Shown: piece by piece, positions 1 to 64,000 of the stretch
Layout: the number at the start of each line of letters is the position of its first letter
Position numbering within the stretch: the stretch's first letter is position 1
Origin: an uncultured Nitrospirales bacterium
GTDB lineage: Bacteria > Nitrospirota > Nitrospiria > Nitrospirales > UBA8639
NCBI GenBank assembly: GCA_958295805.1
Contig: OY282373.1
Coordinates: 901,001-965,000, forward strand
Direction of reading: 5' to 3'
DNA length: 64,000 nucleotides
Position numbers and translations under genes: made by a program
The notes under the pieces: model-generated
What the model was told of the DNA's origin: nothing
What the model saw: only the letters and a program-made list of their open reading frames with translations
Databases searched by the model: none

Positions 1-1180
1 CGTTGATGGAGGACAAATGGGCGTATAAGGACTGAAGCCCATACCCGTGATCGATCACAACGGTGTTGCCGTAAATGCCGAAATCCTCCGACAGCACGAC
101 GGTTCCATCATTGGCGGCTTCCACCGGGTAGTGGGCGGTGACCGCCAGATCGAACCCGAGATGATCCTGCGTGTCCACGACCTTGCCGCGATACACGTAG
201 TGGCGTCGGTCCGCGAAGGCCGCGTTGACTTGGGAACGGGATAATTGGACAAAGGCGCCCTTCCACATGAACTCGGGGCGGCTGCCCAGGGCAAGGGCTT
301 TGAGCTGGTCGGCGTTTTTGTGTCGCAGCACGTGATTGACCTGGAGAAAGTTTTGAAGCGGATCGGCCCGCTTATCAAGGTCAGGCGTCCGGGCGATGAT
401 GGGTCGAACGGTTTGCTCAATGAATCGATCGGTCACGGTCACGTTTCGCGTTCGCCATTGTCGCGGAATGATCTGCACGTGGACCTGCCGTTCGCTCTGA
501 TTGCCAAGGCCGTCGTCTGCAACGAGGCGAATCGGAGTCGAGGGCGGCGCGTCGTGAGGAAACGCAAAAAGGGAAAACGCACGAAATTCTTCCTCAGGAC
601 GTCGATATCCCGGGAAAAACGCGTCGCCGACCTGGATGCCGGACCGTTTGGCATCTTCAGAAACGTGGTAGAACACGACTCCGGTTCCACCTTGTGACAC
701 GGGCAACGGTTTCGATGCGACGTCCAATTTCGGGGGCGTAAATTTTACCGTCACGTCTTGTTCGATTGTTGACTGATTCCCCTCGAACAATCCCCGCCAC
801 GAATGGTCTCGGGCCGACACGATCAGTTTAGCCGGGCCTCGCCGTTTGGGAACGGCGTCGTCTCCATAGGGGACCATGGTCAGGTCGAAGGCGTGCCGGG
901 TGCCGCCTTCCAGGGACAGGAAGCCTTGTGAGGGGAACCGTTCGTCGGCAAGGGTGTAACGTTCGAGGTTCTGGACGAGGTGGACGGTTATTCCCCGGAG
1001 GCCCGTTTCTTCGTCCTCCACGTGGAGCGTCAACGGCGTCGCCGGACCGACCAGGGTGAACGGGGTGGCCAACGTGATACGGGGAGGACTGTCGTCTCCC
1101 CATCGATACGTGCCGACCAAGGTGAGATAGAAGAGAATGATTGCCAAGGCAATCAAATAGAGCAGGCTTTTTGTTTTCAC
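1..1180 (-). CDS. M23-family peptidoglycan metallopeptidase (C-terminus cut by window edge)
   Basis: An open frame runs on the minus strand from GTG at 1180 through base 1, so at least 393 residues are present and the end is missing. The first 20 residues form a hydrophobic membrane anchor or signal (LLYLIALAIILFYLTLV). About 260 residues of beta-rich, Ig-like sequence follow. The M23 (LytM) core begins near residue 345, where the zinc-site pattern HLGFDLA and the later YAHLS are visible, as in zinc endopeptidases that cut peptidoglycan cross-links. The start was chosen because the frame has no usable ATG before this hydrophobic segment; the Shine-Dalgarno sequence is weak. It lies just upstream of, and co-directional with, the sugar dehydrogenase at 1262-2458. 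Substrate is unknown; a cell wall remodelling role in the periplasm is inferred. Confidence 0.85.
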   Translation of the reverse strand, partial: MKTKSLLYLIALAIILFYLTLVGTYRWGDDSPPRITLATPFTLVGPATPLTLHVEDEETGLRGITVHLVQNLERYTLADERFPSQGFLSLEGGTRHAFDLTMVPYGDDAVPKRRGPAKLIVSARDHSWRGLFEGNQSTIEQDVTVKFTPPKLDVASKPLPVSQGGTGVVFYHVSEDAKRSGIQVGDAFFPGYRRPEEEFRAFSLFAFPHDAPPSTPIRLVADDGLGNQSERQVHVQIIPRQWRTRNVTVTDRFIEQTVRPIIARTPDLDKRADPLQNFLQVNHVLRHKNADQLKALALGSRPEFMWKGAFVQLSRSQVNAAFADRRHYVYRGKVVDTQDHLGFDLAVTAHYPVEAANDGTVVLSEDFGIYGNTVVIDHGYGLQSLYAHLSSIN

Positions 1181-1261
1181 TCTTAGGGTCAATAACAAGA
1201 TCAGACGATTCCGTCAACTTTCGCCTCGACGTCATGAAATTTTCCGGGAGAAGGGACGCCA

Positions 1262-2458
1262 CTATGGGGTTGACGGGATGGATGAGGTGATCTTGTAGAT
1301 GCCGCCGCCGTGGTCTACGACGTACAGTTCGCCTTCGTGATCTTCTCCAAATGAAGCAGGGCGTAACCCGGAGGCAATCAGGACTTGAGGGCGGCCATCA
1401 ATCAAGCCCATGATCTGGCCGCTGCAATAATCGCCGAACACGTACGTGCCTTTCAGGCTGGGAATCGCTTGCCCGCGATACACGTAGCCGCCGGTGACGG
1501 CACAGTGGGATGACTGATTTCGGTATTCCGCCACCGGCAGGGTGAGTCCGGCTTGGGAGCAGCCTCGGGCCGGGAGAAAACAATGGGACCCTTCCATGAT
1601 GCGCCAGCCGTAATTCTTTCCCGAGGTGACCACGTCGATTTCTTCCCAGTCGTCTTGTCCGACGTCCGCGGCCCACAGTTCACCGGTCTCTCGATCAAAT
1701 GAAAATCGCCACGGGTTACGAAAGCCCAGGGCAAAGATTTCTCGTCCGGTGTGACGTCGGGCAAAAGGGTTATCGGGAGGAATCCCGTAGGGATCCGAGC
1801 CATCAACGTCCATGCGTAAAATCTTGCCCAGCAGGGTCTGCGTGCTTTGCCCGCGATTGCCCGGATCACCGCCGCTGCCGCCGTCGCCCGTGGCCATGTA
1901 TAGATAGCCGTCGGGACCAAACGCCAGCATCCCGCCGTTGTGATTCCCATAGGGTTGCGGAATGACTAACAGGATTTTTTCGTGAGGAAGGGCTTGGTTG
2001 GGTCGTGGTGAAACCTGAAATTCAGCCAGAACGGTCGCGCCGTCGGGTTGTTGTGAATAATTGATGAAAAACCGGCCGTTGTTCTGAAAGTCGGGATGAA
2101 ACGCGAGCCCGAGCAGCCCCATTTCCCCTCCGAGTGCAACCCGGCCGGAAACGTCGAGAAACGGCGTGGGGAGCAGAGTTTTATTCTGCAAGATTCGGAT
2201 TCTGCCGGGTTGCTCCAGAATAAACAGCCGGTGGTCGCCTGCGTGACCCAGGAAGACGGGTTGGCGGAGCCCGTGGGTGAGAATGGGGGAAAGCGTGAGC
2301 GCGTAAGAAGCAGGCTCAGGAGACTCAGGAGATTGAGCCAAGGCAAAGGCGTGCTGGTTGAGCAACAGGAGGAAAATGGCCGTACAAACGCCAAGCGTGG
2401 CAACGGATCGATTGCCGAAGGGTGCCGAAAACTTGAAAAAAGAACTCATGATCCTCAT
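1262..2458 (-). CDS. PQQ-dependent sugar (aldose) dehydrogenase, GSDH family
   Basis: A 398-residue protein with an N-terminal signal peptide (hydrophobic stretch followed by HAFALA). The body matches the soluble glucose/aldose sugar dehydrogenase family, a six-bladed propeller that oxidises sugars with PQQ and calcium. Family motifs seen are LGLAFHPDF, GNHNGGMLAFGPDGYLY, GDGGSGGDP, GFRNPWRFSFD and ADVGQDDWEEID. Length is normal for the family. It is probably periplasmic. Translation could also begin at the second Met (2449). The M23 gene begins 81 bases further downstream on the same strand. The real substrate and the source of PQQ cannot be told from this window. Confidence 0.88.
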   Translation of the reverse strand: MRIMSSFFKFSAPFGNRSVATLGVCTAIFLLLLNQHAFALAQSPESPEPASYALTLSPILTHGLRQPVFLGHAGDHRLFILEQPGRIRILQNKTLLPTPFLDVSGRVALGGEMGLLGLAFHPDFQNNGRFFINYSQQPDGATVLAEFQVSPRPNQALPHEKILLVIPQPYGNHNGGMLAFGPDGYLYMATGDGGSGGDPGNRGQSTQTLLGKILRMDVDGSDPYGIPPDNPFARRHTGREIFALGFRNPWRFSFDRETGELWAADVGQDDWEEIDVVTSGKNYGWRIMEGSHCFLPARGCSQAGLTLPVAEYRNQSSHCAVTGGYVYRGQAIPSLKGTYVFGDYCSGQIMGLIDGRPQVLIASGLRPASFGEDHEGELYVVDHGGGIYKITSSIPSTP

Positions 2459-2551
2459 TGTAGCGGGATGACGTCTCCGTGTGTCAAAGATTGCACCTCG
2501 TTTCGACTCCTTGCTATAACGTGACCACGATGGAAGGATGACGGGTGGATC

Positions 2552-2746
2552 ATGATTCTCAAATTTGAAAATGACCCATTAGATTCCGAACATGCCGGCG
2601 GCCATTTCTACCACGTGTGTCAGGGGCGGATACAGGACGTGGAACTGTCCATCCCTCCGCCCGATCAAACATATGACTGTCCTGAATGCGGCATTGATCT
2701 GGAGACGGAAGATTTTTTGCTGGCACAACGGCAGGGTTGGTCGTAA
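2552..2746 (+). CDS. Small hypothetical protein with Cys-rich zinc-ribbon-like motif
   Basis: A 64-residue acidic protein. A conserved-looking HFYHVC stretch is followed about 25 residues later by YDCPECGIDLE, giving a possible metal knuckle. There is no signal peptide. It is followed 54 bases later by another small protein with two CxxC pairs in the same orientation, so the two may form a unit. I do not recognise the family. It is judged real from its cysteine spacing and from lying between well-defined genes without overlap. Confidence 0.55.
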   Translation: MILKFENDPLDSEHAGGHFYHVCQGRIQDVELSIPPPDQTYDCPECGIDLETEDFLLAQRQGWS

Positions 2747-2800
2747 CGGTCCGGGAAAAAATGGATTCCGCGTCTTTGTGGAACGAATGAGAAAGAACCG

Positions 2801-3010
2801 ATGACGACAAGTCAGGGTCGCAAAACCGTATCGATTATGCGCGGGCTCATGATGTTGTGTGAGTCCTGTTACCGGGAAATGGTTGATGAACGCCTGGTTG
2901 ACCACCGGAACTACGTTGAGGATCACGATGCCCTGTTCGACCTCATATGCCCGGGCTGTGAAGATCTCAACCGGCCCCTCATTGATGACATGTTGGGAAG
3001 TTCTGAGTAG
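2801..3010 (+). CDS. Small hypothetical protein with two CxxC motifs
   Basis: A 69-residue protein with LCESCYREM and LICPGCEDL, two CxxC pairs spaced as in a treble-clef or zinc-ribbon fold. Several in-frame Met codons near the start (2801, 2837) make the exact start uncertain. It follows the 64-residue Cys-containing protein and precedes a repeat-bearing gap and mlaA. No function can be assigned; a small zinc protein is the structural inference. Confidence 0.55.
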   Translation: MTTSQGRKTVSIMRGLMMLCESCYREMVDERLVDHRNYVEDHDALFDLICPGCEDLNRPLIDDMLGSSE

Positions 3011-3039
3011 AGGTCATTTCACCGCTCCCTTGTCCATTT

Positions 3040-3143
3040 TGAGACCTTTGCCAAATCTGATTCGTCTCTCTCTTCTGGAGGAGAAGGTCAGGGTAAGGGG
3101 GGAGTGCCTTGGTCGTGACGTATTCGAATTTTGCAAAGGTTTT
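3040..3143. repeat. Imperfect inverted-repeat intergenic element
   Basis: A left arm near 3044-3064 (ACCTTTGCCAAATCTGATTCG) and a right arm near 3124-3140 (CGAATTTTGCAAAGGT) are imperfect inverted copies. Between them is a degenerate copy (3066-3106) of the CTCTCC/GGAGAGGG repeat seen elsewhere in the window. No coding potential is evident in this 217-base gap before mlaA. Confidence 0.5.
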
Positions 3144-3228
3144 CTTCTCTCTGGTTGATTAGACAAATGCCGGGGGTTTCTGGTACTTTGAAAAGTCCGT
3201 CCGTTCTCAAACCCATGGACTCTTCACG

Positions 3229-4083
3229 ATGAATTCAGGTGTAAAGATGAGAAAGACTTTCGTCTCGACGCGACGTCGTGCAAACGTCAAGAAATGGTGC
3301 CCCCTTGTTGTGTCTCTGATCTGTCTGGGACTGTTCGGGACGAGTCAAGCCGCGCCTCCGGTCGTGGTCTCTCAAGCAGGAAACGTCGACAATGGCGAAA
3401 GAGACATTCAGATGATGAGAGAAACGCTGGTTGAGGGATCATTGGTGGATCCTTTCGACGCAGAAGAAGAAAGCGAACTCGTTCGGGATCCGTGGGAATC
3501 TTTCAATGCGAACATGTTTGCCTTCAATTATAGGGTTGACCGCTATTTCTTCAAGCCGACGTCCAGGGTGTACAACGCCGTTGTGCCGACCGAGGTGCAA
3601 AACTCGTTAGGCCGTGCGATTAATCAGATAGGGTTTGCCCCGCGATTGGTCAATAATCTGCTTCAGGGAAAGTTCACGGAAGCCGGGATCGAAACGCAAC
3701 GGTTTCTGATTAATGCGACCCTTGGGGTCGGTGGCCTTTTTGACGTCGCCACCCATATGTTTGAGATTGAAGCGCCGCCGACGGAAGATACCGGGCAGAC
3801 GCTGGCGGTGTATGGGGTTGAAACCGGACCCTATCTGGTGCTGCCCCTGTTTCCGCCGATGACCGTTCGAGACGCGGCGGGAACTGCCGGCGATATCTTC
3901 ATGAACCCCGTCAATTACGTGATTCCGTTTTTCCCGAACCTCGGGGTCAATGGAATGGATCGAATCAATGACCGCTCCCTCAGCCTGGAACAATTTGAGG
4001 AGCTTGAAGCGTCCACCCTTGATCTCTATGGTGCCGCCCGGTCAGCCTATTTCGAACGCCGGGCTCAGGACGTTCGGAAGTAG
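3229..4083 (+). CDS. mlaA: MlaA (VacJ) family outer-membrane lipid asymmetry protein
   Basis: A 284-residue protein of the MlaA/VacJ family, the outer-membrane component that removes mislocalised phospholipids and passes them to MlaC. Family hallmarks are DPWESFNANMFAFNYRVD, NALVNNLL-type text (RLVNNLLQGKF), RFLINATLGVGGLFDVA, EDTGQTLAVYGVE and GPYLVLPLFPP. An N-terminal signal segment is present (VSLICLGLFGTSQAAPP), but I see no clear lipobox, unlike the lipidated enterobacterial protein. Start is 3229, or the ATG at 3247. No other mla genes adjoin. Confidence 0.92.
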   Translation: MNSGVKMRKTFVSTRRRANVKKWCPLVVSLICLGLFGTSQAAPPVVVSQAGNVDNGERDIQMMRETLVEGSLVDPFDAEEESELVRDPWESFNANMFAFNYRVDRYFFKPTSRVYNAVVPTEVQNSLGRAINQIGFAPRLVNNLLQGKFTEAGIETQRFLINATLGVGGLFDVATHMFEIEAPPTEDTGQTLAVYGVETGPYLVLPLFPPMTVRDAAGTAGDIFMNPVNYVIPFFPNLGVNGMDRINDRSLSLEQFEELEASTLDLYGAARSAYFERRAQDVRK

Positions 4084-4179
4084 CCCGTCTGCGCGTTCAC
4101 GCGGGGCCAGGGTACTCACAATCGGGTCTTCGCATATCTTCCAGGCTTCCAGGACTTCCCTCACAAAAAGCCAATCTGA

Positions 4180-4215
4180 AGCACGTCTCTGCCGCCGAAC
4201 GGGGATCGCGCCGCG
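4180..4215. repeat. Degenerate copy A of the CTCCGA-loop hairpin repeat
   Basis: The sequence GCACGTCTCTGCCGCCGAAC and the following GGGGATCGCG match the hairpin repeats at 10172-10200 and 23093-23120 but with an imperfect stem here. It lies downstream of mlaA. Confidence 0.5.
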
Positions 4216-4259
4216 ATATGAGCCGGTAGGATGGCTGCACAAGAAAAGGATGGCCGGAC

Positions 4260-4523
4260 ATGTTCAAAGAAGAGAAAACGTTTACACTTCGATTGACGCT
4301 CGAAGCACGGTTCCCACCCGAGTATGAGGGCGACAATGATGATTATGCCTGGCTGCACGACTGGGAAACCCGGATGAAACCGGACCTGCTCAAAGCCGTG
4401 ATGGCTTCGTTGCGGGCCGCTCCTTCGTGGTCCGCGCACGTTCGCAATCGCGGGATGGCGGCAACGGATGAAGTGGAAATTGCCTTAATCAAAGACTTTG
4501 GAGCGGAGTCGTTTTCTGCATGA
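4260..4523 (+). CDS. Conserved-looking hypothetical protein, 87 aa
   Basis: An 87-residue soluble protein with no signal peptide or membrane segment. It is preceded by an AAAAGGA Shine-Dalgarno about 11 bases upstream. Sequence features are an acidic EYEGDNDDYAWLHDWE patch and a C-terminal helix (TDEVEIALIKDFGAE). The codon usage and tidy placement between mlaA and a repeat suggest a real gene. The function is unknown. Confidence 0.6.
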   Translation: MFKEEKTFTLRLTLEARFPPEYEGDNDDYAWLHDWETRMKPDLLKAVMASLRAAPSWSAHVRNRGMAATDEVEIALIKDFGAESFSA

Positions 4524-4535
4524 GAGACCGTTGCT

Positions 4536-4578
4536 CCTCCCTCTCCCCTGGCGGGAGAGGGCCGGGGTGAGGGGGAGA
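4536..4578. repeat. REP-like CTCTCCC...GGGAGAGGG palindromic repeat, copy 1
   Basis: An inverted repeat around CCCTCTCCCCTGGCGGGAGAG with a trailing GGGTGAGGG tail. Related copies occur at 6289-6324, 26046-26084, 50466-50500 and 51896-51933. It sits directly behind the stop codon of the 87-residue gene and could act as a transcription or mRNA-end hairpin. Confidence 0.65.
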
Positions 4579-4661
4579 CCAGAGCAAGTGCCCAAGCTGT
4601 TCCCGAATGAGCGGACCACGGGCAAGAATGACAGAGAAGGGAGTTTTTGCAAAGGACTCGT

Positions 4662-6251
4662 ATGAAGATGAACAACGGGACAGGGGGAATCGTCCTGAGG
4701 GGTGGGGACGTCCGTGCGGTCGGACAATGGATGACCCACGGCGTGGTGATGCTGTTGCTCGTCGGTCCTGCGTTTGCTCAAAACCTTGTCTTGACGCCGG
4801 TCTTGCCGGCTCAAGTCGGGGCGCACCCTGAGGGTTTGACGGTTGGTGATTTTAACGAAGACGGACGACTGGACGTTGCCACGGCGAATCGCGATTCTGA
4901 CGACGTCTCGGTGTTATTGGGCAATGGAAACGGGACGTTCCAATCCGCGTATTCTTTTGGCGTCGGACGGAGTCCGACGTGTATCACGGTCGGAGACCTC
5001 AATCAGGATGGAACGCCGGATTTAGCCGTAGCTGAAGCCGGCGCCGACCGCGTGGCGGTGTTGATGGGAAAAGGCGACGGCTTCTTCGATCTTCCCGTGT
5101 CGTATCCCACCGGAAAAGGCCCGACTTTTCTTGCCGTGGCGGACGTTGATCGGGATCACGATCTTGATCTGGTTGTCGTCAACAGTGGGCGATTCGGCTA
5201 TTACCCTCCCTTCAGTTGGTCTGTCCTGTTGAACCAGGGGGATGGAGATTTTGTCCCGGCGTATCGGTTTGAAGAGTCGGGCGAGAACGACTTGTTTCCT
5301 ACGAGTCTCTCGCTTGCGGATCTGAATGACGACGGACTGCCGGAAATCACGTTGACCTGGAGCCAGCCAAGTTGGCACACGCCGAATGGGTACGTGTCCG
5401 TCTTTCAGAATCAGGGCGGGGGTGCCTTTTCCCTTTGGCACACGATTCAAGCAGGGTTCACGTTAAGCGCCGTGACGCAGACGGACGTGGATGATGATGG
5501 AAATCTGGACCTTATTGTGACGAGTCTCTTCACCGATAGCGTCAAGGTGCTGCTTCAGCAACGCCCCGGACGGTACACAAAACCGGCCGACTTGGGCGTG
5601 GGATTCAGTCCCGTGGCCGTCACCTATGATGATCTGGACGGTGATGACCATCTTGATCTGATTTCCACCAATCGGACGTCCAACAGCACCTCCATCCTGT
5701 TAGGGCGCGGAGACGGCTCGTTTCAGCCGGCCGGGCACTATGCAGCAGGCGTGTTGCCCACCGCCATGGGGATCGAAGATTTTGACGGGGATGGGTTGCC
5801 GGACATTGTGACGGCCAACAGCGGATCGAACGACGTGTCGATTCTGTTGAGCGGCAAGGCCGTCATTCCCTCCATTACGTTGAGTGCCGATCGGTTGCAA
5901 TTTTCCCAGGACTTCGATGCTCCGACTCAACGGGTGCTTCACGTCACCGTTTCCAATATCGGACTCGGCCCCCTGCACGTTTCCAACGTCGTGCTGGAGG
6001 GGCCGGACGCGCAGGCCTTTTCCCTTGATCAGGAGTCCTGCGTCGGGGCCACGCTCCTGACCGGAAAATTGTGTACGTTGCACGTTCATTTCACGAGTAC
6101 GCGGCCAGGTATGCACCAGGCGTCGATCCGCATTTTCGACAATGCGCCAGGTGGCCCCCGGGTCGTCATGCTCAGTGGAACGGTTGAGGGGCGGCCAGGG
6201 AGGGAAGAAGGAAAGGTGGGGCGTCCCCTGATTCGAGGAGCGAATGACTGA
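4662..6251 (+). CDS. Secreted FG-GAP/VCBS repeat protein with C-terminal Ig-like (ASH-type) domain
   Basis: About 529 residues. ATG 4662 is chosen because AAGGA lies five bases upstream. A hydrophobic export segment ends at VGPAFAQ. Seven calcium-type FG-GAP motifs of form DxxxDGxxD are readable in order: DFNEDGRLD, DLNQDGTPD, DVDRDHDLD, DLNDDGLPE, DVDDDGNLD, DLDGDDHLD and DFDGDGLPD. This predicts a seven-bladed beta-propeller. The last 110 residues (LSADRLQF...LHVTVSNIGLGPL) resemble a choice-of-anchor/ASH Ig-like domain. It is probably exported or surface-located and binds calcium. No partner gene is adjacent; its role is unknown, with adhesion or scaffold the usual inference. Confidence 0.85.
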   Translation: MKMNNGTGGIVLRGGDVRAVGQWMTHGVVMLLLVGPAFAQNLVLTPVLPAQVGAHPEGLTVGDFNEDGRLDVATANRDSDDVSVLLGNGNGTFQSAYSFGVGRSPTCITVGDLNQDGTPDLAVAEAGADRVAVLMGKGDGFFDLPVSYPTGKGPTFLAVADVDRDHDLDLVVVNSGRFGYYPPFSWSVLLNQGDGDFVPAYRFEESGENDLFPTSLSLADLNDDGLPEITLTWSQPSWHTPNGYVSVFQNQGGGAFSLWHTIQAGFTLSAVTQTDVDDDGNLDLIVTSLFTDSVKVLLQQRPGRYTKPADLGVGFSPVAVTYDDLDGDDHLDLISTNRTSNSTSILLGRGDGSFQPAGHYAAGVLPTAMGIEDFDGDGLPDIVTANSGSNDVSILLSGKAVIPSITLSADRLQFSQDFDAPTQRVLHVTVSNIGLGPLHVSNVVLEGPDAQAFSLDQESCVGATLLTGKLCTLHVHFTSTRPGMHQASIRIFDNAPGGPRVVMLSGTVEGRPGREEGKVGRPLIRGAND

Positions 6252-6288
6252 CCGTCTGCAATCGTTAGAGAAAACCAAAATTCAGAGA

Positions 6289-6324
6289 CCCCTCACCCCA
6301 GCACTCTCTCGAGGGGAGAGGGAG
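6289..6324. repeat. REP-like CTCTCCC repeat, copy 2
   Basis: CCCCTCACCCCAGCACTCTC followed by a GAGGGGAGAGGG arm, in the opposite orientation to copy 1. It lies in the 309-base gap between the FG-GAP gene and hyuA. Confidence 0.6.
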
Positions 6325-6560
6325 CACGATGCCGTCATTCCCGCGAAACCTGTCCCCGACCTGCCTGTGCCCAGGCAGACGGGCATTTGTTATCGGGGAG
6401 CAGAAATCCAGCGTCTCTTCATGTTGTTTTACCTAAAGACTCCAGCGCCGTACCTGTAGCGGCAGCATCTCATGCTGCCCTTATCAGGTCATGCCCGCGG
6501 GCGCGGGCGTGCATAGACGGGCTTGCACCTCCGGAGAATTTTCGTTAGGAAGTAGGCGCG
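6325..6560. other. Non-coding gap upstream of hyuA with hairpins
   Basis: This gap holds a degenerate GTCATTCCCGCG...CAGAAATCCAG repeat (6334-6412) and a perfect hairpin GGCAGCAT-CTC-ATGCTGCC at 6461-6479. A GC-rich palindromic stretch follows (about 6487-6512). I see no gene or clear promoter. Confidence 0.5.
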
Positions 6561-8600
6561 ATGGGTTCACCGGAGGAGAGTCCGCACCTTGCCATTGCCG
6601 TTGACATCGGCGGGACGTTCACCGATTTTGTGGTGTATGACCACCTTGACGGCCACCTGAGTCGCTTGAAGGTGCCCTCGACTCCCGCGGACCCTGCCCA
6701 TGCCGTGCTGGACGGGTTACGACGCCTTGCTCCAACCTCCAGTCCTTCGGTCATTCATGGTTCGACGGTCGCGACGAACGCGTTGCTCGAACGAAAGGGA
6801 GCGTCCACCGCGTTTGTGACGACGAAGGGTTTTCGGGATCTTTTGCACCTTGGCCGGCAAACGCGTGGGAGTCTCTATGATTGGTTCAGTGGCGGCGTTC
6901 CGGTGCTCGTGCCTTCCGATCAATGCCTGGAAGTGCCTGAACGCCTTGATTATCGCGGGCACGCGCTGATGCCGCTGGACGAACAATGCTTGCCCACGTT
7001 GATTGCCGAGCTACGGGCGAAACACGTTGAGTCCGTGGCCGTGTCGTTGTTGTTCTCCTTTGTCAATCCAGAGCATGAGCGCCGTCTCGCCCAACGCCTG
7101 CGAGCGTCGGGATTTTTTGTCACGGCCTCGCATGAACTGCTCCCGGAGTTTCGAGAATTCGAACGGGCGTCCACCACGGTGGTGAATGCCTACGTCTCTC
7201 CGGTGCTGAACCGGTATTTAGGCACGCTGGAACGCGCGATAGGCGGCCGTTCCTTCCACGTCATGCAATCAAACGGCGGCCGTATACAAGTGACCCAAGC
7301 GCGGCAGGAGGGAGTTCGGTCACTCTTGTCCGGCCCGGCCGGCGGCGTGGTTGGTGCCGCGTACATCGGGAAGTTGGCAGGGTGTTCTCAACTCGTGACG
7401 TTCGACATGGGCGGCACTTCCACGGACGTGTCGGTCGTAAACGGAACGATTTCCTTGACGTCGGAGGCACTCATCGCGGGCCTGCCCGTTCGTGTGCCGG
7501 TGATTGACGTTCACACGGTTGGCGCCGGCGGCGGATCACTGGCCCGCGTCGACGCCGGCGGGGCTCTGCGCGTGGGACCGGAAAGCGCCGGCGCTGATCC
7601 TGGGCCGGCGTGTTATGGACGAGGCGGCCGCACGGCGACGGTCACGGATGCCAACGCCGTTTTAGGACGACTGCCCTCTTCCGGATTGTTAGGAGGCAAG
7701 CTGCCGCTGGATCTGCAAGCCGCCCGGCAAGCCGTGGCGAAACTTGTGGAAGAGTTGGCCCGGTTCTCCGGAGACTCGCGTTGTGAACTTGAAGAGGCTG
7801 CCTTGGGCGTGCTTCACGTGGTCAACGCGGAGATGGAGCGCGCGATTCGGGTCACGTCGGTCGAACGCGGACATGATCCTCAGGATTACGTGCTCCTCTC
7901 TTTCGGCGGAGCCGGCGGAGGCCACGCCTGCGAACTTGCCCGACGTTTGAACGTTCGTCGCGTGTTGATTCCCTGGGCGGCCTCCACGTTTTCAGCCTTG
8001 GGCATGTTGACGGCCGACGTGTCGCTGGATTACGTCCAAACGGTTCTGTGTTCCGGTGAGACCTCATTTGAGGAACTGGAACGTCGTTTTGTTCCCGTGG
8101 TGGAACGGGCGCGAGCCGACCTTGCAACCCAAGGCGTCGCGCCTGACGCTCACCACGTTCACTGTGAGCTGGATATCCGATATCATGGCCAATCCTTTGA
8201 ATTATCCGTGCCGTTTGTCCCTGCGTTTCGATCTGCGTTCGACGACGCGCACGCCCGCCGCTACGGATATCGAAACGAGGACGCGGCCATCGAAATCGTC
8301 AATCTTCGGGTTCGTGCGATTGGAGCGGTGCGTCGGCCTCGGATGGAAACGCACCCGAAAGGAGAGCGTGATGCTTCTTGTGCGGTGTCGCGTGAAGATC
8401 GCCTCGTTTTACCTTCCGGCCCACGGTCCGTCCCGTTCTTTGATCGTCATCGACTGCGTCCGGGGCATCATCTCTCAGGACCCGCGGTGATCGTTCAGGA
8501 CGATACCACGATTTTGTTGTTGGAAACCGACGACGCCCACGTTGATGAATATCAGAACGTGATGGTCACGATTGGAGAAGCCCGTGCGGAAGGCGGTTGA
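6561..8600 (+). CDS. hyuA: Hydantoinase/oxoprolinase subunit A
   Basis: A 679-residue protein of the HyuA family, the ATP-using subunit of hydantoinase, 5-oxoprolinase and related acetone/acetophenone carboxylase enzymes. The N-terminal phosphate-binding motif AVDIGGTFTDFVVYD, the internal VVNAYVSPVLNRYL and LLSGPAGGVVGA, and the actin-like DMGGTSTDVSV are all present. Full family length. The stop overlaps the start of hyuB by 17-29 bases, showing translational coupling. The exact substrate cannot be read from sequence, since hydantoin and 5-oxoproline members look alike. Confidence 0.93.
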   Translation: MGSPEESPHLAIAVDIGGTFTDFVVYDHLDGHLSRLKVPSTPADPAHAVLDGLRRLAPTSSPSVIHGSTVATNALLERKGASTAFVTTKGFRDLLHLGRQTRGSLYDWFSGGVPVLVPSDQCLEVPERLDYRGHALMPLDEQCLPTLIAELRAKHVESVAVSLLFSFVNPEHERRLAQRLRASGFFVTASHELLPEFREFERASTTVVNAYVSPVLNRYLGTLERAIGGRSFHVMQSNGGRIQVTQARQEGVRSLLSGPAGGVVGAAYIGKLAGCSQLVTFDMGGTSTDVSVVNGTISLTSEALIAGLPVRVPVIDVHTVGAGGGSLARVDAGGALRVGPESAGADPGPACYGRGGRTATVTDANAVLGRLPSSGLLGGKLPLDLQAARQAVAKLVEELARFSGDSRCELEEAALGVLHVVNAEMERAIRVTSVERGHDPQDYVLLSFGGAGGGHACELARRLNVRRVLIPWAASTFSALGMLTADVSLDYVQTVLCSGETSFEELERRFVPVVERARADLATQGVAPDAHHVHCELDIRYHGQSFELSVPFVPAFRSAFDDAHARRYGYRNEDAAIEIVNLRVRAIGAVRRPRMETHPKGERDASCAVSREDRLVLPSGPRSVPFFDRHRLRPGHHLSGPAVIVQDDTTILLLETDDAHVDEYQNVMVTIGEARAEGG

Positions 8601-10155
8601 CGTAGAAGTCTTTAAGCATCTGTTTTGTTCGGTGGCCGAGGAAATGGGGGGGCGACTTCAGCGTTCGGCGTTTTCTCCGAACATCAAGGAGCGCCGTGAT
8701 TTTTCCTGCGCAGTGTTCGATCACAACGGACGGCTCGTGGCGCAGGCTGCCCACGTCCCCGTCCATCTCGGCGCCATGCCGCTCTCCGTCCAGTCCTGTC
8801 TTCGGCGGATGACCTTTGTTCCCGGGGACGTGGCCATTCTGAACGATCCGTTTCACGGCGGGACGCACCTGCCCGACATCACGATGGTCTCACCCGTGTT
8901 TATTGAAGCCGTGCCCGACCCCGTTCTTCTTGGATTTGTCGCGAATCGCGCACATCACGCGGACGTGGGCGGCATGTCGCCCGGCTCAATGCCGTTGTCT
9001 CGGGACTTGTACCAGGAAGGGGTGATTCTTCCACCGCTGAAGCTTGTTGAGGCCGGCAGAGTGAACCAGTCGCTTTGGGACGTGTTTCTGGCGAACGTGC
9101 GCACCCCACGTGAACGAGCGGGTGACTTGCACGCGCAAATGGCGGCCAATCGCACGGGGATTCAGCGTCTTCAAGAGTTGACGTCACGGTATGGGTGGGA
9201 GCGCGTTCAAGAGCAGATGGCGGGATTATTGGTCTATAGCGAAACCCTGACGCGGCGCAGCATCGCGACGTTGCCGAACGGCACCTATCGATACACGGAC
9301 GTGCTTGATGACGACGGCGTTGGTCCTGATCCCATTGTGATTGCCGCGGCCGTGACGATTCAGGACGACGAGGTGGTCGTTGATTTTGCGGGAAGTGCGC
9401 CTCAGTGTAAGGGGAATGTGAACGCGGTGTACGCCATGACGGTCTCGGCGACCGCGTATGTCTTTCGCTGTTTGCTGGGGTTGGACGTTCCCGGCAACGA
9501 CGGGTGTCTGGCGCCGATTCACGTTCTGGCGCCTGAAGGGTCAATCGTGCACGCTCGGCCTCCGGCTGCCGTGGCCGCGGGCAACGTTGAGACGTCTCAG
9601 CGGATCGTGGACGTGCTGTTGGGGGCGTTGGCGCAAGCGTGTCCCGATCGGGTGCCCGCCGCGAGTCAGGGGACGATGAACAATCTGACCATCGGAGGGT
9701 GGGATCACGAACAACGTCGGCCGTTTGCCTACTATGAAACGTTGGGTGGGGGCGTGGGAGCGGGCCGTGGGCGTCCCGGGGCGAGTGGGGTTCACTCCCA
9801 CATGACCAATACGATGAATACGCCGGTCGAAGCCTTGGAGTACGCCTATCCTTTTCGGATATCCTCATATGCTATTCGCGAAGGCACGGGTGGGACTGGC
9901 CGCTGCCCCGGGGGTAATGGGGTCATCCGGGAAATTGAGTTTTTGCAGGATGCCCACGTTACGATATTATCTGATCGACGACAATCGCAACCGTATGGAT
10001 TGGCCGGCGGGGGGCCTGGACAATCCGGTCGCAACGTGCTGATTCGAAATGGACGGAACACCCTTCTTCCCGGGAAAACCACGCTGGAAGTGATGAAGGG
10101 TGATCGTCTCCGCATCGAAACGCCCGGGGGAGGGGGGCATGGAAGTTTGGTGTGA
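8572..10155 (+). CDS. hyuB: Hydantoinase/oxoprolinase subunit B
   Basis: A 527-residue HyuB-family subunit. Motifs include RRDFSCAVFDHNGRLVAQA, HVPVHLGAMPLSV, GDVAILNDPFHGGTHLPDIT and near the end GGTGRCPGGNGVIRE and TPGGGGHGSL. It opens with TTG at 8572 or GTG at 8584, both inside the end of hyuA. The pair forms the ATP-dependent amide-ring-opening enzyme, cytoplasmic. No transporter or racemase is adjacent, so the pathway context is open. Confidence 0.93.
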   Translation: MEKPVRKAVDVEVFKHLFCSVAEEMGGRLQRSAFSPNIKERRDFSCAVFDHNGRLVAQAAHVPVHLGAMPLSVQSCLRRMTFVPGDVAILNDPFHGGTHLPDITMVSPVFIEAVPDPVLLGFVANRAHHADVGGMSPGSMPLSRDLYQEGVILPPLKLVEAGRVNQSLWDVFLANVRTPRERAGDLHAQMAANRTGIQRLQELTSRYGWERVQEQMAGLLVYSETLTRRSIATLPNGTYRYTDVLDDDGVGPDPIVIAAAVTIQDDEVVVDFAGSAPQCKGNVNAVYAMTVSATAYVFRCLLGLDVPGNDGCLAPIHVLAPEGSIVHARPPAAVAAGNVETSQRIVDVLLGALAQACPDRVPAASQGTMNNLTIGGWDHEQRRPFAYYETLGGGVGAGRGRPGASGVHSHMTNTMNTPVEALEYAYPFRISSYAIREGTGGTGRCPGGNGVIREIEFLQDAHVTILSDRRQSQPYGLAGGGPGQSGRNVLIRNGRNTLLPGKTTLEVMKGDRLRIETPGGGGHGSLV

Positions 10156-10171
10156 AGAAGGCGCCATGAGA

Positions 10172-10200
10172 CATGTCCCCGTCTCCGAACGGGGACGGCG
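10172..10200. repeat. Hairpin repeat with CTCCGA loop, copy B
   Basis: A perfect eight-base stem GTCCCCGT / ACGGGGAC (10175-10182 and 10189-10196) encloses the loop CTCCGA. It lies 19 bases after the hyuB stop. Copy C at 23096-23117 has the same loop and compensating stem changes. No T-run follows, so it is not a textbook terminator. Confidence 0.65.
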
Positions 10201-10260
10201 CGGCGACGAATCAAAGGCTGATGTCGTGATGGTCCGTTTCTTATGAAGGAGATCTGACGC

Positions 10261-10530
10261 GTGAAAGAAATTGATCCCGAACGTTTAGAAATGCTGTATG
10301 AACGATTTTGCGACGTCTGCCTCGTGGAAAAAGAAGTGTGGACGGAAATTTTCATGCCTCGACGGGTTGAAAAGGGCCTGGTCATGACGAACGTCCAAGA
10401 GAAATATGAAGTGGTCATCGACGATCCGGAGATTGAGGAGACGCTCGACGCCAACATCCCGCTGGGCAAATCCTCTTTGCGTGCGGCCATTCAAGAATAC
10501 AAAGACCACATCAGTTTTCATAAAATCTAG
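10261..10530 (+). CDS. Hypothetical protein, 89 aa
   Basis: An 89-residue soluble protein that starts with GTG, supported by an AAGGAG Shine-Dalgarno at about 10246-10251. It has an N-terminal FCDVCLVEKEVW segment and an acidic middle (DDPEIEETLDANIP). It has no signal peptide. The next gene begins 40 bases later on the same strand. No family is recognised. Confidence 0.65.
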   Translation: MKEIDPERLEMLYERFCDVCLVEKEVWTEIFMPRRVEKGLVMTNVQEKYEVVIDDPEIEETLDANIPLGKSSLRAAIQEYKDHISFHKI

Positions 10531-10570
10531 GGCGTGGGAAAGGCTGACCCACCCGGGGAAGGGGAGAACG

Positions 10571-10957
10571 ATGGCGGCTCCTGAGACGTTTATCAAAGCC
10601 TTGCAGCGTGAACCCATCACGTGTCCGCGGACGGCTTGCCGGGAACACGTGGATTGTACCGATGTCTCTTCTCCTCAGGATCGAGTAAAGACGTACCATC
10701 TTCGATGCGACGCGTGCGGGTGGGAGGATCGCGTCCGGGGCTCTGATGAGAGCGCGGTGCCGTGGGATGAGGCTGCGTTACAAACGATGATGGATGAACA
10801 TCTTCTGCACCTTCAGCCCGTCTGTCCAGATGATTGTGCTCCCGTCGTGTTTACCTCGCTCCCGAATCCCCGTCGAAAAGCCAGGTATCGCATTGCGTGC
10901 TTCTATTGTGGCCGGCAGGTGGAAATGGATTGGCCGCCGCAAGAGACCAAGTGGTAA
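10571..10957 (+). CDS. Small Cys-rich (zinc-ribbon-like) protein, 128 aa
   Basis: A 128-residue protein. ATG 10571 is preceded by GGGGAGAACG. Three pairs of cysteines are seen: TCPRTACREHVDC, LRCDACGWEDR and IACFYCGRQVEMDW, plus VCPDDC. This suggests one or two zinc-ribbon modules. It has no export signal. It is the last gene before the convergent TonB-dependent receptor, whose stop lies 16 bases away. The function is unknown. Confidence 0.65.
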   Translation: MAAPETFIKALQREPITCPRTACREHVDCTDVSSPQDRVKTYHLRCDACGWEDRVRGSDESAVPWDEAALQTMMDEHLLHLQPVCPDDCAPVVFTSLPNPRRKARYRIACFYCGRQVEMDWPPQETKW

Positions 10958-10972
10958 CGTTCGTCCGGGCGG

Positions 10973-12922
10973 CTACATGTTCCAATTGCCTTGTACGCCG
11001 AATCGTACCCACGTTCCGGGGGCTTCAAATCCGAGAAACTCTTCATACCTCGCGTTGGTCAGATTGTCTGCCGCGCCGAAGAGTTTCCACGCGTCGTTCA
11101 GGGCGTAGGTGGCGGCCACGTTGACTCGATAATATCCGGGCACCTTGGTGTCCGTCGTGGGAATTTGCAGATCAAAGCGTTGACCGACGGCTTGAAGTTG
11201 GCTGCGGATGGTGAACGTGGGCGTGACGTGGACCTGGATCGTCAGGCCTCCCGAGAACGTCGGCCGATTCCGAAGAGGTGCGTTCGTCCAGGAAATTCGG
11301 CCGTCCATGTAGGTCAACCAGCCTCCGACGTGCAGAGGGGGCGATGGGGTGGCGGCCACGTGCAATTCAACTCCTTCCGTCCTGACGGCGTTCAAGTTTA
11401 CCAGGCGGAAGATTCGCCGTCCGGCAAGACCCGGGTCCAGGTCGATCTGATGAAAAAAGGCATTGTGAAAGTAGGTGGCCTGGATTTTGGTATCCCAAAG
11501 GGAGGGCAGCACGTGCCGAAACCCCACGTCCCAGCCAACGCTGGATTCGGGAGAGAGGCGAGGATTGCCGATGAGAGGATCTCCCAGCGCGGACAAACTT
11601 GGTAATTTGAATCCCTCACCGTAACTCGCGTGGATGGTGGTTCGTGGAAATGGGTCCGCGCTGAGTGCGAGACGCGGGGTGACTTCGAGAGGCAGATTCT
11701 CTGGGCCGTCCACCCGAATGCCGGCACTCAGCCGCACGTGCTCACGTGGGGAAAAAATCGATTCCAGCATCACGCCCGGCGTCGTGCGTGATTGTTTGAA
11801 ATCCGTGCCGGCTTTTGACGGAAGGCCCAGGACGGTCAAGTCCTGCGTTCCCGTTCGCGTGCCGTCTTCGTGAATGACTTGAACGCCGCCTGCCACTTTC
11901 AGCCACGACGTCAGGGCAGTCCGAAGCGTCCAATGGAGGCGCATCCGAGTGAATTGCGTCTGGAAGAGTGCGGGAGGGATTTGAAACGTCTTTGGTGCGG
12001 ACTGAACCCCCGGGCTTGCCACGTCCTGTCTCCGATACATCACGTTTCCGGTCAGTTGATTCTCCCAATCCCGGGCGAGCGGGAACGTCAGATTGAATCC
12101 GAAAAGACCTTCGTCCGTGCGCCGCTGCTCCGTTTGACGGAGGATGGCCAGGCGTGGACCGCCGCTGCCTTCTGGAAACGACCGGGTGTCGGTTTTCGTA
12201 TACTGTCCCGTCAGCTCGAGCTTGAGGGAGTCTTGAGGCGACCAGTTCAGCTTGCCGCCGATGGTCCCGGAAGCAAACCGGTCTCCCATGACTTGACTGT
12301 CGTTTCGGGTGAAAGAGGCGGAACCGGCGTATCGGAATTGCTCGGCGGACCCCATTGTCTGGAAGACCCCGCGGGCGTATCCCCATTGACCGCCTTCCGC
12401 TCGCGTCGTCATTCGATCCGCGGCCGTTCCTTTCCGAGTAATGACGTTTACCACGCCGGCCATGGCGTCGGACCCATAGAACACGGAGGCCGGTCCCTTG
12501 ATGATTTCGATCCGTTCGATACGCTCAGGAGTCAGTGACGATAAATCGACTGATCCGCCACGCTGGTTCGTCGGATCGTTCAACGGAACGCCGTCCAACA
12601 GCACCATCGTAAAATTCGGATCACCTCCGCGAAGATACAGTGAACTGAGGCCACCCCGGCCTCCCATCTCATCCACAAAGATTCCGGGTATTTGTTGCAG
12701 GATGGTGCTGACTCGATGAGGCTGCTGAGAGGCCAGCTCTTTCCGCGTGATAATCCTGACGTTGGCAGGCGTTTGCGATTGAACCGTGGGCAGGGCTGTT
12801 CCCGTCACCACGACGGGATCGAGCGTGGAAACGGGTTGAGGTTCTGCCAAACAGACCGACGTCAACAGGCAGATCGTCATCTCCAAGGCCAGGGTTTGGA
12901 CCAGTCGTAAGTTTTTCGTCAT
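10973..12922 (-). CDS. TonB-dependent outer-membrane receptor (BtuB-like)
   Basis: A 649-residue protein. A signal peptide is followed by the TonB-box/plug region (VVVTGTALPTVQSQ) and a plug domain with VSTILQQIPGIFV, LYLRGGDPNFTMVLLDGVPLNDP, RIEIIKGPASVFYGSDAMAGVVNVITRKG. The rest is a beta-barrel ending in an aromatic-rich strand, with typical NLTNARYEEFLGF near the C-terminus. It imports a ligand across the outer membrane using TonB energy. The plug resembles the cobalamin receptor BtuB, but I saw no cobalamin riboswitch upstream (12923-13250), so the ligand is open. No TonB/ABC import genes adjoin. Confidence 0.9.
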   Translation of the reverse strand: MTKNLRLVQTLALEMTICLLTSVCLAEPQPVSTLDPVVVTGTALPTVQSQTPANVRIITRKELASQQPHRVSTILQQIPGIFVDEMGGRGGLSSLYLRGGDPNFTMVLLDGVPLNDPTNQRGGSVDLSSLTPERIERIEIIKGPASVFYGSDAMAGVVNVITRKGTAADRMTTRAEGGQWGYARGVFQTMGSAEQFRYAGSASFTRNDSQVMGDRFASGTIGGKLNWSPQDSLKLELTGQYTKTDTRSFPEGSGGPRLAILRQTEQRRTDEGLFGFNLTFPLARDWENQLTGNVMYRRQDVASPGVQSAPKTFQIPPALFQTQFTRMRLHWTLRTALTSWLKVAGGVQVIHEDGTRTGTQDLTVLGLPSKAGTDFKQSRTTPGVMLESIFSPREHVRLSAGIRVDGPENLPLEVTPRLALSADPFPRTTIHASYGEGFKLPSLSALGDPLIGNPRLSPESSVGWDVGFRHVLPSLWDTKIQATYFHNAFFHQIDLDPGLAGRRIFRLVNLNAVRTEGVELHVAATPSPPLHVGGWLTYMDGRISWTNAPLRNRPTFSGGLTIQVHVTPTFTIRSQLQAVGQRFDLQIPTTDTKVPGYYRVNVAATYALNDAWKLFGAADNLTNARYEEFLGFEAPGTWVRFGVQGNWNM

Positions 12923-13041
12923 GCTTGCTTTTCATCACAAAGGCCATGTGCGTTATACACCAATCGGTTGCACCCACCCAAGCAGTCCGGACTTTTCCCC
13001 TCCGCGTCCGCGGGGGCAGGCTCTTCCCCTCTCTCGTCAAC

Positions 13042-13184
13042 GTCATCCTGAGCGAAGCGAAGGCTCTGCTTTTCTCTTCCTTGTCCCGAAGGTACGCCCT
13101 GTTCCCGTAACGAACCGGATTCTTCCCTTCGAGGCACTTCGAGGCTCAGGGGAACCTCAGGGCAGGCGCTTCGCTCAGAATGAC
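13042..13184. repeat. Inverted-repeat element, about 143 bp
   Basis: Ends are GTCATCCTGAGCGAAGCG (13042-13059) and CGCTTCGCTCAGAATGAC (13167-13184), inverted copies with one mismatch. Between them are further self-complementary segments (CTTCGAGGCACTTCGAGG). It occupies the middle of the 450-base divergent gap between the TonB-dependent receptor and the peptide transporter. It resembles widespread non-autonomous palindromic repeats. No gene is seen in the rest of the gap. Confidence 0.65.
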
Positions 13185-13372
13185 GGAGAAGACATGAATG
13201 ACGGAGACAGTATTTTTCCGGCGGCAAGGGCGGGCAATTGAAGCCCTCTTCTCCTTGCACGTCAATCCGTGTTATATACAAGCCGTTCTTTTCTTACGTC
13301 GATTCTTGCCGGCGGACGGACACTCGGGGTGTCCGGGGTAGACGTGAGTCGCGTGTCAATCATGGTGTCGTC

Positions 13373-14731
13373 ATGAGCAACGTTCACTATCGTTCTTCTC
13401 CTGAAGTCTCGGATCGTATGCCGTCCGCGATGCCGTTTTTGATCGTGAATGAGGCGGCTGAGCGATTCAGTTACTACGGGATGCGGACGATTCTGGTCGT
13501 GTTCATGACGCAGTATCTGGTGAACGTGGACGGCGCGGTGGACGTCATGACGGAACCCGAGGCGCGCGCCTATTATCATCTCTTTGCGTCCGCGGTGTAT
13601 TTTTTCCCCGCGGTCGGGGCCTTGATCGCGGACGTCTGGTTGGGGAAATATCGCACTATTCTGTCCTTGTCGTTGGTGTACTGCCTGGGGCACTTGGCGC
13701 TGGCCGTGGACCAGACCCGGATCGGGTTAGCGGTGGGGTTGACGTTGATCGCCGTGGGTTCCGGTGGCATCAAACCTTGTGTCTCCGCCAACCTGGGCGA
13801 CCAGTTTTGTTCCACGAACGGTCACTTACTCAGCAAAGCGTTTTACTGGTTTTATTTTGCCATTAACCTGGGGGCGGGGATTTCTACGCTCCTGACTCCC
13901 TGGCTGCTGCATCACGTCGGGCCGCATCTGGCCTTCGGCGTTCCCGGGTTGTTGATGTTGCTTGCCACCTGGGTGTTCTGGTTGGGACGCCGGCAATATG
14001 CACACGTTCCCGCCCAGGGACGATCGTTTTTTCAGACGTTGCAGGCTCCTGAGAGTCTGTGGTCCCTGTGGCGTCTCACTCCCGTCTATCTGTTTGTCGC
14101 GTTTTTCTGGGCACTTTATGACCAGACGGGTTCGGCGTGGGTCTTACAGGCGACGCACATGGACTTACAGTGGATGGGGATAGAATGGCTGCCTTCGCAA
14201 ATCCAGTTCGTGAATCCCTTTTTGATTATGCTGCTCATTCCGTTGTTTTCCTTTGGCGTCTACCCCTGCATCGATCGGGTGTTTCCCTTGACGCCGTTGC
14301 GGAAAATCGGCATCGGGTTTTTTGTGACGGTGGTGGCCTTTGTGATTTCAGCCTTGATTGAGGTGCAGATTGCCGCGGGCCTGCGGCCGAACGTGGTATG
14401 GCAATTGTTTGCGTATCTGGTCATCACCGCGGCCGAGGTCATGGTCTCGATTACCTGTCTGGAATTTTCCTATACCCAGGCGCCGAAGGGTTTGAAGTCC
14501 GTCGTGATGGCCATCTTTTTACTGTCGATTTCTCTTGGGAATGCCTTTACCGCCTTGGTCAACTATTTCATTGAGAACGAAGATGGGAGCGTGCGGCTGG
14601 TCGGCGCGGAGTATTACTGGTTTTTTGCCGGCGTCATGTTGGGCGCGTCGATTTTGTTTATCGCGGTGGCCAAACGGTACGACGGCAAGACTTATCTGGA
14701 AGGAGAGTCGGCCCGGCCCGGTCTTGGCTGA
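13373..14731 (+). CDS. POT/PTR family proton-dependent oligopeptide transporter
   Basis: A 452-residue polytopic membrane protein. ATG 13373 is taken because the family motif sits close to the N-terminus (NEAAERFSYYGMRTIL, the ExxER proton-coupling motif). Further family text is YFFPAVGALIADVWLGKY, GSGGIKPCVSANLGDQF and ALYDQTGSAWVLQ. About 12 membrane helices are evident. It imports di- and tripeptides with protons across the inner membrane. Its 3' end overlaps the convergent gene at 14692 by 40 bases. An upstream in-frame start at 13238 is possible but lacks family similarity. Confidence 0.9.
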   Translation: MSNVHYRSSPEVSDRMPSAMPFLIVNEAAERFSYYGMRTILVVFMTQYLVNVDGAVDVMTEPEARAYYHLFASAVYFFPAVGALIADVWLGKYRTILSLSLVYCLGHLALAVDQTRIGLAVGLTLIAVGSGGIKPCVSANLGDQFCSTNGHLLSKAFYWFYFAINLGAGISTLLTPWLLHHVGPHLAFGVPGLLMLLATWVFWLGRRQYAHVPAQGRSFFQTLQAPESLWSLWRLTPVYLFVAFFWALYDQTGSAWVLQATHMDLQWMGIEWLPSQIQFVNPFLIMLLIPLFSFGVYPCIDRVFPLTPLRKIGIGFFVTVVAFVISALIEVQIAAGLRPNVVWQLFAYLVITAAEVMVSITCLEFSYTQAPKGLKSVVMAIFLLSISLGNAFTALVNYFIENEDGSVRLVGAEYYWFFAGVMLGASILFIAVAKRYDGKTYLEGESARPGLG

Positions 14732-15498
14732 GGATCAGGTTTGGGGGCTTGGCTCAGATAGAACACTTGGTTCACCCGGAAGGCTTCAGTGTACTGATCG
14801 GGGTAAATGTGCTGTGAATGAAAACAGCGCCCGTCAAAAATAATCAGACGATTGGGTCTCATCTGCATGAGGGTGAGCAACTCCCAATGGGCGTTCCCGT
14901 CGTTGATGTAGGCGTTCTCACGATTGGCAAACAACGGGTTGAAAATCATACTGTTTTGAAAGTTTTCATACCCTTCGGCGCTGCTGAGAAATTCATCGCT
15001 GAGTTCCAGACGATCCGCGAGGTCGCGAATCTCCTGGTCGGGCACGATGGGCACGCGCTCTAACCCCGTGGGGAGATGCCGATACAGCCCCGTGCCGCCC
15101 ATGCAGGAGTCCGCAGGATTGAGGTAGACCATGGCGGTCACGTCTTGATCGACGTGAGGCTGACGCTGTCCGACGTTGAGGCGGTAATTCTTGTTGGTGA
15201 TGCCTTGAAACACCGCGGGTTGTGGCTGAAAAAACGGGTGGAGCCGTTTCCCCCAGAATTCGCTGATCGCCCGCACGATGGGTTCGGTCTCGACGTTCAC
15301 TGACGCCCGGACTCCCGGAAAGTTGCCGACGATCTCGAATCGATCCGTATAAGGCAGTTCCAAGGCCAGTTGAAGGACCTTGTCGGGATACTGATAAAAC
15401 TCGTCAACCAGAATCACCTGGTGGCGGCCCAGGCCTACGTGGTCGTGAGACACGCAACAGCGAGGATTGATGCTGAAAGTTTCCGGGGAGACGCGCAC
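14692..15498 (-). CDS. DUF6445-like protein with 2OG-Fe(II)-dioxygenase-type residues
   Basis: A 268-residue soluble protein. The region QPHVDQDVTAMVYLNP followed later by RLIIFDGRCFHSQHIY gives the HxD...H pattern of iron/2-oxoglutarate dioxygenases, in a layout I associate with the DUF6445 family. The start at 15498 begins MRVSPETFSINP. It is convergent with, and overlaps by 40 bases, the peptide transporter gene. Substrate is unknown. The dioxygenase assignment is inferred from motif spacing only. Confidence 0.65.
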   Translation of the reverse strand: MRVSPETFSINPRCCVSHDHVGLGRHQVILVDEFYQYPDKVLQLALELPYTDRFEIVGNFPGVRASVNVETEPIVRAISEFWGKRLHPFFQPQPAVFQGITNKNYRLNVGQRQPHVDQDVTAMVYLNPADSCMGGTGLYRHLPTGLERVPIVPDQEIRDLADRLELSDEFLSSAEGYENFQNSMIFNPLFANRENAYINDGNAHWELLTLMQMRPNRLIIFDGRCFHSQHIYPDQYTEAFRVNQVFYLSQAPKPDPQPRPGRADSPSR

Positions 15499-15536
15499 GA
15501 ATGACTCCCGACCGCATGGACGAGCCAGGTTGCGGG

Positions 15537-16070
15537 CTAGTGCGTATGATCGCTCATCAGTTCGAGGAAACGTGGAGCCAAGATGCTGCTCTGGATAAAA
15601 ATCAGGCCGCGTTCTCCCAATCTTCGATAACTCAGGTTGATTTCGGTTTCCTCCTGACGCCAGGAGTATTCCTGGTTCAATCCGCGAATCATCGAGCCTG
15701 GGCGGTGTTGAATTTTTCCATGTCGGGACTCTAGGACGTGCTTCAGGCGGGTATGCGTGGCCTCACCCCGATAGCGAATCATCACGCGAGTAAATTTGTC
15801 GTCAATGGCGTAGAGTTTGACGGCGTCAACGGTTTCTTGAGCAAAGTGGGGTGGGCGTTCCTTGTACTCATACACGTTGACTCTGCCGTCGCGTTCGACC
15901 AGCACGAGTTGAGACACGTCAGCCAATGCGCTTCCCCAGGCGATTCCTTGAAATCCAGGAGATTGTGCAGAAGGGTCGTCGGCTTTGACGACGAGTCCCG
16001 GCACCCAGACAAACAAGACGAGAAGCAGAAGGCCGAGACGCCATTGGCTGTGTAGAATACGTGTGTGCAT
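15537..16070 (-). CDS. Exported hypothetical protein, 177 aa
   Basis: ATG 16070 is chosen because it places a signal sequence at the N-terminus (LGLLLLVLFVWVPGLVVKA). The mature part contains FQGIAWGSALADVSQLVLVE and repeated short beta segments (YAIDDKFTRVMIRYRGEATH), resembling small periplasmic proteins that follow a GIxWG pattern. It lies 38 bases upstream of the DUF6445-like gene on the same strand, so the two may be cotranscribed. The function is unknown. Confidence 0.65.
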   Translation of the reverse strand: MHTRILHSQWRLGLLLLVLFVWVPGLVVKADDPSAQSPGFQGIAWGSALADVSQLVLVERDGRVNVYEYKERPPHFAQETVDAVKLYAIDDKFTRVMIRYRGEATHTRLKHVLESRHGKIQHRPGSMIRGLNQEYSWRQEETEINLSYRRLGERGLIFIQSSILAPRFLELMSDHTH

Positions 16071-16239
16071 GTTATTCGTCCAACCTACCATCCACACGTG
16101 TAAATCGCAATGTGTTGTAGAAGTCAGAGCCGTTGGAGCAGGAATGGTCCCGAAGATGGCCCGCGCATGCGTCGCAGGCAGTTCCTTCACCGGGCAGAGG
16201 GAACGGCCCCGAGGGGGAAAGAGAAAAAGTTTTCTGACC

Positions 16240-17184
16240 CTATGCGAGGGGGGTTAAACAGACCGAATCTTTTCCCACGGGGATGAGGTCGGACACATCC
16301 GTTTGATCCTTCTCGGGTCCCAGCAGGATCCAGGCGTCGGGGTTGTCCATGATGGTTTGGACGAGTTGGGTGTGGAGATCATGACCCGATTTGTTGGCGA
16401 TAATGTGACCGACGACGTGGGTGCCCAGGAGAGACATGTCTCCGATGAGGTCTAAGATCTTATGACGAACACATTCATCAGGAAACCGAAGTTCTTCCTC
16501 ATTTAATATCCCGTCCTCCGAATCGGAAAACACAATCGTGTTGTCTAAAGAACCGCCTTTGCCCAAGCCTCGGTCCCATAAGGCTTCAATCTCGCGTGAG
16601 AACGCAAACGTTCTGGCTTCGGCAATGTTGGTCTGAAAATTCCACGCCGACCATTCATGCTCATAGGTTTGTTGCTGAATCAGAGGATGATTGTAATCAA
16701 TCGTATAGGTGATTTTGGGAAGGGGAGCGGGCAGAATGGAAATTTCTCGGTTCTGGTTTCTGATGTGGATGGGTTCCACGATTTTCAGATAGGTCCGAGG
16801 ACGCGCCTGGGGCACGACCCCGGCGAGTTGAATGAGTTGGGCAAAGGGAGCCGCACTACCGTCCATTGCCGGCACTTCTTCTGAGTCGATATCGATAAAG
16901 GCATTATCAATCCCCAGACCCCATAGGGCCGAGAGCACGTGTTCGGTGGTTTGTATTTGAAAGCCGTTGGACCCAATCGCCGTACAGAGTTCTACGGGCC
17001 GAAGATTCCGAATCAGTGCTTGGCACGTCTCCACGTGGCTGTTTACCTTGCGTCGAAACACAATGCCGTTATCAGGCGGAGCCGGAGAGAGCGTCACCTG
17101 GGAAGGACAGGCGGAATGGAGTCCCACGCCGGACATGGATACGGATTGCCCAATGGTCTGCTGTGTCTGCATCAATTCTCTCAA
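16240..17184 (-). CDS. lpxC: UDP-3-O-acyl-N-acetylglucosamine deacetylase
   Basis: A 314-residue LpxC, the zinc enzyme for the committed step of lipid A synthesis in the cytoplasm. Zinc ligands are visible: His in TTEHVLSAL, and His and Asp in VRHKILDLIGD; the catalytic His lies in NKSGHDLH. Length is normal for the family. The N-terminal QQTIGQSVSMSGVGLHSA is the usual opening strand. It stands alone here rather than in a division cluster. Its leader (17185-17400) is strikingly AT-rich. Presence of lpxC supports a lipopolysaccharide-bearing outer membrane. Confidence 0.96.
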   Translation of the reverse strand: MRELMQTQQTIGQSVSMSGVGLHSACPSQVTLSPAPPDNGIVFRRKVNSHVETCQALIRNLRPVELCTAIGSNGFQIQTTEHVLSALWGLGIDNAFIDIDSEEVPAMDGSAAPFAQLIQLAGVVPQARPRTYLKIVEPIHIRNQNREISILPAPLPKITYTIDYNHPLIQQQTYEHEWSAWNFQTNIAEARTFAFSREIEALWDRGLGKGGSLDNTIVFSDSEDGILNEEELRFPDECVRHKILDLIGDMSLLGTHVVGHIIANKSGHDLHTQLVQTIMDNPDAWILLGPEKDQTDVSDLIPVGKDSVCLTPLA

Positions 17185-17400
17185 TCCTCCGTCAAAGATT
17201 TTCGATCAACGCTCCTTATTGTATGCAAATGACAGGCCATATTTTTTCACATGCCCATATACATAACATATTGAAAAATAAAAACAAAATTCACAAGCAA
17301 ATCCAAGCATATTTGACATTGATGTTAAAAATCAATAGTGCAGTTGCAAAAATAACACATTTTGTCAATAGCAACAGCCGGAAAAATTCATGACCGATAA
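17185..17400 (-). promoter_or_regulatory. AT-rich leader/promoter region of lpxC
   Basis: The 216 bases upstream of lpxC are strongly AT-rich compared with the surrounding sequence and contain no gene. On the minus strand a TTGACA hexamer is present at 17368-17363, but I could not pair it with a convincing -10 box. It is likely to contain the lpxC promoter and an UP-like region. Confidence 0.4.
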
Positions 17401-17826
17401 TCACGTGCGAAAAGGTTCCAATAAGAAACGCAAGGGATTTGGAAACATCGCGAGGTCTTGAGTGCGGGCGCGGCCGGCGATAATCCCGCGATGTTTTTTG
17501 TGTAGCCCTGAGTCTGTGAAGGCTTGCCCGTAGAGTTCCCGTCTCAGGATGGGATTGACGAGAAGTTGTTTGCGTTGGTCATCTGTTTTTGTGTCAGTCA
17601 AGGCGGAGAGGCACAAAATGGCTTGTTCGATACTGTGGTAGGGCGGGGCGAGATTCAGCACGGCATAGAAATCTTCCAGATTCTGACGGAATTCGTTGAG
17701 CAGGGGTTGGCAATCGTCACGCGACATTGTGGATGCCGGGTTGGTGAGATGGTTGCGAACGGATGCCGTGACCTTCGTGGAAAACGTTTGACACTCCCTT
17801 GACGCTCCGGAAGGTGCATCCTTCAT
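17401..17826 (-). CDS. Hypothetical protein at the end of the nfeD-slipin-trkA operon
   Basis: A 141-residue soluble protein whose ATG overlaps the trkA stop by four bases (17823-17826), so it is translationally coupled to trkA. It has no signal peptide. It is mainly helical with segments such as EFRQNLEDFYAVLNLAPPYHS. I do not recognise the family. Because of the tight coupling it may act on or with the TrkA-type protein. Confidence 0.65.
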   Translation of the reverse strand: MKDAPSGASRECQTFSTKVTASVRNHLTNPASTMSRDDCQPLLNEFRQNLEDFYAVLNLAPPYHSIEQAILCLSALTDTKTDDQRKQLLVNPILRRELYGQAFTDSGLHKKHRGIIAGRARTQDLAMFPNPLRFLLEPFRT

Positions 17827-18512
17827 TCGGAATTACTGAATCGGTCGAGATCATGCTCTTTCCCGATCATGACCAGGACGTCTCCTTTTTCAATCATGTC
17901 ACCGGGGGACGGCGTAAAATTAAAGGTATCTTCCTTTTTTAATTGTCCCTTGATCATGCGATTCACTTGTTTTTTGATGCCGATAACGTTGAGGTGATGC
18001 AGCTCCCGAATTTTGGATTCCTCAATGCTCATGCCGGAAAACCGATCCGGAACCGTCACTTCCTCAATGCTGTACCCGGGAGCTAATTCGAGATACTCCA
18101 ACACCTTGGGGGAGACCAGCCGATGCGCGAGTCGAATCGCGGCGTCCCGTTCAGGGTAAATCATTTCAGTCACGCCCAGATTGCTCAGAATTTTTCCGTG
18201 TGTATGGGTGACGGCCTTGGCGATAATGGATTTGACTCCCATCTCGGTCAGCGTCTGGACGATGAGAATACTCGCTTCAATGTTCTCGCCGATGCTGACC
18301 ACCGCCACGTCCACGTTTTGCGTGCTGACGGCTTTCAGCGCGCGTTCATCCGTGGCGTCGCATTGGACGGCAAAGGTCGCAATGTCACTGATCGCCTGAA
18401 TTTTCGCTTCTTCCCGATCAATGGCGAGGACTTCACAGCCCTTTTCGACCAACGTTTCTGCGACGCTGTATCCGAATCGGCCCAATCCGATGACGGCAAA
18501 GAGACGAGTCAT
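17823..18512 (-). CDS. TrkA/KtrA-type potassium channel regulator (RCK domains)
   Basis: A 229-residue protein with an N-terminal Rossmann RCK_N domain (FAVIGLGRFGYSVAETLVEKG, then VLAIDREEAKIQ and VQCDATDERAL) and a C-terminal RCK_C domain (EVTVPDRFSGMSIEESKI). Such proteins bind nucleotides and gate K+ uptake systems of the Trk/Ktr type on the cytoplasmic side. No membrane KtrB/TrkH subunit is adjacent. It sits downstream of the slipin gene (36-base gap) and upstream of a coupled unknown gene. Confidence 0.9.
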   Translation of the reverse strand: MTRLFAVIGLGRFGYSVAETLVEKGCEVLAIDREEAKIQAISDIATFAVQCDATDERALKAVSTQNVDVAVVSIGENIEASILIVQTLTEMGVKSIIAKAVTHTHGKILSNLGVTEMIYPERDAAIRLAHRLVSPKVLEYLELAPGYSIEEVTVPDRFSGMSIEESKIRELHHLNVIGIKKQVNRMIKGQLKKEDTFNFTPSPGDMIEKGDVLVMIGKEHDLDRFSNSE

Positions 18513-18548
18513 GGTCTTTTCCTCTTCATGAAAGGGGGGAATTCGATC

Positions 18549-19379
18549 CTAGGACGAAGAGGATTCTCCAGATTGGGGAGCGGCGTTCGGTGGGTTTGCG
18601 TTTTTGATAAAGGGGCTTATGAGGTCAATGGGGACGGGAAACAGAATGGTTGAATTTTTTTCTCCGGCCACGTTCGTGATGGTTTCAATGTACCGTAATT
18701 GCAGTGCCGCTGGATTCTGACTCAGAATGTTGGCCGCGTCCGCAAGACGTTGGGAGGCTTGATATTCACCTTCCGCGTGGATGACTTTCGATCGTCGCTC
18801 CCGTTCGGCTTCGGCCTGCCGGGCAATCGCCCGCTGCATTTCTTGAGGGAGATCCACGTTTTTGACTTCGACGGCGGAGACTTTAATGCCCCAGGGTTCC
18901 GTGGCCTGATCGATAATCCGCTGTAAGTCGGCGTTAATTTCATCCCGCTTCGCGAGCAAGTCATCTAAGTGGCTTTGGCCTAAGACGCTCCGCAACGTCG
19001 TTTGGGCAATCATTGAGGTGGCGTAATAATAGTCTTCTACGCTCACGATCGCGTTTTCTGCTTCCACCACTCGAAAATAGATCACGGCATTGACTTTGAC
19101 CGAGACGTTATCTTTGGTGATCACGTCCTGGGGCGGGACGTCCATGGTGACGGTTCGAAGGCTGACGCGCACCAGTTTGTCGATAAACGGGATAATAATG
19201 ATGATACCGGGTCCGTTTGCTCCGATGATGCCTTTCGCCAGACGGCCCATTCGAAAAATGACGCCCCGCTCATATTCCCGGAGGATATACAAGCCTTTTG
19301 TCAACAGAACGAGGAATCCAAGCATCAGGATAAAGAGCATGGTGGAATTGAAGGGTGCGTCCATTTTATTCACTCTCAT
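18549..19379 (-). CDS. Slipin (SPFH/stomatin family) membrane protein
   Basis: A 276-residue protein with one N-terminal membrane helix ([20 protein letters not shown]) and a full SPFH domain ([44 protein letters not shown]-like text, [36 protein letters not shown]). It forms membrane microdomain oligomers. The gene overlaps the end of nfeD by 14 bases. The nfeD-slipin pairing is well known: the NfeD protease of archaea cleaves the stomatin partner. Confidence 0.93.
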
Positions 19380-20733
19380 TTTGAGGGTTGACGGGTTTGA
19401 CGTGGACGGTCAGGCCATCCACGCGGGTGACTTGGATCGGCTCGCCTTTACTCACCGTGGTTGAACTGATCGCGTTCCAGATTTCTCCCTGGACGAAAAT
19501 TTTTCCATGGGGCGTCAACCTCGTTTTGGCTGATCCAATGAGCCCGATCATGCCTTCACGTCCCGTGACGGTTTGCGTCCGTAAGGCTTTGACCCCGAAG
19601 CTGAGCACAAGGAACGTAAATCCCACCGCCAAGGCAACCACGGGAAGGATAACGGACCAGGAAATCTGATAATAGGGGAAATCCTGATTGATGAGGAACA
19701 GCGACCCCAGAACCATGGCGGTCACCCCGCCGATCGCCAGCAAACCGTAACTGGTGACGGTGACTTCGAGGACCAACATGACGATGCCCAGAATAAATAA
19801 CAGCACCCCCGCGTAGTTCACGGGTAAAGATTGAAGGGAATAAAAGGCGAGAATCAAACTGATGGCTCCCACGATGCCGGGCAAGATCGCCCCGGGGCTG
19901 TAGAGTTCGGCAATCAACCCGATGGTCCCGATGGTCATGAGCACGTAGGCAATGTTGGGATCGCTGATTGCCTTCATCGCTTCGAGCCGCCAACTCATGG
20001 GAAAATCCTGAATCCGTGCGTCTTTGGTCCGAAGGGTCATGGTCTTTTCGCCAAGTGCGAGTTCCCATCCGTCGAGTTGTTGTAATAAGTCACGACGGTC
20101 TGAGGCAATCAGATCAATCAATCCGAGTTCTTTGGCTTGCGTCGAGGTGGCCGAGACACTTTTTTTCACGGCATTTTCCGCCCATTCGACGTTCCGGCCT
20201 CGTCGTTCGGCAATGGAGCGGATGTAGGCGACCGCGTCATTTTCCACCTTTTCCTTCATCACGTCGTCCATTTCTCCGCCCCCCATTGCCACGGGGTGCG
20301 CGGCCCCGATGTTGGTGCCGGGAGCCATGGCCGCCACGTGCGCCGCTAACGTGAGGAAGACCCCGGCTGATGCAGCCCGTCCCCCCGTCGGACCGACGTA
20401 GACGACAATCGGAATCTGGGAGCCCGTCATGGCCTTAATCATGGAGCGCATCGAGGTGTCCAGGCCTCCGGGCGTATCGAGTTGAAACACGAGAAATTGC
20501 GCGCTGGCTTTCTCGCTCAACGCAATGGCTTCCTGGAGATATTCCGCGGCGACGGGATTAATCACTCCTTCATAGGCGGCGGTGACCACGAGGGAAGGTT
20601 CCGCGTGAGCGTAGGCCGTAGAAAACGCAAAACACAGACCACTCAGCAAAAGAAAAAAAGGTCTTCCCCTGTTTCGCCACGTAAGAAGACGACGCGGACT
20701 CCAGAGGAAAGGAATGGTGAAAAAGACGTTCAA
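19366..20733 (-). CDS. NfeD-family membrane-bound serine protease (ClpP-like plus NfeD domain)
   Basis: A 455-residue long-form NfeD. A signal peptide ([19 protein letters not shown]) is followed by a ClpP-class protease domain with the nucleophile Ser in [20 protein letters not shown] and a Lys in the [15 protein letters not shown] helix. About four membrane helices follow ([18 protein letters not shown] and others). The soluble OB-fold NfeD domain is at the C-terminus ([22 protein letters not shown]). It is expected to cleave the neighbouring slipin. It heads the operon. Confidence 0.93.
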
Positions 20734-20879
20734 CGTGGAGGGAACCTCCTACGAAAAGAATCTTACGAGCCTCTCCGAAGACTGTCAAGAAAACTCCCGT
20801 GCGTCCAAGGGGTTGGAGCGGTTGTTCCGCAGTCCTGCCGCAGTCGGGTCAGTTGCAACGCGGACGGGAGGTTCCTAGA

Positions 20880-21749
20880 ATGCGAGCCATGCCGACGTTT
20901 CAATCAGGCCAGCGCGTCCATTTGGTGGACGGGAAAGGACGTCAGTATGCCTTGACGTTGAAGGCCGGCGATCAGTTTCAACACAGTGGGGACACGATTC
21001 CTCATGACGCCATCATCGGACGTCCCGACGGGGCCACGGTCCAGTTTTCAGGAGGAGGAAAGACCATGGTGGCCTTGAGTCCCACCTTGGCGGAATACAC
21101 CCTCAAGATGCCTCGGGGGGCGCAAGTCCTGTATCCCAAGGATATCGCCATGATTCTTATGTGGGCCGACGTGTATCCGGGCGCCTGCGTGTTTGAAGCC
21201 GGCGTCGGGTCCGCGGCCTTGACGTTGGGCTTGCTTCGGGCCGTGGGCGACCGCGGAAAAGTAGTGAGTTATGAAAAACGGGAAGATTTTGCGCGAACCG
21301 CGGTGAAGAACATTGAACGCTATTGCGGAGCGGTGGCCAATTTCCATTTATTTCACCGTGACGCTTATGAAGGTATTTCGTGGGATTTAGAGGAAGCGCC
21401 GCGATTATTTGATCGCGTGGTCCTTGATTTACCTGAACCCTGGAACGTCGTGCCCCACGTGCCGGACGTGCTCCGGTCAGGAGGCATTTACCTGAGTTTT
21501 GTGCCGACGGTTCCGCAAGTGACCCAGACGGTGGACGCGCTCCGACGGACAGACGTCTTCGGCCTGATTGAAACCTTCGAGACCCTCGTGCGTCATTGGA
21601 ACGTGGACGGGCGCAGTGTACGGCCGGATCTGCGGATGATCGCCCATTCGGGTTTCATCACCGTGGCACGGCGCATGGAACGCGGCGATGGCGCCTGGAG
21701 TCGGGACGTGGCGTCTGCGGACGAAGCGTCGGATTGTCATGGTGGCTGA
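20880..21749 (+). CDS. trmI: tRNA (adenine-N1)-methyltransferase TrmI
   Basis: About 289 residues. ATG 20880 follows a GGGAGG ribosome site. It has an N-terminal beta-rich domain and a SAM-binding Rossmann domain with FEAGVGSAALTLGLLRAVG and VVSYEKREDFA, plus LDLPEPWNVVPHV. It methylates A58 in the T-loop of tRNA (m1A58). It is divergent from nfeD. The stop lies 50 bases before the response regulator start. Confidence 0.88.
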   Translation: MRAMPTFQSGQRVHLVDGKGRQYALTLKAGDQFQHSGDTIPHDAIIGRPDGATVQFSGGGKTMVALSPTLAEYTLKMPRGAQVLYPKDIAMILMWADVYPGACVFEAGVGSAALTLGLLRAVGDRGKVVSYEKREDFARTAVKNIERYCGAVANFHLFHRDAYEGISWDLEEAPRLFDRVVLDLPEPWNVVPHVPDVLRSGGIYLSFVPTVPQVTQTVDALRRTDVFGLIETFETLVRHWNVDGRSVRPDLRMIAHSGFITVARRMERGDGAWSRDVASADEASDCHGG

Positions 21750-21799
21750 CTCCCGGTCGTTACGGGAGAACCATTGCATTTGTCGGGATTCATAAAGAC

Positions 21800-22174
21800 A
21801 TGAAAACCATTCTTATTGCGGATGATGAACCTGATCTTCGGTTGTTGCTTCAAACGACCCTGGAAGATCCGGACTATCGCATCCTGGAAGCCTCGGATGG
21901 AGAAGCGGCTTTACACCTGATCCGGCAGGAACGTCCCGACGTGGTGATTCTGGATCGGATGATGCCCAAAATGACCGGCTTCGACGTGGCCCACGCGGTT
22001 CTGGTTGATCCGGCCACACGGCACATTCCCCTGATTCTCCTGACGGCCCTGGATAAGCCCACGAATGAAGAAGGGAGCGTGCCGGACGTGTTTGCTTATC
22101 TCGTCAAACCCTTCAGTCCTCTCCAACTCCTTGAAAAAGTCCAGGAAGCACTTGCTCGGGCGCGAACGACTTAA
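21800..22174 (+). CDS. Single-domain response regulator (receiver only)
   Basis: A 124-residue receiver domain. The phosphorylation site Asp is in DVVILDRMMPKM, the acidic pair in ILIADDEPDL, the Thr in ILLTALDKPT, and the Lys in YLVKPFSP. There is no output domain. Only 13 bases separate it from the HD-GYP gene, so the two likely form a split RpfG-like module in which the receiver controls the phosphodiesterase. Confidence 0.92.
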   Translation: MKTILIADDEPDLRLLLQTTLEDPDYRILEASDGEAALHLIRQERPDVVILDRMMPKMTGFDVAHAVLVDPATRHIPLILLTALDKPTNEEGSVPDVFAYLVKPFSPLQLLEKVQEALARARTT

Positions 22175-22187
22175 TCTTGGCGCACGC

Positions 22188-23033
22188 ATGAAACTCTCCC
22201 GTGCCTCGATCCCCGACGATGATCTGAATAAGCAACTCCGTGCCGCCAAGTCACAACTGGCTCTGTATGCGAAAGACTTGAAAGCCCTCCTGTTTCGTGA
22301 ACAAAAGAAGTCTCAAAAGCTGGAAGCGGTGAATAAACAATTGCAGGCCTATGCTCAGGACCTCAAGGCCGCCTACGGCGCGGAGCAACGAAAAACGCGA
22401 GAACTCGAAAAATCCTACGCGGATACGGTCGTGCGTCTGACCCTGGCTTCCCGCTATAAAGATGAAGAGACCGGCACGCACATTCAGCGTCTGAGTCATT
22501 ACAGCAAAACCTTGGCGGTGAGTATCGGGTTCGATGAGGATGACGCCCAATTGATTTTTGACGCGGCTCCGATGCACGACGTGGGGAAGGTCGGCATTCC
22601 CGACAGGATCATGCAGAAACGTGGGCCGTTGGATGAAACGGAGTGGGCCATCGTCAAACGGCACCCGGTGTTTGGGGCCAATCTGTTAGCCGGGTCGCCG
22701 TCGTTGTTGCTCGAGACGGCTAGAGAGATTGCCCTCACGCATCATGAACGATGGGACGGCAGCGGGTATCCTCAAGGGTTAACGGGTGAGGCCATTCCCT
22801 TGGGAGGACGCATGGTCATGTTGGCGGATACCTATGACGCGCTTCGGAGCCGTCGGCCGTATAAACCGGCCTTTTCACACCAGAAGACGCGTGACATCAT
22901 CCTCAACGGCAATGATCGGACCAAGCCTCAGCATTTCGACCCGACGCTGCTTGAAGCCTTTCGAGAACTTCACGTGGAGTTTGATCGGATTTTTTCAGAA
23001 ATCAGGGAGGAGCCTTCGACGCAGGAAGAATAG
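22188..23033 (+). CDS. HD-GYP domain c-di-GMP phosphodiesterase with N-terminal coiled coil
   Basis: About 281 residues. ATG 22188 is chosen as the first start after the receiver gene. Residues 10-75 form a coiled coil (QLRAAKSQLALYAKDLKALL and repeats). The HD-GYP core has THIQRLSHYSKTLA, MHDVGKVGIPD, HHERWDGSGYPQGLTGE and MLADTYDALRSRRPYKP; all metal and GYP residues are intact. It predicts c-di-GMP hydrolysis in the cytoplasm, controlled through the adjacent receiver protein. Confidence 0.92.
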   Translation: MKLSRASIPDDDLNKQLRAAKSQLALYAKDLKALLFREQKKSQKLEAVNKQLQAYAQDLKAAYGAEQRKTRELEKSYADTVVRLTLASRYKDEETGTHIQRLSHYSKTLAVSIGFDEDDAQLIFDAAPMHDVGKVGIPDRIMQKRGPLDETEWAIVKRHPVFGANLLAGSPSLLLETAREIALTHHERWDGSGYPQGLTGEAIPLGGRMVMLADTYDALRSRRPYKPAFSHQKTRDIILNGNDRTKPQHFDPTLLEAFRELHVEFDRIFSEIREEPSTQEE

Positions 23034-23092
23034 CCTTGAGGTGCATCCGTTGCCATGACTGCAAAAGTCTCAAGCAGGGAGGCGCGATAAGG

Positions 23093-23120
23093 CACGTCCC
23101 TGCCTCCGAGCAGGGACCGC
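23093..23120. repeat. Hairpin repeat with CTCCGA loop, copy C
   Basis: Stem GTCCCTGC / GCAGGGAC (23096-23103, 23110-23117) around the loop CTCCGA. It is the same family as copies A (4180) and B (10172). It is located between the HD-GYP gene and the rhodanese gene, at the 3' ends of both. Confidence 0.65.
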
Positions 23121-23181
23121 GCAGCTACAAACGACGGGGTGAATGGCCCCTTTGAAGAGAGCAAAGCCGCTGCTCGGCCAT

Positions 23182-23601
23182 TCACTGGCCGGGGAATTCA
23201 ACCGGATACCCTGCTTCGTTCCAGGCGTCCATGCTTCCCGCGAGGTTATAGACGTAGTGATACCCCAGTTCCGCGAGGGTGTGTGCGGCGATGTTGCTCC
23301 GGTGGCCGGACTTGCAATAGACCACAATGTGGGAGTCGGGGTTGGCACCGATTTCCTTGTGCCGTTGGGCCACGTCCCGATAATCAATATTCTGGTCGGT
23401 CCCGGGAATGAATCCCGCGTCATGCTCTTCCGGGGTACGAACGTCAATCAGAAAAAACCCTTTCTGTTGAAGGGTCGGAGCTTTTTGGAGCCCTTTATTC
23501 AACTCCTGAACGGTCAAAACGTAGGATTGCTGGGCGGATAATGATCCGGTGAGCAATACGACCAGAACGGCAAAACTCATGAGGATTGCTTTCGTCTTCA
23601 T
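23182..23601 (-). CDS. Exported rhodanese-domain protein
   Basis: About 139 residues. ATG 23601 follows GGGAGG and gives a signal peptide (ILMSFAVLVVLLTGSLSA). The mature protein is a single rhodanese domain with ELNKGLQKAPTLQQKGFFLID, DVRTPEEHDAGFIPG and the active-site loop YCKSGHRSN. The catalytic Cys is present. Periplasmic single-domain rhodaneses handle sulfane sulfur or phosphatase-like chemistry; the substrate is not known here. Confidence 0.85.
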   Translation of the reverse strand: MKTKAILMSFAVLVVLLTGSLSAQQSYVLTVQELNKGLQKAPTLQQKGFFLIDVRTPEEHDAGFIPGTDQNIDYRDVAQRHKEIGANPDSHIVVYCKSGHRSNIAAHTLAELGYHYVYNLAGSMDAWNEAGYPVEFPGQ

Positions 23602-23632
23602 CACGACCTCCCTGTCGAAAAAGTGACGTGCC

Positions 23633-23665
23633 GTCATTCCCGTGAAAACGGGAATTCAGGATGAC
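23633..23665. repeat. Small palindromic repeat, GTCATTCCCG...CGGGAATTCAGG type
   Basis: GTCATTCCCGTGAAAACGGG followed by AATTCAGGATGAC. Related repeats lie at 43545-43574 and 43650-43679. It sits in the divergent gap between the rhodanese gene and the small lipoprotein gene. Confidence 0.5.
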
Positions 23666-23709
23666 ATGTTTTTGTCGCCATGACGCCCTTGTTGCCTCCC
23701 ATTCATCCT

Positions 23710-24033
23710 ATGCCGACTTTTGGAATTCGGTCAAGAGCCGGAGTGATCTTCCTTGTCCTGATGGGACTCGGCGGATGTGGCGGTGGGGTGCAGGTCATTC
23801 AGGAGAGTCCGACTTCCGGGGTCGCGACGTACGTCTACAAAGGAAAAGATGGCTACCTGTCCACGTCCAAGCGCATGGAGGCGTTTGAAAAGATTCGAGA
23901 GTTTTGTCGCGGGCCGTATCAGGTGGTACAGGAAGGCAAAACCAGAGGTCGTCAACGAGTGGTCGAAGGCATGGGTGGATCAGAAATCCTTACCGAAGCG
24001 TGGTGGGGCATTCGGTTTCACTGCAAGGAGTAA
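23710..24033 (+). CDS. Small putative lipoprotein, about 107 aa
   Basis: A hydrophobic segment ends in the lipobox MGLGGC, suggesting lipidation. The mature part includes an FCRGPYQVVQEGKT segment and ends FHCKE. Start is uncertain: ATG 23710 gives a compact signal peptide, while ATG 23680 is also in frame. No family is recognised. It is divergent from the rhodanese gene. Confidence 0.6.
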   Translation: MPTFGIRSRAGVIFLVLMGLGGCGGGVQVIQESPTSGVATYVYKGKDGYLSTSKRMEAFEKIREFCRGPYQVVQEGKTRGRQRVVEGMGGSEILTEAWWGIRFHCKE

Positions 24034-24218
24034 CCGATGGGTGTGCAGCCCCACTATGAGAAGAAGTTTCGTGCCACGCCCTGATGCGTGCGTGAACCCT
24101 TTTGAGGGAGGAGACACACGATGAAGGAGAATGACAACGGCAGGGGTTTAAGCCGTTCGTCCGAAACGCGCTGAGTGAGGGAATCAGCGGTCTGCGTGAA
24201 GCTGTGGAAAACGTCAGG

Positions 24219-25064
24219 ATGAAACACGTCAGTCCGGTCGGTATACGCGGAGTAGTGAATTTCGTCGGGTCCGTGGCGTGCTGCGCGCTCATGTTGGCAG
24301 GTTGTGGGGCTTTTGCCGCCGGAGCACCGGTCGTTGTGCGCGTAGACTCTCCGGCACTCCCCACGCCTACGGAGGCCGTCGTCCTGGCCGACTGGATCCT
24401 GCAAAGAGAAAGCGACGACTTACTGTTGGACGCAGGGCAACGACGCGAACTTGCTCGCGAGATTGATCGGGTTCTATCCCGAATTCGAGACGCGTATCCG
24501 GCGATGGCGGTCCTGACCGTACGGCAGCAATATGGGTTCGGGGAACTTATTCTCAAGCTGGAGCCGGATTTGTTCAGGGCCGTTCACGTTCTTCTTCCCG
24601 AAACGGGGCAGGTCGCCCTGCACACCGGGCATGAGGACTTTGACGCCCTCAATGCACGACTCGGTTTATCCGCCGTGGAGTTGTTTCCGTTCGTCGGTAA
24701 CGAATGCGTCTTTTATTTCGATGAGCCTTTGAACGTTGGCGAAGCCATCAGGGCATACTCAATGCTGGAAGGAATCGAATACGCTGAAGCTAATAATTTC
24801 TTGGGGGACGGGACGGATATCGACGCAGTGAAGTCACAAGGGACCTGGCACGTGGCCGTTCGACGTGCGTGGGGAGACTGCCCGTCCGGCTGCATTTTTC
24901 ATGAGATAGTTTTCTTCACCGTCAAAGGCTCCGACGTCGAACGGATTGAACGCGCGCAAGCGATGGACGTGATTCAGTTCGTTGATCTCCTCAAGAACAC
25001 GGGGTGGAGAGGGTGGCAACGGGAAATGGAAATCCCTCCCCACGCTCGAGATCTGAAGTGGTAA
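24219..25064 (+). CDS. Putative lipoprotein of unknown function, about 281 aa
   Basis: A signal segment ends in the lipobox LMLAGC. The body is about 255 residues with no known catalytic motif. One conserved-looking part is WGDCPSGCIFHEIVFFTV, a Cys pair within a beta hairpin that could bind a metal or form a disulfide. A GTG at 24204 is an alternative start. It is probably attached to the outer membrane. The next gene (pyrE) is convergent. Confidence 0.65.
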   Translation: MKHVSPVGIRGVVNFVGSVACCALMLAGCGAFAAGAPVVVRVDSPALPTPTEAVVLADWILQRESDDLLLDAGQRRELAREIDRVLSRIRDAYPAMAVLTVRQQYGFGELILKLEPDLFRAVHVLLPETGQVALHTGHEDFDALNARLGLSAVELFPFVGNECVFYFDEPLNVGEAIRAYSMLEGIEYAEANNFLGDGTDIDAVKSQGTWHVAVRRAWGDCPSGCIFHEIVFFTVKGSDVERIERAQAMDVIQFVDLLKNTGWRGWQREMEIPPHARDLKW

Positions 25065-25262
25065 AGTCGAGAGCCAAGGGTTGCCGGAGAGTCTCGGAGA
25101 AGCGATTCCGCGCTTCGCTCGGAATTGTCTGTGTTCACCGTCAACCGCGTCACGAACGTCATCCGGTTGCATCGGGCACATTCTCACTCTCTTTCCTAAG
25201 CCTCAGGGCAGATGGAAAAGGCGTTTTTGCGATTTCTGATCGTGATAGAAGACGTTTTCCCG

Positions 25263-25853
25263 TTATTGACTGGGGATGACGGGGGTCCCGGGTCGGGTGG
25301 CTTTCAGATCGTTCAAGGTTAACAGACTCATCAGTGACACCCCATGAGCTTCGACGTTCTGTTTGCCGTCCCGTTCTTGCCGGTCTACGATCACAAGGGC
25401 ATGGGAGACGCGGAGGTTTGCTTGGTCGGCAGCCCGGAGGGCTTGCAGGATAGAGCCGCCGCTCGTCAGCACGTCGTCCACGATGAGTACGCGATCATCG
25501 GCCTTGACCGCGCCTTCGATTCGTTTGGCTAATCCATGATCTTTCACTTGTTTCCGCACGACGAAGGTGCGGTAGGTTTTCCGTGGTTGAGTCGCATGGG
25601 CATAATCGGATATAGACGTGGCCAGGGGAATGGCGCCTATCTCCAGGCCTCCTACCGCGTCAATGGAGAGATCGCGGATGGCGGCGCATGCGAGCCGGGC
25701 TACGAGCCAACGGGCATCGGGATGCGCTAACAGGGCCCGGCAGTCCACGTAGTAAGGACTCGTTTCTCCGGAGGCCAGCACGAAGCCTTTGTGTGGGTCC
25801 CATTGAAAGGCCGCGTACTGATGGAACAGGGTTGCCAGTTGTGGAATGGACAT
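25263..25853 (-). CDS. pyrE: Orotate phosphoribosyltransferase
   Basis: About 196 residues. The PRPP-binding signature VLIVDDVLTSGGSILQALRA and the N-terminal GETSPYYVDCRALLA identify OPRTase, which makes OMP from orotate and PRPP in pyrimidine synthesis. An in-frame ATG at 25874 would add seven residues. It stands alone, without other pyr genes. It is convergent with the lipoprotein gene upstream. Confidence 0.9.
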   Translation of the reverse strand: MSIPQLATLFHQYAAFQWDPHKGFVLASGETSPYYVDCRALLAHPDARWLVARLACAAIRDLSIDAVGGLEIGAIPLATSISDYAHATQPRKTYRTFVVRKQVKDHGLAKRIEGAVKADDRVLIVDDVLTSGGSILQALRAADQANLRVSHALVIVDRQERDGKQNVEAHGVSLMSLLTLNDLKATRPGTPVIPSQ

Positions 25854-25874
25854 GGCACGGAGACCGATCAACAC

Positions 25875-26210
25875 GATAAGAGACTGGCAGTTCTACCATT
25901 CGATGATGAAGGATGGCAATAATGTGTAAGGGTCCACGACCATTGGCATTCGGAGAGCCGTTGGAGACGGAGTGGTCCCGGAGAGTGCTTGTATCAGCGA
26001 CGCAGGCAGGCGGGCCGCTTCACTTGGCACTGGCCAGGTCACTTTCCCCCTCACCCCTGCCCTCTCCCGCCAGGGGAGAGGGAGAAATTCTCTTCGAGGT
26101 GTTGCCGTACCTGTTAATCCGGTGCCTGCAACGACCTTCGACCAGGGGAGAGGGAGAACTTTCCTTCGAGGGGCAGGGTGGGGCTTTGCTTAGCATGACG
26201 GAGGCTGTCC
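25875..26210. other. Non-coding gap with REP-like repeats
   Basis: This gap contains a full CTCTCCC/GGGAGAGGG repeat at 26046-26084 (CCCCCTCACCCCTGCCCTCT then GGGGAGAGGGAG) and a half copy at 26132-26163. No gene is convincing; the open frames across it are low-complexity readings of the repeats. Confidence 0.55.
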
Positions 26211-27074
26211 GTGTTTAAGATAAAAAAGCGGCCGCTCAAGCCGATAAAAGAGCCGGAACTCTATAATCTCTTGGAGAATTATACCGACTTTGATCCGCCC
26301 GGGAACGTCATGGTGTGTGCCATGATCGGCGAAGAACAGATTGAGCATCATGCAAAAATTCTTGGTGAAAGCTATGAGATTCTGATTGAAGACGTGCAGC
26401 GACTTTTAACGGAAGGCGGGATCTATTCCTATCCACAAACGGCCGGCGTGGTGACACGTGGAGTGTTTGTGTGCAAGGTCGATCCGATGGGGCACGAACC
26501 CAAACAGACGTGGACGTTGGATTTGGAACAAACCGCTGAAGCCGAACAACTCGCTCGGTTTTCACGGATTTCTCTGGCCGAGGCCGCGGAACGCGTGTTT
26601 TACCGAGGGTTGCCGGAAGAATTGCGAGCACGTCTGACGCAAAAGAATCTTGGGCTGGATTACAGCAAACTAGATCGGTCGGTAGCCAAGGGTGGTGATA
26701 TCACCTATATCGACTTTCGCAAAGACTGGTCGCCCTATTTCAAACGCAAATGTTCGATGCCGGATGGTTCGATGGTCGAAACCGGCGGCGTTCAAGAATT
26801 CGCGGAATTGCACGGCATCACGGTTGCCCAGGCCCAAGCATTGATGGACCAGGGTGGCACGCTGGAACTTGAAGATGGGGTGCTGGCGTGCCAAGTGATT
26901 AATAACCAACCCACGGTGGCTCGATTTAACGGCAAACAGTACGCCAAAGCCAAAGAGCTTATGGACGCCAAAGGCCTTCACGTCATGGATGCGCTCAGTG
27001 AAATGGCATTGAGCGATCCCCTGCTGATGCGGGCGTTGAGGCGGGCCGAGCAGGAAAGTGCATCGAAATCCTAG
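26211..27074 (+). CDS. Hypothetical protein, 287 aa
   Basis: It starts with GTG 26211 (MFKIKKRPLKPIKEPELYNL). It is soluble, with no signal or membrane segment. The text is well structured and protein-like throughout: FDPPGNVMVCAMIGEEQIEH, YSYPQTAGVVTRGVFVCKVD, ITYIDFRKDWSPYFKRKC. I do not recognise a domain. It lies three bases from the next frame's GTG, so it may be cotranscribed with the SUMF1-like gene. Confidence 0.7.
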   Translation: MFKIKKRPLKPIKEPELYNLLENYTDFDPPGNVMVCAMIGEEQIEHHAKILGESYEILIEDVQRLLTEGGIYSYPQTAGVVTRGVFVCKVDPMGHEPKQTWTLDLEQTAEAEQLARFSRISLAEAAERVFYRGLPEELRARLTQKNLGLDYSKLDRSVAKGGDITYIDFRKDWSPYFKRKCSMPDGSMVETGGVQEFAELHGITVAQAQALMDQGGTLELEDGVLACQVINNQPTVARFNGKQYAKAKELMDAKGLHVMDALSEMALSDPLLMRALRRAEQESASKS

Positions 27075-27085
27075 TCGTGGAAAAT

Positions 27086-27946
27086 ATGATGAGGAAGACG
27101 TTGACAACGGCGGTTTGTGGCCTGAGTGTTTTCTTCATCATGGGTGTGAGTCACGTCTCTTGGTCGATCATTGAGCGTGCTCATGCCGCCTCGGCATCCG
27201 AAATCATGGGAAACGATGGTGCGCCCATGGTGCTCATTCCCGCCGGTCCGTTTTTCATGGGCGTTCCCAAATGGGCACGAGACGGGGGACTTGATGAATA
27301 TCCCAATCATGAAGTCGAATTGGGCGCCTACGTGATTGACAAATATGAAGTCACGCATGGCCTCTACCTGGAATTCATTCGCGCGACCGGTCATCGCGTC
27401 CCATCACATCCGACCGACTCCTCGAAAAATTTGTGGCAAGGGGGACTCATGCCGGAATCGATTGCGCCTTTGCCGGTGGTCAACGTGGATTGGTTTGATG
27501 CCAATGCCTATTGCCAATGGGCCGGTAAGCGGTTGCCGACCGAAGCCGAATGGGAAAAGGCTGCGCGCGGGACTGATGATCGACGGTTTCCTTGGGGAAA
27601 CGTCGAACCCACGTCCAAGCATCTGAATTTCAATCAAACGTGGCAGGGTGAAAAAACCCTGACGCCCGTCGGGATTTATGAGAAAGGCAAAAGTCCCTAC
27701 GGGGTCTATGACGTGGCGGGTAACGTCTGGGAATGGGTTGCCGACTGGTATGACGCGACCTATTATTCCCGGAGTCCGCGCCGGAATCCGAAAGGGCCTG
27801 CAACCGGAACCCGTCGGGTCATTCGAAGTTCCGGCTGGCAAGTGGAAACTCCACAAGTGCGAATTTTTACCAGAGTGGCGAGCCAGCCGCTTGACCGGAA
27901 TCATTCGACCGGGTTTCGGTGTGCCGCCGATGTTTCGACACCCTGA
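27086..27946 (+). CDS. Exported formylglycine-generating-enzyme-like (SUMF1 fold) protein
   Basis: About 286 residues with a signal peptide (SVFFIMGVSHVSW...AHAAS). Family motifs are PMVLIPAGPFFMGV, KYEVTHGLYLEFI, PVVNVDWFDANAYCQWAGKRLPTEAEWEKAARG, NVWEWVADWY and GFRCAAD. The paired active-site cysteines of true FGEs are not seen near the C-terminus (QPLDRNHSTGFRCAAD), so this is probably a non-sulfatase member. Start codons at 27077 (GTG), 27086 and 27089 are all possible. It is periplasmic. Confidence 0.85.
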   Translation: MMRKTLTTAVCGLSVFFIMGVSHVSWSIIERAHAASASEIMGNDGAPMVLIPAGPFFMGVPKWARDGGLDEYPNHEVELGAYVIDKYEVTHGLYLEFIRATGHRVPSHPTDSSKNLWQGGLMPESIAPLPVVNVDWFDANAYCQWAGKRLPTEAEWEKAARGTDDRRFPWGNVEPTSKHLNFNQTWQGEKTLTPVGIYEKGKSPYGVYDVAGNVWEWVADWYDATYYSRSPRRNPKGPATGTRRVIRSSGWQVETPQVRIFTRVASQPLDRNHSTGFRCAADVSTP

Positions 27947-28071
27947 TCGTAGGCCAATGATTTCTGAAAATTTGAAGTGTGTTGCTGCCCGTGTTCGTTG
28001 GATTGCTGAAATGTTTCCAGTTTTTTTTCTTGACAGTGATGCCCGTTACCATTAAGTAATTCCTCCTTAGA

Positions 28072-29439
28072 ATGCCGATGCCCGACAATCGCAGGAAAAG
28101 AAGGCGATCAGGAAGAAACGTTGGTGTCTCGCGGGCCGCGGTTGTCCTTGGCCTGTGCGGCTTTTTCTTTTTCCCCGGCCATGGTGGAGCGTCTGACCGT
28201 CACGCTCCGCCTTCCGCTTCATCCCAGAACAATCCCGGCCTTGTCTTTTTCCCCGCCCCTCCCAGTCCTCCGTCGCCTCAGAAGAGTACGGCAGACCGGA
28301 AAACTCAGGAGGGTTCTCCGCCGGCCGAGCCGTTGTATGACGAGATTTCCGTTATCCTGAACCCTGCCGTCAAGCGCAACGTTGAATACTTTCAAACCGC
28401 CATCCATGACCGCTTCCAACGGGCATTGGATCGATTTTACACGTATGAACCGCTGGTCGAAGAGATTTTTGCCGAGCTGGGTTTGCCTCACGACCTGATG
28501 TACGTGTCGTTGGTCGAAAGCGGCTTCAATCCCATGGCCTATTCACGAGCCAGAGCCTCGGGGCCGTGGCAATTTATGAAAAGTACGGGTTGGATGTATG
28601 GATTGAAGGTGAATTGGTACGTGGATGAACGGCGGGATCCGATGAAGTCCACGGTCGCGGCGGCCCACCACTTACGAGATCTCTACGATCAATTCGGCTC
28701 ATGGCCGTTGGCGCTCGCGGCTTATAACGCCGGTGCGGGCAAAATCAGCAGAGCGATTCGCAAAACCGGTACTCGGGATTTCTGGAAAATCGCGCGGACC
28801 CGCTACATTCGTCGGGAAACCAGACAATACGTGCCGAAATTTATGGCGACGACGATGATCGCGTCGAATCCCACTCGCTTCGGCTTTGACGCTTCTGCAC
28901 AAGCCGTTCATCAATACGAGGAAGTGCGCATTGACAAATCCGTTCATTTGCGATCCCTTGCCAAAGAAACGGGAATTCCTTTTGAAGAACTTCGGCGGTT
29001 GAATCCTGAATTGCGTCGCAGTGTCATCCCTCCGGATAAAGGCGGATATTACGTCAAGGTCCCCGTGGGCACGGGACCTTCCGTGAAACGGGCTCAATCC
29101 CGGCTGAAGCCGTGGGTGCCCACCCAGCCTCAATTAACGTGGTATCGCGTTCGCCGGGGAGACAGTTTGTCAGTGATTGCTCATCGATTCGGGATGAGCG
29201 TCAGGACGTTAAAGCGCCTCAATGATCTCTCGGGAAATTTAATACGGGTGGGAAAACGTTTGCGCGTCAGCGGAAAGATTCCCGGGAGTGAAGAGGTGCG
29301 GTGGTATCGCGTGCGGCGCGGTGACAGCCTGTGGAGTATTGCCAAACGGTTTCGCGTGTCGGTTCGGAAGTTGAAGACGTTGAATGATTTACGCAGCAGC
29401 CTGATTCGAGCGGGTCGGATGCTGATGATCTCCCCCTGA
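28072..29439 (+). CDS. Membrane-bound lytic transglycosylase with two LysM domains (MltD-like)
   Basis: A 455-residue exported protein. The SLT domain carries the catalytic Glu in VSLVESGFNPMAYS, followed by RASGPWQFM, and WPLALAAYNAGAGKISRAI. Two LysM repeats follow at the C-terminus, each beginning WYRVRRGDSL and ending near LIRVGKRLRV or LIRAGRMLMI. It cleaves the glycan strand of peptidoglycan in the periplasm. A hydrophobic N-terminal segment (GLCGFFFFPGHGGAS) is the likely export signal. A terminator follows the stop at 29451. Confidence 0.9.
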   Translation: MPMPDNRRKRRRSGRNVGVSRAAVVLGLCGFFFFPGHGGASDRHAPPSASSQNNPGLVFFPAPPSPPSPQKSTADRKTQEGSPPAEPLYDEISVILNPAVKRNVEYFQTAIHDRFQRALDRFYTYEPLVEEIFAELGLPHDLMYVSLVESGFNPMAYSRARASGPWQFMKSTGWMYGLKVNWYVDERRDPMKSTVAAAHHLRDLYDQFGSWPLALAAYNAGAGKISRAIRKTGTRDFWKIARTRYIRRETRQYVPKFMATTMIASNPTRFGFDASAQAVHQYEEVRIDKSVHLRSLAKETGIPFEELRRLNPELRRSVIPPDKGGYYVKVPVGTGPSVKRAQSRLKPWVPTQPQLTWYRVRRGDSLSVIAHRFGMSVRTLKRLNDLSGNLIRVGKRLRVSGKIPGSEEVRWYRVRRGDSLWSIAKRFRVSVRKLKTLNDLRSSLIRAGRMLMISP

Positions 29440-29450
29440 GCAAGCTCCTT

Positions 29451-29480
29451 GCCCTGAATGTGTCAGGGCTCTTTTTCTTT
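29451..29480 (+). terminator. Rho-independent terminator of the lytic transglycosylase gene
   Basis: A perfect seven-base stem GCCCTGA / TCAGGGC with loop ATGTG is followed by TCTTTTTCTTT. The right stem arm includes the stop codon of the convergent TPR gene (29463-29465), so its T-run lies inside that gene's 3' end. Confidence 0.85.
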
Positions 29481-30248
29481 CCCCTCCGGACTCTCTTCCT
29501 GTTGTGTTTCCTCCTCAGGGGGGGTCCCTTTGGATTCTTCCTTGGGTGGTTCAAGGATTTTGACCCGCATCTTGGCTTCGCTCGCATAGGGCGAACGCGC
29601 ATGTTCGTCTAATAACCGTTGGTACAGAGCCAGTGCCTGACTGGTCCGGTCGTCAAATTCCTCCAGTTTGGCGAGTTCGAATAGCACCTGATCTTTGTTC
29701 AGCGCCTCGGGCACCTGAAGCACGTGATTGTAGGCTTCAATGCCCTTTTTTCGGTTTCCATCCGCCACGTAGGTAGCACCAAGTCGTTGATAGACCAACC
29801 CGAGCAGAGCCGGATGGGTCCCCGTCTGTTTGATAAAATTGTTATAGGCGTCAATGGCACCCGCGTAATCACGTTGTTCGGCTAACGCGTTCCCGATGAA
29901 GTACCAGGCCATGCGGGCATTGGGAGAGCGAGGATAGTCCTCAATGATTTGCCGATACGTGGTCACGGCTTGTTGCAAACGTTTTTTTGTCGCCTCGACG
30001 TCTTCAAAGGATCGGTCGAGGTAGGCTTGAACGGCTTGATGCTCAAGGCCCAACGCCTCTTGGTCATGTGAACGTTGGAACCAGACAAGGGTTCCGAGAA
30101 TAATCGCAGCTAAACTTGCTACGATAACGGCGGTAATTCCTGCTCCGCGATGTCGTTCGGCTAAGAGCCACAGCCGTTCGCTTCGGGGTAAGAATTCAGG
30201 ATGTTCCTGGGCAACCCGTTTGCTGATATCTCTGATTTTGTAACTCAA
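29463..30248 (-). CDS. YfgM-like membrane-anchored TPR protein
   Basis: A 261-residue protein with one membrane helix (GITAVIVASLAAIILGTLVWF, residues 36-56) and C-terminal TPR repeats (ARMAWYFIGNALAEQRDYAGAI, LVYQRLGATYVADGNRKKGI and FELAKLEEFDDRTSQALALY). The tail is acidic and Pro/Glu-rich. It resembles the YfgM/TPR_21 family of inner membrane proteins with periplasmic TPRs that help envelope assembly. It is convergent with the lytic transglycosylase. Confidence 0.75.
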   Translation of the reverse strand: MSYKIRDISKRVAQEHPEFLPRSERLWLLAERHRGAGITAVIVASLAAIILGTLVWFQRSHDQEALGLEHQAVQAYLDRSFEDVEATKKRLQQAVTTYRQIIEDYPRSPNARMAWYFIGNALAEQRDYAGAIDAYNNFIKQTGTHPALLGLVYQRLGATYVADGNRKKGIEAYNHVLQVPEALNKDQVLFELAKLEEFDDRTSQALALYQRLLDEHARSPYASEAKMRVKILEPPKEESKGTPPEEETQQEESPEGKEKEP

Positions 30249-30508
30249 CGTCCGATCTCAACAATGACGTGACGCATCATGGGGATTGGCCGAAAGGAAG
30301 GACTTACGGCAGGCCGGACGGGCTTGTTGAACGTCCTGCTCACGTGAACCATGGGCCTTATACTCACCTGGTTGTTCCTTGTCAAATGTCTGAAGGCGTT
30401 GGTCGGGAGGGCGTCTCGTGTCCATGCCCGTTGTCCGTGTTCTCTCAGGTTGACAGGGCGTCTATGCCTGATATACATAATGCGTCAACGCTTTGGCACT
30501 GAATGCAC

Positions 30509-30584
30509 GGGCGGATAGCTCAGTAGGGAGAGCGCTGCCCTTACAAGGCAGAGGTCGCAGGTTCAAGCCCTGTTCCGCCTACCA
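30509..30584 (+). tRNA. tRNA-Val (anticodon TAC)
   Basis: A 76-base cloverleaf including an encoded CCA end. Acceptor GGGCGGA pairs with TCCGCCT; the anticodon stem CTGCC/GGCAG encloses CTTACAA, giving anticodon TAC. The T-arm GGTTCAAGCC is present. Confidence 0.96.
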
Positions 30585-30698
30585 TGAGAATAACTGATGA
30601 CGTCCGAAGAGTCGGATTTTACCCCAGAAGCGATGGATTGCTCAGGCGAGGGGTTGAAGACCGGCGACAGAATCAAAAGGACACCTCATTACCTGTAT

Positions 30699-30776
30699 GG
30701 GGCCGTCGTTCAGCCAGGTTAGGACGCCAGATTGTCAATCTGGAAGTCGCGGGTTCAAATCCCGTCGGCCCCGCCA
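30699..30776 (+). tRNA. tRNA-Asp (anticodon GTC)
   Basis: Acceptor GGGGCCG pairs with CGGCCCC; the anticodon stem CCAGA/TCTGG encloses TTGTCAA, giving GTC. The CCA end is encoded. It lies 114 bases after tRNA-Val and 72 bases before the tolQ start, so tRNA and tol transcription may be linked. Confidence 0.96.
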
Positions 30777-30847
30777 TTCATCCCGTCGGCTTTGGTCGTT
30801 TCTGCAACTCTCTCAATCCGTGAGTTGGCTTTTTTCCCATTGCCGAT

Positions 30848-31594
30848 GTGTCCCAACACCCTATGTTTGCAAGTGACCTTGGTCAGCTCATTGGTTCCCT
30901 CGGGACGACCTCTATCGTCGTCTTATTGGTTTTAGTGTGGTTTTCCGTCTTCTCATGGGGCATCATTCTGTATAAATGGTGGATGGTCCGCATGATCCAT
31001 AGAGAAGAACAACAATTTCTCCGTGCCTATCAACGGGAGGCCACGTTCAATGACCCGGATTTGCCCAAGCTGCATCGCCTGGCCAAACAATTGTCCCATA
31101 GCCCGAGCGGGTCGGTTTTTCTTGGGATCGTGAGTCGGTTGGAGCATCTTCCTGATCTCCAGACGACGGACGTCATTGAGGAAACTCCCAAGCAGCGTGG
31201 CTGGCCGGAGCGCCACTATTTAGAACAAGTCATCCGCTACCTCGTTCAAGAGCAAATTACCCGACAAGAAGCCTATCTTCCTTTCCTGGCCACCACGGGA
31301 AACATTACTCCGTTCATCGGGTTATTGGGCACGGTTGTCGGCGTCATTCACGCCTTTCAGCGAATCGGCGTCGAAGGCACGGCGAGTATCGCGGCCGTCG
31401 CTCCTGGCGTTTCCGAAGCGCTCGTGGCCACGGCCGCCGGACTGTTTGCCGCAATTCCCGCCGTCGTCGGATATAACTACTATCTCGCCAGAATTCGAAA
31501 AATCATATTCGGCGTTGAAGCCTTCGGCATCGAGTTTCTGAATGCCCTGGAAGGAATGTCTCCCGACGTGAAAGAGGTCGAAGTCCTTCGGTGA
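30848..31594 (+). CDS. tolQ: TolQ/ExbB/MotA-family proton channel protein
   Basis: A 248-residue inner-membrane protein. It has the N-terminal helix IVVLLVLVWFSVFSWGIILYKWW and the conserved ATTGNITPFIGLLGTVVGVIHAF and GVSEALVATAAGLFAAIPAVVGYNY segments of the TolQ/ExbB channel. It uses proton flow to energise TolA. Starts at GTG 30848 or ATG 30863 fit. The final codons overlap the tolR GTG start. It is first in a tolQ-R-A-B cluster. Confidence 0.93.
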   Translation: MSQHPMFASDLGQLIGSLGTTSIVVLLVLVWFSVFSWGIILYKWWMVRMIHREEQQFLRAYQREATFNDPDLPKLHRLAKQLSHSPSGSVFLGIVSRLEHLPDLQTTDVIEETPKQRGWPERHYLEQVIRYLVQEQITRQEAYLPFLATTGNITPFIGLLGTVVGVIHAFQRIGVEGTASIAAVAPGVSEALVATAAGLFAAIPAVVGYNYYLARIRKIIFGVEAFGIEFLNALEGMSPDVKEVEVLR

Positions 31595-32022
31595 TACTTG
31601 AATCCCGTCGCCGGTTTCTTTCTGAGATCAATATTATCCCGCTCGTGGACGTGGTGCTGGTGTTGTTGGTGGTCTTTATGGTGACGGCTCCCATGCTGCA
31701 CCGAGGGATTGATCTTTCACTTCCGCGTTCGCAATCGAACACGATTACGCCCGAGGAGCGTCTCGTGATTACGATTGAACCCGACGAACGCGTCTACCTT
31801 GGGAAAGATCGCGTGACGGTGATTCATTTACGGAAGCGATTGCACCAGGCCAAGTCCCTCAACGCCGGAGTGTCGGTCTATCTTCGGGCTGATCGTCGGG
31901 TTCCCTATGGGCGGATCGTCCAAATCATGGATGAAGTCAAACGGGTCGGGATTGAACGATTAGGCATGATCACGGACGTCCAGAAGACGGTGGTTGAAGA
32001 GGAGATCGTCACCGCTCAGTAA
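31591..32022 (+). CDS. tolR: TolR/ExbD-family protein
   Basis: A 143-residue protein starting with GTG that overlaps the tolQ stop (GTGA). It has the single N-terminal membrane helix with the proton-coupling Asp (INIIPLVDVVLVLLVVFMVT) and a periplasmic domain ending in KRVGIERLGMITD. It works with TolQ in the proton-driven motor. Confidence 0.93.
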   Translation: MILESRRRFLSEINIIPLVDVVLVLLVVFMVTAPMLHRGIDLSLPRSQSNTITPEERLVITIEPDERVYLGKDRVTVIHLRKRLHQAKSLNAGVSVYLRADRRVPYGRIVQIMDEVKRVGIERLGMITDVQKTVVEEEIVTAQ

Positions 32023-32037
32023 GTGAGAAACGACGCA

Positions 32038-33399
32038 ATGTCCCATACCGCCTCCATGAATCTGTTGTCGTTTGATTTGCTGCGGGCTCCAGGGTCGGTT
32101 GATACGCGGCTCAAGTGGGCTCTTGCCGGGTCGGTTGCCGTTCACGTGGCGTTTGCCTCGATGGCAATTCTTCGTTTCATGCCGATGATCGACCGGCCCG
32201 TTGCCTCATACCACGTTGATCTTGTGACGCTTGCCGACGTTCAGGCGTCTCCCGCTCCTGCACCGGAAAGCGAACCGCGCCCCGCGCCGACGGTGCCGCC
32301 GCGTGAACCGGAACGGATCACGGACTCGCTGGTGGGAGCCCTGGAATCCGTAGTGGTGCCCGCTCCCCGAAACGTGGAAGTGGCCAACAACGTTGAACCC
32401 GTTTCGACCCCTTCCCCAGCATCTCAGCCGAGTCCACTGGAGTTTGACGTGCCACGGGTTCAATCGCCCCCGCGGCCGCCGCAACTGGCTTCTGGCCCAC
32501 CCAGGATACAGCCAACGCGTCCCTCGCCGATTCCAACGGCCGACTCGTTGGCCCAGACGCTGAAGCAGGCCGTGGAGACTGTCGTCGTGCCGAAGATCCA
32601 ACGGGAATCTTCAGATGTTCCCTTACCCTCACAACCTCCTCGACCAGCCGAGTCGCCGCCGTTGAAGAAAAACAAAGTGCCCGTACACGCTCCAAAGATC
32701 AGCCGGCTGGTGAAATCGGTGAAGCAGCCGAGTCGACCCGTCAAGACCCCTGAAGTCAAGAATGCTCAAGTGACTCCCGTTGAATCACCAGAAGTTTCTC
32801 TTATCCCGGGCCTGGTCCCTCAAAACGCGGACGAAGATCGAAAAGAAGTTCCGGTCGTTGTGCCTTCTCCGGCTCCGACGTTAGCCAAGGTTGCGCAAGA
32901 TCACGCTCCATCCCGACCCACGGTGGCCAAGACGCCATCGACGCCATTGAGGCCCGACAACGATAGACGTGAGAACGCCGCCATTGACAACCTGCCCATT
33001 CCTGAAGTGAAACCTCTCCAGTCGCACCGACTGAGTTCCCCGCAGACGGAGGGCGGCACCCATGAGACGCTGACCAAGCTGCACGTGGGCGGGTCTGCTT
33101 CCGAAGCGAATAAGTATTGGGCGCAAGTCTGGAGCAAGATTGATCGGGAATGGGTCGCGCCTCCCGTTGCCATCCATCAGCAGGAGCCGCTTCAGGTGGT
33201 CTTGGCCATTCGAGTCGAGCAGACTGGACGGGTACAGGAAGAGGCGCTGGCCTTCGTGAAGAAGTCGGGAAACGAGTATTATGACTCAGCGGCCAAGCGG
33301 GCGGTGGTGGCGGCCAGCCCATTACCGCCCTTTCCTCCGCACATGACGGAACCCTATTACGATTTCAAGTTCCGATTTACGGTCAAGCTCAATCAATGA
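32038..33399 (+). CDS. tolA: TolA/TonB-like energy transducer with Pro-rich linker
   Basis: About 453 residues. An N-terminal helix (WALAGSVAVHVAFASMAIL) with SxxxH-type features (SVAVH) sits in the inner membrane. A long Pro-rich and Ala/Val-rich linker follows (residues about 65-330). A TonB/TolA C-terminal domain (VQEEALAFVKKSGNEYYDSAAKRAV, ASPLPPFP) ends the protein. GTG 32023 is an alternative start. It should span the periplasm, driven by TolQR. By position it is TolA, though the C-terminal domain is TonB-like. Confidence 0.85.
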   Translation: MSHTASMNLLSFDLLRAPGSVDTRLKWALAGSVAVHVAFASMAILRFMPMIDRPVASYHVDLVTLADVQASPAPAPESEPRPAPTVPPREPERITDSLVGALESVVVPAPRNVEVANNVEPVSTPSPASQPSPLEFDVPRVQSPPRPPQLASGPPRIQPTRPSPIPTADSLAQTLKQAVETVVVPKIQRESSDVPLPSQPPRPAESPPLKKNKVPVHAPKISRLVKSVKQPSRPVKTPEVKNAQVTPVESPEVSLIPGLVPQNADEDRKEVPVVVPSPAPTLAKVAQDHAPSRPTVAKTPSTPLRPDNDRRENAAIDNLPIPEVKPLQSHRLSSPQTEGGTHETLTKLHVGGSASEANKYWAQVWSKIDREWVAPPVAIHQQEPLQVVLAIRVEQTGRVQEEALAFVKKSGNEYYDSAAKRAVVAASPLPPFPPHMTEPYYDFKFRFTVKLNQ

Positions 33400-34727
33400 A
33401 GCACTCGACGCGATCCCTTTTGCTCGGTGTCTTGTTTGCAGTCGGCCTTCTTCCGTTCGTTGAGGTGCAGGCTGCCGACGGCGTGTTTTTAGAAACGAGC
33501 CGTTCGGAGTTTCAAAAAATTCCGATCTGGATCATGGGATTCCACGATGGGAACAGTCAGACTCGAATCGGAGCGCAACTGAACGACGTGCTCAAAGCTG
33601 ATTTGAGGCGCACCCAGGTGTTTGAGGTCCTTGAGGAGCCGCCGGACGTGCCGGCGTTTGAGCACGCGCATTGTCGAGGCGACGCCCCAAGGGCGAAAGC
33701 CGGCGCGAGTGGCGCAACGGTGACCACCTGGGGAAGAATCGGTAAAAAAAATGGACGACTGGTCATGGACGCATGCGCCTACGACGGCGGAGAGAACGAG
33801 TTCGCCCTCGGCAGACAGTATACCGGCAATCCCATTACCATGACGCTTCTCCGCACGATGGTGCATCGGTGGACGAACGCCTTGGTCTCACATTACACGG
33901 GAGATCCCGGCATTGCCCTGACGAAAATCGTCTACGTCTCCAGAAACAAGGCCGGTGGACGCGGCAATTTATACGTGATGGATTACGACGGGTATGGTCC
34001 CAAGCGCGTCACCAGCAATCGAGAGATGTCGATCATGCCGACGTGGTCGCCTGATCGACGCTCCGTGTTGTATACGACCTATCGCCGGAATAATCAGGAA
34101 ATCGTGCAACTCGATCTTACCTCAGGCACCCAGCGCACCTGGGTGCCTTCTGAAAGTTTGAACATGACGCCGGCGTTTTCTCCTGATGGTCAACTGGTGG
34201 CGTATGCGTCCGCCAATCAGGGGAATTCCGATATCTTTACGCTGAACGTCGGCACGAAGGAGATCGTGCAGTTGACCGCTCATCCCCGTGCGGATTTATC
34301 GCCGACGTGGGCACCCGACGGACGGAAATTGGCTTTTACGTCGGATCGTGGGGGCCAACCCCAGATTTACGTCATGAAACGTGATGGGTCACGCGTCCGT
34401 CGATTGACCTTTGAAGGGAAGTACAACGCCGCCCCCGCGTGGTCTCCACAAGGGGATTGGATTGCCTACGTCTGTTACGTCCGCGGAATGGGATTCAAGT
34501 TGTGCCGCATGTCTCCTGATGGAGAACGGCGCGTTCAAATGACCAAAGGGCCTTCCGGTGAAATCGATGATTCTCCTTCGTGGGCACCGGATGGTCGTCA
34601 CCTGGTCTTCAGTTCGACGAGAGGGGGGCAGAGTCACATTTACATGATGACCATTGACGGCACGGGATTAGAGCAGTTGACGAAAGGCGGAAAGCACCAC
34701 AGTTCCCCCGCGTGGTCTCCCTCGTAA
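33396..34727 (+). CDS. tolB: TolB periplasmic beta-propeller protein
   Basis: A 443-residue TolB. Signal peptide, an N-terminal alpha/beta domain, then WD-like propeller blades with repeated WSPDRRSVLYTTYR, FSPDGQLVAYAS, WAPDGRKLAFTSDRGG, WSPQGDWIAYV and WAPDGRHLVFSSTRGG. It begins in an ATGA overlap with tolA, so it is translationally coupled. TolB works with Pal at the outer membrane; no Pal gene follows here. Confidence 0.93.
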   Translation: MKHSTRSLLLGVLFAVGLLPFVEVQAADGVFLETSRSEFQKIPIWIMGFHDGNSQTRIGAQLNDVLKADLRRTQVFEVLEEPPDVPAFEHAHCRGDAPRAKAGASGATVTTWGRIGKKNGRLVMDACAYDGGENEFALGRQYTGNPITMTLLRTMVHRWTNALVSHYTGDPGIALTKIVYVSRNKAGGRGNLYVMDYDGYGPKRVTSNREMSIMPTWSPDRRSVLYTTYRRNNQEIVQLDLTSGTQRTWVPSESLNMTPAFSPDGQLVAYASANQGNSDIFTLNVGTKEIVQLTAHPRADLSPTWAPDGRKLAFTSDRGGQPQIYVMKRDGSRVRRLTFEGKYNAAPAWSPQGDWIAYVCYVRGMGFKLCRMSPDGERRVQMTKGPSGEIDDSPSWAPDGRHLVFSSTRGGQSHIYMMTIDGTGLEQLTKGGKHHSSPAWSPS

Positions 34728-34787
34728 GATCGTGTCGTTTCCCGCCAAAACGTGATGTTTTGAGAAATCGTAAGGAGACGTAAGCCC

Positions 34788-36569
34788 ATGCGTAGACATC
34801 GTGTGTTTTCCCTGAGAAAAAGAAACGCCACGCGAAAAATCCGATGGATATGGAAAGGGATTCAAGCCTTGTGCGTGATCGGGTTGGCGCTGCTCGTGAC
34901 CTCCTGCGTCGCCCAGCGCTCAGACCTGGTGAAAATGGAAGAGGATTTTGAAGGGAAAATCAGCAAATTAGATCGTGAGAAACGAACGTTGGCCCAAACC
35001 CTTGAGCAGGCCAAACGGAACATCGAGGCTTCCAAAGCCGTGCTGGCGGAGCAGAAAAACGAATTAAACGAACTGAAGAAAGCCCGTGCCCGCATAAACA
35101 GTGACTTGCAGAGCCTGCGTGAAGAGATTCTGTCAAAAGTCACCAGCGAATCGGAAACGCAATCACATCGTCTTGATCAGGGTCTTGATCAGGTCAACCG
35201 GAAGTTGGTTGCTCTGACCCGGAAAGACGCCGTGCTCAAAGAACTGCTTGAACAAGGTGACGCCGAACGGTCAACTCAGATCGACGTCTTGCGCAAAGAC
35301 GCGGACCAGGCTCTGGCCGAACGGTCAACTCAGATCGACGCCTTGCGCAAAGACGTGGAAGGGGCTCTGGCCAAACAGACCAAACAGGTGAGCACGCAGT
35401 TCACTGATTTTCAGAAATCTCTGGTTGAGTTTAAGAAAATCCTGGCTCAGGTTGATAAACGATTGGTCCAAGAACAGGATCGGGCCACGGGTGCTGAGGC
35501 TACGGTGCAACAAGATTTCACGAAGCAACAACGGGCCTTTCAAGCGAAACTCGAGGCCTTTCAAACGAAACTCGACGCTGATACCCGGACCCTCAAAACG
35601 TACGTCGAAACCAGCGTCAAAACGACCATTGCCACCGTCAATAAGGCCCTGAAGAAAATCACGGATCGTCTGGACGCCGAGGCGAAGGCCCAAGCCGCCC
35701 AGTTGTCCAAGCTCAACACCAAATTGGGCACTGAACTTGCGGCATTGGCCAAAAAATTTGCGGCATTGTCCAAAAAGCTTGCGGCATCGACCAAAAAGCT
35801 TGAGGCATCGACCAAAAAGCTTAATACCGATACAGCCTCCATCCAGACATATTTAGAGAAAGACGTTCCCCAGGCTTTGGAAGCGATCTCGGCGGTCGTT
35901 GAGCAGGAAAAAGGTCGGGTCTCGCAGGAGTTGGCAAGGATGGAAACCGCTTTGCAAAAGGCTGAACGGACGGTGGCCGCAAACGTCACCCAAACGCAAA
36001 CGCGAGTGACAGCCCAAGCCAAGAACGTTGAAGAACTCCGTCAGGCGGTCGTCCAGATGCGAGGCGTTCTGGATTCCATGGGTGACCTGTTGGGGAAACG
36101 CGGCGACGACCAGATGAAGCAGGTGGGACAGACGATGGCCCGGCTGGATCGCTTGGAGCAGGCGCAGTCATCGGAGACGGCCAAGCAGGCAGAGAACACC
36201 CAAGCCATTTCCACGCATCTGAACGAGGTCACGGCGAGCGTTGAATCGGCCGTTCAATCGTTTGAACAATTCAAAACGGCTTTGACCGCACGACTCAATG
36301 AGCAGGCCACTCAACTTCAGAAGCAGGCGGAGCGCGTGGCGTCCTCGGCGGAGGCGTCTGCCGTGCAACGCTTGCAGCAGGAGCTTAAGGCCAACGTGAA
36401 ACATTGGAACGAATTAAGCCGATCCATCGCGAAGTTAAAAGCCGCGAGCAACGCCCTGGTGACCAAGCTGGGATCGAAGATCGATGAACACGAAGTGCAG
36501 ATCGTGGAATTGCAGAATGCCCTCAGTCAAGCTCGGCAACCCGTCGCGCCAAAGTCCACGTCTCCTTAG
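34788..36569 (+). CDS. Very long coiled-coil lipoprotein in the tol cluster
   Basis: A 593-residue protein. A hydrophobic helix ends in the lipobox LLVTSC, so it should be lipidated. Almost everything after this is charged alpha-helical heptad sequence with no Pro breaks until the last five residues (ARQPVAPKSTSP). Repeats include two 18-residue units (AERSTQIDxLRKDxxxAL) and seven-residue units (LAASTKK, LEASTKK). It has no OmpA/Pal peptidoglycan-binding domain. It is placed directly after tolB (60-base gap with AAGGAG), where pal usually is. Its role is unknown; an envelope-spanning or Lpp-like rod is inferred. Confidence 0.8.
   Translation: MRRHRVFSLRKRNATRKIRWIWKGIQALCVIGLALLVTSCVAQRSDLVKMEEDFEGKISKLDREKRTLAQTLEQAKRNIEASKAVLAEQKNELNELKKARARINSDLQSLREEILSKVTSESETQSHRLDQGLDQVNRKLVALTRKDAVLKELLEQGDAERSTQIDVLRKDADQALAERSTQIDALRKDVEGALAKQTKQVSTQFTDFQKSLVEFKKILAQVDKRLVQEQDRATGAEATVQQDFTKQQRAFQAKLEAFQTKLDADTRTLKTYVETSVKTTIATVNKALKKITDRLDAEAKAQAAQLSKLNTKLGTELAALAKKFAALSKKLAASTKKLEASTKKLNTDTASIQTYLEKDVPQALEAISAVVEQEKGRVSQELARMETALQKAERTVAANVTQTQTRVTAQAKNVEELRQAVVQMRGVLDSMGDLLGKRGDDQMKQVGQTMARLDRLEQAQSSETAKQAENTQAISTHLNEVTASVESAVQSFEQFKTALTARLNEQATQLQKQAERVASSAEASAVQRLQQELKANVKHWNELSRSIAKLKAASNALVTKLGSKIDEHEVQIVELQNALSQARQPVAPKSTSP
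35262..35369 (+). repeat. Two tandem 54-bp repeats inside the coiled-coil gene
   Basis: GAACGGTCAACTCAGATCGA recurs at 35265 and 35319, an offset of 54 bases (18 codons). It encodes the two AERSTQIDxLRKDxxxAL units. Confidence 0.75.
35535..35576 (+). repeat. Two tandem 21-bp (heptad) repeats inside the coiled-coil gene
   Basis: GCCTTTCAAGCGAAACTCGA and GCCTTTCAAACGAAACTCGA are adjacent copies, 21 bases each, encoding AFQAKLE and AFQTKLD. Confidence 0.75.
35736..35819 (+). repeat. Four tandem 21-bp (heptad) repeats inside the coiled-coil gene
   Basis: Four 21-base units (35736, 35757, 35778, 35799) of pattern CTTGCGGCATYGACCAAAAAG, encoding LAALAKK, FAALSKK, LAASTKK and LEASTKK. The last two are nearly identical at DNA level, which points to recent duplication. 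Confidence 0.8.
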
Positions 36570-36656
36570 TCTAGAAGGGATTGGGGCTGGCAACGATGAA
36601 CGGGACGGCTCATTCCATTTTTCGGTGACGCGGAGCAGGTGACGGGTCTCTCCCCC

Positions 36657-38459
36657 ATGATGTCCGTTGAAACCAGAATCCAGGTCCTTCCGGAGTTCGT
36701 GGCTTCGCAGATCGCTGCGGGAGAAATCGTGGAGCGTCCCGCGTCGGTCGTCAAAGAATTAGTTGATAATAGTCTGGATGCCCGCAGTACCGTGATTTCG
36801 ATCGACGTTGTTCATGGTGGAAAAACCTTGATTCGAGTGACTGATAACGGTGAAGGGATGAGTCGGGCCGATGCCGCGTTAGCGTGCCAACGATTTGCCA
36901 CCAGCAAATTGCGCAATCAAAATGATCTGATGGGAATTACCACCTATGGGTTTCGTGGGGAGGCTTTGCCGAGCATTGCCGCGATTTCACGGTTTCGGAT
37001 GCTCACCACCTTGCATGAGGCACGGTCTGGAACGGTTGTGTCCATTGAGGGAGGGGGGCCTCCGTCGGTTGAAGAACGCGGTTCCCCACCGGGGACGCGC
37101 ATTGAAGTGGAAAAACTCTTTTTCAATACACCGGCCAGGCAAAAATTTTTGAAGACGACCGCGACGGAATTTTCCCACGTCGTCCACGTCGTCCAGCAAG
37201 CCGCGCTGGCGAACGGGCAGACGCACTTTCGATTGACGCACAATGATCATCCGGTGTTCGACTACCCGACGGCCGCGACGTTCGAGGATCGCCTCCTTCA
37301 GGTCTATGGGGCAAAAGTCATGGACACGATGCTCTCCATTCAATTGGAGCGGGGTACCGTGCAGGTGCAAGGGGTGGCCGTCAATCCCTGTCACGCGCGA
37401 ACCAGCCGGACGCCTCAGGAAATTTTTGTCAACCGGCGCGCCGTGAAAAATGCGACGATTGCTCACGCCGTCTATGAATCCTATGGCTCCTTCTTGCCTA
37501 AAGACCGACATCCCGTGTTTGTCATCATGCTGGACCTTGAGGCCCATGAGGTGGACGTCAACGTACACCCCTCGAAGCGAGAAGTGAAATTTCACAGCCC
37601 CGACTTGGTTCATCGAGTTATCAAAGAGGCAGTCCGTCGTCCCCTGCAAAAAGAGGGCGTGGCGCCGTCCTTGCAGGGACTGTCCGCCGCTGATGCGAAC
37701 GGTTCCGAGACGATGAGACCCGCGACGCCAGACTTGATTGACGGACGGCCCGCGGGCAACGTTGACGCTCCCGTCCCGATGACGCGGCCGCTTCCGGGCG
37801 TCGTCGAGGTGAAGACCGGTTCCCATGAACGCGTCGGTCTCACGGGCCACGCTCAGGAATCGGCGGCCGCCTATGCGCTCGACCCGGACGTTTGGATTTT
37901 CGGACAAATCCACGCGACCTACATTCTGGCTCAAGTGGGAGATACCTTGCACGTCTTGGACCAGCACACGATTCATGAGCGCGTGTTGTTTGAACGCTTG
38001 TGGCGGGAGCGGAAAAATCGGCAGATCCGAAGTCAACGACTCCTTATTCCTGAACCGGTGGATCTCCCGGTATCGATGGTGACCACGTTGGAAGAATGCC
38101 TGCCGACGTTGGCCGACCTGGGGCTTGAACTTGAGCGCCTGGGCCAGTCGGCTTTTGTCATTCGCACGGTGCCGGCGTTGTTGGGACAGATGGATTACGG
38201 CGCCTTACTCGAAGACGTTCTTAATGACGTCTCGGAATGGAACTCCCTTGATTCATTCGACAAGCGCATCCGGCCCGTGCTCGCGTCCATGGCCTGCCAG
38301 GGCGCCGTACAAGCCGGCCGTCACATGCAGGAGCCGGAAATGAAGGCCATCGTGCACGACTGGCTCAGCGAAGGCGTGCCGATGACCTGCCCCCACGGCC
38401 GACGGATTTCTCTGCGTTTTGGAAGCGACGAACTGCATCGAATATTTCGGCGTTTATGA
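36657..38459 (+). CDS. mutL: DNA mismatch repair protein MutL
   Basis: About 600 residues. An N-terminal GHKL ATPase (FVASQIAAGEIVERPASVVK, ELVDNSLDARS, DNGEGMSRADAALACQRFATSK, TYGFRGEALPSIAAI) and a C-terminal domain with the endonuclease-type motif DQHTIHERVLFE and CPHGRRIS. The motif has Thr where most have Ala, but the acidic and His residues are kept, so nicking activity is plausible. ATG 36657 or 36660 is chosen; GTG 36639 is also in frame. It ends in an ATGA overlap with miaA. Confidence 0.95.
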   Translation: MMSVETRIQVLPEFVASQIAAGEIVERPASVVKELVDNSLDARSTVISIDVVHGGKTLIRVTDNGEGMSRADAALACQRFATSKLRNQNDLMGITTYGFRGEALPSIAAISRFRMLTTLHEARSGTVVSIEGGGPPSVEERGSPPGTRIEVEKLFFNTPARQKFLKTTATEFSHVVHVVQQAALANGQTHFRLTHNDHPVFDYPTAATFEDRLLQVYGAKVMDTMLSIQLERGTVQVQGVAVNPCHARTSRTPQEIFVNRRAVKNATIAHAVYESYGSFLPKDRHPVFVIMLDLEAHEVDVNVHPSKREVKFHSPDLVHRVIKEAVRRPLQKEGVAPSLQGLSAADANGSETMRPATPDLIDGRPAGNVDAPVPMTRPLPGVVEVKTGSHERVGLTGHAQESAAAYALDPDVWIFGQIHATYILAQVGDTLHVLDQHTIHERVLFERLWRERKNRQIRSQRLLIPEPVDLPVSMVTTLEECLPTLADLGLELERLGQSAFVIRTVPALLGQMDYGALLEDVLNDVSEWNSLDSFDKRIRPVLASMACQGAVQAGRHMQEPEMKAIVHDWLSEGVPMTCPHGRRISLRFGSDELHRIFRRL

Positions 38460-39580
38460 ATCATTCGCACAATCAGCCCCGCTCCCGTCACAATGGCGCG
38501 GTCAGTCAGACTTTGAGGGAGACCTATACCGCGTTGAAGCCCCTTATCGTTCTCGTGGGACCAACGGCAATCGGTAAGAGTCGCGTTGCCGTGGACGTGG
38601 CCAAGTCCCTCAACGCCGAGATCTTGACCGCGGATTCCACCCAGGTCTATCGAGGAATGAATATTGGAACGGATACGCCGTCGGAAACGGAACGGCAACG
38701 GGTTCCTCATCGTTTGATTAACCTGGTGGAACCGGATGAGCCGTTTAACGCCGGAGAATTTCGCCGGCACGCCACCCGAGAAATCATGCGTCTGCATGAA
38801 CGGGGCAGACTTCCTTTTGTCGTCGGCGGCTCCGGGCTCTACGTGCGAGCGTTGTTACGTGGGTTATGGGATAGTCCTCCCGTGGATCGTTCACTTCGTC
38901 GCTCACTTGAACAAGAATTACGTCTCCGGGGAGGGGAATCGATGTATCAGGAGTTGAGCCGGGTCGATCCAGAAACCGCACGGCGTCTCCATCCTCGGGA
39001 TTCCGTGAAAGTGCTTCGGGCTTTGGAAGTGTATCGGCAGACGGGCGTTCCGCTTTCACGCGCCCACCGGGAATCTCGAGAACGTGCCGCACCCTTTCAT
39101 GCCCTGGTGTTGGGTTTGACCATGGATCGGGCCGAACTCTATCGCCGGATTGATGATCGGGTCGACGTGGAGTTGGCGAAAGGCCTGGTCGTCGAAACCC
39201 GAACCCTGTTGGCCAAAGGATATTCCCGCGATCTCGTTTCGATGAAGAGTTTAGGCTATCGGCAGATGGCGGGGTATCTGGAGGGTGAGTATTCATTCGA
39301 CGAAGCGGTGCGACGATTACAGCGCGATACGCGGCATTTTGCGAAGCGGCAGATGACGTGGTTTCGGAAGGAACCGGGACTCCGGTGGGTGGTGGTGCAA
39401 CCGGAAGAGTCCTCTCAATCCGTGGCGCGACGTCTCATGACGATGATTGAACCGTTTTTGGACGACCTTCGGCGTGACGGATCGCGTGGCGTGTCTCGAC
39501 CAACGTCGGACGTGAACATCAATGAAAGACCAGACGGGAGAAGGGGGTACGCAGACGATGCCAGTGAAACCACGGGCTGA
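38456..39580 (+). CDS. miaA: tRNA dimethylallyltransferase MiaA
   Basis: A 374-residue protein. The P-loop LVGPTAIGKSRVAVD, the substrate motif ADSTQVYRGMNIGTDTP, VPHRLINLVEPDEPFNAGEF and the FVVGGSGLYVRALLRG and RRLQRDTRHFAKRQMTWFRK segments are all present. It adds a dimethylallyl group to A37 of tRNAs that read UNN codons. It is coupled to mutL (ATGA). The N-terminus is longer than usual by about 25 residues. Confidence 0.95.
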   Translation: MNHSHNQPRSRHNGAVSQTLRETYTALKPLIVLVGPTAIGKSRVAVDVAKSLNAEILTADSTQVYRGMNIGTDTPSETERQRVPHRLINLVEPDEPFNAGEFRRHATREIMRLHERGRLPFVVGGSGLYVRALLRGLWDSPPVDRSLRRSLEQELRLRGGESMYQELSRVDPETARRLHPRDSVKVLRALEVYRQTGVPLSRAHRESRERAAPFHALVLGLTMDRAELYRRIDDRVDVELAKGLVVETRTLLAKGYSRDLVSMKSLGYRQMAGYLEGEYSFDEAVRRLQRDTRHFAKRQMTWFRKEPGLRWVVVQPEESSQSVARRLMTMIEPFLDDLRRDGSRGVSRPTSDVNINERPDGRRGYADDASETTG

Positions 39581-40448
39581 GATAGCCGTCATCGGAGGCA
39601 GCGGGTTATATGAAATGGAGGACCTGGAGGAGGTTCGGGAAGTTCGCGTGTCCACGCCCTTTGGTCGACCGTCGGATGCCGTGACCCTCGGCACGTTGTC
39701 CGGCCGGCGCGTCGCCTTTCTCCCGCGTCATGGGCGTGGTCATCGGATCAATCCCTCCATGATCAATTATCGTGCCAACGTCTACGCGCTCAAGTCCCTT
39801 GGCGTCACTCAGATTGTTTCCGTCAGCGCCGTCGGGAGCATGAAAACGCACATCCAGCCCAATCATCTTGTCCTGCCCGACCAATTTATTGATCGAACGA
39901 CCCGGCGAGTCAGCACGTTTTTCGATCAAGGCCTGGTGGCGCACGTGGCTTTTGCCGATCCCGTTTGTCCGGTCACGTCGGCGGCCTTGGGTAAGGCGGC
40001 CAAGACGGTGGGGGCCACCGTCCACGTGGGGGGCACCTACCTCTGCATGGAAGGGCCGCAGTTTTCAACCAGAGCAGAATCCCTGTTGTATCGGCAATGG
40101 GGGGTGGACGTGATCGGGATGACGAACGCGACGGAAGCCAAACTCGCGAGGGAGGCGGAAATCTGTTTTGCGACCATGGCGCTCGTCACGGATTATGATT
40201 GTTGGCACGAGAGTGAGGAGTCCGTGTCGGTCGAAGCGATTTTGAGCATCATGCACGCGAACGTCGAGCAGGCCAAGAACGTCCTCCGTCAGCACGTTCA
40301 ACAATCGGTGGGACCTGGCGCCTGTGCCTGTCGCACGGCACTGCGGCAGGCCATAGTGACGCCGCCGACGGCCATGACGGCTTCCGTGAAGCGCCGGTAT
40401 CATCTCTTTTTGAAACGGCCGGCGTCCACAACGTCAAAAAGGAGGTAG
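39558..40448 (+). CDS. mtnP: S-methyl-5'-thioadenosine phosphorylase
   Basis: About 296 residues. ATG 39558 follows AAGGGGGT with good spacing. Motifs are AVIGGSGLYEMEDLEEV, VSTPFGRPSDAVTLG, LPRHGRGHRINPSMINYRAN, YLCMEGPQFSTRAES and IGMTNATEAKLAREAEI, as in MTAP family purine phosphorylases that recycle methylthioadenosine. The start overlaps miaA by 23 bases. A PfkB kinase follows four bases after the stop. Confidence 0.93.
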   Translation: MPVKPRAEIAVIGGSGLYEMEDLEEVREVRVSTPFGRPSDAVTLGTLSGRRVAFLPRHGRGHRINPSMINYRANVYALKSLGVTQIVSVSAVGSMKTHIQPNHLVLPDQFIDRTTRRVSTFFDQGLVAHVAFADPVCPVTSAALGKAAKTVGATVHVGGTYLCMEGPQFSTRAESLLYRQWGVDVIGMTNATEAKLAREAEICFATMALVTDYDCWHESEESVSVEAILSIMHANVEQAKNVLRQHVQQSVGPGACACRTALRQAIVTPPTAMTASVKRRYHLFLKRPASTTSKRR

Positions 40449-40452
40449 GGAC

Positions 40453-41367
40453 ATGGGGAAGTTGTTGGTCTTGGGTTGCGTGGCGATCGATACGGTTCGC
40501 ACGCCTTTTGGGGAAGCCACGGAAGTCTTGGGAGGATCCGCCACGTATTTTTCAACGGCCGCCAGTTTTTTTACCGACGTCGATCTGATTGCCGTCGTCG
40601 GAGAAGATTTTCCAGAAGAGCACGTCGAGTTTTTGCGTCGTCGAAAGATTGATTTGACGGGCCTCGAACGCCGAAAGGGAAAAACGTTTCGATGGCAAGG
40701 CGAATATACGGATCAACTGAATGACGCCCACACCCTGGACACTCAACTCAACGTGCTGGAAACCTTCCGTCCGACGATCCCGGACCACTATCGATCTCCC
40801 GACATGCTGTTTTTAGGAAACATTGACCCTGAACTTCAAATGGACGTGCTGAATCAAGTGAAACGACCGAACGTGGTCGCATGTGACACCATGAATTTCT
40901 GGATCAACGGGAAACGCGACGCCCTATGGAACCTGTTGAAAAAAATTGACGTGCTCATTATCAACGACGGGGAAGCACGCGCACTCGGCCAGGAGACGAA
41001 TTTGGTGAAAGTCGCCAAAGACGTGCTGGCTCGCGGACCCAAACGTTTCATTGTGAAGCGTGGGGAATACGGCGTCTTGATGTTTACCGACCAACACGTC
41101 TTCGGCGCAACGGCGTTTCCGTTGGAAACGGTGAAAGATCCCACCGGTGCCGGCGATACGTTCGCCGGCGGCTTTATGGGATGCCTCTCCGCCACAAGAG
41201 ATTTTTCCGAGGCGGGGTTCCGGCGAGCGATTATTTTCGGAAGCGTCATGGCTTCCTTCACCGTGGAAGCCTTTAGTCTTGACCGCTTGCGTGAACTAGA
41301 TTATAAGGACGTTGAATCTCGCTTCCGAGCCTTTAAGCGTCTCACCCATTTTGAGGACCTCTCTTAA
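40453..41367 (+). CDS. PfkB-family sugar/nucleoside kinase
   Basis: A 304-residue kinase preceded by GGAGG. It has the N-terminal VLGGSATYFSTAASFF, the region LLKKIDVLIINDGEARALG, and the C-terminal PfkB signature DPTGAGDTFAGGFMG with catalytic Asp. Position after mtnP suggests a role in purine or methylthioribose salvage, or as an adenosine kinase, but the substrate cannot be told from sequence alone. Confidence 0.88.
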   Translation: MGKLLVLGCVAIDTVRTPFGEATEVLGGSATYFSTAASFFTDVDLIAVVGEDFPEEHVEFLRRRKIDLTGLERRKGKTFRWQGEYTDQLNDAHTLDTQLNVLETFRPTIPDHYRSPDMLFLGNIDPELQMDVLNQVKRPNVVACDTMNFWINGKRDALWNLLKKIDVLIINDGEARALGQETNLVKVAKDVLARGPKRFIVKRGEYGVLMFTDQHVFGATAFPLETVKDPTGAGDTFAGGFMGCLSATRDFSEAGFRRAIIFGSVMASFTVEAFSLDRLRELDYKDVESRFRAFKRLTHFEDLS

Positions 41368-41444
41368 TCTCGCAACGGAGAGTCGCCTCTGTCCATGACC
41401 AACGTCCCCTTCCGTCTGATGAAGCCACACCATTGGATGATCGC

Positions 41445-42293
41445 ATGAATTCATTAGGCTCCAAACTCCAGATTGCCCGCGAGTTTCAGGGGTTGACTCT
41501 TGAGCAGATCGCCTCAACGACCAGAGTCCGAGAGCAGTATTTGAAGGCCTTGGAAGAAGATCGTTTTGATTGGTTGCCTCAAAAAGTCTTCGCGAAAGGC
41601 TTTGTGCGATCCTATGCCCGTTCTCTCAATCTCGATGAGGAAGAATGCGTGCAACTGTTTATGGACGGTTCCAGATCGTTCTACGAAAAGAAAGAAAAAG
41701 AACGGCAACGCACTCTTCAACGGATTGAAGGTGAGCGCAAAGGCAAGATCAATCGAAACATCGTCGTCACGTGTACGGGAGTCATCTTGCTGGGGCTGTT
41801 GTTGGGGCTTCCGCGTGAACAATCCACGCCGACGAAGTCCCCCGCGGAGAGCGAAACCGCCAGTGACGTCTCCCGTTCTTTACTCGAAGGGCAACAGGAG
41901 GATTCAACAAGGTCGCAGAAAACGACCGCAGACGGAGCGGACGCCGCTCAGCCTTCCGGATTCGGATCATTGACCACGGAACTGGACCCTTCTCTGCCGA
42001 CTAAGATGGCGTCCGTCCAACCCGAAGGGTCTCTAGGCGTCGGGTCTGAAGAGTTCCCGTTGCTTCTTGAGTTACGTGCTTTAGAAATGACCTGGGTGGT
42101 CGTTCGTTCCGATGAAGGTGAACCGGTTGAAGCCTTGTTGCAACCCGATGAAATTGCACAGTGGAGGGCCCGGGATCGATTTCTGTTGACGCTTGGAAAC
42201 GCCGGAGGGGTGAGGGCCAAACTCAACGGCCGGCCGCTCGGTCCGTTTGGTGAATCCAGTGTCGTGGTTCGAGATATAGAATTAAAACCGTAA
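41445..42293 (+). CDS. RodZ-like protein (Cro-type HTH, membrane helix, DUF4115)
   Basis: About 282 residues. ATG 41445 is chosen. Order: a Xre/Cro helix-turn-helix (GSKLQIAREFQGLTLEQIAS, RVREQYLKALEEDRFDWLPQ, AKGFVRSYARSLNLDEEE), a membrane helix (VVTCTGVILLGLLLGLP), a low-complexity linker and a beta-rich DUF4115 domain (LLLELRALEMTWVVVRSD, LTLGNAGGVRAKLNGRPL). It resembles RodZ, the cell-shape factor that binds MreB. No shape genes adjoin. Confidence 0.85.
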   Translation: MNSLGSKLQIAREFQGLTLEQIASTTRVREQYLKALEEDRFDWLPQKVFAKGFVRSYARSLNLDEEECVQLFMDGSRSFYEKKEKERQRTLQRIEGERKGKINRNIVVTCTGVILLGLLLGLPREQSTPTKSPAESETASDVSRSLLEGQQEDSTRSQKTTADGADAAQPSGFGSLTTELDPSLPTKMASVQPEGSLGVGSEEFPLLLELRALEMTWVVVRSDEGEPVEALLQPDEIAQWRARDRFLLTLGNAGGVRAKLNGRPLGPFGESSVVVRDIELKP

Positions 42294-42470
42294 TGCTGCT
42301 CCCTGATTCTTGACAGGGAACAATCTCGTTGATACGTTCGGCTGGCTTTCGGTTTTTTGAAACGTGGTGTGCTGAGGGGGTAAGATGGTACGGGACGCGT
42401 TGATGGCGTTCACTCCAATGGGCTTGTTGGACTCTACGTGTCCATGGACTCATTATCAAAGGAGGGATTC

Positions 42471-42953
42471 ATGAAGAAGTTTGTCGCGATGTGTAGTTTA
42501 TTGACGGCCTTTGCCTTTGTCAGTGGCGACTTGGCCTTTGCCGGTGCTGAAAAGGATCCATTGAAACCGCGGGTTCCCAAGTCGGACCGAGGAAAAGCCA
42601 AGAAACTGAAACCACCTAAAGAGTTGTACAAGAAAACGAAAAAGGCTTCCGACACCATTGTGGCGGAAGGCAAGAAAATTTTTGAAGGGAAAGGTACCTG
42701 CGTCAATTGTCACGGGAAAAACGGCGATGGCACGGGGCCAGCCGGAAAAGTGTTGACTCCCGGCCCACGGAACTTCACCAACTGCAAATTTCACAAGAAA
42801 CGGAAAGATGGTGAATTGTTCTGGATTATTAAGAACGGCAGCCCGGGGACCGGCATGGTGTCCATGGTGCCTGCGACGATTACCGAAGAAGAAGCCTGGA
42901 AGGTACTGGCCTACGAGCGAAGCTTCTGTAAAAAGTGGCGAAAAAAGAAATAG
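42471..42953 (+). CDS. Exported c-type cytochrome, first of a tandem pair
   Basis: About 160 residues. ATG 42471 is preceded by a strong GGAGG. A signal peptide (FVAMCSLLTAFAFVSGDLAFA) leads to one heme site CVNCH (GKGTCVNCHGKNGDGTGP). Met ligands are likely in the GTGMVSMVP stretch. The protein is Lys-rich and ends SFCKKWRKKK. It is about 50 percent similar by eye to the neighbour at 43024. It is a small periplasmic electron carrier. A terminator follows at 42976. Confidence 0.93.
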   Translation: MKKFVAMCSLLTAFAFVSGDLAFAGAEKDPLKPRVPKSDRGKAKKLKPPKELYKKTKKASDTIVAEGKKIFEGKGTCVNCHGKNGDGTGPAGKVLTPGPRNFTNCKFHKKRKDGELFWIIKNGSPGTGMVSMVPATITEEEAWKVLAYERSFCKKWRKKK

Positions 42954-42975
42954 CGGTGTCACCGTTCCGCGTCAA

Positions 42976-43013
42976 AAGCCCCGTTCAGGAGTGGACCTGA
43001 ACGGGGCTTTTTC
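42976..43013 (+). terminator. Rho-independent terminator after the first cytochrome gene
   Basis: A 14-base stem AAGCCCCGTTCAGG / CCTGAACGGGGCTT (42976-42989 and 42996-43009) with loop AGTGGA, followed by TTTT. It separates the two cytochrome genes, so they can be transcribed independently. Confidence 0.9.
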
Positions 43014-43023
43014 CTTCACCCTC

Positions 43024-43512
43024 ATGGCGTACGTGCGCTTCACGACGTTTCGAACGTGGATCGTTGCTCTCATGGTCGGCTTAGGTACCATGGGATGGGG
43101 TCATGCTCTTGACCGGGTTCTGGCAAAAGAAGCTGAACCGCTACGCCCCAGGGTGCCCGTGAGTGAACGAAGCATGGCCAGGCACCTGATCGCTCCCTTT
43201 GGTTTGACAAGCACGGCTTCACCTGAAATTCTTGCAGAAGGAAAGAGCCTGTATGAAGGCAAAGGCATCTGTGTCTCGTGCCATGGAGAAACCGGATTGG
43301 GAAATGGCCCCATAGGCAGGCGACTGAGTCCCGGCCCTCGTGATTTTACCAATTGCCGGTTTCACAAGAGGAGGACGGACGGCGAATTGTTCTGGGTGCT
43401 GAAACACGGCATCCCCGGTACGGGCATGGTGCCCATGATTCCTGTGACGATTACCGAAGAAGAAGCCTGGAAAATCCTGGCCTACGAACGAACCTTCTGC
43501 AAAGAGCGGTAG
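43024..43512 (+). CDS. Exported c-type cytochrome, second of a tandem pair
   Basis: About 162 residues. ATG 43024 gives a signal segment (WIVALMVGLGTMGWGHA). One heme site CVSCH (GKGICVSCHGETGLGNGP). The rest aligns to the first protein through LSPGPRDFTNCRFHKRRTDGELFW, LKHGIPGTGMVPMIPVTITEEEAWKILAYERTFC. It begins 11 bases after the upstream terminator and has no visible strong ribosome site, unlike its neighbour. It is a paralogous electron carrier. Confidence 0.92.
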   Translation: MAYVRFTTFRTWIVALMVGLGTMGWGHALDRVLAKEAEPLRPRVPVSERSMARHLIAPFGLTSTASPEILAEGKSLYEGKGICVSCHGETGLGNGPIGRRLSPGPRDFTNCRFHKRRTDGELFWVLKHGIPGTGMVPMIPVTITEEEAWKILAYERTFCKER

Positions 43513-43544
43513 CGAATCTTTCCCCTCTCTTTTCCACCCCCCTC

Positions 43545-43679
43545 GTCATTCCCGCGACCGCGGGAATCCAGTGTCTTTTCTCCTCCGCAACGCGGGCGGG
43601 TGTGGGCAGCGTCGGTCGTCAGGCTGGTGGGAGTCCTGGAACCTTCCCCTGGATTCCCGCTAAAGACTGCGGGAATGAC
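43545..43679. repeat. Pair of inverted GTCATTCCCGC...GCGGGAATCCAG repeats
   Basis: GTCATTCCCGCGACCGCGGG (43545-) followed by AATCCAG, and the opposite orientation TGGATTCCCGC...GCGGGAATGAC at 43650-43679. The same family as 23633-23665. It lies in the 417-base non-coding gap after the second cytochrome. Confidence 0.6.
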
Positions 43680-43690
43680 AGTGGGGTTGG

Positions 43691-43799
43691 CAGAATGACA
43701 TCTGGGGGGCAGAATGACATCTGGGATCAGAATGGCATCTGGAGGCAGGATGACAGGTTTGTTCAGAATGACATCTTCGCTCGGAATGACGTTGGGCAA
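43691..43799. repeat. Degenerate 18-bp tandem repeat, six copies
   Basis: Units begin at 43691, 43710, 43728, 43746, 43764 and 43782, each 18 bases (the first 19). The consensus is CAGAATGACATCTGGNNN; several copies differ at single bases. The 3' part of the motif echoes the GGAATGAC end of the adjacent palindrome. No open frame of note runs through. Confidence 0.7.
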
Positions 43800-43929
43800 C
43801 GGGGTTTTATAAGGGGAGGACAGGTGGGGTAGAGGGGGAGCCATGCAGTGAGTTGACACTTGGAAGAACCGTTGACTAGACTCCGTGGCCAAGTGAAGGG
43901 ACTATCCACGTATGATTGAGGAGAGAGCA

Positions 43930-44130
43930 ATGGCAACGAACAGAACGTTGGAAGAGGATAAAGGCGTTCTTGAAAAGCAGGTGAAGGAACGACGAGCCGC
44001 AAGTCAGAACCCCGAAGGGGAAAAGAACTTGCGACGGTTACGCAAACGCCTCAAACGAGTGCAGCGTAAGATTCGCAGTAAAGCAGCGCGGATTGCTAAG
44101 GCTGCAAAGGCACCCTCCAAAGCCGCGTAA
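43930..44130 (+). CDS. Small basic helical protein, 66 aa
   Basis: ATG 43930 follows GAGGAGAG at good distance. A 66-residue Lys/Arg-rich helical protein (KEDKGVLEKQVKERR-like start, then RLRKRLKRVQRKIRSKAARIA) with an Ala-Lys tail. It resembles small nucleic acid or ribosome-associated proteins by composition only. It lies 57 bases upstream of the HEAT-repeat gene. Confidence 0.6.
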   Translation: MATNRTLEEDKGVLEKQVKERRAASQNPEGEKNLRRLRKRLKRVQRKIRSKAARIAKAAKAPSKAA

Positions 44131-44187
44131 CCGGCCGGCTTATCAAGTGACGAAGCGTCTCCTGACGTCCGTGAAAGGGAAAAGTCA

Positions 44188-45060
44188 ATGACTGATGATC
44201 TCAAATCTTCTGCTGAAGATCCCGAAACAAGGGAAACCGAAACGTCTCTTTCCTCTTCTGAAGAGGAGACGACGGATGAATTTGTCGATGAAATATCGGA
44301 CTCTTTCCTGGAAGGCAACGTGGCAGCGACTGCTGATGCTGAGCAAGTTGAGGGGGAAAGCGGAGAAGAGGCAGAGGAAGAAGAGCCTGAACTGGAAGAA
44401 GAGAAGGTCAAGGACGAGATCGACATTCAGATCGACCTTCTGCAAGACCCGGATTGGGTCGTTCGACGTGAAGCCGTCGTCACCCTTGGTGAAATGGCGG
44501 ATGATCGCTGCGTGGAGCCGTTGATCAGGACTCTTCGTGACGGTGACTGGCAAGTGCGTGAGGCGACGGTTGAGGCTATTGCTGAAGTGGGACCGCCCGC
44601 GGTTGAGTTGTTGATCCGGTACATGCGTGATTGGGAGGCCCGCAAATACGTGATTCAGGCGATGGGGAAGATCAATGATGAACGCGTGTTGGACCCCCTG
44701 GTGTTGATGCTGCACAACGATGAGTTTAAAGATGACGCCACGCGGGCACTCATTGCCCTGGGTTCGCCCGCTGTCCCCAAATTGATTGTGGCCTTGAGTG
44801 ATAAAGAAGAGTTCGTGCGGAAGCAGGCCATTCTGGCCTTGGGGGCCATTAAGGATCCGGCAGCCGTCGATCCGTTGATTGCCATGCTCCAGAATCAGGA
44901 TTGGTTTACGCGCCTGACCGCTGCGGCGGCGTTGGAAAAAGTGGGGGATCCGCGGGGGCGGGACGCCATCAAGCCCTTGATGAAAGATCCGGACATCGTT
45001 GTTCGGATGCGGGTGGAACGGATTCTGGGCGCGTGGAAAAAACAGCCGGCCAACGTCTGA
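44188..45060 (+). CDS. HEAT-repeat protein with acidic N-terminus
   Basis: A 290-residue soluble protein. The first 75 residues are very acidic (EEAEEEEPELEEE). Seven or so HEAT/PBS-lyase-type repeats follow, e.g. DPDWVVRREAVVTLGEM, DGDWQVREATVEAIAEVG, DDATRALIALGSPAVP, KEEFVRKQAILALGAI, DWFTRLTAAAALEKVG. It is a helical solenoid for protein binding, cytoplasmic. The partner is unknown. Confidence 0.85.
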   Translation: MTDDLKSSAEDPETRETETSLSSSEEETTDEFVDEISDSFLEGNVAATADAEQVEGESGEEAEEEEPELEEEKVKDEIDIQIDLLQDPDWVVRREAVVTLGEMADDRCVEPLIRTLRDGDWQVREATVEAIAEVGPPAVELLIRYMRDWEARKYVIQAMGKINDERVLDPLVLMLHNDEFKDDATRALIALGSPAVPKLIVALSDKEEFVRKQAILALGAIKDPAAVDPLIAMLQNQDWFTRLTAAAALEKVGDPRGRDAIKPLMKDPDIVVRMRVERILGAWKKQPANV

Positions 45061-45138
45061 TCGGCTTTATCCTCTCACGTCCTCACCGATCTTTTCGTGA
45101 ATTTCGTCCCGCGAGACCGGCGTCGTTCCCTGGCCGTC

Positions 45139-45576
45139 TCACCGTCTCAACAGTGAATCCAGACCTTTCTGAGCGTCATCGATTTCTTCTCGTGACACGT
45201 CCCTGCCGTCGGCCAGAGATCGTTGGAGGTCCTGGATCTTCGCCATGGCCGCGTCAAGAAGTGCCTGCGAGGTTTCTTTCCCCTTCCTCTTGATCGCCGT
45301 TTTCAGATGATGCAGCGTTTCCTCCAATTCGGCGACGGCTTCATCATATTTGCCTTCCAGGATTTCCGCCTTCCCGTCCAAAAATCGTGACTTGGCGTCG
45401 AGAAATTCTTTTTGCAAAAACAACTCACCCTCGCTCAGATCATGAGCGCGGTCCACGACCTCATCCGACATGGTTTGAAGTTGCCGGTTGACTTCCCCGG
45501 GAGGTTGTTGCCCGACGTAATATCCGGCATAAAAGACTCCAGCCAGGACCAAGGCCGTTCTTACGAATTTCATCAT
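45139..45576 (-). CDS. Hypothetical membrane-anchored helical protein, 145 aa
   Basis: A 145-residue protein with an N-terminal membrane segment (FVRTALVLAGVFYAGYYVG) and a long helical remainder rich in E/K (FLDGKAEILEGKYDEAVAELEETL). It follows the gene at 45580-46428 by three bases on the same strand, so they form a two-gene unit. The function is unknown. Confidence 0.65.
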   Translation of the reverse strand: MMKFVRTALVLAGVFYAGYYVGQQPPGEVNRQLQTMSDEVVDRAHDLSEGELFLQKEFLDAKSRFLDGKAEILEGKYDEAVAELEETLHHLKTAIKRKGKETSQALLDAAMAKIQDLQRSLADGRDVSREEIDDAQKGLDSLLRR

Positions 45577-45579
45577 TGG

Positions 45580-46428
45580 TCAGGCGTTCCCGACGGGTGG
45601 CGTGGAGTCGTCCGAGCGTTTGGAGGATGCGACGGCAAACCGGTCGCCCACGATCTGAACGACGCGGTTCATGTGACTGGTAATAGCTTTGACCTGTTCT
45701 GGCGTCAGGTCACGTCGAAATTGTGGAAACAGACCCCACCGCGTTTCACATTCCTCGCCGGAGGTTGACGCCACGACGCTGATGAGTTTGATCGTCTGTG
45801 TGCGAGGCGTAGTCGCCGTCGAGGCAGGGGACGGCGTTCCCTCGGTGGTGGGGTCTGGAGAAGAAGCAGCCTTCGTCTCAGGGTCTTTCCTTTCAAAGAG
45901 CGCCGTCACCGCTGGAATCACCGCACTGATGCAGAGCATGGCCGCCGACTGGATGCCCTGGTTGTCGGCCGCGCCGGCCCGGGCGGCGATGCGTTCACTT
46001 GCGTGCTGGAAAAACGCATTGCGTTCCTTGCCGTCTTCTGAAAACACAAACGTGTGCCGTTCATACATCTGGCGACTTTCGGCCACGGCCTGACCGATCG
46101 CCACCACGATTTCCTGGTCATCGATTTGCGCGGAACTGAGAGAGGTACCCAACACGGTTGTGAGTTCATGACTCACGTGATCTTCAAGGCCGTTCATGAA
46201 CTCCGGTTGCCGTTGGATGGGAACGTAAAACAGAGAGGCGCGATCAACCAGATTAAAGAGGATTTTCAGAAACTCCAGATAGACGTCCCATTCCTGCCGT
46301 TGCGTGAGGTGTGCGCCGACGGCCTGATCGCTGCGCTTCACGAGCCCGACCGATTCTCGACACACGCCCAACATGGTGGTGGACAAGTCCTTGAGAATGG
46401 TTCGGTATTCTTGAACAACGTCTTCCAT
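45580..46428 (-). CDS. Hypothetical soluble protein, 282 aa
   Basis: ATG 46428 (MEDVVQEYRTILKDLSTTML) is the likely start. It is mainly helical, with an Ala/Pro/Thr-rich segment near residues 185-210 (SSPDPTTEGTPSPASTATTP) that looks like a linker between two domains. No signal peptide. It heads the two-gene unit with the 145-residue gene. No family is recognised. Confidence 0.65.
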   Translation of the reverse strand: MEDVVQEYRTILKDLSTTMLGVCRESVGLVKRSDQAVGAHLTQRQEWDVYLEFLKILFNLVDRASLFYVPIQRQPEFMNGLEDHVSHELTTVLGTSLSSAQIDDQEIVVAIGQAVAESRQMYERHTFVFSEDGKERNAFFQHASERIAARAGAADNQGIQSAAMLCISAVIPAVTALFERKDPETKAASSPDPTTEGTPSPASTATTPRTQTIKLISVVASTSGEECETRWGLFPQFRRDLTPEQVKAITSHMNRVVQIVGDRFAVASSKRSDDSTPPVGNA

Positions 46429-46529
46429 CACGAAAAAACCTCTGGCCGTATCTAACCAAATGCAGCAAAGCGTCCGCAAGCCTCAATCGTCGAGCCGCAA
46501 CGGCTTGCCGTTTGGACGGGCCACCGGCG

Positions 46530-47060
46530 TTGCACGGGACCATGCCCTGTGTTATACACGCCCGATGGAGTAACCGGTGCTTAGTGGAGAATAAAGAGAT
46601 ACCCCTCTCTTCTCTCCAATCACTCCCCGGGCACTCCAATCACTCCCCCCTTGAGGGGGAGTCGCTGACCGTCAAGCCGTCCGGCGCCGGCGGCAGCGGT
46701 GGGGGGTTCGCTGTTCCGGTTTTGTGAAGGCGAGAGGACTCCGCCGCCGTTCTCCATAATTGTGGTGTCAGCAGCGCCGGTCGTGCCCCCGGCGGATTTC
46801 GGCATCAGGGCGTGCCCCCGGCGGCTTCCCCCCACCGGCTCGACTGCGGGCTTCGCCCTTGTCTTGCCGACTCCCCCTCAAGGGGGGAGTGATGGATGAC
46901 TTGAACCTGATGGACTCCGTCAACTCCAATTCCCACGTCTACGTGCTGACGAAACCGAGGGCTGATGCCCCGGCCAGACCCCTGTCCCAGGACTATGCCC
47001 AGGCGCTGAATCCCCAACAACTTGCGGCCGTGGACGTGGTTGATGGCCCGGCCTTGGTCA
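46530..47060. repeat. Tandem duplication, unit 1 (about 0.53 kb)
   Basis: From TTGCACGGGACCATGCCCTG at 46530 to just before the same text at 47061. It contains the 253-bp element copy 1 (46640-46892) and the helicase 5' fragment. Unit 2 repeats it from 47061 and runs into the intact helicase gene. Confidence 0.85.
46640..46892. mobile_element. 253-bp MITE-like element with 25-bp inverted ends, copy 1
   Basis: Ends TCACTCCCCCCTTGAGGGGG (46640-46664, 25 bases) and its exact reverse complement at 46868-46892. Each end is itself nearly palindromic. Internal arms GGTGGGGGG near the left and CCCCCCACC near the right extend the symmetry. It encodes no transposase. The right end runs straight into the ATG of the helicase fragment (46892). 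Confidence 0.75.
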
Positions 47061-47104
47061 TTGCACGGGACCATGCCCTGTGTTATACACGCCTGATAGA
47101 GTAG
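46892..47104 (+). pseudogene. Truncated 5' copy of the UvrD-like helicase gene
   Basis: The frame from ATG 46892 reads MDDLNLMDSVNSNSHVYVLT and then matches the N-terminus of the helicase at 47485 up to GPALVIA. It then joins unrelated sequence (RDHALCYTRLIE) and stops at 47104. It lacks the P-loop and all helicase motifs. It arose from the tandem duplication. Confidence 0.8.
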
Positions 47105-47640
47105 CCGGTGCTTAGTGGAGAATAAAGAGATACCCCTCTCTTCTCTCCAATCACTTCCCCTTGAGGAGGAGTTGCTGATCCCGTCAAGGTTTAGGTGGCA
47201 CAACGGGCACTCCAATCACTCCCCCCTTGAGGGGGAGTCGCTGGCCGTCAAGCCGTCAGGCGCCGGCGGCAGCGGTGGGGGGGGCGCTGTTCCGGTTTTG
47301 TGAAGGCAAGAGGACTCCGCCGCCGTTCTCCATAATTGTGGTGTCAGCAGCGCCGGTCGTGCCCCCGGCGGATTTCGGCATCGGGGTGTGCCCGAGGCGG
47401 TCTCCCCCCACCGGCTCGACTGCGGGCTTTGCCCTTGTCTTGCCGACTCCCCCTCAAGGGGGGAGTGATGGATACCTTGTACCGATGGACTCCGTCAACT
47501 CCAATTCTCACGTCTACGTGCTGACGAAACCGAGGGCTGATGACCCGGCCAAACCCCTGTCCCAGGACTATGCCCAGGCGCTGAATCCCCAACAACTTGC
47601 GGCTGTGGACGTGGTTGATGGCCCGGCCTTGGTCATTGCC
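47061..47640. repeat. Tandem duplication, unit 2 (extends into helicase gene)
   Basis: The copy beginning TTGCACGGGACCATGCCCTG at 47061. It differs from unit 1 by a 44-base insertion (about 47157-47210, with a second degenerate CTTCCCCTTGAGGAGGAGTT end) and some point changes. The shared text ends at GGTCATTGC (47064 in unit 1, 47639 in unit 2). Confidence 0.8.
47216..47468. mobile_element. 253-bp MITE-like element, copy 2
   Basis: The same 25-base ends as copy 1 (47216-47240 and 47444-47468) and the same length. A few internal substitutions. Here the ATG at the element boundary (47468) is out of frame with the helicase because of a one-base difference just downstream. Confidence 0.75.
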
Positions 47641-49500
47641 GGGGCGGGGAGTGGAAAAACCCGGGTTCTGGTGTATCGCGTGGCCCGACTGATTGATCGG
47701 GGCATTGATCCGGCCTCCATTCTCTTGTTGACCTTCACCCGGAAATCGGCACAGGAAATGTTAGGTCGCGTAGGGCTGCTCATTGGTCCGCAAAGCGAGC
47801 GGGTGACGGGCGGGACGTTTCATGCCGTGGCCAACGCGTTGCTGCGTCGCTATGGCCGCGTCATTGAACTGGAGCCGGGATTTACGATTCTGGATCGTGG
47901 CGATTCCGAAGATCTGGTCAACCTCACTCGTGCGCAAATCGGACTCGGCGACACCGGCAAACGCTTCCCGCGCAAACGCACGATTGCGGATATTTTCAGC
48001 AAATGCGCCAATACCCTGCAATCGCTCGAAGACGTGCTCCTGAATGAGTATGCGCATTTCGGCGACTATCTGAACGAGTTGCTCACGCTGCAAAAGGCGT
48101 ATGACTCGACCAAGCGCCAACGGCAGTTGGTTGATTATGACGATCTGTTGCTCCGCCTTCGGGAACTGCTGACGGCCGATGAGCACGTCAGACGGATGAT
48201 TTCCGATACCTATCGCTACATTCTGGTGGATGAGTATCAGGACACGAACCCGCTTCAGGCTGAGGTGGTGAAGAAGATGGCCGTCACCCATGACAACGTG
48301 ATGGCAGTCGGGGATGATTCGCAATCGATTTACTCGTTTCGGGGGGCCACCTTTCGCAACATCATGCAGTTCCCCACGTTGTTCCCCGGCACACGGATTT
48401 TCAAACTGGAAGAGAACTATCGAAGCACGCCGTCCATCTTGGAATTCGCCAACGCCGTCATTGACCCCGCCACGGAAAAATATCGTAAAACCCTGTTTAC
48501 CCGGAAAGCCCCGGGTGAACGACCGGCCTTGGTCCAGGCAGTGGGAGAAAACCCGCAATCCCGATTCGTTGCGCAGAAAATCCTGGAATTACAGGATGAG
48601 GGCGTGCCCTTAGATGACGTCGCCGTCTTGTTTCGCTCCAGTTTTCACGCCTTCGATTTAGAAGTCGAGTTGTCCAAACGAGGCCTCCCCTTTGTGAAGC
48701 GCGGGGGGTTCAAATTTATTGAAACCGCGCACGTGAAAGACCTGTTGGCCCATTTGCGTGTCATCCATAATCCACGGGATACCATCAGTTGGAATCGGTC
48801 GTTACAACTGGTTGAAGGCGTGGGTCAAAAGCGGGCGAGGGATCTGATTGCACAAATCATGACCAGTGAGGCACCGTATGAGGCGTTGCGGCAAGGGAGT
48901 GGGCGGTCGGCATTAGGACTGCACAATCTGGCCGCGGTGCTCGAATCCGTGGGACCAGGGGAGCCTGGTTCGCTTTCCGATCACATCAAGCGGCTCTTGG
49001 AATATTATGTCCCGATTCTCAAAGACCACTACGATGATTATCCCAAACGGATCCGGGACCTGGAGCATCTCCTGGTCATGGTGGAACGCTACGACAGTCT
49101 GGGAGAGTTTCTGGCGGATGTCACCCTTGAACCACCTGATGAGAGCGTGACTGGCGTCGAAGTCCCGGACCGTGATGATGAACGGCTGGTGTTGTCCACC
49201 ATCCATTCCGCGAAGGGGCTTGAATGGCGGTGCGTGTTTGTGATCTGGCTGGTTGACGGGCGGTTCCCCTCCTCCTACGCCTTCACCACCGACGAAGACC
49301 TGGAAGAGGAGCGGCGGTTGCTGTACGTGGCCGTGACGCGGGCCAAACAGTCTCTCTACCTGACATTTCCCATACAGGTGTATGATAAGTTCACGGGATC
49401 GGTGCTCTCAAAACCCTCCCGATTTCTTGATGACGTCCCCGCTTCCCTGGTGAAGGCCTGGGAAGTGGTGGAAGAAGGTGAACCCTCTCCGTTGAGATAA
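47485..49500 (+). CDS. UvrD/PcrA-family ATP-dependent DNA helicase
   Basis: About 671 residues from ATG 47485. Superfamily 1 helicase motifs in order: Q-motif region LNPQQLAAVD, Walker A AGAGSGKTRVLVYR, motif II VDEYQDTNPLQAE, motif III GDDSQSIYSFRGA, motif IV-V text FKLEENYRSTPSILEFAN and STIHSAKGLEWRCVF, motif VI LYVAVTRAKQSLYL. It unwinds DNA in repair and replication. Shorter than canonical UvrD. The start has no clear ribosome site and lies 17 bases from a 253-bp element. An in-frame extension back to 47227 reads only the element, so it is rejected. Confidence 0.92.
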   Translation: MDSVNSNSHVYVLTKPRADDPAKPLSQDYAQALNPQQLAAVDVVDGPALVIAGAGSGKTRVLVYRVARLIDRGIDPASILLLTFTRKSAQEMLGRVGLLIGPQSERVTGGTFHAVANALLRRYGRVIELEPGFTILDRGDSEDLVNLTRAQIGLGDTGKRFPRKRTIADIFSKCANTLQSLEDVLLNEYAHFGDYLNELLTLQKAYDSTKRQRQLVDYDDLLLRLRELLTADEHVRRMISDTYRYILVDEYQDTNPLQAEVVKKMAVTHDNVMAVGDDSQSIYSFRGATFRNIMQFPTLFPGTRIFKLEENYRSTPSILEFANAVIDPATEKYRKTLFTRKAPGERPALVQAVGENPQSRFVAQKILELQDEGVPLDDVAVLFRSSFHAFDLEVELSKRGLPFVKRGGFKFIETAHVKDLLAHLRVIHNPRDTISWNRSLQLVEGVGQKRARDLIAQIMTSEAPYEALRQGSGRSALGLHNLAAVLESVGPGEPGSLSDHIKRLLEYYVPILKDHYDDYPKRIRDLEHLLVMVERYDSLGEFLADVTLEPPDESVTGVEVPDRDDERLVLSTIHSAKGLEWRCVFVIWLVDGRFPSSYAFTTDEDLEEERRLLYVAVTRAKQSLYLTFPIQVYDKFTGSVLSKPSRFLDDVPASLVKAWEVVEEGEPSPLR

Positions 49501-49509
49501 ACGGCCGTG

Positions 49510-50403
49510 ATGCCGGGCACCCTCAAATGGATTCTGGCGCTCCTGTTATTAGGACTGGTCCTGGGTGTGATCAGATTTGCTCCTCGTGCCGACGGCTCAG
49601 ACGTGACCGTCAATACCTGGGCCAACCTCATTGAACAAACCGAAGCCTTGGGCCTGCCGACCCGGTTCCTCAAGGAAATTGATCCCGACTTTGTCACGGT
49701 GGCATTTGAAGACCTGCGCACCTATGCCGCGGAATATCATCCCGAAGAGCATCGCATGATTTTGAACCTGCGGTTGTCGTTCAACAAGGCCGGCGGAGCC
49801 TTGATGGATCTGGATCGCATGACGCACCACGACATCAGTCTGTTGTACCATGAATTGCTCCACGCCTATCTGGATTACATTTTCCATGGGTCGGACCCCG
49901 TGGCGTTACGTCCCCAATCCAGGCAGGTATTGGCCGTTGCCCAAGAGCAGATGCGCTGTCACTATCGATTTGTGCGCATTACCCCGATTCGCCAACGTCG
50001 AGAGACAACGGAAATGCGGTTTCTTTCCAAAGACGACGCGTGGGAAGTGTTGAACGAAACCTGGGCCGTATTCGTCGGATGGCAAATATGGACAAAACTG
50101 GAACAGCATCGCGAAGGCAAAGGAGTCGGGCCATGGACGGAACCGCTGCTGGATGAGTGGAAGGCGTTGCTGGCCAAAGCCAATACCAGCGGAGCCTTAC
50201 TTGGGTATTACGAACCCGACGATCCGGAGGAACGGCAAGTGGCCCGCAAACGGTTCATTGCCCCATACAACGGGCTTACCCCGAAAGGAGCCAGACTCTT
50301 ACTGGACCTCGTGTTAGAAGAACCCGATGAAGTCGTCAAAGCAGCCGGGACCGTCATCAAAGACACGCAGGACGTGACCGCCGAACAACTCCCATGTGAG
50401 TAA
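49510..50403 (+). CDS. Membrane-anchored HExxH zinc-metalloprotease-like protein
   Basis: About 297 residues (GTG 49507 or ATG 49510). An N-terminal membrane segment (WILALLLLGLVLGVIRF) precedes a soluble domain. LLYHELLHAYLDYIF gives the zinc motif HExxH with a later NETWAVFVGW that could supply the third ligand Glu. Substrate is unknown. It follows the helicase by nine bases on the same strand. I do not recognise a named family; a periplasm-facing peptidase is inferred. Confidence 0.65.
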   Translation: MPGTLKWILALLLLGLVLGVIRFAPRADGSDVTVNTWANLIEQTEALGLPTRFLKEIDPDFVTVAFEDLRTYAAEYHPEEHRMILNLRLSFNKAGGALMDLDRMTHHDISLLYHELLHAYLDYIFHGSDPVALRPQSRQVLAVAQEQMRCHYRFVRITPIRQRRETTEMRFLSKDDAWEVLNETWAVFVGWQIWTKLEQHREGKGVGPWTEPLLDEWKALLAKANTSGALLGYYEPDDPEERQVARKRFIAPYNGLTPKGARLLLDLVLEEPDEVVKAAGTVIKDTQDVTAEQLPCE

Positions 50404-50809
50404 CAAAATTCTTTCTCCCTCCCCAATCCTCCCCTCTCCCTCCTGGAGGGGGCCAACCCGATACATTCCCTCTCCCTCCGGGAGAGGGCCAGGGTGAGGG
50501 TCTTCCAGGGTGACAATCTTCCCCTCTCAGTCCCGAACCTCATCCAACATCCCCGAGTGCCAAAGATGGTGGCCCCATACAAAAAACCCTTGATATGCAA
50601 CTTCTTTTTAATTTATCATAATCTATCTTTTATCATAAATAGCCGTTTTCTCAAGAAAATTCCCACGAAAAAGAGGAAGGCTATAAAATGGCATATATCG
50701 CTTGTGTAGTGCCCTACACGGCCTATTTCACATCTCCCGACGGTTCAAAATATCGATATTTCCAGTGATCACAAAAACCTTAATCTTTATTTAGTAAGGA
50801 GGAAAACCA
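50404..50809. other. Non-coding gap with REP-like repeats and an AT-rich segment
   Basis: A half repeat CCCCTCTCCCTCCTGGAGGG at 50431-50452 and a full repeat at 50466-50500 (TTCCCTCTCCCTCCGGGAGA and then GGGTGAGGG). From 50575 the base composition turns AT-rich and continues into the next gene. Confidence 0.55.
50466..50500. repeat. REP-like CTCTCCC repeat, copy 4
   Basis: Oriented opposite to the copy at 51896-51933. The two bracket the low-GC gene. Confidence 0.6.
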
Positions 50810-51660
50810 ATGGAAATTAGTCGAAAAGCGAATGTGTCAGTTTCTCTCTCTCTCTGGCAGCCGTGTTGATCGCTTTCGTGCCAATCTATCTTGAATATTT
50901 CAGACCCGTAAAGCTTAATCTTGCCGTTTCGAACATCGCCTACATTTCGAATACAATAGGAGGCATACCAGATATGGGACTCTCTTTTGCACTCCAAGCA
51001 AACGGACCAGAAGCAAAAGCCATAACCGTCGACTCAGTGAAAATCACTCTTAAGAAACAAGTTAAACAAGGCACGAAGGAAAAGAGCTATACATTGATTA
51101 ACAGCCCACAAGAAGATGACGAGTTTCCCTCGTTTCCCTCTATCATCCGAGGCGGAGATGCCGCCACTCACCATGTACTCTTCGAGATTGACGACGAATT
51201 ACCAAATCTTATTGCTCGGTACGATGAGTGGTTTGATACTTTCTCCAACCTGCTTCCAGACAGAAAGAAAGAGATTCAAAGCATCAAAAATGAGGCGAAA
51301 GAACCATACCTTCCAGTCAGAAAGGACAGTCAGATATCTAGAAATTTGAACAACACTGCGGAGGGCGCTGCATTGGGGGTTTTTGCATTATTGAATGAGT
51401 TGAATGATGGTGAGAGACGTAGGAGACTGATTGATAAAATTCAAGACTTACTTCGCGATTTGAATGTGGAACAATTCAAGCAAGTTCTTTTCTTTCTGTC
51501 GGGTCGTTATGAGATGCAGATTGAGGCATTGGATCCTTCTGGTAAAAGCCTCGCCATTCAGAAACGCGAATTTTCAATCGGAGAAACTCTTTCCCAAGCA
51601 CTTCGGCACCGGTTCGATCAGAATATCCTTATTCGTACAAGGCAAACTGATTTTACTTAA
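50810..51660 (+). pseudogene. Low-GC exported/membrane protein gene with a frameshift in a (TC)6 run
   Basis: ATG 50810 has an ideal AAGGAGG seven bases upstream. Its frame (MEISRKANVSVSLSL) hits a stop within 20 codons. A second frame, open to 51660, codes 265 residues (LAAVLIAFVPIYLEYFRPVK onward). Removing one TC from the (TC)6 tract at 50843-50854 joins them into MEISRKANVSVSLSLAAVLI. The N-terminus would be a membrane helix; the rest is soluble with KDSQISRNLNNTAEGAALGVF and no known domain. It could be a pseudogene, a sequencing error, or a phase-variable gene. The composition is clearly more AT-rich than its neighbours. Confidence 0.6.
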
Positions 51661-52077
51661 CTGATACGCTTGATCCGACCAATGGAATGATAACGTTCGT
51701 ATGATCCATCAGTTGATCAGTCCGGCATCGCTAATTCGGATTGAGAAAGGGTTTGCAAAGCGGCGTATTCCTTCCCAATGAGAACCAGCCGACCGGCTGA
51801 TGGCTGAGCACTGTCGATGTTCAGTCATCTGCTGATGGAATGAGTGGATGCCCACCCATGCCGTCTGAAGCGAGAGAGTGAGAGACCATCTTCAGCCCCC
51901 TCACCCTGGTCCTCTCCTGGAGGGAGAGGGGGGAACTAGCCAAGGTCCTCTTCCGTCAAGTGCGGGAGATGGATGAAGATGATGTACCCAGACCTCGTGC
52001 TGGACAAACGCAAGCCAAAGATGCTAGCGTCGAGACAGGTGGTGGGGATTGAACGGCGCGACGATGTTTGAGAGCAC
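51661..52077. other. Non-coding gap before tRNA-Arg
   Basis: Contains the REP-like repeat at 51896-51933. The remaining sequence shows no gene; the AT-rich character fades by about 51720. Confidence 0.5.
51896..51933. repeat. REP-like CTCTCC repeat, copy 5
   Basis: CCCCCTCACCCTGGTCCTCT followed by CCTGGAGGGAGAGGGG. In the opposite orientation to copy 4. Confidence 0.6.
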
Positions 52078-52153
52078 GCGCCTGTAGCTCAGTGGATAGA
52101 GCACTGGCCTCCGGAGCCAGGTGCCGCAGGTTCAAATCCTGCCAGGCGCGCCA
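52078..52153 (+). tRNA. tRNA-Arg (anticodon CCG)
   Basis: A 76-base cloverleaf. Acceptor GCGCCTG pairs with CAGGCGC; the anticodon stem CTGGC/GCCAG encloses CTCCGGA, giving CCG. CCA is encoded. Confidence 0.96.
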
Positions 52154-52242
52154 TTTTTAGCAAACGAGAGGCTCCTCCTTTGTCGGGCGGTTGAGGCAGG
52201 GAGCCGAATCCCCTCAGATGAAACGTTGACTCCTCTTGACGT

Positions 52243-52318
52243 GGGTCGTTAGCTCAGCTGGTAGAGCAGCTGACTCTTAATCAGCGGGCCACAGGTTCGA
52301 TCCCTGTACGACCCACCA
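52243..52318 (+). tRNA. tRNA-Lys (anticodon CTT)
   Basis: A 76-base cloverleaf. Acceptor GGGTCGT pairs with ACGACCC; the anticodon stem GCTGA/TCAGC encloses CTCTTAA, giving CTT. CCA is encoded. The adjacent glycosyltransferase block could mark an island insertion at this tRNA, but I saw no repeated 3' end downstream. Confidence 0.96.
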
Positions 52319-52444
52319 CATTTCCATCCACCAACGACGGAAGAATCCATACAGTCGGTGTCGTCATGAGGAAACCACTTTGCCGAAGATTGGGTTCCGC
52401 GTGAACGGGTGGAGCGTTGATTTTCGGATCGGAATCCAGCATTG

Positions 52445-53794
52445 ATGACGCCGACCACCAACCGGCGTGCGCGTCTGTACGTGGACGTGGTCGGTCTCTG
52501 GTGTGCGTTGGGGTACGGCGCCCTCGCCTTTCTGTCTCGGCGACCAGCCGAACCCGACTTGTCGGTCTCCTTCCTCCTCGTCTTATGGACCAGTCTGCCG
52601 GTCTTCAGCCTGTACCTGTCCTTCTATCGCCGTGGCGAACCGTTTCCGGTCGGTCGTCTGATCGTCTGGGCCGTGGCCTTCCGGCTCTGTGGGTTGATCG
52701 GTGGGCCGTTTTTCGAAGACGACTTCTATCGCTACCTGTGGGACGGTTACCGCTTTGCGACGACCGGCACACCCTACGGCGTTGCCCCGGAAGCGTTTTT
52801 TGTCGATCCCGGCGTTCCCGCGGTGTTTCACGGAATTCTGGACGGCATCAACCATCCCGAATTGCCGACGATCTATGCTCCGGTCACGCAAGTCGTTTTC
52901 CTGCTCGGCTACTGGTTACACCCGGGCAGCGTCGCGGCCTTGCAGGTGATCGTGATCGTCGTCGATCTTGCGACCATCATGTTGCTGTTGCGCCTGGCCC
53001 CGGCGGGGAACGTCATGCTCTACGCGTGGTGTCCGCTGGTCGTCAAGGAGATCGCCTTTACGGCACACCCGGACGGCGTCGGCGTCTGTCTGGTGCTGGC
53101 GGCCATTGTGCTGGCTCGGGGACGTCGCTGGTGGAGCGCCGCGGTCTGCCTGGGAATGGCCGTGGGGGCGAAGGTCTTCGCGCTGGTGTTGGTGCCGTTG
53201 GTGCTGGTCGGCGCGAGTTTCGGGCACTGGGCCGCGTTCGTCGCTACATTGGCGGCGTTGTATGCACCATTCGCCTTGCACGGCGGCACGGACTTCGAGT
53301 CACTCCAGGTCTTCGCGCGGACGTGGGAGTTCAACTCGGCGGCATTCGGGTTGCTCACGACCGTCTTGCGTCCGTTCGAGGCCAAGCTCATCTTGGGCGT
53401 GCTGTTCGGCGCCTTCTGGGTAGGCTATTTTTTCCGATATTCCCGGAGCAGGACGCATGAGGTGCCGCGAGGCGACTGGCTGTATGGCGCGTTCCTTGCG
53501 GCGTCGCCGGTGATTAATCCGTGGTATCTGCTCTGGCTGCTGCCGTTCGCGGCGATTGTGCCGAGCGTCTGGGCGTGGACCGCCTCCGTCGCGGTCCTCC
53601 TCGGTTACGTGACCGGGCTCAATGTGAATGACTACGATCTGCAACCGCACCAGCATCCGGCGTGGGTCCGACCACTTGAGTTCGGCCTGATTCTGCTGGC
53701 GCTGGCCTATGACCTGTTTCGGCGCCGGTCGGCGGGCCTTGCCGGCGGGGTTGACGGTGGATGTGGCGACTGGGTGCGATGTACAAAAACCTGA
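52445..53794 (+). CDS. GT-C-type polytopic glycosyltransferase (mannosyltransferase-like)
   Basis: About 449 residues with roughly 11-12 membrane helices. The loop motif FFEDDFYRYLWDGYRF near residue 95 has the Glu-Asp-Asp of GT-C enzymes that use polyprenyl-phosphate sugars. The TTG at 52442 or ATG 52445 are possible starts. It uses a lipid-linked sugar donor to glycosylate something outside the cytoplasm. It is followed by a GT2 enzyme in a 16-base overlap, an arrangement typical of a donor-making and donor-using pair. Confidence 0.82.
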   Translation: MTPTTNRRARLYVDVVGLWCALGYGALAFLSRRPAEPDLSVSFLLVLWTSLPVFSLYLSFYRRGEPFPVGRLIVWAVAFRLCGLIGGPFFEDDFYRYLWDGYRFATTGTPYGVAPEAFFVDPGVPAVFHGILDGINHPELPTIYAPVTQVVFLLGYWLHPGSVAALQVIVIVVDLATIMLLLRLAPAGNVMLYAWCPLVVKEIAFTAHPDGVGVCLVLAAIVLARGRRWWSAAVCLGMAVGAKVFALVLVPLVLVGASFGHWAAFVATLAALYAPFALHGGTDFESLQVFARTWEFNSAAFGLLTTVLRPFEAKLILGVLFGAFWVGYFFRYSRSRTHEVPRGDWLYGAFLAASPVINPWYLLWLLPFAAIVPSVWAWTASVAVLLGYVTGLNVNDYDLQPHQHPAWVRPLEFGLILLALAYDLFRRRSAGLAGGVDGGCGDWVRCTKT

Positions 53795-54537
53795 CCGTCG
53801 GAGCGGTCATTCCGGCGTGTAACGAAGCGGACAACGTTGGCGCAGTGGTCACCGCGCTGCTGGATCTTCGCACGAACGCCGGAGACCGCGTCATTGACGA
53901 GGTCGTGGTGTGCGACAACGGATCGACGGACGCCACGGCGTTGCACGCCCGCGAGGCCGGCGCGCGCGTGGTCGGTGAGGAGACGCCCGGCTACGGTATT
54001 GCGTGCTTGACGGCACTTGCCGCTCTCCGGCCGGTGGATGTCGTTTTGTTCGTTGACGGCGACCAGTCGTTCGACGTCAGGCAGTCTCTTGACCTGCTGC
54101 GGGCCATTGCGGGCGGTGCCGATCTCGCCATCGGTTCCCGCGTGCTGGGACAGATGGAACCGGGTGCCTTGTCGATGCCGCAAATCGTCGGCAACCGCGT
54201 GGCGAGCCTGTTGATCCGGCTGCTGTGGGGGCGGACGATTACCGACTTGGGCCCCTTCCGGGCGATTCGCACGGATGCCTTGCGGCGGCTCGATATGCGC
54301 GATACCGCCTACGGCTGGACGGTGGAGATGCAGATCAAGGCGATTCAATTGAACATGCGACTCGTCGAGATGCCGGTGAACACGCTCCGGCGGCGTTTCG
54401 GCGTCTCGAAGGTTGGGGGTACTCTGAAGGGTGTCATTGGTGCCAGTGTCGGCATTCTGGGGACGATTGTCCGATTGCGATGCCGCCGAGTCGATGCCGG
54501 CGGAACGTGTTGCAACAAAGAGGAGGAACGACCATGA
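53779..54537 (+). CDS. GT2-family glycosyltransferase (dolichyl/polyprenyl-phosphate sugar synthase type)
   Basis: About 252 residues. ATG 53779 (MYKNLTVGAVIPACNEADNV) is preferred; 53761 is also in frame. GT2 signs are VGAVIPACNEADNVGAVV, VVCDNGSTDATALHAREAG and LFVDGDQSFDVRQS (DxD-type). GRTITDLGPFRAIRTDAL and YGWTVEMQIKAIQ match the DPM1-like family. It likely makes the polyprenyl-phosphate sugar for the upstream GT-C enzyme. It ends in an ATGA overlap with the DUF547 gene. Confidence 0.88.
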   Translation: MYKNLTVGAVIPACNEADNVGAVVTALLDLRTNAGDRVIDEVVVCDNGSTDATALHAREAGARVVGEETPGYGIACLTALAALRPVDVVLFVDGDQSFDVRQSLDLLRAIAGGADLAIGSRVLGQMEPGALSMPQIVGNRVASLLIRLLWGRTITDLGPFRAIRTDALRRLDMRDTAYGWTVEMQIKAIQLNMRLVEMPVNTLRRRFGVSKVGGTLKGVIGASVGILGTIVRLRCRRVDAGGTCCNKEEERP

Positions 54538-55409
54538 AGTTAATCCGAATGACGTCTGCCGCTGAACGCGTGCGACGCTGCTGTGGGATTGCCGTCAGTC
54601 TGCTCGTCGTGATGCTGATTGCCGTGACTGCACATGCTCAGCCCAAGTCGGAACTGATTCCGGAGTGGGACGCGAGCAACGAAAAGAACGACGCGCACGT
54701 CAATCACGGCGCTTGGCAGGAGACCTTGAACGACTATCTCCACGCCCACGACTCGGGCGTCAATCGCTTCGACTACGCGGCGCTCAAGGCGAGTGCAAAG
54801 GGCACCGCCAAACTTGCCACGTACCTGAAATATTTGCAGGGGCTCAATCCGACGGACTATTCCCGTGCGGAACAGAAAGCGTACTGGATCAATTTCTACA
54901 ACGCCCTGACCGTGCAGGTCGTGCTGGAGGCGTATCCGGTCGGCTCCATCCGCGAGATCAACGAGAGTTTCTTGAAGCGCCAGCTCCGGTCCGGTCCCTG
55001 GGACGACGTCCACGCCAAGGTTGACGGGCGGGACTTGACGTTGAACAACGTCGAACACGGCATCCTGCGTCCCATCTGGCGCGACAACCGGATTCACTAC
55101 GCGGTGAACTGCGCCAGTTACGGCTGTCCGAACCTGTCTCAGACGGTCTATACCGCGGACAACACCGAGAAACTGCTGGAGGCCAGCGCGCGCGCCTACG
55201 TGAACCATCCGCGGGGCGTGGATTTCGTCGATGACGACTTCCTGGTCATTTCGAGCATCTATGACTGGTACGGGGTGGACTTCGGGGGTACTGAGAAGTC
55301 GATCATCCAACACCTCATCACGTTCGCCGACGACGCACTCGCGACGCGCCTGAAAACATTCTCCGGGTCAGTGGACTACGAGTATGATTGGAACCTGAAC
55401 CAGCCGTGA
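54534..55409 (+). CDS. Exported DUF547 protein
   Basis: About 291 residues. ATG 54534 follows AGGAGG and overlaps the GT2 stop (ATGA), so the three genes form one unit. A signal peptide (GIAVSLLVVMLIAVTAHAQ) is followed by the DUF547 core: AYWINFYNALTVQVVLEAYP, LTLNNVEHGILRP and IHYAVNCASYGCPNL with the conserved Cys. The function of DUF547 is unclear. Its coupling to glycosyltransferases suggests surface glycan work. Confidence 0.88.
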   Translation: MKLIRMTSAAERVRRCCGIAVSLLVVMLIAVTAHAQPKSELIPEWDASNEKNDAHVNHGAWQETLNDYLHAHDSGVNRFDYAALKASAKGTAKLATYLKYLQGLNPTDYSRAEQKAYWINFYNALTVQVVLEAYPVGSIREINESFLKRQLRSGPWDDVHAKVDGRDLTLNNVEHGILRPIWRDNRIHYAVNCASYGCPNLSQTVYTADNTEKLLEASARAYVNHPRGVDFVDDDFLVISSIYDWYGVDFGGTEKSIIQHLITFADDALATRLKTFSGSVDYEYDWNLNQP

Positions 55410-55420
55410 GGCTGGTTCAG
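55395..55420. terminator. Strong hairpin at the convergent DUF547/barrel gene ends
   Basis: Perfect 11-base stem CTGAACCAGCC / GGCTGGTTCAG with loop GTGA, covering the DUF547 stop codon. No T-run follows on either side, so termination is possible but not assured. Confidence 0.5.
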
Positions 55421-55439
55421 GTCATGGGGATCAGAGGGA

Positions 55440-56270
55440 TCAGAAGGTGTCGAACGAGTACCCGAGCGACACGCTCCAGACTTTGGACTTCGCCGTGTTT
55501 CGACCGTCCAAGACCTCCCCGTAAGACACGCCGACGTTCGTGGTGTCCGTCGTGTTGAAGGTTGCCGTCCCTCCGAGGAAGTGAACGTCTTCCTCGACCT
55601 GGGGGAATGGTGCCTCTCCGATGTCGAGACCAGACAAAGCATCAACGAGCTTGTAGTTGATACTCAATCCGATGGCGTTTGTAACCAGCACGCCGCCCGA
55701 TACATTCATGAAGAAGTCGGACGGGATGTTGTTGTCACGGTCGCGGTAACCGAACTCACCGGATAGGGCGAACCGATCTGCGAAAAACTTGCCGACTATT
55801 GCCGACAATTCTACGCCGTTCCCGCCGTCGCCAATGGCATTGATGTGGCCGGTTTCGTAGTCTCCGGCGATGATTGCCCCGGCGCGCAGAGCGACGCTCG
55901 GCAATGATGGTCTCACCAGTTCGTCAGCGACGCGCCAGACGACGCCGACGTTGGTGTCCGTCAAGCCCCTGAAATTATCCCTGACCGCCGGGGTGTATTC
56001 ACTCTTGGCGAATCCCATCCGTAAGTCCATCGCGAACTCATCTGACAGCCCATATGTTCCTTGCACCGACACGGTCTCCTGCCTGAGATCATCAGCCAAG
56101 GTCATCTTCTTACTCGCACGGTAGAGCTCGGTGGCGTTCTGAGACACGTAGGAAATGGTGATGGATCCGGTTTCAGGGTCGGGGAGCCACGGCGACCCGT
56201 CGGCGAATGCGAGTGATCCGGTGGCAATCGTGGTCACGGCCACCAGGATAATCAATCTTGTTCGTTTCAT
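55440..56270 (-). CDS. Outer-membrane beta-barrel protein
   Basis: A 276-residue protein with a signal peptide (LIILVAVTTIATGSLAFA) and regular amphipathic strands throughout (e.g. SVQGTYGLSDEFAMDLRMGF, VWSVSLGYSFDTF). The C-terminal residue is Phe, typical for outer-membrane insertion by the BAM complex. No porin family is recognised. It is convergent with the DUF547 gene. Confidence 0.8.
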   Translation of the reverse strand: MKRTRLIILVAVTTIATGSLAFADGSPWLPDPETGSITISYVSQNATELYRASKKMTLADDLRQETVSVQGTYGLSDEFAMDLRMGFAKSEYTPAVRDNFRGLTDTNVGVVWRVADELVRPSLPSVALRAGAIIAGDYETGHINAIGDGGNGVELSAIVGKFFADRFALSGEFGYRDRDNNIPSDFFMNVSGGVLVTNAIGLSINYKLVDALSGLDIGEAPFPQVEEDVHFLGGTATFNTTDTTNVGVSYGEVLDGRNTAKSKVWSVSLGYSFDTF

Positions 56271-56310
56271 TGTGACGTTCCTCCAGTTCTATCCATGAAG
56301 ACGGACGTGG

Positions 56311-56685
56311 TTACATCTTGTAACGGCGCGTCAGGTAATAGTGGACGAGTTCCTGTTCGTCCGGCTTCCCGTTGCAATCGGTGCCACGGTTGCCCGGACA
56401 GAGCACGGTAATATGTTCGTCGTCCGGGGTGCCCGGTTTTTCCGCCGCGTCACGGGCTTCCAGGCTGTTTTTCAGGCTCAGGGCGCGATCCCGGTCCAAC
56501 TCGTCCTTGTGAATGGGACAGGATGGGCACACCAGCTTCTGGAACGTGAGTGCCTTGCCCTGCGCGTAGGCGCTTCTGGCGCTGACGCCTCCGCCGGACG
56601 AAAGGGAACCGGATGCAAATGCCGATGTCTGCAAGAAGGCACCGGCGAGGAACATCAACGTGAGAAAACCGATTGTTGGTTTCAT
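56311..56685 (-). CDS. Small exported Cys-containing protein, 124 aa
   Basis: ATG 56685 follows GGCGGAGGC. A signal peptide (GFLTLMFLAGAFLQTSAFA) leads to a mature protein with VCPSCPIHKDELDRDRA and LCPGNRGTDCNGKPDEQELVH. The two Cys pairs may form disulfides or bind a metal. It lies upstream of the barrel gene on the same strand (40-base gap), so it may be in its operon. The function is unknown. Confidence 0.65.
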   Translation of the reverse strand: MKPTIGFLTLMFLAGAFLQTSAFASGSLSSGGGVSARSAYAQGKALTFQKLVCPSCPIHKDELDRDRALSLKNSLEARDAAEKPGTPDDEHITVLCPGNRGTDCNGKPDEQELVHYYLTRRYKM

Positions 56686-56881
56686 CTGTTGCCTCCGCCT
56701 AAGAGGGTAAGAGATCGTCGCGACGATGAACATCGCCGCGACCCACAGACACATAGTCTAGCATGGGTCTTCAGTGCTCGCAATTCCTTCCTTCAACTGA
56801 CATTCAGATGTCTCTGCGAAGGTCAATTCGTTATCGTGAGCCGGTTGATGCCGAATGTGGCGTGGGCGAACGTGGCGTGGG

Positions 56882-58624
56882 CTACGATGAGGGACTTGCT
56901 CCAAGAATGCGAAACCGGACTTCATCCGTATGCGTATAGGCGGACGTTTCGCTGCCGACAAACAACCCACATCGATGGACCCCGGGTATCCATCCCGTTT
57001 CCGGTGGGGAGAGAATAAAGTAGCCGGACTGGTCACCCATGCCCATGACGACGTGGTCCCGGGTGACGGGCGTTTGATTCGAGGTCGCGTTGGACGTTTC
57101 TACAAAACATTCCGCACTGACCGGCATCTCATCATACGAGGCACTCACGAGTCCAAACACCAGATAAATCTCTTCCTGCGTGGTCGGGAACGTATCACCC
57201 GGATCAATGGGCATAAACTCATGGGTCCCCGTGGGCAGGTCATCCCGCATGACCCGGTTGGCGGAGAGCACGTAGCGGAACATGCTGAAATCGGCGTCCC
57301 GCCCCATCAACGACGCCCGCGTGTGGGTTTGCTTTTCAGGCGTGAGCCTTCTTGTTGCGATCATGTGATAATAGTCTTCTTCGGTCATCTGAGGTTGACC
57401 GTTCGGATCGACGGCGGGGAGGTTCTTCATCGCGTCACGTTTCTGGAGGTCGGACTCGGGAACGTGTCGGCGCGCCTTCTCTACCCATACAGCCAGTTTT
57501 TCCTTCGAGAGAATGGTCGTGTCCCCCTTGACCGGCACGTCCCGGATCGCTTCTTCAAATTCAATGGCCGCGTCATAGAGTATTTCAAAATGGTCTAAGG
57601 CCTCAGACCACCGTTCCAAGGCCATCAGGCATTGGGCGATACGAAAAAACGTGTCGGCATACGTTTCATCGGATGCCTTCATGGTGAGGACTTTTTCAAG
57701 GAGGGGCATGCCTTCTTTGCATCGACCAAGTTCCAGGAGGGTGAACCCGAGTTCGAGGTGAGCCTTGGCGTCGGTAGGATTCAGGGCCAAAATTTTTCGA
57801 AAGACGGGCTCAACTTCCTCATACCGACCTGCTTGAAAAAGTCTCCACGCGTCTGCGCGCAAGGACGCCCACTCTTTCCGTTCTGCCGCGGAGCCGTCCG
57901 TAAAAATAGGTTCGAAGCGACGCCCCCGTTCTTTAGTGGCCCCATAAATCACCGACATCAGACTGCGGGCTGCCGCGGCCTCGGGAGAATCGGGGGGCAC
58001 CATGTTCAAGACGCGGTTGACTTCGTCTCGCGCGCCTCTGCCGTCCAACACGTCAAACCGCACCCGGGCGTACGCCAACCGCCACCCCGGCACGTCGGGG
58101 ACCATCGCTACTGCTTTTTTGTACCATTTGACGGATTCCTCCAGGCGGTCGAGTCTTCGGTATTCCTGGGCCATCCGCAGGGGGGCGAGGGGGTTGTCGG
58201 CGTCAAGTTGTGCGATGCGTTCAAACTCAGCGAGCGCGTGCTCTTCTTCTCCCGCGCGAATCAACACGCTCCATTTTGCCCATCGGACGTCCAGTGCTCC
58301 AGGGGTCTCCCGAAGGATGGCGTCATACGCTTGAACGGCTTGCCGGGTGCGGCGGGACGTGGCGAGTACGTCTCCACGTAATTTTTGGAGCGTGAATGCG
58401 TGGGGATAATCCCGAATCCCTTGATCCAGAATATCCAGTGCGCGGTTTGGTGCCCCCTCCAGCCATTCGGCTTTTGCACGATCGGCGACCAGACGTATGC
58501 GTTGCTCGTCGGCAAATGCCACGGTGCTGACACTCAACGACAGGAGAAGGCCGCCAAGGAGTGTTCTGATGGTCCAGGGATATTTCCGCCGGACGGAGGC
58601 TGGAGATGCTGGGTGGTTTTCCAT
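56882..58624 (-). CDS. Exported TPR-repeat protein, about 580 aa
   Basis: ATG 58624 (MENHPASPASVRRKYPWTIR) is chosen because it directly precedes a signal peptide (TLLGGLLLSLSVSTVAFA). TPR units include FTLQKLRGDVLATSRRTRQAV, NPLAPLRMAQEYRRLDRLEESVKWY and RLFQAGRYEEVEPVFRKILA. The last 150 residues form a different, beta-rich domain (EEIYLVFGLVSASYDEMPVS, SGYFILSPPETGWIPG). It is a periplasmic scaffold by inference. It is divergent from the gene at 58757. Confidence 0.75.
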   Translation of the reverse strand: MENHPASPASVRRKYPWTIRTLLGGLLLSLSVSTVAFADEQRIRLVADRAKAEWLEGAPNRALDILDQGIRDYPHAFTLQKLRGDVLATSRRTRQAVQAYDAILRETPGALDVRWAKWSVLIRAGEEEHALAEFERIAQLDADNPLAPLRMAQEYRRLDRLEESVKWYKKAVAMVPDVPGWRLAYARVRFDVLDGRGARDEVNRVLNMVPPDSPEAAAARSLMSVIYGATKERGRRFEPIFTDGSAAERKEWASLRADAWRLFQAGRYEEVEPVFRKILALNPTDAKAHLELGFTLLELGRCKEGMPLLEKVLTMKASDETYADTFFRIAQCLMALERWSEALDHFEILYDAAIEFEEAIRDVPVKGDTTILSKEKLAVWVEKARRHVPESDLQKRDAMKNLPAVDPNGQPQMTEEDYYHMIATRRLTPEKQTHTRASLMGRDADFSMFRYVLSANRVMRDDLPTGTHEFMPIDPGDTFPTTQEEIYLVFGLVSASYDEMPVSAECFVETSNATSNQTPVTRDHVVMGMGDQSGYFILSPPETGWIPGVHRCGLFVGSETSAYTHTDEVRFRILGASPSS

Positions 58625-58756
58625 AAATGGGTTGTGGCCGTCAATGGAGGATGGTGAATTGTGTTTCAGAATCGTCTGTCCATAGTATACCATGAAGAAG
58701 AGGGGAGGGAAGGTTGCGTCTGCGTTCACGGCAATGAAATATTCCCAGGCTCTTTC

Positions 58757-59692
58757 ATGAAACTCTTTGTTTGTTCCGTCTGGTCCCTCTGTATCCTGTT
58801 TGGTCTGCCTCCCGCAATCGGTCATTCCGCAGAGCTTGAAGAGGAAATCCGGTTGCCCCTGGCCATGGAACTTTTTTTGAAGAAGCCCAAGAAACGCCAA
58901 TATGAAGTTCACGTTCATGTCACGAATATCAGCCCTGCCCCCGTGACCGTTGACGTGCATGACTTACCTTGGACCCCTCCGAATGATTCCAAGTGGCTCA
59001 TGGCGTTTCGAATGGATCCTCAACACAGTCCGATTCGACAACGCTCGTTTCTCGGAGAATTCGGATCATATCCCATTCGACTGATGCCCGGTGAGTCGGT
59101 GCAAGATAAACTGATCTTGAACCACCGGATCCCGACTTTGGCCGATGATATTCAGCGTTTCGGCGTTCAGCTTCAGTGGGATTGTCCGCCGCCTGCCTTA
59201 AAGTTTGTGTGTCGGTCCGGAATGCCCCGCACGATGACCATCCCCAAGAACGATCCTGGTCAGGCTGACGTGTATGCCGTTGATGAACCGGCTTGCCTGA
59301 CGTTGGAGCGGGACATTGGTCTCATTGAGATTCCACCGGACCATGAGGTGCTGTTTCTCTTGACTCGTCAATCCGTGATGAACGATTTGCACGGCGTGCA
59401 AACTCTTCTCTACCGGGTGGATGATTACGTGCGGCAGTGTCATCCGCCGTGGACGAATAGCTGGGGCGTCAGCTTTTTTACCGATGAACGATTTGCAGGA
59501 TTTCTCAGAGATGAAGCCGGCAAGCACTTTTTTGAAAAAGGAATCTGGCAGCAAACCAATATCGGGCAGTATTCCAGTCAGATACGAACCTTATATCGAT
59601 TTCCATGGCTGAGGGAAAAAGCCGATTCGCTGTACCTTTCGGTGTACCGTGACAAAGCACGTGAGCGGCCGGCAATCGAACCTCGACGCTGA
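58757..59692 (+). CDS. Exported hypothetical protein, about 311 aa
   Basis: ATG 58757 gives a signal peptide (LFVCSVWSLCILFGLPPAIG). The mature part is beta-rich (YEVHVHVTNISPAPVTVDVH) with four Cys. It resembles secreted Ig-like proteins by composition only. The C-terminal 100 residues are helical and aromatic (QQTNIGQYSSQIRTLYRFPW). The function is unknown. It is convergent with the aldo/keto reductase. Confidence 0.65.
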   Translation: MKLFVCSVWSLCILFGLPPAIGHSAELEEEIRLPLAMELFLKKPKKRQYEVHVHVTNISPAPVTVDVHDLPWTPPNDSKWLMAFRMDPQHSPIRQRSFLGEFGSYPIRLMPGESVQDKLILNHRIPTLADDIQRFGVQLQWDCPPPALKFVCRSGMPRTMTIPKNDPGQADVYAVDEPACLTLERDIGLIEIPPDHEVLFLLTRQSVMNDLHGVQTLLYRVDDYVRQCHPPWTNSWGVSFFTDERFAGFLRDEAGKHFFEKGIWQQTNIGQYSSQIRTLYRFPWLREKADSLYLSVYRDKARERPAIEPRR

Positions 59693-59698
59693 CCCATT

Positions 59699-60550
59699 TC
59701 ACGTCCCGACGTTTTCGATCCGCGCGATTTCTTCTGGAGTGAGTTCGAATTGGTCAATGGATAGATCGTCGGTCATGCGTTGTTCGTTGGTTGTGCCGGT
59801 TAAGGGAATCATGCCGACTTGCTGGGCAAACCGGAAGATGATTTGAGCCGGTCCCGTCGCACACCGTTTTGCGATCGTCTCAATTTCAGGGGTCCGTAAG
59901 ACGTCGCGGTTTGCGGTGAGCAGCGAAAACCCCTGGTACATGACGTCGTAGGTCTGACAGATCTCTCTGACTTCTTTGTCCCACCCCAATAAGGCATAGC
60001 AGCGGTTCTGGACCACCATGGGTTTAACGTTGGCTCGCTCACAGAGCCGTTGCAGTTGATCGGCTTGGACGTTACTGACTCCAATCATTGTGGTTCGACC
60101 GGCTTGATAGAGGTCTTCGAGCGCGGCCCAGACTTCCCAATCTTCTTGGCTTAATCCCCATCTCGCATAGGGCCCGTGCAAGATATAGGAATCGACGTAA
60201 TCAGTCTGAAGATGATCGAGTGAACTTGCGAATGATTGTTCGACTTGTCTGGTGATTGAAGCCGTGGGGTCGTATGGCGTTCGATGGTCTTGGCCTGAGG
60301 CCGGTGTGAATTTGGTTTGGAGAAACAGTTGATCCCGAGTGATCCCTTGCTCCGCGAGAATGAGCAAGGCTTTTCCAACCAAGGCTTCGTCATAGTGGAT
60401 CATCTGATTCGCGGTGTCGATGGCCCTGAAGCCGGCGTGGACGGCTGATTGAACGAGTCCGGACGTTTCCGCCTTTTTCCACGCCGTCCCGTACATGAAT
60501 TGTGGGATGCCGTGAGGGGCCGTGACGGGTTTCATGACGGTCGTGAGCAT
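59699..60550 (-). CDS. Aldo/keto reductase
   Basis: A 283-residue AKR. The catalytic residues are visible: Asp in RAIDTANQM, Tyr in IHYDEALVG, Lys in QTKFTP and His in YILHGPYARWG; the NADPH-binding part has IPLTGTTNEQRMTDDL. It reduces an aldehyde or ketone with NADPH. It lies 49 bases downstream of the PEP mutase fusion gene on the same strand, so a linked role (e.g. reducing a phosphonate aldehyde) is possible, but that is inference. Confidence 0.88.
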   Translation of the reverse strand: MLTTVMKPVTAPHGIPQFMYGTAWKKAETSGLVQSAVHAGFRAIDTANQMIHYDEALVGKALLILAEQGITRDQLFLQTKFTPASGQDHRTPYDPTASITRQVEQSFASSLDHLQTDYVDSYILHGPYARWGLSQEDWEVWAALEDLYQAGRTTMIGVSNVQADQLQRLCERANVKPMVVQNRCYALLGWDKEVREICQTYDVMYQGFSLLTANRDVLRTPEIETIAKRCATGPAQIIFRFAQQVGMIPLTGTTNEQRMTDDLSIDQFELTPEEIARIENVGT

Positions 60551-60599
60551 GGTGTTCGGTGAAAACGGCGAAGGAGGGACTCCTCCCGGGTTGGGACCA

Positions 60600-62234
60600 T
60601 TAAAATTGTCCGGCCTGCACCAGATCCTCCAGACTATTGATGTCGAGCCAATGCCCGACCGTGTACAGGACGCGGACCGACACGTTTCGGCTGAGTAATG
60701 CCTTGAATAATTGAGACATGCCTGCCTTCTTGTGCGTGGGATCAGCCAGCATGTCTTGGAGCATTGTCTGGAGCTGCTCAGCGGCCTTCGGCGACACTTT
60801 CAAAAATCCCATCCAGACGCCATGAATGGATTCTCGTGGAACGTCGCGTCCTATTTGTTTCAGATAGATTTTGGCGTTAAAGGCTTTCCGTGAATTCGGT
60901 GCCGTGCATTCCACGAAGCCTCCAAGTCGCGTATACGTCGTTTTCCCTTCCCACAAGCTGTCGACAAACATGACCCAATCATGTGGGTCTTGCAACAGCG
61001 TTTGAGGAATGTATTGATTAAAGAGGACGTCGCCATAGGAAATGATGGTTTCTTGAACGTTCCCCTTTTGGGACGTCAGAGCTTTGTACAGGGAGTCGAG
61101 TTCGCCGGTCTCCGAAAAATTATCGTTATCGACGTAAGTCAGATGAGGGAGCGACACCGCCTCCTTTTTATACCCACGGACCACGGTGATGTTGTTGATG
61201 CCCACGGCCCGATACGTCTCAACAATATGAGCCAGTATCGGTTGACCCTGACTCTTGACCATGGTTTTGGGTCTGTCTTCCGTGAGTTCGCCTAATTCAT
61301 CGCCTCGGGACGCTGCCAGGACAATCACGGCCGCACGGTCATGGCCTTGGGGAAGATAGCGTTGTTCGGCTTCCTGGAGTTCTGCCGCGTCTTGCAGCCG
61401 GAAAATTTCACCAACCGGCGCAATTTTGTCTTCAATCGAGAGCAAGTGTTCCTGTGCGTGCAGCGTCTTTGCGGTGTTCTGCATGGTGGTCACGGCCGCG
61501 CGAAGAAGATGATTCGCCCAGATGACGAGAGAGAATCCATACTGGCGAAAGACATCGGTCGGAGTGGAGTAATACTTGGTGGGGACAATCACGACCGGGC
61601 CACGATCGGCCCATTCCCTCTGAAAGGCGAGAATTTCATCAGGCACCGCCAAGGCACTATGAATCAGGATGCCGTCGGCTCCTGCCTGATGATAGGCGTC
61701 TGCCCGACGCACGGCTTCGGTTAACCCCCATCCACAAATAAAGGCTTCGACTCTGGCGATAATGCAGAAGTCATCGTCGATTTGCGCGTCTTTTCCGGCT
61801 TTGATTTTCCCGCAGAATTCGTCAACGTCGGCCAGCGGTTGAGTTTCGCCCTTCAAAAAGCTGTTTGTCTTGGGGAACAGTTTGTCTTCGATGCAGACTG
61901 CCGCGACGTGGCGTTGTTCCAATTTCCGAATCAATCGCTGCATATTGTTGAAATTTCCGTACCCTGTGTCCCCGTCAAGCAAAATGGGAACGTGCGTGGC
62001 GTCGGACATGAATTCCACGTGGTCGAGGATTTGCGTCCAGCTTGCTTCATTATTATCGCGAACGCCGAATTGCGCGGCGATGGTCAGGCCACTGGCCCAG
62101 ATTCCTTTGAACCCCGCCTCTTCCACAATTCTGGCGCTGAGGCCATTGTGTGCCTCACAAAGAAATTCCACCTCCTTGGAGGACAGCAAATCCTTAAACT
62201 GGCGGGTTTTCGAGGGACGCGGTTGAGTCGGCAC
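60600..62234 (-). CDS. Phosphoenolpyruvate mutase fused to a nucleotidyltransferase domain (phosphonate biosynthesis)
   Basis: A 544-residue two-domain protein starting with GTG 62234. The N-terminal half is a PEP mutase: [22 protein letters not shown] with catalytic Asp residues, and the mutase-specific [11 protein letters not shown], which separates it from isocitrate-lyase relatives. The C-terminal half, from about residue 305, is an NTP-transferase ([56 protein letters not shown]). PEP mutase makes phosphonopyruvate, the entry step to C-P compounds; the transferase half could activate a phosphonate with CTP. No decarboxylase or transaminase gene is present in this window. Confidence 0.88.
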
Positions 62235-62404
62235 CGTGGTCTACTCTTGTCAGTTGTCTTGAACGGCCCAGCGTTGTCTGGTGATCTGAGAACGGGCTGA
62301 ATCCTTCAAATAGGGGTAAATAGGGCTATTGTGTCAGGTGACGTCCCTGGTCGTGAACCGTGAAGAGAGTACGATCGCTGCTGAACCAATGAGGAGACCA
62401 GTCC

Positions 62405-62965
62405 TTAATTCATGTGCGGATCAACGGGCATGTCCGCATAGCATTCAAAGTCTTTGCTCAGTGATCGAAGAATGTTTCCCCATAGTCGACTGGCGTCCGT
62501 CTCAAACATGGCGGTCGGGTCCGCTGGCAGCGTGAACCACGACCCGGTCTGCATTTCATGTTCGAGTTGGCCCGGAGCCCAACCCGAATATCCTATGAAG
62601 GCGCGAAAATTTTCTAAAGAAGACGGGTTTTGCACAAGATCCTTTACGACGTTCATGTTGCCGCCCAAATAAACGCCGTCAAACACGTGGTGGGTGTCTT
62701 CGAGGCCTTCGGGTATCCGATACAAAATCAAAAGATTGTTCTGTTGGACGGGTCCTCCGGCATAGACCATGTGGTGTTGCCCTTCAAGAATGGGAACCTG
62801 TGGGAGGACTTCCGTGATATTGATCTTTGTCGGCCGATTGACGACGACCCCGAGTGCGCCTTCCTGTCCATGTTCGCACAAGAGGATGACCGCCTGCCGG
62901 AAGTTAGGATCGCGGAGGCTCGGGTTCGCCACGAGAAAGATACCTTTACCAAGCGGGGTTTCCAT
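62405..62965 (-). CDS. YqgE/AlgH family protein
   Basis: A 186-residue protein with the family opening GKGIFLVANPSLRDPNFRQA, then CEHGQEGALGVVVNRPT and YAGGPVQQNNLLIL and IGYSGWAPGQLEHE. Length is normal. The biochemical role of YqgE is not settled. It is cytoplasmic by sequence. It is co-directional with the PEP mutase gene upstream of which it lies. Confidence 0.9.
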   Translation of the reverse strand: METPLGKGIFLVANPSLRDPNFRQAVILLCEHGQEGALGVVVNRPTKINITEVLPQVPILEGQHHMVYAGGPVQQNNLLILYRIPEGLEDTHHVFDGVYLGGNMNVVKDLVQNPSSLENFRAFIGYSGWAPGQLEHEMQTGSWFTLPADPTAMFETDASRLWGNILRSLSKDFECYADMPVDPHMN

Positions 62966-63098
62966 AGAGTGATCCTACAAGGGAAAAATGGTGGTCGGCA
63001 AGAGGCACCGCGTAGCCAAGAATAGCCGGGTCGTCCGGGATAAGAGCCATAAAGTCTCAAGTGGAACGTGGGCAATCATTGACGTGATCTTGCACCGC

Positions 63099-63371
63099 TC
63101 AGGTTCGATAGTCCTTAAATTCCACCTCCGCGTCAGGCAATTTCAAAAATGCCCGCATTTGTTTTTTGAGAGTGGCCCGGCCATTTTCGTCACCGAGGTT
63201 CAGGTGGTACTCATTAATCACCATGGTTTTGACTCCCCCGGGTTTATTCCATTCGGTCCAACAGGCTTGACAGACGTTATCTTTGACTTCTTCCTCCAGT
63301 TTTCCCAGAAAAAGAGCCTCGGTCATCCTTTCCGCTTTCTGTTCACACTTCAGACAATGAATCTCAGCCAT
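63099..63371 (-). CDS. YggX-like Fe(2+)-trafficking protein with two extra CxxC pairs
   Basis: A 90-residue protein. The C-terminal region (VCQACWTEWNKPGGVKTMVI, INEYHLNL, FLKLPDAEVEF) matches the YggX oxidative damage and iron-trafficking family. The N-terminus adds HCLKC, which with VCQAC makes two CxxC pairs not found in enterobacterial YggX, suggesting a bound metal. It is co-directional with yqgE. Small cytoplasmic protein. Confidence 0.75.
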   Translation of the reverse strand: MAEIHCLKCEQKAERMTEALFLGKLEEEVKDNVCQACWTEWNKPGGVKTMVINEYHLNLGDENGRATLKKQMRAFLKLPDAEVEFKDYRT

Positions 63372-63565
63372 AAGAAAGCCCTCCCTTCGTCGTGCATGAC
63401 GTATGTCGTTGAAGAGTTATACATGGTGATTGTTTAACGCTCACGGATTCTTGCCGCCAAACAGTACGTGATCTTACCATGCTCTACCGATCCCTGAAAA
63501 GAAGCAGTCCGTTGATTGACGTGGTCCAGGGATCGTGCTAGAAGAGGAAACCAAACCGTGCCTAT

Positions 63566-63652
63566 GCCCGGATGGCGGAACTGGCAGACGCGCCAGACTC
63601 AAAATCTGGTTCTCGCAAGAGAGTCCGAGTTCGACCCTCGGTCCGGGCACCA
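63566..63652 (+). tRNA. tRNA-Leu (anticodon CAA)
   Basis: An 87-base class II tRNA with a long variable arm. Acceptor GCCCGGA pairs with TCCGGGC; the anticodon stem CCAGA/TCTGG encloses CTCAAAA, giving CAA. CCA is encoded. Confidence 0.95.
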
Positions 63653-63945
63653 TGTGATTGTGCAACGTTTTCACGGGTTACGCCGCGTCTCCTTGGGATT
63701 TTCGGCAAAATGAAAAATTTGATGAGAGAAGGTCCTCCTGTATCTTCGTCGATACCACTCCCTGTGCCACGATCCGGTTACTTCATTTTTGACCGGAATC
63801 CGGTTGAGATTTACCGGAGAAATCCCTTGACACCGTGTAAGGAGATCACTATAGTTAGCAACCTCAGTATTTACGAAAGTTCTTGGTAAAGGTAAAGGTA
63901 TCATACGCTTTGATTATTAACTTACACTTCCTAAGGAGGAGCCAC
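63653..63945. other. Non-coding leader before the last gene
   Basis: This stretch carries no convincing gene. It contains a pair of self-complementary GATCCGG/CCGGAATCCGG segments around 63771-63804 and becomes AT-rich toward the ribosome site at about 63931-63938 (TAAGGAGG). A promoter for the downstream gene is likely here. Confidence 0.4.
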
Positions 63946-64000
63946 ATGCGGAAGTTAGGGTATTTTGGAGCAGCTATCATTCTTGTAGGCTCAGTCAGCA
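63946..64000 (+). CDS. Start of an exported protein (cut by window edge)
   Basis: ATG 63946 is preceded by a strong TAAGGAGG. Eighteen residues are seen (MRKLGYFGAAIILVGSVS), which look like the start of a signal peptide. Too short to identify. Confidence 0.6.
   Translation, partial: MRKLGYFGAAIILVGSVS

Follow-up and report, generated by a model that had tools for sequence, protein, structure and literature searches.

A DUF559 nuclease gene between cognate hairpin ends: a candidate class of bacterial mobile element behind a duplicated palindrome in a Nitrospirales genome

Two palindromic elements stand in tandem ahead of a UvrD/REP-type helicase gene in an uncultured Nitrospirales bacterium, and the locus raises the question of what these elements are and how they came to be there twice. 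The window analyzed here is a stretch of 64,000 nucleotides of this genome. An earlier inspection of its letters (the sequence-only reading) had described a tandem duplication of a unit of about 0.53 kb, carrying the palindromes and the helicase 5′ end, and this interpretation was right in part; what it missed is the nuclease-bearing family to which the element belongs. The two copies in the window are probably non-autonomous members of a palindromic mobile element whose full form carries a DUF559 nuclease gene, and they would have been duplicated afterwards at a TTGC microhomology. The features of the locus are the following.

46530..47060, + strand: tandem unit 1, 531 bp, with promoter-like boxes, element copy 1 and a truncated helicase 5′ end
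46530..46558, + strand: putative sigma-70-like promoter of unit 1, TTGCAC-17-TATACA, assigned by sequence; a similar sequence stands before the helicase in congeners
46639..46893, + strand: element copy 1, 255 bp, non-autonomous, inverted ends at 46639-46664 and 46868-46893
46910..47104, + strand: truncated helicase copy, from the native ATG to a stop just past the unit junction
47061..47635, + strand: tandem unit 2, 575 bp, with promoter-like boxes, a left-end relic, element copy 2 and the helicase 5′ end that leads into the intact gene
47061..47089, + strand: putative sigma-70-like promoter boxes of unit 2, TTGCAC-17-TATACA as in unit 1, assigned by sequence
47157..47178, + strand: left-end relic (family D4), 22 nt, 91% identical to the left end of the element, in unit 2 only
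47215..47469, + strand: element copy 2, 255 bp, inverted ends at 47215-47240 and 47444-47469
47485..49500, + strand: intact UvrD/REP-type helicase gene (Pfam UvrD-helicase, 2e-70)

The tandem duplication is real. In a global alignment of the units (544 against 588 nt) 513 of 543 aligned bases are identical (94.5%), with one 45-nt gap, and the copies are offset, start to start, by 531 nt ahead of the element and by 575-576 nt from the element onward. The four-base microhomology proposed for the junction is present there (47061), as well as at the start of unit 1 (46530) and the end of unit 2 (47636). The extra bases of unit 2, formerly counted as a 44-base insertion, do exist, as the 45 nt absent from unit 1; because they contain the left-end relic, a deletion in unit 1 appears more likely than an insertion in unit 2. 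Part of these bases (47179-47209) also resembles genome positions 474983-475012 (93% over 30 nt), which lie inside other sequence. The first helicase copy is broken after GPALVIA, just as had been read, and continues with RDHALCYTRLIE to a stop. The right end of the element overlaps an ATG in both copies, as noted before, and this ATG is in the helicase frame in unit 1 only; since a 1-nt difference puts it out of frame in unit 2, the start used there is likely the native ATG at 47485. A short-range duplication with long inverted repeats is a spot where assemblies can fail, and an artefact would leave a single true unit; however, mismatches at 30 of the 543 aligned positions, and indels including the 45-nt gap, distinguish the copies, which lie in a genome assembled as a single contig of 2,904,372 bp, so that this explanation is extremely unlikely. 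The duplication is probably secondary to the element and an ordinary microhomology event.

The element itself is a palindrome, as proposed, with a size of 255 bp and perfect 26-base inverted ends in both window copies rather than 253 bp and 25 bases. As RNA, it folds much better than dinucleotide shuffles (z -6.9), and an Rfam scan of the window returned tRNAs only. Ten congeners have a similar region of varying length before the same helicase gene without the element. Further copies, the search for which had been suggested, were found both here and in 10 congeners, and the family is dispersed: the source genome contains a tandem array of four complete copies (2.091 Mb), another of five right ends (1.319 Mb), and isolated ends at two places (1.314 and 0.441 Mb). 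The five right ends (L032, G000:C1 1319649-1320311) are spaced by 149 nt, lack left ends and precede a gene. Another copy lies at 0.529 Mb, where both window-type ends flank a DUF559 gene; the window's right end matches this element at 97% and its left end at about 86%, and the nuclease gene sits in frame within a 702-aa nucleotidyltransferase-HsdS frame. By these shared ends, the window copies can be assigned to the DUF559 element family. The cores of the 2.091-Mb array are collinear with the 3′ end of the DUF559 gene (scores 30-32, reached by 0 to 9 of 500 shuffles). One of these array copies can in turn be aligned with the window core, which suggests that the nuclease-bearing form gave rise to the window element by shortening; a direct alignment search for a DUF559 remnant in the two window cores gave scores of 18 and 20, not above shuffles. 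Other repeats are also present in the window. A second palindrome type (GGGAGAGGG..GGGTGAGGG), with 121 sites in the genome, has solo ends at 4553-4573, 26048-26068, and 50480-50500, with 2 mismatches each; a 185-nt direct repeat (42754-42938 and 43325-43509, 79% identical) overlaps an ORF with a cytochrome-c-like CVSCH motif; and a tandem 18/36-nt repeat (43689-43776) lies beside another widespread-looking repeat (translated ...VIPATAGIQ...).

The pairing of hairpin ends with DUF559 extends well beyond this genome. Within the genus, the same ends enclose DUF559 in six more fetched loci, one of them cut by a contig end. For a global survey, 84,980 species genomes were queried with six genus proteins and the best 80 of 119 candidates were taken; as two peptide patterns were used, the scan samples the closer relatives. 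Among these best 80 of 119, a matched inverted end pair (score of at least 15) borders the DUF559 gene in 56 of 78 testable loci from many phyla, and it does so in 20 of 28 testable loci of the genus set (a match was obtained at 30 loci, and none at L220), five loci being counted in both sets (L131, L133, L135, L136, and L140 on the global side). None of 339 other ORFs in the analyzed loci has such a pair, two of them reaching 13, and the score was at most 12 in 234 random windows. No matched pair was found at threshold 15 for 22 of the 78 global loci (best 80 of 119) and 8 of the 28 genus loci, nor at threshold 13 for 10 of 20 further Nitrospirota loci. The ends follow a common plan, with a C-rich/G-rich hairpin outermost, followed by a G-rich stretch such as TTRGGGTGAGGG or GGTGGGGGG; they read ATCACTCCCCCCTTGAGGGGGAGTCG or hairpin plus TTRGGGTGAGGG. 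YcjD of E. coli K-12 (L242) is a DUF559 protein beside a worn end pair. The Xanthomonadaceae elements occupy one shared locus and those of Azospirillum plasmids the same locus in four strains, and both therefore look settled; the Azospirillum case, considered as a polymorphic site, was discarded for the same reason. Flanking target duplications, another suggested check, were not evident at the six a-type DUF559 elements with both sides readable.

The sequence of the ends tracks the nuclease subfamily. When the four end types of the genus were placed on the DUF559 tree (using the 18 loci of clear type among the 20 that have end pairs), only 3 changes were required, which is the minimum, against a shuffled mean of 9.8 and with 0 of 200 shuffles as low; single genomes can hold two end types. 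Over 70 loci, protein and end similarity are correlated (Mantel rho 0.27; 0 of 2000 permutations as high), and the correlation persists in the 55 loci that remain once the genus set is removed (rho 0.21; 1 of 2000), the five duplicate loci and L203 having been excluded from both the count and the test.

The DUF559 protein is predicted to be a PD-(D/E)XK, Vsr-like nuclease by its fold and its conserved acidic residues. A structure model built from 43 DUF559 sequences (pLDDT 87.9) is closest to 3hrl (Z 16.6, rmsd 0.8, 92 aligned), followed by I-Bth0305I (Z 12.3, rmsd 2.2, 92 aligned), and also resembles Vsr (Z 9.8, rmsd 2.0, 97 aligned). All 43 sequences have E24, E64, D66, and H70, and 41 of them have D53. 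A profile search of the PDB gave 3r3p at E 0.0014, with enterotoxin-B rows, taken as chance, at E 0.007 and above; since these come close to the 3r3p row, the link to I-Bth0305I rests on the fold comparison. Median dN/dS values of 0.21 (15 pairs), 0.135 (15), and 0.151 (3) are low, and thus indicate that the protein is kept by purifying selection. The available text of earlier work had placed YcjD in the PD-(D/E)XK superfamily (PMC1189080), and a DUF559-containing Vsr-like protein of Caulobacter is described, in the text accessible to us, as a trigger of the SOS response (PMC12907096).

Palindromes and nuclease genes also occur together at the level of whole genomes. Among 14 genomes of the genus, the palindrome of the window was found in the same 11 that hold any DUF559, and the reversed pattern in none. 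The correspondence by type is looser: five of these 11 genomes (G005, G006, G007, G010, and G011) have a-type palindromes and no a-type DUF559 among those typed, and G003 contains 25 palindromes of the other type and no DUF559. Across 197 Nitrospirota genomes, the commoner palindrome occurs 1895 times and its reversed control 17 times, and the 69 genomes in which DUF559 matches strongly (E under 1e-15) account for 1752 of the 1895. At least five palindromes are present in 30 of these 69 and in 8 of the other 128 (Fisher 7.6e-10, phylogeny ignored), while the canonical palindrome is absent from 16 of the 69. The RAYT family, Y1_Tnp, shows no such association in the phylum, being present in 28 of 38 palindrome-rich genomes and 139 of 197 overall (p 0.70, phylogeny likewise ignored). 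In the genus, it was detected in 5 of 14 genomes and is absent from 6 of the 11 that bear palindromes; the source genome has one weak match (2.6e-6). One Nitrospirota genome (G090) has 360 palindromes and 13 matches to DUF559 but none to Y1_Tnp; of six copies fetched from it, one reached an end score of 15, with an A/T-rich match.

Many of these elements reside inside reading frames that remain open. Among the best 80 of 119 candidates, DUF559 and its surroundings share one open frame with a host protein in 15 of 80 loci. Seven of them use the same site in hsdS, in Nitrospira, Binatota/Binatia, and Latescibacteria records, and the other hosts are hsdM, a type ISP enzyme, a DUF1156 methylase, valS, metG, lipB, ygiQ (in a contig that starts just upstream), and aroA-NUDIX. 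The host genes at L131, L132, and L137, named by eye from the frame sequence, we take to be hsdS. Further in-frame cases in Nitrospirota concern hsdS (L255, L262, and L263) and hsdM-type genes (L254, L256, L259 and, by reading, L257), the end scores of L256, L257, and L262 being just 12-13. Relatives can lack the element at the corresponding position: the hsdM site occupied in L254 is also filled in one relative (L279) and uninterrupted in ten, which read LWFLDKGKQxTPRADKVLFLDARH or near variants and are about 76-89% identical over aligned flank pieces, two further matches (L284 and L286) being too short to judge. Both filled copies keep the frame and have no evident target duplication. A different arrangement was seen in L258 (G236:C15:47500-51100, positions 582-2921), where DUF559, without matched hairpin ends, belongs to an intein within a DNA methylase (TIGR01443, 19.4 bits against a cut-off of 15.6); the N-terminal part of L258 is presumably intein-like. 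Intein blocks were detected in this locus only, the sole case scanned for weak matches, and no intein family was found at E 0.001 in the other frames scanned with NCBIfam. In E. coli, ycjD was also considered as a possible empty site within one species, and 3362 of 5426 genomes cover at least 80% of the query. According to the available part of one report, the gene replaces eefRABCD of other strains (PMC12817139). As three strains fetched from among those matching the fabI side only carry an efflux operon at this place, it is not a clean empty site and was set aside.

From these observations we infer that the DUF559 nuclease mobilizes and spreads the element by acting on its own ends. A full-length member would consist of two inverted, hairpin-forming ends around one DUF559 gene. 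The nuclease would recognize ends of its own type, probably folded into a hairpin or cruciform, and nick or cut there; host repair would then copy or join the element into new sites without target duplication, and short copies would be moved in trans. One such short copy may have landed between the promoter and the start codon of the helicase gene, and the block of promoter, element, and gene start would later have been duplicated at the TTGC microhomology, giving a truncated upstream copy and an intact gene downstream.

Several other explanations have to be weighed against this end-directed transposition. The most substantial is homing, in which DUF559 cuts uninterrupted sites in hsdS, hsdM, and other genes, repair copies the element in, and the ends are a tolerated boundary. 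The homing endonuclease I-Bth0305I and Vsr are the nearest solved folds after 3hrl, the same hsdS site is filled in records of Nitrospirota, Binatota, and Latescibacteria, one DUF559 lies within an intein, and VSR-type intron endonucleases are known from phages, as far as the accessible text goes (PMC11878797). Pure homing would nevertheless not be expected to yield so many unrelated sites, nuclease-free short copies in new places, and ends that follow the nuclease, and the common hsdS sites could equally reflect the transfer of whole restriction loci. As an account of the family, homing is therefore regarded as unlikely, and end-directed transposition is favored over it because the enzyme is tracked by the ends as well as by the sites; given the common hsdS and hsdM sites, homing or whole-locus transfer may still apply to part of the family.

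A lower probability is given to the possibility that the palindromes are REP-like repeats moved by RAYT (Y1/HUH) enzymes, with DUF559 as a frequent passenger enclosed by two such repeats. In the available text on REP systems (PMC3733652), the repeats do form hairpins, occur singly or in tandem, and can enclose a gene when inverted, and the weak Y1_Tnp match of the source genome would fit; but the incomplete distribution of Y1_Tnp in the genus, its lack of association in the phylum, its absence from the genome with 360 palindromes, and the fact that end type follows DUF559 subfamily make this reading quite improbable. Still more doubtful, to the point of being very improbable, is that the palindromes are terminators or drifting repeats and that DUF559 merely accumulates in the same islands. 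The G+C-rich hairpins do adjoin genes, and small DUF559 genes are often near repeats or restriction genes; the pairs, however, are inverted and sequence-matched, many lie inside reading frames, and the other ORFs of the analyzed loci lack them, so the terminator and hitch-hiking readings were rejected.

The element class appears to be new. The REPtron enzyme and tag were not found, intein blocks were detected in one case, and the parent with these ends appears not to be an insertion sequence; homing may account for part of the family. In the open-access literature, as far as titles and accessible text reveal, no link of DUF559 to palindromic repeats was found, none of the 14 papers that mention DUF559 joining it to repeats in its title, and a prior description is possible; a literature search by sequence motif returned nothing useful. 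The broader proposal is about evenly balanced between being right and wrong: that DUF559 nucleases define a new and very widespread class of mobile DNA, in which one PD-(D/E)XK (Vsr-like) gene lies between cognate hairpin ends, and which seeds many GGGAGAGGG-TTRGGGTGAGGG-type bacterial palindromes, inserts without target duplication and persists in frame in host genes, essential ones included. If true, an enzyme would be assigned to a very common bacterial palindromic repeat for whose mover no name was found, another nuclease superfamily would join those that mobilize DNA, and a role would be suggested for DUF559 (YcjD), a widespread family of ‘unknown function’. The valS, metG, lipB, hsdM, and hsdS copies, among others, would then be natural cases of a selfish element tolerated in frame without splicing domains.

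Among known systems, REP sequences, or REPINs, and their RAYT enzymes offer an obvious comparison. As far as the available text describes these REPtrons, they share with the DUF559 elements short hairpin repeats in solo, paired, or tandem form, a nuclease-type gene between inverted copies, and non-autonomous copies, some of them inside genes (PMC3733652). They differ in their enzyme, which is Y1/HUH instead of a DUF559 protein of PD-(D/E)XK fold; here it is DUF559 that lies between the ends, and no Y1/HUH (RAYT) gene was found between the palindromes or to account for them. Besides, each end of a DUF559 element joins a long G/C hairpin to a G-rich block, the abundance of their palindromes does not follow Y1_Tnp, and the GTAG (or CGTC) tag by a 20-40 bp hairpin, as defined in the accessible part of the same source (PMC3733652), is absent at the element borders. 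Rickettsia palindromic elements (RPE) similarly read in frame through host genes, but they measure about 150 bp in the text available (PMC10969869), whereas the DUF559 elements carry a nuclease gene; the tests made here revealed no relation between the two. MITEs of insertion sequences are also short inverted-end elements found in many places and apparently derived from a longer one; here, in contrast, the parent with the same ends carries a DUF559 nuclease gene and no transposase gene was found in it, and no target duplication was seen in the cases read. In E. coli, YcjD resembles the family in that it is a DUF559 protein adjoined by a GGGAGAGGGTTAGGGTGAGGGG palindrome and by an inverted pair of 25 nt that is 80% complementary; it differs in being a single, worn copy. 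Finally, I-Bth0305I and the Vsr-like intron or intein nucleases have in common with DUF559 the nuclease fold and a mobile context, and one DUF559 does lie in an intein; unlike them, most DUF559 copies have no intron or intein around, and their elements possess cognate hairpin ends, short nuclease-free derivatives, and many different sites.
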